DNA from: Candidatus Brocadiia bacterium
Lineage (GTDB): Bacteria > Planctomycetota > MHYJ01 > JACQXL01
Reading direction: 5' to 3'
Assembly (NCBI GenBank): GCA_020062035.1
Contig: JAGUXD010000137.1
Span: 1 to 12,893 of the forward strand
DNA length: 12,893 bases
Part shown: piece by piece, positions 1 through 12,893 of the stretch
How positions within the stretch are numbered: the first letter of the stretch is position 1
Layout: each line of letters opens with the position of its first letter
Notes under the pieces: generated by a model
Seen by the model: the letters and a program-made list of their open reading frames with translations, nothing else
Told to the model about the DNA's origin: nothing
The model's database searches: none
Position numbers and translations under genes: made by a program

Positions 1-33
1 AGGGTCAAACCGAAATACTCTGAATTGTGTCAT
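1..33 (-). CDS. sdhB: Succinate dehydrogenase/fumarate reductase iron-sulfur subunit, N-terminal fragment (cut by window edge)
   Basis: Eleven codons read MTQFRVFRFDP from the ATG at 33 down to the window edge. The VFRFDP strand is typical of the start of the SdhB/FrdB plant-type ferredoxin domain. The gene lies 64 bases downstream of sdhA on the same strand, exactly where the iron-sulfur subunit is expected. By family knowledge SdhB carries 2Fe-2S, 4Fe-4S and 3Fe-4S clusters and links the flavoprotein to the membrane anchor. None of the cluster cysteines lies inside the window, so the call rests on the short N-terminus and on context. Confidence 0.8.
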   Translation of the reverse strand, partial: MTQFRVFRFDP

Positions 34-49
34 AATCTTTACGATTTTG

Positions 50-81
50 GAATTTGTAAATTCGTCCCGCTAAAGCGGGAC
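50..81. repeat. Compound palindrome between sdhA and sdhB
   Basis: Two adjacent perfect inverted repeats lie in the sdhA-sdhB gap. GAATTT-GT-AAATTC is at 50-63 and GTCCCGC-TAAA-GCGGGAC is at 64-81. The second has a 7-bp GC-rich stem with a 4-base loop. There is no T-run after the stem in the transcribed (minus) direction, so it is not a standard intrinsic terminator. It resembles the TCCCGAT/ATCGGGA palindrome inside priA at 9842-9859, which suggests a dispersed palindromic element. It could also act as an mRNA hairpin between the two cistrons. Confidence 0.7.
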
Positions 82-97
82 AATTCCCAATTCGCCA

Positions 98-1822
98 TTA
101 GTATTTCCGCTCTTCAGGTTGATATTTTGTAATTGTAGCCGCTTTATATTCTAATCTTGGCTCTTCTCTTATCCTATAATAACAAAGGGTGTGTTTAAGG
201 AAATCCTTATCGTTACGATTGGTGAAATCAGAACGAGAGTGCGAGCCCCTGCTTTCTTCCCTTCTTAATGCCCCTAATATAATAGCGAGAGCCACATCTA
301 TATTCGCCTCTAAATCTAAATGAGCAATTATATCATAATTAAATTTGAGTCCTGAAGAAGGTACGCTCAGGTGCTTAAATCTTTCCTTTAACTCCCCAAT
401 TTTATTTAAGGCAATCTTCAGGTCTGGTACGTTCCTGAATATCCCGACATATTTATCCATCGTTTCACTCAGTTGTTTTCTTAACTGAGCGTGTTTTTCT
501 GTGCCTTGTGAATTGATAATCTTCTTGAAATTGGATTCATAGAATTTAGAAAGCGATTGAATAAATGTCGCTGATGCCTGGGTCTGATTTTTATTGGATA
601 GTGAATATTTGGCTGAGGCAAGTCCACTGCGTTTACCGAAGACCAATGTTTCAAGAAGCGAGTTTCCGCCGAGCCGATTTGCGCCGTGGACTGACACACA
701 GGCACATTCGCCAGCCGCATATAAACCGCTGACACAGGTTGCAGAGTGTATATCCGTATCAATTCCGCCCATTGTGTAGTGTTGTACTGGTTGAATCGGC
801 ACTGGCTCTTTGATAATATCTATCCCTAAAAAATCCAGACAAATATCCCTGACGCCGGGTAGTCGTTCCTTAATTTTGGCTTCTCCTAAATGGCGCATAT
901 CTAAATGGACATAGCCAGAACCATCTCTCGCAACAAAGCCCCTACCTTGCTCTATTTCTGTCGCGATAGAACGGGAAACAATATCGCGTGGTGCCAATTC
1001 CATTTTACTCGGTGCATATTTCTGCATAAATCGCTCGCTATCTTTATTAACTAGATGCCCGCCTTCTCCACGACATCCTTCTGTCATCAGGATATGCTTG
1101 TAAATAATTCCGGTTGGATGGAATTGAACAAATTCCATATCTTTAAGAGGCACGCCTGCCCAATAGGTAATCGCCATCCCTAATGCAGTTGAAGTAAGGG
1201 CATTACTTGTCTTTCCGTAAATCCGTCCCGCACCGCCTGTAGCAATAATCACTGCACGAGAAGTAATCGTTTCCAATCGCCCATTGACTAAATTAATACC
1301 CATTACTCCATAACAGGTATTTCTTTCCACAATAACGGATGTAACAAAAAAGTCAGTAAGAATAGGAATAGAGCGTTTTATTGTTTGTTCATAAAGGGTA
1401 TGCAAGATATAGAGTCCTGTTTTATCAGCGCCGTAGCAGGTGCGCGGAAATCCGGCACCACCGAAAGGTCTCTGGGCAATTCGTCCGTCTTCAGTTCTGG
1501 AAAACGGGCAACCCCAATGTTCTAATTCATATATCGTTTCTGGAGCAGACGAAATCATTATCTCTACCGCGTCCTGGTCTGCTAAATAATCACTGCCTTT
1601 TACTGTATCAAAGCAATGTTTCTCAACAGAGTCGTCTTTTCCATCCGGATGATTTCCTAAAGGTGCATTGATACCACCCTGGGCAGCGCCTGAATGCGAC
1701 CTTATCGGGTGCAGTTTAGAAATTATCAGAACACTTGCGCCTTGAGCGTGGGCTTCTATTGCAGCGCGCAGACCAGCCAAACCAGCACCTACTATGACAA
1801 TATCATATTTATTTGTTAACAT
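98..1822 (-). CDS. sdhA: Succinate dehydrogenase/fumarate reductase flavoprotein subunit
   Basis: A 574-residue flavoprotein of complex II, which interconverts succinate and fumarate and passes electrons to the iron-sulfur subunit at the inner face of the membrane. Visible are the N-terminal FAD-binding GAGLAG loop (residues 12-17) and [10 protein letters not shown] at 41-50, whose His43 sits where the covalent FAD histidine lies in the family. Active-site stretches follow: [30 protein letters not shown] and [13 protein letters not shown]. The C-terminal helical domain is complete. The ORF is open further upstream, but [14 protein letters not shown] at 1822 is the usual family start and overlaps the sdhC stop by 7 bases, which implies translational coupling. 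Sequence alone does not separate succinate dehydrogenase from fumarate reductase. Confidence 0.96.
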
Positions 1823-2184
1823 AAGAAAACTACCGCAGTAATACCTACTACAATAACCCAAAGAAACACCACCACCCAGAATAAGACTCTTTGAATTCTG
1901 GTAAAGCGTAAAAAGTCAAGGACGATGATTCTTAATCCATTTATCAGGTGAAAGGTAATAACGCCAATAAGGGCGATTTCTAATATCTTGAAAAGCGGCT
2001 GCTCAAATTGCCCCATCAATTTACCAAAACTGCCCTTGCCCAATATAAAATCACTTCCAAGCACAACGAGATGCAGGAAAATATATCCTGCAAGACAAAT
2101 CCCGGTAATACGATGTAAGATAAAGGCAATCGTTCCTTCGTTGCGATTACGAGAAATATCCTGAACTATAGAAAATATTCTCAT
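1816..2184 (-). CDS. sdhC: Succinate dehydrogenase cytochrome b subunit (membrane anchor C)
   Basis: A 122-residue protein with three hydrophobic segments (about 22-47, 66-90 and 98-121). It has the SdhC signature HRITG at 24-28 and [14 protein letters not shown] at 78-91. His79 with Asp90 and Phe91 matches the H-x10-DF spacing of the SdhC haem ligand region. It would anchor SdhAB and take part in haem b and quinone binding. The ORF extends upstream to 2265, but that part overlaps sdhD. The ATG at 2184 lies 5 bases after the sdhD stop. No Shine-Dalgarno is visible before it, so translation is probably coupled to sdhD. Its end overlaps the sdhA start. Confidence 0.9.
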
Positions 2185-2189
2185 ATATA

Positions 2190-2531
2190 TTATGTAATCA
2201 CCATAATGCGCCAGGAGAGCATTACCAATATTCCCCATATCAGAGCAACTATGCCTGAGCCCCATAAACCAATAGCCAGGATTATTTTCAATCCCTTACT
2301 TGGTTTATAATCTTCTATAATGCCATATAAACCATTCAAGCCATGGAAAAGGGTGTTGGGTAAGAATAAGAAATAAAATATGAACCAGAAAGGGTCTTGG
2401 AAACGGCCTTGAACCGCCTGATAGTCAAAAGACGAATGGCCTGAGAAATGTAGTGTAATAATATGAAGTATGAGAAACAATACCAGGAAAATCCCTGTCA
2501 GCCGTTGTAATAACCAGCGATAGAAACTCAT
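2190..2531 (-). CDS. sdhD: Succinate dehydrogenase membrane anchor D
   Basis: A 113-residue protein with three membrane segments (about 10-28, 48-70 and 82-107). LQRLTG at 8-13 and FHGLNGLYGIIEDY at 62-75 are conserved anchor motifs. His63 with Asp74 and Tyr75 reproduces the H-x10-DY spacing that marks SdhD, whereas the neighbouring subunit has DF. The ORF opens at 2564, but the ATG at 2531 is preceded on the minus strand by AAGGAAG with 5 bases between, a good ribosome binding site, so this start is chosen. It lies 38 bases after glmS. The order D-C-A-B reverses the common C-D order. Confidence 0.88.
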   Translation of the reverse strand: MSFYRWLLQRLTGIFLVLFLILHIITLHFSGHSSFDYQAVQGRFQDPFWFIFYFLFLPNTLFHGLNGLYGIIEDYKPSKGLKIILAIGLWGSGIVALIWGILVMLSWRIMVIT

Positions 2532-2569
2532 CTCGTCTTCCTTTCCACCTTGCTCGCCAGTCAAGTTGG

Positions 2570-4378
2570 TTATTCCACCGTAACGCTTTTAGCCAGATTC
2601 CTTGGCTGGTCAATTTCCCTTCCTTTTTTTACTGCCGTATAATATGCCAATAATTGTAATGGCACCGCAATAAGAATAGTTGAAAGAATCTCACTTACAT
2701 TTGGGATTTCAATAACCCAGTCAGCGATTCTCTTGATATTCTTATCGCCTTTTGTCGCGATGGCTATTACCACACCGCCACGGGCTTTTATTTCCTGAAT
2801 ATTAGAAAGCATCTTTACATAGACCCTATCTTTGAGGACAATCGCAACAGTCGGGAAAGAACCATCAACGAGTGCCAAAGGGCCGTGTTTCATTTCGCCT
2901 GCGCCGTAACCCTCCGCGTGTGTATAAGAAATTTCTTTCATCTTCAATGCGCCCTCACAGGCACTTGCTAAATTATTCCTGCGTCCGATATACATAAAAT
3001 TATTAACCCGTTTATATGCCTCAGCGCATTTTTCTATCACATCCCTCTCAGACAGGACTTGCTTTATCTTGTCCGGTAATGTCTTTATCTGGTTTAATAA
3101 ACCCCTCTCTACTTTTGGACTAATCGTCTTTTTTGCCTTAGCAAGATAAACCGCAAAAAGTGTCAGTAGCGACAACTGGGCAGTATATGCCTTTGTAGAT
3201 GCAACGCTAATCTCTGGCCCGGCATATGTATATAAAGTAATATCAACTTCTCTGGTTAATGAAGAACCTACTACATTACAAATAGCCATACAGAAGGTGC
3301 CGTGTTCTTTTGCGCATCTTACAGCCGCCAGAGTATCTGCGGTCTCACCTGATTGTGAGACTGCAATTACCAGTGTATTTTTATCCAGAGGTGGAGGAGC
3401 ATAGCGGAACTCACTACCTAAAATCGCATCAGCAGGAACCCTGGCTAATTCTTCAATTGCGTATTTACTTGCTAATGCAACATGCCAGGCAGTTCCACAC
3501 GCAACCAGGACAACACGGTGGACATCCTTGAATTTATTTCTTATCCGCTCAAGTGTTGAATAATGCGGATAATTGACGGTTCTTCTTATTGCCTCTGGTT
3601 GTTCCTCTATCTCTTTGAGCATAAAATGGGCATAACCCTCTTTCTCTGCTGACTGGATATCCCATTTCACACGGTCAATCTGATAATCTTTTTTCTTACC
3701 TCTGAAATCAACAACCTTCATCTGGCACTTATTTATCTGCACCACTTCTTTATCCTTGAGATAAACGACCTTTTTAGTATGTCGCAGAAAAGCCGGCACA
3801 TCTGATGCCAGAAAGGTCTGCTTTTTACCAAGCCCAACTACAAGCGGGCTATATAATCTTGCGCCGATCAGAAGCCCAGGATAATCCGTGAACATAAAGA
3901 CCATAGCAAAACTACCTTCTAATTTATTACAGGATAACCTGACTGCTTTAAGGGGCTCGTGGGTTTTCAGATAATCTTCAACCAGATGCACCACGACCTC
4001 GCTATCAGTCTCAGAAAGGAAGCGGTGCTTCTTTTTAATAAGTTCATTCCTTATTTCCTGATAATTCTCAATAATACCGTTGTGAACAATTGCGACAGAG
4101 CCATCACAAGAGAAAAAAGGATGGGCATTACAAGTAGAAGGCGTCCCGTGTGTTGCCCAGCGGGTATGACCGATACCGGTGTTACCTAAAAATACTTGGT
4201 CTTTTAGAAGTTCTTCTAAATCTGCGATTTTACCAGCAGTCTTTTCGCTCCTGAAAACACCGTTCTCAAGAACAACTATGCCTGCGGAATCGTAGCCGCG
4301 GTATTCCAGACGCTTGAGACCATCAATTAAAATATCGCTTACCGGTTTTTTACTAATACATCCAATAATTCCACACAT
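2570..4378 (-). CDS. glmS: Glutamine-fructose-6-phosphate aminotransferase (isomerizing)
   Basis: A 602-residue enzyme, close to the usual length near 609, that makes glucosamine-6-phosphate from fructose-6-phosphate and glutamine. This is the first step toward UDP-GlcNAc. It begins MCGIIGC, so Cys2 becomes the N-terminal nucleophile of the class II glutaminase domain after Met removal. GHTRWATHG and the SETDSE stretch lie in that domain. Two SIS domains follow, with VSQSGETADT in the first and AEGYGAGEMKHGP in the second, and the C-terminus carries the family DQPRNLAKSVTVE tail. It is the first gene before sdhDCAB, and only 38 bases separate it from sdhD, so read-through into the sdh genes is likely. 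No glmS ribozyme is visible upstream. The mRNA leader appears to be only a few bases. Confidence 0.97.
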   Translation of the reverse strand: MCGIIGCISKKPVSDILIDGLKRLEYRGYDSAGIVVLENGVFRSEKTAGKIADLEELLKDQVFLGNTGIGHTRWATHGTPSTCNAHPFFSCDGSVAIVHNGIIENYQEIRNELIKKKHRFLSETDSEVVVHLVEDYLKTHEPLKAVRLSCNKLEGSFAMVFMFTDYPGLLIGARLYSPLVVGLGKKQTFLASDVPAFLRHTKKVVYLKDKEVVQINKCQMKVVDFRGKKKDYQIDRVKWDIQSAEKEGYAHFMLKEIEEQPEAIRRTVNYPHYSTLERIRNKFKDVHRVVLVACGTAWHVALASKYAIEELARVPADAILGSEFRYAPPPLDKNTLVIAVSQSGETADTLAAVRCAKEHGTFCMAICNVVGSSLTREVDITLYTYAGPEISVASTKAYTAQLSLLTLFAVYLAKAKKTISPKVERGLLNQIKTLPDKIKQVLSERDVIEKCAEAYKRVNNFMYIGRRNNLASACEGALKMKEISYTHAEGYGAGEMKHGPLALVDGSFPTVAIVLKDRVYVKMLSNIQEIKARGGVVIAIATKGDKNIKRIADWVIEIPNVSEILSTILIAVPLQLLAYYTAVKKGREIDQPRNLAKSVTVE

Positions 4379-4391
4379 ATTAGAAAAGACT

Positions 4392-4417
4392 TTTATACTT
4401 TACTACGGATTTGTCAA
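4392..4417 (-). promoter_or_regulatory. Candidate glmS promoter
   Basis: On the minus strand TTGACA (4417-4412) is followed after 14 bases by TATAAA (4397-4392), or after 16 bases by TAAAAG. The 14-base spacer is short for sigma-70. The ATG at 4378 starts 13 bases beyond TATAAA and has no Shine-Dalgarno, so the predicted leader is about 5-6 bases. Confidence 0.45.
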
Positions 4418-4448
4418 GAAAATAACTTATTTGATTAAAACTTGACAA
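4411..4448. repeat. Inverted repeat between divergent glmS and queD promoters
   Basis: TTGTCAAG (4411-4418) and CTTGACAA (4441-4448) form a perfect 8-bp inverted repeat around 22 AT-rich bases. Each arm contains the -35 hexamer of one of the two divergent promoters. A second pair, TACTTTAC (4396-4403) and GTAAAGTA (4460-4467), is nearly concentric. The symmetry may simply reflect two back-to-back promoters, or it may be an operator. Confidence 0.5.
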
Positions 4449-4471
4449 GGTTTTCTGTTGTAAAGTAATAT
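4442..4471 (+). promoter_or_regulatory. queD promoter, predicted leaderless
   Basis: TTGACA (4442-4447), an 18-base spacer and TAATAT (4466-4471) fit sigma-70 well. The queD ATG begins 10 bases after the -10 box with no Shine-Dalgarno between, so transcription should start within a few bases of the ATG. Confidence 0.7.
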
Positions 4472-4481
4472 TATTTACACT

Positions 4482-4850
4482 ATGTTTGAGTTGGTAATAA
4501 AAAGCGATTTTTCTGCGGCTCATAATCTACACGGCTATAAGGGTAAATGTGAAAAATTACACGGTCATAATTACTCTGTAGAAGTTTTTTTACAGCAGGA
4601 GAATCTTGATAAATTTGGTATGTTAATGGATTTTACAATATTAAAGGCACTCTTAGATAAAATACTTTCAGAATACGACCATAAATATCTCAACGACTTA
4701 TCTGATTTTAAGGAGTTAAATCCGACCGCAGAAAATATTGCTTATTTAATCAGCCAGAAATTACGCAAAAAACTGCCTGAAACAATTAAAATAAAAGTAT
4801 GTGTCTGGGAATCTGATAGAACAGGAGGGTGTTATTACGATGTTGTGTGA
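4482..4850 (+). CDS. queD: 6-carboxytetrahydropterin synthase (QueD / PTPS family)
   Basis: A 122-residue member of the 6-pyruvoyl-tetrahydropterin synthase family. The bacterial QueD form converts dihydroneopterin triphosphate to 6-carboxytetrahydropterin for queuosine and other deazapurines. Zinc ligands His14, His27 and His29 are visible in SAAH and KLHGHNY. Cys23 is the catalytic cysteine four residues before HGH, and the DHKYLND and NPTAENIA stretches and Glu110 of WESDRTGG are also conserved. Length is normal. No other queuosine gene is in the window, so a pterin role other than QueD is possible. It is first in a plus-strand run, and its last 11 bases overlap mcsA. Confidence 0.9.
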   Translation: MFELVIKSDFSAAHNLHGYKGKCEKLHGHNYSVEVFLQQENLDKFGMLMDFTILKALLDKILSEYDHKYLNDLSDFKELNPTAENIAYLISQKLRKKLPETIKIKVCVWESDRTGGCYYDVV

Positions 4851-5352
4851 AAAATGCCAGAAGAAGCAGGCATCAGTCCATTTTTCTCATCTGGTCAATA
4901 ATCAGATCGTGCAGGAAGTGCATCTCTGTCAGGATTGCGCCTCAGAAATCTCGCCGCTCCCGGCTAAAATAGGTCCTGATTTACCTGAATTATTAATGAC
5001 GCTAATGGAGCCTATTGTCGGCAGGATGATAAAAGAGATGGGGTCAACTAAATGCCCCTCCTGCGGGATATCATACGCGGACTTTAAGAAATTAGGTCGG
5101 TTTGGCTGTGCTGAAGATTATGAGGTTTTTAAGACAGGAATTGAACAACTGATAGAAAAAATCCACGGCACTACCCAGCATAAAGGCAAGATTCCTTCTC
5201 ATATTTCTAAAACAGTGATTAAAGAAAGCGAACTAAAAAAACTCCAGCGCGAATTAGAAAGATTAGTCAAAGAAGAAAAATTTGAAGAAGCCGCTCAGGT
5301 TCGTGATAAAATTACAGAATTAAGAAAAAGTAGACCTTCTGATACCCAATAG
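4840..5352 (+). CDS. mcsA: McsA, zinc-finger/UVR-domain activator of arginine kinase McsB
   Basis: A 170-residue protein with CxxC pairs at 3/6, 30/33 and 72/75, plus Cys90. A C-terminal UVR motif (about 131-162, ELKKLQRELE... EAAQVRDKI) is also found in UvrB/UvrC and ClpC. In the family McsA binds zinc through its CxxC pairs, binds McsB and activates its arginine kinase activity. The ATG at 4840 is chosen because MLCEKCQ is the family N-terminus and AGGAGG lies at 4823-4828, 11 bases upstream. It overlaps queD by 11 bases and is followed 3 bases later by mcsB, so mcsA and mcsB are co-translated. Confidence 0.93.
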   Translation: MLCEKCQKKQASVHFSHLVNNQIVQEVHLCQDCASEISPLPAKIGPDLPELLMTLMEPIVGRMIKEMGSTKCPSCGISYADFKKLGRFGCAEDYEVFKTGIEQLIEKIHGTTQHKGKIPSHISKTVIKESELKKLQRELERLVKEEKFEEAAQVRDKITELRKSRPSDTQ

Positions 5353-5355
5353 AAT

Positions 5356-6420
5356 ATGGGAATGGTTATGAAAACAGATATTTTTATGACCCAAGTTGGC
5401 GAGTGGCTCAAAGCCACAGGTCCAGAAAGTGATATCGTTATCTCGTCCCGTATTCGTCTAGCCCGGAATCTCAAGGGTTACCCATTTACCAGCATTGCCA
5501 CTAAAGAGCAACTGACGGAAACAGAAACTTATATCAGGGAAAAAATAGAACAAAATAAAATCATTCCATCAATGCTGTATTTTAATCTTAAAGGATTGAC
5601 CCAGATTGAGCGAAATCTTCTGGTGGAGCGGCATCTAATCAGCAAAGACCTTGCCGAGAAAAACAGTGCTCGCGCTTTAGCACTTGATAAAACCGAATCA
5701 ATCAGCATAATGATTAACGAAGAAGACCACCTGCGACTTCAGGTCCTAAAATCAGGACTCCAATTAACAGAAAGTTGGCAGATATTAAACGACTTAGATA
5801 ATAAATTAGAAGAAGTCCTACCTTATGCTTTTTCGTCTCAATTCGGCTATCTGACTGCCTGCCCTACCAATGTCGGAACAGGTATGCGTATATCCATAAT
5901 GCTTCATCTGCCTGGCTTAACTATCACAAAACAGATGGAAAAGGTGTTCCAAACATTAACACGGATTAAATTTATCATTAGAGGTTTATATGGTGAAGGA
6001 ACATACGCGACAGGAGATTTTTATCAGATTGCCAATCAAACATCACTCGGTTATGCGGAAAAAGATGTCATTAATGAAATACATAATATTATTCATGAGG
6101 TAATAAAGTATGAAAGAGCATGGCGAGAGAAATTATTGTTAGACCCGAGCAAACAATTAGAAGACCGTATCTGGCGTGCCTACGGCATACTGCGCTATGG
6201 CTCTTCTATCTCATCACAAGAAATCGCAAGTTACTTATCAGCAATTAGAGTCGGTATCACGCTCGGTTTAATAAAAGATATAGATACCCAAACCCTGAAT
6301 GAGATATTTATATTTTCCCAGCCGGCACATCTTCAGAAGATGCACAATAAAACGCTTAGTGCCTCTGAACGAGATATTACCCGAGCTCAATATGTTAAAA
6401 AGAAATTAAACATCAGATAA
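5356..6420 (+). CDS. mcsB: Protein-arginine kinase McsB
   Basis: A phosphagen-kinase-fold protein (354 residues from the first ATG) that phosphorylates arginines on misfolded proteins and so marks them for ClpCP. SDIVISSRIRLARN (25-38) is the conserved N-terminal nucleotide-binding stretch. CPTNVGTGMR carries the catalytic Cys169, and RDITRA near 339-344 is the C-terminal phosphoarginine-sensing RDxxRA motif. Both key motifs are intact, so the kinase should be active. Starts at 5356, 5362 and 5368 are all possible. The one at 5368 has the best upstream purine stretch (GGGAATGG) and gives 350 residues. The usual partners clpC and ctsR are not in this window. Confidence 0.95.
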   Translation: MGMVMKTDIFMTQVGEWLKATGPESDIVISSRIRLARNLKGYPFTSIATKEQLTETETYIREKIEQNKIIPSMLYFNLKGLTQIERNLLVERHLISKDLAEKNSARALALDKTESISIMINEEDHLRLQVLKSGLQLTESWQILNDLDNKLEEVLPYAFSSQFGYLTACPTNVGTGMRISIMLHLPGLTITKQMEKVFQTLTRIKFIIRGLYGEGTYATGDFYQIANQTSLGYAEKDVINEIHNIIHEVIKYERAWREKLLLDPSKQLEDRIWRAYGILRYGSSISSQEIASYLSAIRVGITLGLIKDIDTQTLNEIFIFSQPAHLQKMHNKTLSASERDITRAQYVKKKLNIR

Positions 6421-6473
6421 ATATTGACAGATTGAGAAAAATAGAATTCCCATAAAATAAGGGGGGTATGAAT

Positions 6474-6662
6474 ATGAAAGCAATAGTAGATAAAGAACTC
6501 TGTTCCGGCTGTGGGCTTTGTGCGGAGACCTGCCCTGATGTGTTTGAACTTACAGATGATAATCTTGTTAAGGTCAAAGCCACGCCAGTGCCCGCAAGTG
6601 CCGAAGGATGTACCAAAGAAGCCGCAGAGGGTTGTCCCTCTGAAGCCATAAAAATTGAGTAG
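6474..6662 (+). CDS. Small [4Fe-4S] ferredoxin
   Basis: A 62-residue cytoplasmic electron carrier. From the ATG at 6474 the cysteines are at 10, 13, 16, 20, 46 and 54, in CSGCGLCAETCP and GCTKEAAEGCP. This is the monocluster layout: Cys10, 13, 16 and 54 should ligate one 4Fe-4S cluster, while Cys20 and Cys46 are remnants of the second cluster and may form a disulfide, as in related ferredoxins. An upstream ATG at 6468 is only 1 base from the G-run, whereas 6474 is 7 bases from AAGGGGGG (6459-6466), so 6474 is preferred. It is 53 bases after mcsB. A TTGACA at 6424-6429 has no well-spaced -10, so a separate promoter is uncertain. Confidence 0.9.
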   Translation: MKAIVDKELCSGCGLCAETCPDVFELTDDNLVKVKATPVPASAEGCTKEAAEGCPSEAIKIE

Positions 6663-6720
6663 CCACCGTGGATAAAGAAAAATTACTTGCCTTGTTAAAT
6701 AAGGCAGTCGTGTTAGTCAA

Positions 6721-7005
6721 ATGGCTTTAGATATTACTAATAACTCTAAAATTATACTGGCTCTATTCAAGAATGAATTCTGTCATACCTGTAACCAAGT
6801 ATCGCCAGTAGCCAGACAAGTTGCCCAACAACATCCTGATAAAATTGATTTGCAAGAAATAGATATTTCCCAAAACCCGGAATTAGCCACGAAATATGAA
6901 GTATTTACTTTACCTACTTTTATTATTATTAAACAAGGACAGGTAATTGAACGAATTAGTGGTTTTATTACAAAAGACAAACTTATTAAGAAACTAAACC
7001 TATAA
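6721..7005 (+). CDS. Thioredoxin-like protein with CHTC active site
   Basis: A 94-residue thioredoxin-fold protein. The redox motif CHTC is at 21-24 after the strand IILALF. The cis-proline is Pro65 in TLPTF, and the C-terminal helix is KDKLIKKL. There is no signal peptide, so it is probably cytoplasmic. Its N-terminus is short compared with classical thioredoxin (about 105 residues), and CHTC differs from CGPC. No Shine-Dalgarno precedes the ATG. A 20-codon frame starting GTG at 6668 overlaps its start and may couple translation. It lies directly before ccdA, so it may be the cytoplasmic electron donor to CcdA; this is inferred from context. Confidence 0.85.
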   Translation: MALDITNNSKIILALFKNEFCHTCNQVSPVARQVAQQHPDKIDLQEIDISQNPELATKYEVFTLPTFIIIKQGQVIERISGFITKDKLIKKLNL

Positions 7006-7017
7006 TTAGGAGGTGTT

Positions 7018-7755
7018 ATGGAACGTTTTTTATCACAATTAAATCAGCATCTACAGAAAGCTTTAGAGACCCAATCTGTTGTTGCTTATGCGATTGTCTT
7101 CCTTGCAGGAGTTCTCACCTCTCTAACACCGTGTGTTTATCCTCTGATTCCTATCATTGCCTCATATGTCGGAAGTAGAGCCGAAAAATCCGTTCTTTAC
7201 AGTTTCTTGGTCTCGGTGTTTTATGTAATTGGACTTGCGCTCACCTTTGCTTTTTTAGGAGTTCTCGCATCAATCAGCGGAAGAATGCTCGGTAATGTCC
7301 AGACAAACCCGTGGATAAATTTCGCAGTCGGTAATCTCTTTATTCTCTTCGGACTTTCTCTGTTAGATGTATTTCATTTCCCGTTCTTAGGCACATTAGG
7401 AGCATCTTCAGGCATATCCAAAACTAAAGGTATCTTTGGTGCGTTATTTTTAGGCATTACTTCCGGCTTCATAGCCGCACCCTGCGTCACGGCAATTATT
7501 CTAACACTTTTAGGATATGTCGCAATGAAACAAAGTATTATTTTTGGCGGTTCTTTATTATTTACTTATGCCATCGGAATGGGGTGTCTTCTTGTTCTGG
7601 TTGGAACATTCAGCGGGATAATCACCGCACTACCTAAAGCAGGCAACTGGATGCTAAATATCCAGAGGGGGTTTGGAGTGATTATTATCTTGGTCGGCGA
7701 ATATTTCTTGATTAAAGCAGGTAAAATGGGATTAGAATTATTTGGATTAATTTAA
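7018..7755 (+). CDS. ccdA: CcdA/DsbD-type transmembrane thiol electron carrier
   Basis: A 245-residue polytopic membrane protein of the DsbD/CcdA family, which moves reducing equivalents from cytoplasmic thioredoxin to thiol proteins outside the membrane. About six hydrophobic segments are visible (roughly 22-48, 58-84, 100-118, 138-166, 173-203 and 215-235). The redox pair is Cys39 in LTPCVYPLIP and Cys156 in AAPCVTA, each next to a proline as in the family. AGGAGG at 7008-7013 is followed by only 4 bases before ATG. It is 12 bases after the thioredoxin gene and 1 base before the TlpA-like gene, and this order fits a complete relay. Confidence 0.94.
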   Translation: MERFLSQLNQHLQKALETQSVVAYAIVFLAGVLTSLTPCVYPLIPIIASYVGSRAEKSVLYSFLVSVFYVIGLALTFAFLGVLASISGRMLGNVQTNPWINFAVGNLFILFGLSLLDVFHFPFLGTLGASSGISKTKGIFGALFLGITSGFIAAPCVTAIILTLLGYVAMKQSIIFGGSLLFTYAIGMGCLLVLVGTFSGIITALPKAGNWMLNIQRGFGVIIILVGEYFLIKAGKMGLELFGLI

Positions 7756-7756
7756 C

Positions 7757-8236
7757 ATGAGTATGCTCAAACTATCAATTGTATTCTTTTTGGGCTTATT
7801 ACTCTTGTCATTTAATACTTGCGATAGTAAAATCCCGCCACAGACCACTTCAACGAAAGCGCCTAACTTCACACTTAAAGACCTATCAGGCAACGAAGTA
7901 GCCCTCACAAAACTTATCGGCTCAAAGCCGCTGGTCCTGAATTTCTGGGCATCGTGGTGCCCTACCTGTGTTAAAAAACTGCCGCAACTTATGGACATTT
8001 ACAATAACGCAATGGATAAGTTCAGTCTGGTTGGTATCAACCTTGACAGGCGATTAGCCGATGCGCAGATATATGTCCAAAAGCATAATATCAATTTTAC
8101 CAATCTTCATGATGATGGTGGGAAAATATCCGCTCTTTACGGTGTTTTCGGCATTCCGACGATGATGATAATTAACTCACAAGGTGAGATAATCAACAGG
8201 AACGCATCTATTGATGATATTAAATTGCTAAAGTAG
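7757..8236 (+). CDS. Exported TlpA/ResA-like thiol-disulfide protein
   Basis: A 159-residue protein with an N-terminal hydrophobic segment (about 4-20), then an AhpC/TSA-thioredoxin fold. APNFTLKDLSG is the family start, the active site is WCPTC (Cys68, Cys71), and the cis-Pro is Pro134 in FGIPT. The hydrophobic segment ends FNTC. Cys22 could be lipidated, but the residues before it do not fit a standard lipobox, so an uncleaved anchor or ordinary signal peptide is equally possible. It would reduce extracytoplasmic thiols, such as apocytochrome haem motifs, using electrons from the adjacent ccdA. An ATG at 7763 is an alternative start. The C-terminus is short, and its last 9 bases overlap the end of priA on the other strand. 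Confidence 0.9.
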   Translation: MSMLKLSIVFFLGLLLLSFNTCDSKIPPQTTSTKAPNFTLKDLSGNEVALTKLIGSKPLVLNFWASWCPTCVKKLPQLMDIYNNAMDKFSLVGINLDRRLADAQIYVQKHNINFTNLHDDGGKISALYGVFGIPTMMIINSQGEIINRNASIDDIKLLK

Positions 8237-10315
8237 ATTCATCGGGTCAGTATCTATAGAAACAAAGACACCGCCTTTAGCAAACGGCACCCTGAATATC
8301 TCCTTGAGTGGCTTTTGAACCTGCCAGACATCCTTTACTTTCAGGACCAGATGCCAGCGATATTTGTTTCTTATCTTAAGAATAGGTGCCGGTGCGGGTC
8401 CCAAGACCTCTACATCGCAGGATTGAATAAACGACGACAATTTCTCCGAGATTACCTTTGCATATCGCTCTATTGACTGCTTTGCTTTTACCTCGTCTTT
8501 GGCAGTTACTAATATCCTGATAAGATGGCGGAAAGGCGGGTAATTCAGTTCGCTTCTGTAAAGTAATTCCTGTCTGGCAAAGCCGTCATAGTCGTGCCTT
8601 GCGCCTGCAACTATACTATAATGACTCGGATTTACTGTTTGCACGATTACTCTTCCACCCTTAGGTCCCCTGCCGGTTCTCCCAGCGACCTGCGTAACCA
8701 ACTGGAATGTCCGTTCAGCAGAGCGAAAATCCTTCAGATATAAGACAGTATCAGCAGAGACCACGCCAACTAAAGTAACATTCGGATAATCCAGGCCCTT
8801 GGCAATCATCTGTGTTCCGACCAGAACATCGGTCTCGCCTGTATAAAAAGTATGGAGCGTTTCCTTATAAAGTTTCTTTTTCCTCATCGCATCGCTATCC
8901 ATTCGGCTGATGGACAGTTTCTCTTTTGCTAAAACCTGAGTAAAATTAATCTCCCTCCATAATCTCTGTAATTCTTCTTCTACTCTTTCTGTCCCTGTTC
9001 CGATGAGTTTTATATTTGGATGACCGCAATCAGGACAAACCATCGGTAAATCATATCTCTGATTACAATAATGGCAGAGTGCCTTGTTAAATTGCTTATG
9101 ATAAGCAAGCGTAATCTGACATCTCTGGCATCGCATTATAAAACCACACCTGAAACATTTTATCATCGTAATAAAACCCCTGCGGTTAAGAAAGAGTATT
9201 ACCTGATTCCCTGCTAATATCTCGTCCTGAATATTCAGTTCCAATTTTCTGGAGAACGGATTAGATGGTCTTTTAGGGTCTATTTCTACAAGCATATTTA
9301 CTACTTCTACTTCAGGCAAAGGTTTTTTCTCTATTCGTTCAGGTAACACAAGACGGTGATATCTGCCGGAAAGAGAGCGATAATATGACTCTAAAGAAGG
9401 AGTAGCAGAGCCCAGAATCACGAGAGCGTTCTCTAATCTTGCCCTTTCTATTGCTACTTCTCGGACATTATATAAAGGCGTTGACGGTTGCTTGAAACTC
9501 GTCTCGTGTTCTTCATCAATTACAATCAGTCCTAATGCTCTAATCGGTGCAAAGATAGCAGAGCGAGCCCCAATCACCACCGATACCTCACCTTTCCTAA
9601 TCCGATGCCATTGTTCTTTCCTCTGCTTATCAGTCAGATGACTGTGTAAGACCGCGACTTCATCCCCGAAACGCGCCCTGAACCACTGAACCGTCTGCGG
9701 TGTCAGAGATATTTCAGGCACTAAAACAATCGTCTGCCTACCTGATTCCTTTACCCGTGCCATTACTTGTAGATAGACCTCGGTCTTTCCGCTACCAGTA
9801 ATACCGTGTAATAAAAACACTCTGGAACCCTTGAACCCTTGTCCCGATGTATATCGGGATGAACTTTTATCTATGGTTTCTAATATCTTATCAAATGCCT
9901 CTTGTTGATATGTAGTAAGAACAAATGGTTCTGTTCTCTGGACCGGTTCAGAAAAAGGGTCTACTAATTTTGACTTTTTGGTATGCATTGATTTAGTGAT
10001 TTTTCTAACTCCGCTTGGCAGGGCGCACTCAATTGCCTGACCGTATGAACAAAAATAATAATCAGCAATCCAGCGACAGAGAGAAAGCATCTCTTCTGTC
10101 AGAAGTGGCTCCGGGTCTATTACTTCTTCTATGTCTTTGAGAGATGAGACAGGAGATGTATCAGAGAACCCGATGCAATATCCGAGAGATGACCGTTTTC
10201 CGAAAGGCGCCCTTACACGAGCACCTATCTTTAATATACCCTGCAGACCATCAGGAATCAGATAATGGAAACACTTATCCAGAGGCACAGGAAAAACAAT
10301 CTCTACATATCTCAT
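8228..10315 (-). CDS. priA: Primosomal replication restart helicase PriA
   Basis: A 695-residue superfamily 2 helicase that reloads the replisome at stalled forks. In order: the N-terminal fork-binding domain (about 1-110), Walker A GITGSGKT (171-178), the DEEH box (VIDEEHETSF), and the zinc module with CFRCGF, CQRC, CHYC and CPDC, making eight cysteines as in the family. The helicase C-lobe has GTQMIAKGLDYP and QVAGRTGRG, and a C-terminal domain follows. All catalytic motifs are intact. Residues 151-165 (SSSRYTSGQGFKGSR), just before the Walker A strand, are an apparent in-frame insertion encoded by a palindrome plus a tandem 8-mer. The start ATG is 9 bases after a TATAAT and lacks a Shine-Dalgarno, predicting a leaderless mRNA. 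Confidence 0.96.
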   Translation of the reverse strand: MRYVEIVFPVPLDKCFHYLIPDGLQGILKIGARVRAPFGKRSSLGYCIGFSDTSPVSSLKDIEEVIDPEPLLTEEMLSLCRWIADYYFCSYGQAIECALPSGVRKITKSMHTKKSKLVDPFSEPVQRTEPFVLTTYQQEAFDKILETIDKSSSRYTSGQGFKGSRVFLLHGITGSGKTEVYLQVMARVKESGRQTIVLVPEISLTPQTVQWFRARFGDEVAVLHSHLTDKQRKEQWHRIRKGEVSVVIGARSAIFAPIRALGLIVIDEEHETSFKQPSTPLYNVREVAIERARLENALVILGSATPSLESYYRSLSGRYHRLVLPERIEKKPLPEVEVVNMLVEIDPKRPSNPFSRKLELNIQDEILAGNQVILFLNRRGFITMIKCFRCGFIMRCQRCQITLAYHKQFNKALCHYCNQRYDLPMVCPDCGHPNIKLIGTGTERVEEELQRLWREINFTQVLAKEKLSISRMDSDAMRKKKLYKETLHTFYTGETDVLVGTQMIAKGLDYPNVTLVGVVSADTVLYLKDFRSAERTFQLVTQVAGRTGRGPKGGRVIVQTVNPSHYSIVAGARHDYDGFARQELLYRSELNYPPFRHLIRILVTAKDEVKAKQSIERYAKVISEKLSSFIQSCDVEVLGPAPAPILKIRNKYRWHLVLKVKDVWQVQKPLKEIFRVPFAKGGVFVSIDTDPMNLL
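9821..9865 (-). repeat. In-frame palindromic insert within priA
   Basis: The 45 bases encode PriA residues 151-165. They hold TCCCGAT-GTAT-ATCGGGA (plus strand 9842-9859, 7-bp stem, 4-base loop). On the minus strand AAGGGTTC then follows twice in tandem. The length is a multiple of three, so the frame is kept. The position is a linker between the N-terminal domain and the helicase core, where extra residues are tolerated. Confidence 0.6.
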
Positions 10316-10324
10316 AAAAATACA

Positions 10325-10350
10325 ATTATATAGCCTCCTATGAAAGTCAA
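10325..10350 (-). promoter_or_regulatory. Candidate priA promoter with -35 in the repeat arm
   Basis: On the minus strand TTGACT (10350-10345), which is the outer end of the left repeat arm, is followed after 14 bases by a consensus TATAAT (10330-10325). The priA ATG lies 9 bases further with no Shine-Dalgarno. The 14-base spacer is short, so the -35 is less sure than the -10. Confidence 0.5.
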
Positions 10351-10447
10351 GGAAATCTTGCTACAGAGGACACAGAGACGGAATTTATTTATAATCCCAG
10401 AGGGACTCTGTGAACTCTGTGCCTCTGTGGCAAGATTTCCTTGACTT
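10344..10447. repeat. 104-bp inverted-repeat element (MITE-like)
   Basis: The terminal arms at 10344-10369 and 10422-10447 are 26 bp each and complementary with one mismatch. They read AAGTCAAGGAAATCTTGC... and end ACAGAGG. The inner parts carry further CACAGAG/CTCTGTG repeats that can extend the hairpin with bulges. No coding capacity and no clear target-site duplication are seen. Sequences rich in CTCTGTG and CCTCTGTGG are common dispersed repeats in environmental genomes, so a non-autonomous mobile repeat is likely. It sits between the divergent priA and radC' genes, and its ends supply TTGACT on both sides. Confidence 0.75.
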
Positions 10448-10469
10448 CGGACGTGATTTGGCGTAGAAT
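10441..10469 (+). promoter_or_regulatory. Promoter for the radC fragment / restriction locus
   Basis: TTGACT (10441-10446, in the right arm of the inverted repeat), a 17-base spacer and TAGAAT (10464-10469) form a good sigma-70 promoter. The ATG at 10479 starts 9 bases after the -10 with no Shine-Dalgarno, so the transcript should be leaderless. Confidence 0.65.
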
Positions 10470-10478
10470 GATAAAAAT

Positions 10479-10589
10479 ATGAAATCGGACAAAACCAACT
10501 GTCGGCATCCTGGCGGGAAATTATTGGCTCTGGGTGCGGAGAAACTTACGGATTCCGAATTATTGGCAATTCTGATAGGTGATTTCTGA
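10479..10589 (+). pseudogene. radC: N-terminal fragment of RadC
   Basis: A 36-codon frame ends in TGA. Its residues 14-34 (GKLLALGAEKLTDSELLAIL and the next few) match the conserved N-terminus of RadC, in which a PREKLL...LGxExLSDxELLAILL...GTG stretch opens the UPF0758 domain. The match stops at AILIG and is followed by DF and a stop. The helix-hairpin-helix remainder and the JAB-like metal-binding domain (HNHPSG) are absent here and are not seen downstream to the window end. It keeps its own promoter, so a short peptide may still be made. The likely history is that the restriction locus arrived inside radC and the remainder was lost or lies elsewhere. Confidence 0.7.
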
Positions 10590-10615
10590 AACAATAAATT
10601 GGGGGGGAATAATAA

Positions 10616-10975
10616 GTGCAATTTAATGAGTTCAAAGAAGAGTTTTACCTCTTATATAATCAGTATAAAATTAACTGGGAGGTTTATGGATTCCTGAGCA
10701 GGGATGATAAGATTTATGCCCTTGGTTCTGATACCAAAGTTCTTTCCACAGTCTTTGAACTTCTATGAGCTCCATTGATACGAGAAATCGCCTCTAAACA
10801 CGGTTATCAGGTTGAAGAATCACCCCAAACTATTTATCCTGATTTTACTCTTTTAAAATCCCAAAAGGATAAAAATAAGATTGCGATTGATATTAAAACC
10901 ACTTATCGTCGGGGCGCTGATAAATCATTTGTTTATACACTCGGTTCATATACCTCGTTTTTGCGGAATAAATAA
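10616..10975 (+). pseudogene. EcoRV-like type II restriction endonuclease, broken by a nonsense codon and C-terminal loss
   Basis: Starting at GTG 10616, 8 bases after GGGGGGG (10601-10607), the frame matches the N-terminal half of EcoRV. KIYALGSDTKVLSTVFEL parallels KIYPLGSDTKVLSTIFEL, HGYQVEE parallels HGYIVEE, and YPDFTL, KIAIDIKTTY and TLGSYTSFLRN follow. I recall the EcoRV sequence from memory. Codon 51 is TGA (10766-10768), where EcoRV has Ser. The frame resumes at once and ends at TAA 10973-10975 after codon 119. Asp76, Asp92 and Lys94 align with the EcoRV catalytic Asp74, Asp90 and Lys92. EcoRV is about 245 residues, so the half holding the recognition loop is missing, and no other frame restores it. 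A TTG at 10775 could restart translation, but the product would lack DNA recognition. Confidence 0.88.
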
Positions 10976-10982
10976 AAATAGA

Positions 10983-11011
10983 TTGACAGAACGGCTTATC
11001 AGAAGTATGCT
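10983..11011 (+). promoter_or_regulatory. Methyltransferase promoter, predicted leaderless
   Basis: TTGACA (10983-10988), a 17-base spacer and TATGCT (11006-11011) begin 7 bases after the stop of the broken endonuclease. The methyltransferase ATG (11019) is 7 bases after the -10 with no Shine-Dalgarno, so the predicted transcript starts at or next to the ATG. Confidence 0.65.
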
Positions 11012-11018
11012 TAAAACA

Positions 11019-11990
11019 ATGAAATATAAAACGAGAAAGCCCAAGAAACATTTAGTAAAAGAGGAAGCAGTTCAGTTCAAGCCCAATCCTTACCTTGATG
11101 TTAGATTGCTCCAGAGGGAGCGAAAGGTTAAGAACCGCATAGAAAAAGAGTTTATTCGGGGCGGGACTAAATACCAGGTCGTTCATCATTCGCCTGATAA
11201 ACCCGTGGATTTATCTAAATGGTCAAATAGAATTATCTGCAGTGATAGCGAGTCGGTATTAAAAGAAATCCCTAATGATTCCATAGATATTATTATCACC
11301 TCGCCGCCTTATAATTTTGGGTTAGATTATGATAGCGACCATAAGAATGATGCGGTTAAATGGGAAGATTATTTTGCTAAACTAAATAGAGTCTGGATAG
11401 AATGTGTCAGGGTATTGAAAATCGGTGGAAGGTTTTGCATCAATATCCAGCCCCTATTTTCAGATTACATCCCGACACATCATATGGTCTCTAAACAATT
11501 ATTAGACCTCGGGCTTCTGTGGAAAGGCGAGATTCTCTGGGAAAAGAATAATTATAATTGCAAATATACGGCTTGGGGCAGTTGGTGCAGTCCGAGTATG
11601 CCTTACCTGAAATATACATGGGAGTTTGTAGAAATATTCTGCAAGGGGTCTCATAAAAAGTTCGGTTCATCTAACAAGATTGACATCAGAGGCGATGAGT
11701 TCAAGAAATGGGTCTATGCCAAATGGGTTATCGCGCCTGAAAGGAATATGAAAGAATTCGGGCATCCGGCGATGTTCCCCGAAGAATTAATAACACGGTT
11801 ATTAAAACTATTCAGTTATCAGGACGATGTGGTATTAGACCCCTTTAATGGCGCCGGAACAACTACCGCCGTAGCTAAAAAACTATCCCGGAAATATATC
11901 GGCATTGATATTTCAGATGAATATTGTAAAAAGGCAGAAGACCGCCTCAAGAAAACATCTGTTGAAACGAGTTTATTCCAGAGAGTATGA
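11019..11990 (+). CDS. Beta-class DNA methyltransferase (N4-cytosine or N6-adenine), type II R-M
   Basis: A 323-residue amino-methyltransferase. Catalytic motif IV TSPPYNFG is at 94-101, and the AdoMet motif I DPFNGAGTTT is at 274-283, followed by YIGIDIS. The order IV before I defines the beta class. GSWCSP (187-192) lies between them, and the intervening region should carry the target recognition segment. A basic N-terminus of about 65 residues precedes the catalytic core. The SPPY form is common in N4-cytosine enzymes but also occurs in N6-adenine ones, so base specificity is open. The ORF is open upstream to 10881, but that part overlaps the endonuclease relic, and ATG 11019 sits just after a good promoter. 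It overlaps the next gene by 4 bases. EcoRV's own methylase is alpha class, so this is not its usual partner. Confidence 0.92.
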   Translation: MKYKTRKPKKHLVKEEAVQFKPNPYLDVRLLQRERKVKNRIEKEFIRGGTKYQVVHHSPDKPVDLSKWSNRIICSDSESVLKEIPNDSIDIIITSPPYNFGLDYDSDHKNDAVKWEDYFAKLNRVWIECVRVLKIGGRFCINIQPLFSDYIPTHHMVSKQLLDLGLLWKGEILWEKNNYNCKYTAWGSWCSPSMPYLKYTWEFVEIFCKGSHKKFGSSNKIDIRGDEFKKWVYAKWVIAPERNMKEFGHPAMFPEELITRLLKLFSYQDDVVLDPFNGAGTTTAVAKKLSRKYIGIDISDEYCKKAEDRLKKTSVETSLFQRV

Positions 11991-12694
11991 GCATGAAGTC
12001 GTCAAAAGGCGTCCAATCGCTTATCAATGCCTACGAATTCCTGGTTAAAGGCATTGACTCAAAGGCAAAGGATTCAGAAGACCGTGCCTATGGCGGTATT
12101 ATCAGGGCCGGCAAGGGAATGCTGGTTGAAAGTTTAGGAAAGAGTTTGGTAGAAATTGCGTGGAAAGAATTAGGTAACAAACCCGTAAGATTATCCACTG
12201 AAAGACAGACCGTAAAAATCCCATTAAATGAAATGTATCTCAATAGAATCAAAAGCCCAGAGGTTAAAAAATATATCAAGGATAATATCAAGGATTTTTA
12301 CTATCTGCTTAAAACCGATATTCATGTTTATATAGACGGGAAATTCAAGATTGCAATGGAGTGCAAGGCATACACGGAAAATGCGATGCTCAAGAGAATC
12401 TTGGTTGATTTCACATTATTCAAGCAGGTTTACCCTGATTTATCCTTTGTCTTACTGCAATTAGAAAGTCAGTCAGGCGGAGATTACTCATCGTTAAACA
12501 GCATCAAATATGGAAGTCCTTCTACTCATACATTGCTGTCATATTTTGATATTGACTTGAATATCCTCACACTGCTTGAGGGAGAAAGAAAGGTTGATAA
12601 GCCGATACACAAACCGGAATGTTACAAGTCACTGAGAGCCGAAAGCATCTTGACCGTACTTGAGGTTATAAAAAACTTATTATCTATATACTAA
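11987..12694 (+). CDS. Probable PD-(D/E)xK restriction endonuclease, family unknown
   Basis: A 235-residue protein I cannot assign to a named family. It starts ATGA, overlapping the methyltransferase stop by 4 bases, so the two are translationally coupled. The best nuclease signature is TDIHVYI at 110-116, followed by MECKAYT at 124-130. Asp111, Glu125 and Lys127 give a D-x13-ExK arrangement on two predicted strands, as in the PD-(D/E)xK fold, and Glu49 in an N-terminal helix could be a further metal ligand. A strand-rich stretch (LSFVLLQLE) and a C-terminal leucine-rich helix follow. There is no signal peptide or membrane segment. Context beside a beta-class methyltransferase makes it the likely cognate endonuclease. 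An alternative start is ATG 11993. No terminator is visible after the stop. Confidence 0.7.
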   Translation: MSMKSSKGVQSLINAYEFLVKGIDSKAKDSEDRAYGGIIRAGKGMLVESLGKSLVEIAWKELGNKPVRLSTERQTVKIPLNEMYLNRIKSPEVKKYIKDNIKDFYYLLKTDIHVYIDGKFKIAMECKAYTENAMLKRILVDFTLFKQVYPDLSFVLLQLESQSGGDYSSLNSIKYGSPSTHTLLSYFDIDLNILTLLEGERKVDKPIHKPECYKSLRAESILTVLEVIKNLLSIY

Positions 12695-12893
12695 ACTCTT
12701 GCGAAATGGGAAAAAACTTGATTCTAAATCCATCCAGTGTATTTATGAAAACAGAGAGGGATAGAAAGGATATTATCCTGCAAAAGGACATTCGGACAAC
12801 GAGGCATCGTGGTTTTTAATCGGCATGACCTTATCGCCAAGCTCAAAGACCCCAGTCAAGGCGACTACCGCCAAGCGCATGACCTAAGTATAC
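12695..12893. other. Unassigned window end with short competing frames
   Basis: No recognised gene is present. On the plus strand a 37-codon frame (ATG 12706 to TAA 12819) is possible. From GTG 12809, with GAGG at 12801-12804, another frame reads VVFNRHDLIAKLKDPSQGDY and continues past the window edge. On the minus strand an ATG near 12880 opens 35 codons ending near 12774. The last 110 bases look richer in G+C than the restriction genes before them. I see no radC remainder, transposase or tRNA here. Confidence 0.3.

Follow-up and report, generated by a model that had tools for sequence, protein, structure and literature searches.

A recently killed EcoRV-type endonuclease gene, reduced to its 5' half, beside an intact restriction-modification pair in a Planctomycetota genome

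The window (the whole 12,893-nucleotide stretch of DNA that was analysed, contig JAGUXD010000137.1 of the Candidatus Brocadiia bacterium assembly GCA_020062035.1) raises the question of how half of a restriction endonuclease gene came to lie next to a different, intact restriction-modification (R-M) pair. A sequence-only reading had described the half gene as an EcoRV homologue of about 119 codons with an intact catalytic centre, its recognition half lost. It is made up as follows.

10616..10975, plus strand: relic of an EcoRV-family restriction endonuclease gene; starts at GTG, with 118 homologous codons, one non-homologous codon and TAA
10766..10768, plus strand: in-frame TGA at codon 51; TGC (Cys) in the intact gene of a relative, G002

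The similarity to the EcoRV family is not due to chance. The PF09233 profile matches the relic over positions 6-113 of its 244 (E 4.7e-23) and has no other match in this genome, which is 64% complete. The part 3' of the TGA alone scores above the cut-off (1.8e-11), and the part 5' of it just below (4e-5, 23.6 bits against 25). The search of the stop-masked translation against EcoRV, as proposed in the earlier reading, gave significant matches: with phmmer, eight distinct PDB sequences were retrieved, all of them EcoRV (E 4.9e-31 to 4.2e-30), and query residues 13-118 align to residues 11-116 of 1eo3 chain A. The blocks GSDTKVLST, YPDFTL and IAIDIKTTY all lie within this alignment. Counted along it, the Asp, Asp and Lys of the relic fall, at EcoRV spacing, on D74, D90 and K92, which are given as the catalytic residues of EcoRV in PMC4081073.

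The frame comprises 119 codons (10616-10972), opens with GTG, is interrupted once by the TGA and closes with TAA at 10973-10975. Its DNA aligns codon by codon with the intact G002 gene as far as the break. EcoRV homology ends at about 10972, and everything beyond EcoRV residue 116 is absent, so that the C-terminal half, which carries the recognition R-loop, is gone. Positions 10616-10975 are what is left, the 5' half, of an EcoRV-type endonuclease gene that was killed recently. Residues 11-116 of EcoRV, the D74/D90/K92 triad and the GSDTK, YPDFTL and IDIKTTY blocks are shared, whereas the premature TGA, the end at residue 116 and the lack of an adjoining cognate methyltransferase gene set the relic apart. 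The catalytic centre is intact as codons only, since in a protein the TGA comes before all three residues. Because of this order, and because everything after residue 116 is gone, the relic is dead and presumably makes no endonuclease today.

Continued use of the gene would require either that the TGA is read as selenocysteine or that a 66-aa internal frame, starting from TTG 10775, serves in another role. Cysteine is the usual exchange partner of selenocysteine, and a Cys stands opposite the TGA in all 11 closest intact proteins (among the matches listed). The low proportion of nonsynonymous differences described below would also fit, and selB is found above the cut-off in G001 and G002. However, the column is Cys in only 52 of the 121 compared proteins of the wider family, selB scores at best 96.8 bits in this incomplete genome (cut-off 242), folding of the 45 bases starting at the TGA is weak (-3.8 kcal/mol), and TGA also terminates two intact genes of the window. 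The selenocysteine reading was rejected mainly since the second half of the protein, everything after EcoRV residue 116, would be missing regardless; continued use in either form is hardly tenable.

Intact homologues are found in two relatives. Across 99 genomes (this one and relatives up to the phylum), PF09233 matches three: the window, G002 and G072, the last with an intact gene in the same phylum. G002 (MAG Planctomycetota bacterium isolate Yes70-35, JASEHY010000057.1) belongs to the same family as the genome of the window. Its homologue is full-length (249 aa) and 86% identical to the relic over the common part (101 of 118 residues). Three other full-length proteins, P0002, P0003 and P0004, are closer still among the matches listed (105 of 118 residues each); all such closest-protein comparisons refer to the best 120 of 290 matching proteins. 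The full-length version that had been sought at the same locus in related genomes thus exists in G002, but at a different locus. There it is flanked on one side by ribulose-phosphate-epimerase-like and acyl-CoA-synthetase-like genes (identified by eye). On the other side, unlike in the window, lie a 315-aa HSDR_N_2-domain gene and a 454-aa gene combining a helix-turn-helix with a D12-class methyltransferase (L004 2783-4144; PF02086 1.2e-12, N-terminal HTH_19 7.5e-13), which may be a fused controller and methyltransferase.

The family is broader than the sequence-only reading supposed when it called EcoRV homologues rare outside a few genera. Among 514 candidates, 290 proteins match at E<=1e-3; matches also occur in 12 plasmid records from 7 genera and, as a single distant one (25.6%), in a halovirus present as two of 50,697 phage records. 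A scan of genome contigs, reaching close relatives, gave two EcoRV-family loci. IMG/VR holds one 41% match, whose length and coordinates equal those of the Tuberibacillus locus from that contig scan. With only this match and the halovirus one, a phage origin of the relic was rejected. Nor does the synonymous distance make the relic the marker of horizontal transfer that it had been called: pS between relic and G002 gene (0.62) is near that of priA in the same genome pair (0.65; radC 0.78).

Comparison with the G002 gene also bears on when the relic died. Over 118 codons, pS is 0.624, pN 0.107 and dN/dS 0.086 (0.100 on the 5' side of the TGA and 0.055 on the 3' side), with 17, 7 and 58 differences at codon positions 1, 2 and 3. 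In the 11 closest intact proteins (among the matches listed), 69 of 118 columns are invariant, the TGA column being set aside. The relic is changed at two of the 69, the GTG start (translated as Met) and the final codon, next to the break, and at none of the 67 internal ones; the same test applied to each of the 11 intact proteins gave 0 to 6 changes. From the low pN/pS and the 67 internal invariant residues kept, selection therefore acted over nearly all of the divergence and the decay is recent. A rough Poisson bound, assuming equal branches and Jukes-Cantor distances, places the unconstrained time at less than 3-5% of the branch.

One short segment stands out within this alignment. Thirteen consecutive codons (10919-10957) match the G002 gene base for base, against 54 identical codons of 118 overall, and a run of this length was reached in 19 of 20,000 shuffles. 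Gene conversion near the break is a possible explanation.

The same run, which stops near the break, could also be taken as a sign that the break, the TGA or both are products of metagenome assembly, by a chimeric contig or a strain consensus, and the draft state of the genome (211 contigs, 64% complete) goes in the same direction. However, beyond a shared stretch a chimera should continue as EcoRV sequence like that of G002, which is not the case. The TGA lies 200 bases from the break and is a lesion of its own, and the genome, as far as it is complete (64%), contains no further PF09233 match. An artefact is very improbable.

What lies downstream of the break is an intact pair of genes, separated from the relic by a short junction.

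10973..11021, plus strand: junction from the end of EcoRV homology to the start of the shared M-R cassette; blastn alignments end at 10971 and 11022
11019..11990, plus strand: intact DNA methyltransferase, PF01555 (E 1.4e-40; PADLOC MTase_II 2e-68), TSPPY motif
11987..12694, plus strand: intact gene for a type II endonuclease of 235 aa, PD-(D/E)XK-like; BbvCI is the closest solved fold

The TSPPY motif is taken here to indicate an N4-cytosine or N6-adenine type methyltransferase. As an intact methyltransferase adjoins an endonuclease of PD-(D/E)XK type, the two genes have the form of a type II pair, and any defence at this locus would rest on them. Neither the viral scan, with a reach of close relatives, nor the plasmid records gave a match to the endonuclease. 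A copy of the pair is present in G003, with 88% identity in DNA and 90% amino acid identity for the methyltransferase. This identity extends from 11022 to 12688 and breaks off sharply at either end, and the flanking genes differ. The pair is too similar to the G003 copy for vertical descent, because its pS values are 0.38 and 0.45, compared with 0.85 for priA and 0.75 for radC in the same two genomes. This one comparison, with its sharp ends and low synonymous divergence, supports the view that the pair has moved as a 1.67-kb unit between genera of the family.

It is likely, in our view, that this different R-M pair integrated into the EcoRV-type endonuclease gene and replaced its 3' half. The locus is best read as a small defence-gene graveyard, where one R-M system would have replaced part of another. 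The replacement step is what we infer from the arrangement of the two units. About 50 bases of other sequence lie between the break and the pair. Within them, just 5' of the methyltransferase ATG at 11019, a promoter-like pair can be read by eye (TTGACA at 10983-10988, a 17-base gap, TATGCT at 11006-11011). No repeat was found at the left junction (10900-11060), which speaks against displacement. So does the tail beyond the pair, whose right end is 200 bases from the contig end: inspection by eye of six frames of 12695-12893 recognised no EcoRV 3' half, no methyltransferase piece and nothing else.

Alternatively, the EcoRV-type gene may have died alone, first by the TGA and then by a 3' deletion, with the M-R pair arriving later and not being the cause. 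There are two lesions, a single TGA is enough to kill a gene, and the relic does not adjoin the shared pair directly, as about 50 bases of other sequence lie between them. Endonuclease genes are described as decaying frequently, often alone, while methyltransferase genes are retained (PMC10273834 section 4.4), and truncated solitary endonuclease genes are common, 99 of 272 having been judged probable fragments (PMC3488263). Against this order of events, the break is so near the left end of the cassette that a coincidence would be needed, and the recent death leaves little time for separate decay. We therefore regard an independent death as unlikely, and the integration of the pair into the gene remains the preferred explanation.

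This kind of event, R-M replacement together with endonuclease gene decay, is already known. In sections 4.3 and 4.4 of PMC10273834, Kojima and Kobayashi describe a case from Helicobacter in which an R-M pair with a PabI homologue took the place of a GANTC endonuclease gene. The two cases agree in that one R-M pair replaces the endonuclease gene of another system, with decayed endonuclease genes nearby. They differ in the enzyme families, and in that related strains and species were compared in Helicobacter, with no same-locus comparison here.

The lineage would formerly have had an EcoRV-type R-M system. The cognate methyltransferase of EcoRV is an adenine methyltransferase of the D12 kind. 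No D12 methyltransferase is linked to the relic in this 64% complete genome; the neighbouring methyltransferase is best matched by PF01555, with only 0.026 for PF02086.

Elsewhere in the genome, on contig C13 (L047, 3447-3566), a piece of a methyltransferase is 80% identical over 40 residues to the G002 enzyme.

This piece, on a different contig from the relic, lacks its 5' part and is cut by the contig end. It would represent the remnant of the former system. A type II system would decay safely if the toxic endonuclease gene were lost before or together with its methyltransferase. At the same time, the location and broken 5' end of the piece count against displacement as the full account, as one event does not explain everything.

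The other side of the locus is formed by a core gene, which we take from its sequence to be priA, and an inverted repeat.

8228..10315, minus strand: priA, a core gene next to the remains of defence genes; matched strongly in 5 of 8 relatives searched
10344..10447, no strand: inverted repeat whose 26-nt arms are 96% complementary; similar sequence also at other places in this genome and in relatives

The priA gene is 66% identical to that of G001, and the remaining 3 of the 8 relatives gave weak helicase-like matches only. No genome was found with an intact EcoRV gene at the priA-side locus, and no clean empty site was found either, the genes upstream of priA differing among G001, G002, G005 and G008; both points weigh against displacement. 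By eye, no R-M genes were recognised upstream of priA in these four genomes, and the neighbouring genes are not shared. In G003, priA lies 89 bases from the contig end.

The arms of the inverted repeat are of the CCTCTGTGGCAAGATTTCCTTGACTT type, and related sequence occurs at several places in the genome and in 6 of 19 other genomes searched. Rfam gave no structural RNA match at the gathering threshold.

Traces of past restriction were looked for in site counts over the window and eight further loci of this genome (47.7 kb). GATATC is mildly under-represented, with 16 sites against 29.7 expected (one-word Poisson 0.004), compared with ratios of 0.79 in G002, 1.03 in G003 and 1.07 in G001. A long active life of EcoRV specificity in this genome is not evident, which also weighs against the proposed course of events. 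Several short palindromes are rarer (observed/expected: TCGA 3/106, GATC 10/211, CTAG 2/79, TTTAAA 2/26), and their avoidance is similar in the G002 and G003 loci and weaker in G001. This suggests heavy past or present restriction in the lineage. The specificity of the present pair cannot be read from the avoidance of TTTAAA, GATC, TCGA and CTAG, since G002 avoids them too and a PDLC03499 search there gave no copy (78% complete).

The least expected observation lies beside the main question and concerns a second broken gene, just upstream of the relic.

10479..10589, plus strand: broken gene for a stand-alone RadC N-terminal domain (UPF0758_N, helix-hairpin-helix); homology covers about 34 codons and is followed by DF and TGA

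The stub matches PF20582 at E 2.1e-6 (28.2 bits, cut-off 27.1) and is 66% identical over residues 1-35 to an intact 107-aa gene of G002. It is distinct from the intact full-length radC of the genome, which lies on another contig and has a different sequence. An MKSD start and an HPGGK motif are common to the stub and the intact 104-107-aa stand-alone proteins of G003 and G002. We refer to these small proteins as mini-RadC. In the class of this length, 1407 proteins match at E<=1e-3. Plasmid and phage matches (11 and 5 records) are 32-43% identical, the annotated ones being named RadC, and the viral scan found none.

The RadC search matched 136 of 392 genomes, mostly with apparently full-length radC. 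The RadC catalytic motif HNHP(S/T)G is present in 16 of the 30 loci fetched from it. The ten best matches outside this genome that were short, or whose frame lacked the motif, were inspected as mini-RadC (L074 and L075 excluded). Nine look intact: two in G002 and one each in G195, G154, G361, G003, G161 (start uncertain, frame 452 aa), G010 and G365. In eight of the nine, the gene that follows on the same strand, either overlapping or at most about 95 bases away, is a DNA methyltransferase; the ninth, in G003, is cut off by the end of its contig. These mini-RadC genes upstream of a methyltransferase/type IIG gene are the following.

L102: 335-655
L103: 239-520
L097: 1914-2204
L099: 836-1129
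L104: 3139-3438
L105: 2479-2856
L098: about 3394-3669
L101: about 2711-3073

Six of the eight neighbours combine Eco57I and N6_Mtase domains in a single chain of at least 887 aa, and two are of the PF01555 type. The tenth copy, a partial one (G361 C67 55-204; L099 73-207), is followed by a small PBECR2/DUF4258-like gene and is a counter-example. No relatives of these methyltransferases occur in the flanks of about 1.5 kb of the 16 motif-bearing loci (0 of 16). L074, L075, L078 and L095 lack the motif and were not classed, L075 with a weak 27% methyltransferase match; L091 is a radC cut short.

The genome of the window has three mini-RadC pieces: the stub, a 50-codon piece on C14 and, on C206, a C-terminal part. 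The last is cut by the contig end and precedes a type IIG gene broken into several frames.

This type IIG gene (L096, C206 1133-4504, minus strand) is a decayed R-M gene, a second dead R-M system in the genome.

Tentatively, and with some doubt, the stub may be assigned to a widespread mini-RadC family (about 95-125 aa, lacking the catalytic part of RadC) whose members share operons with DNA methyltransferases, mostly single-chain type IIG enzymes. The priA-side locus may then be a docking site that took up a stack of three or more defence units, destroyed one after another: a mini-RadC unit, the EcoRV-type unit and the present pair. Among the papers listed, none seemed from its title and opening abstract to deal with small RadC-like proteins alongside type IIG enzymes. 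If true, this link, which has the wider reach, would connect a small protein that is common but has received little attention with type IIG restriction enzymes.

For the lineage itself, the locus represents a fairly ordinary but real trace of bacterial defence-gene turnover. It provides a clear, recent snapshot of R-M turnover in an uncultured lineage of Planctomycetota, in which a killed endonuclease keeps a nearly unaltered, once-selected sequence, beside a sharp-ended pair that appears to have moved between genera. Such cases allow the order of events in R-M replacement to be dated.
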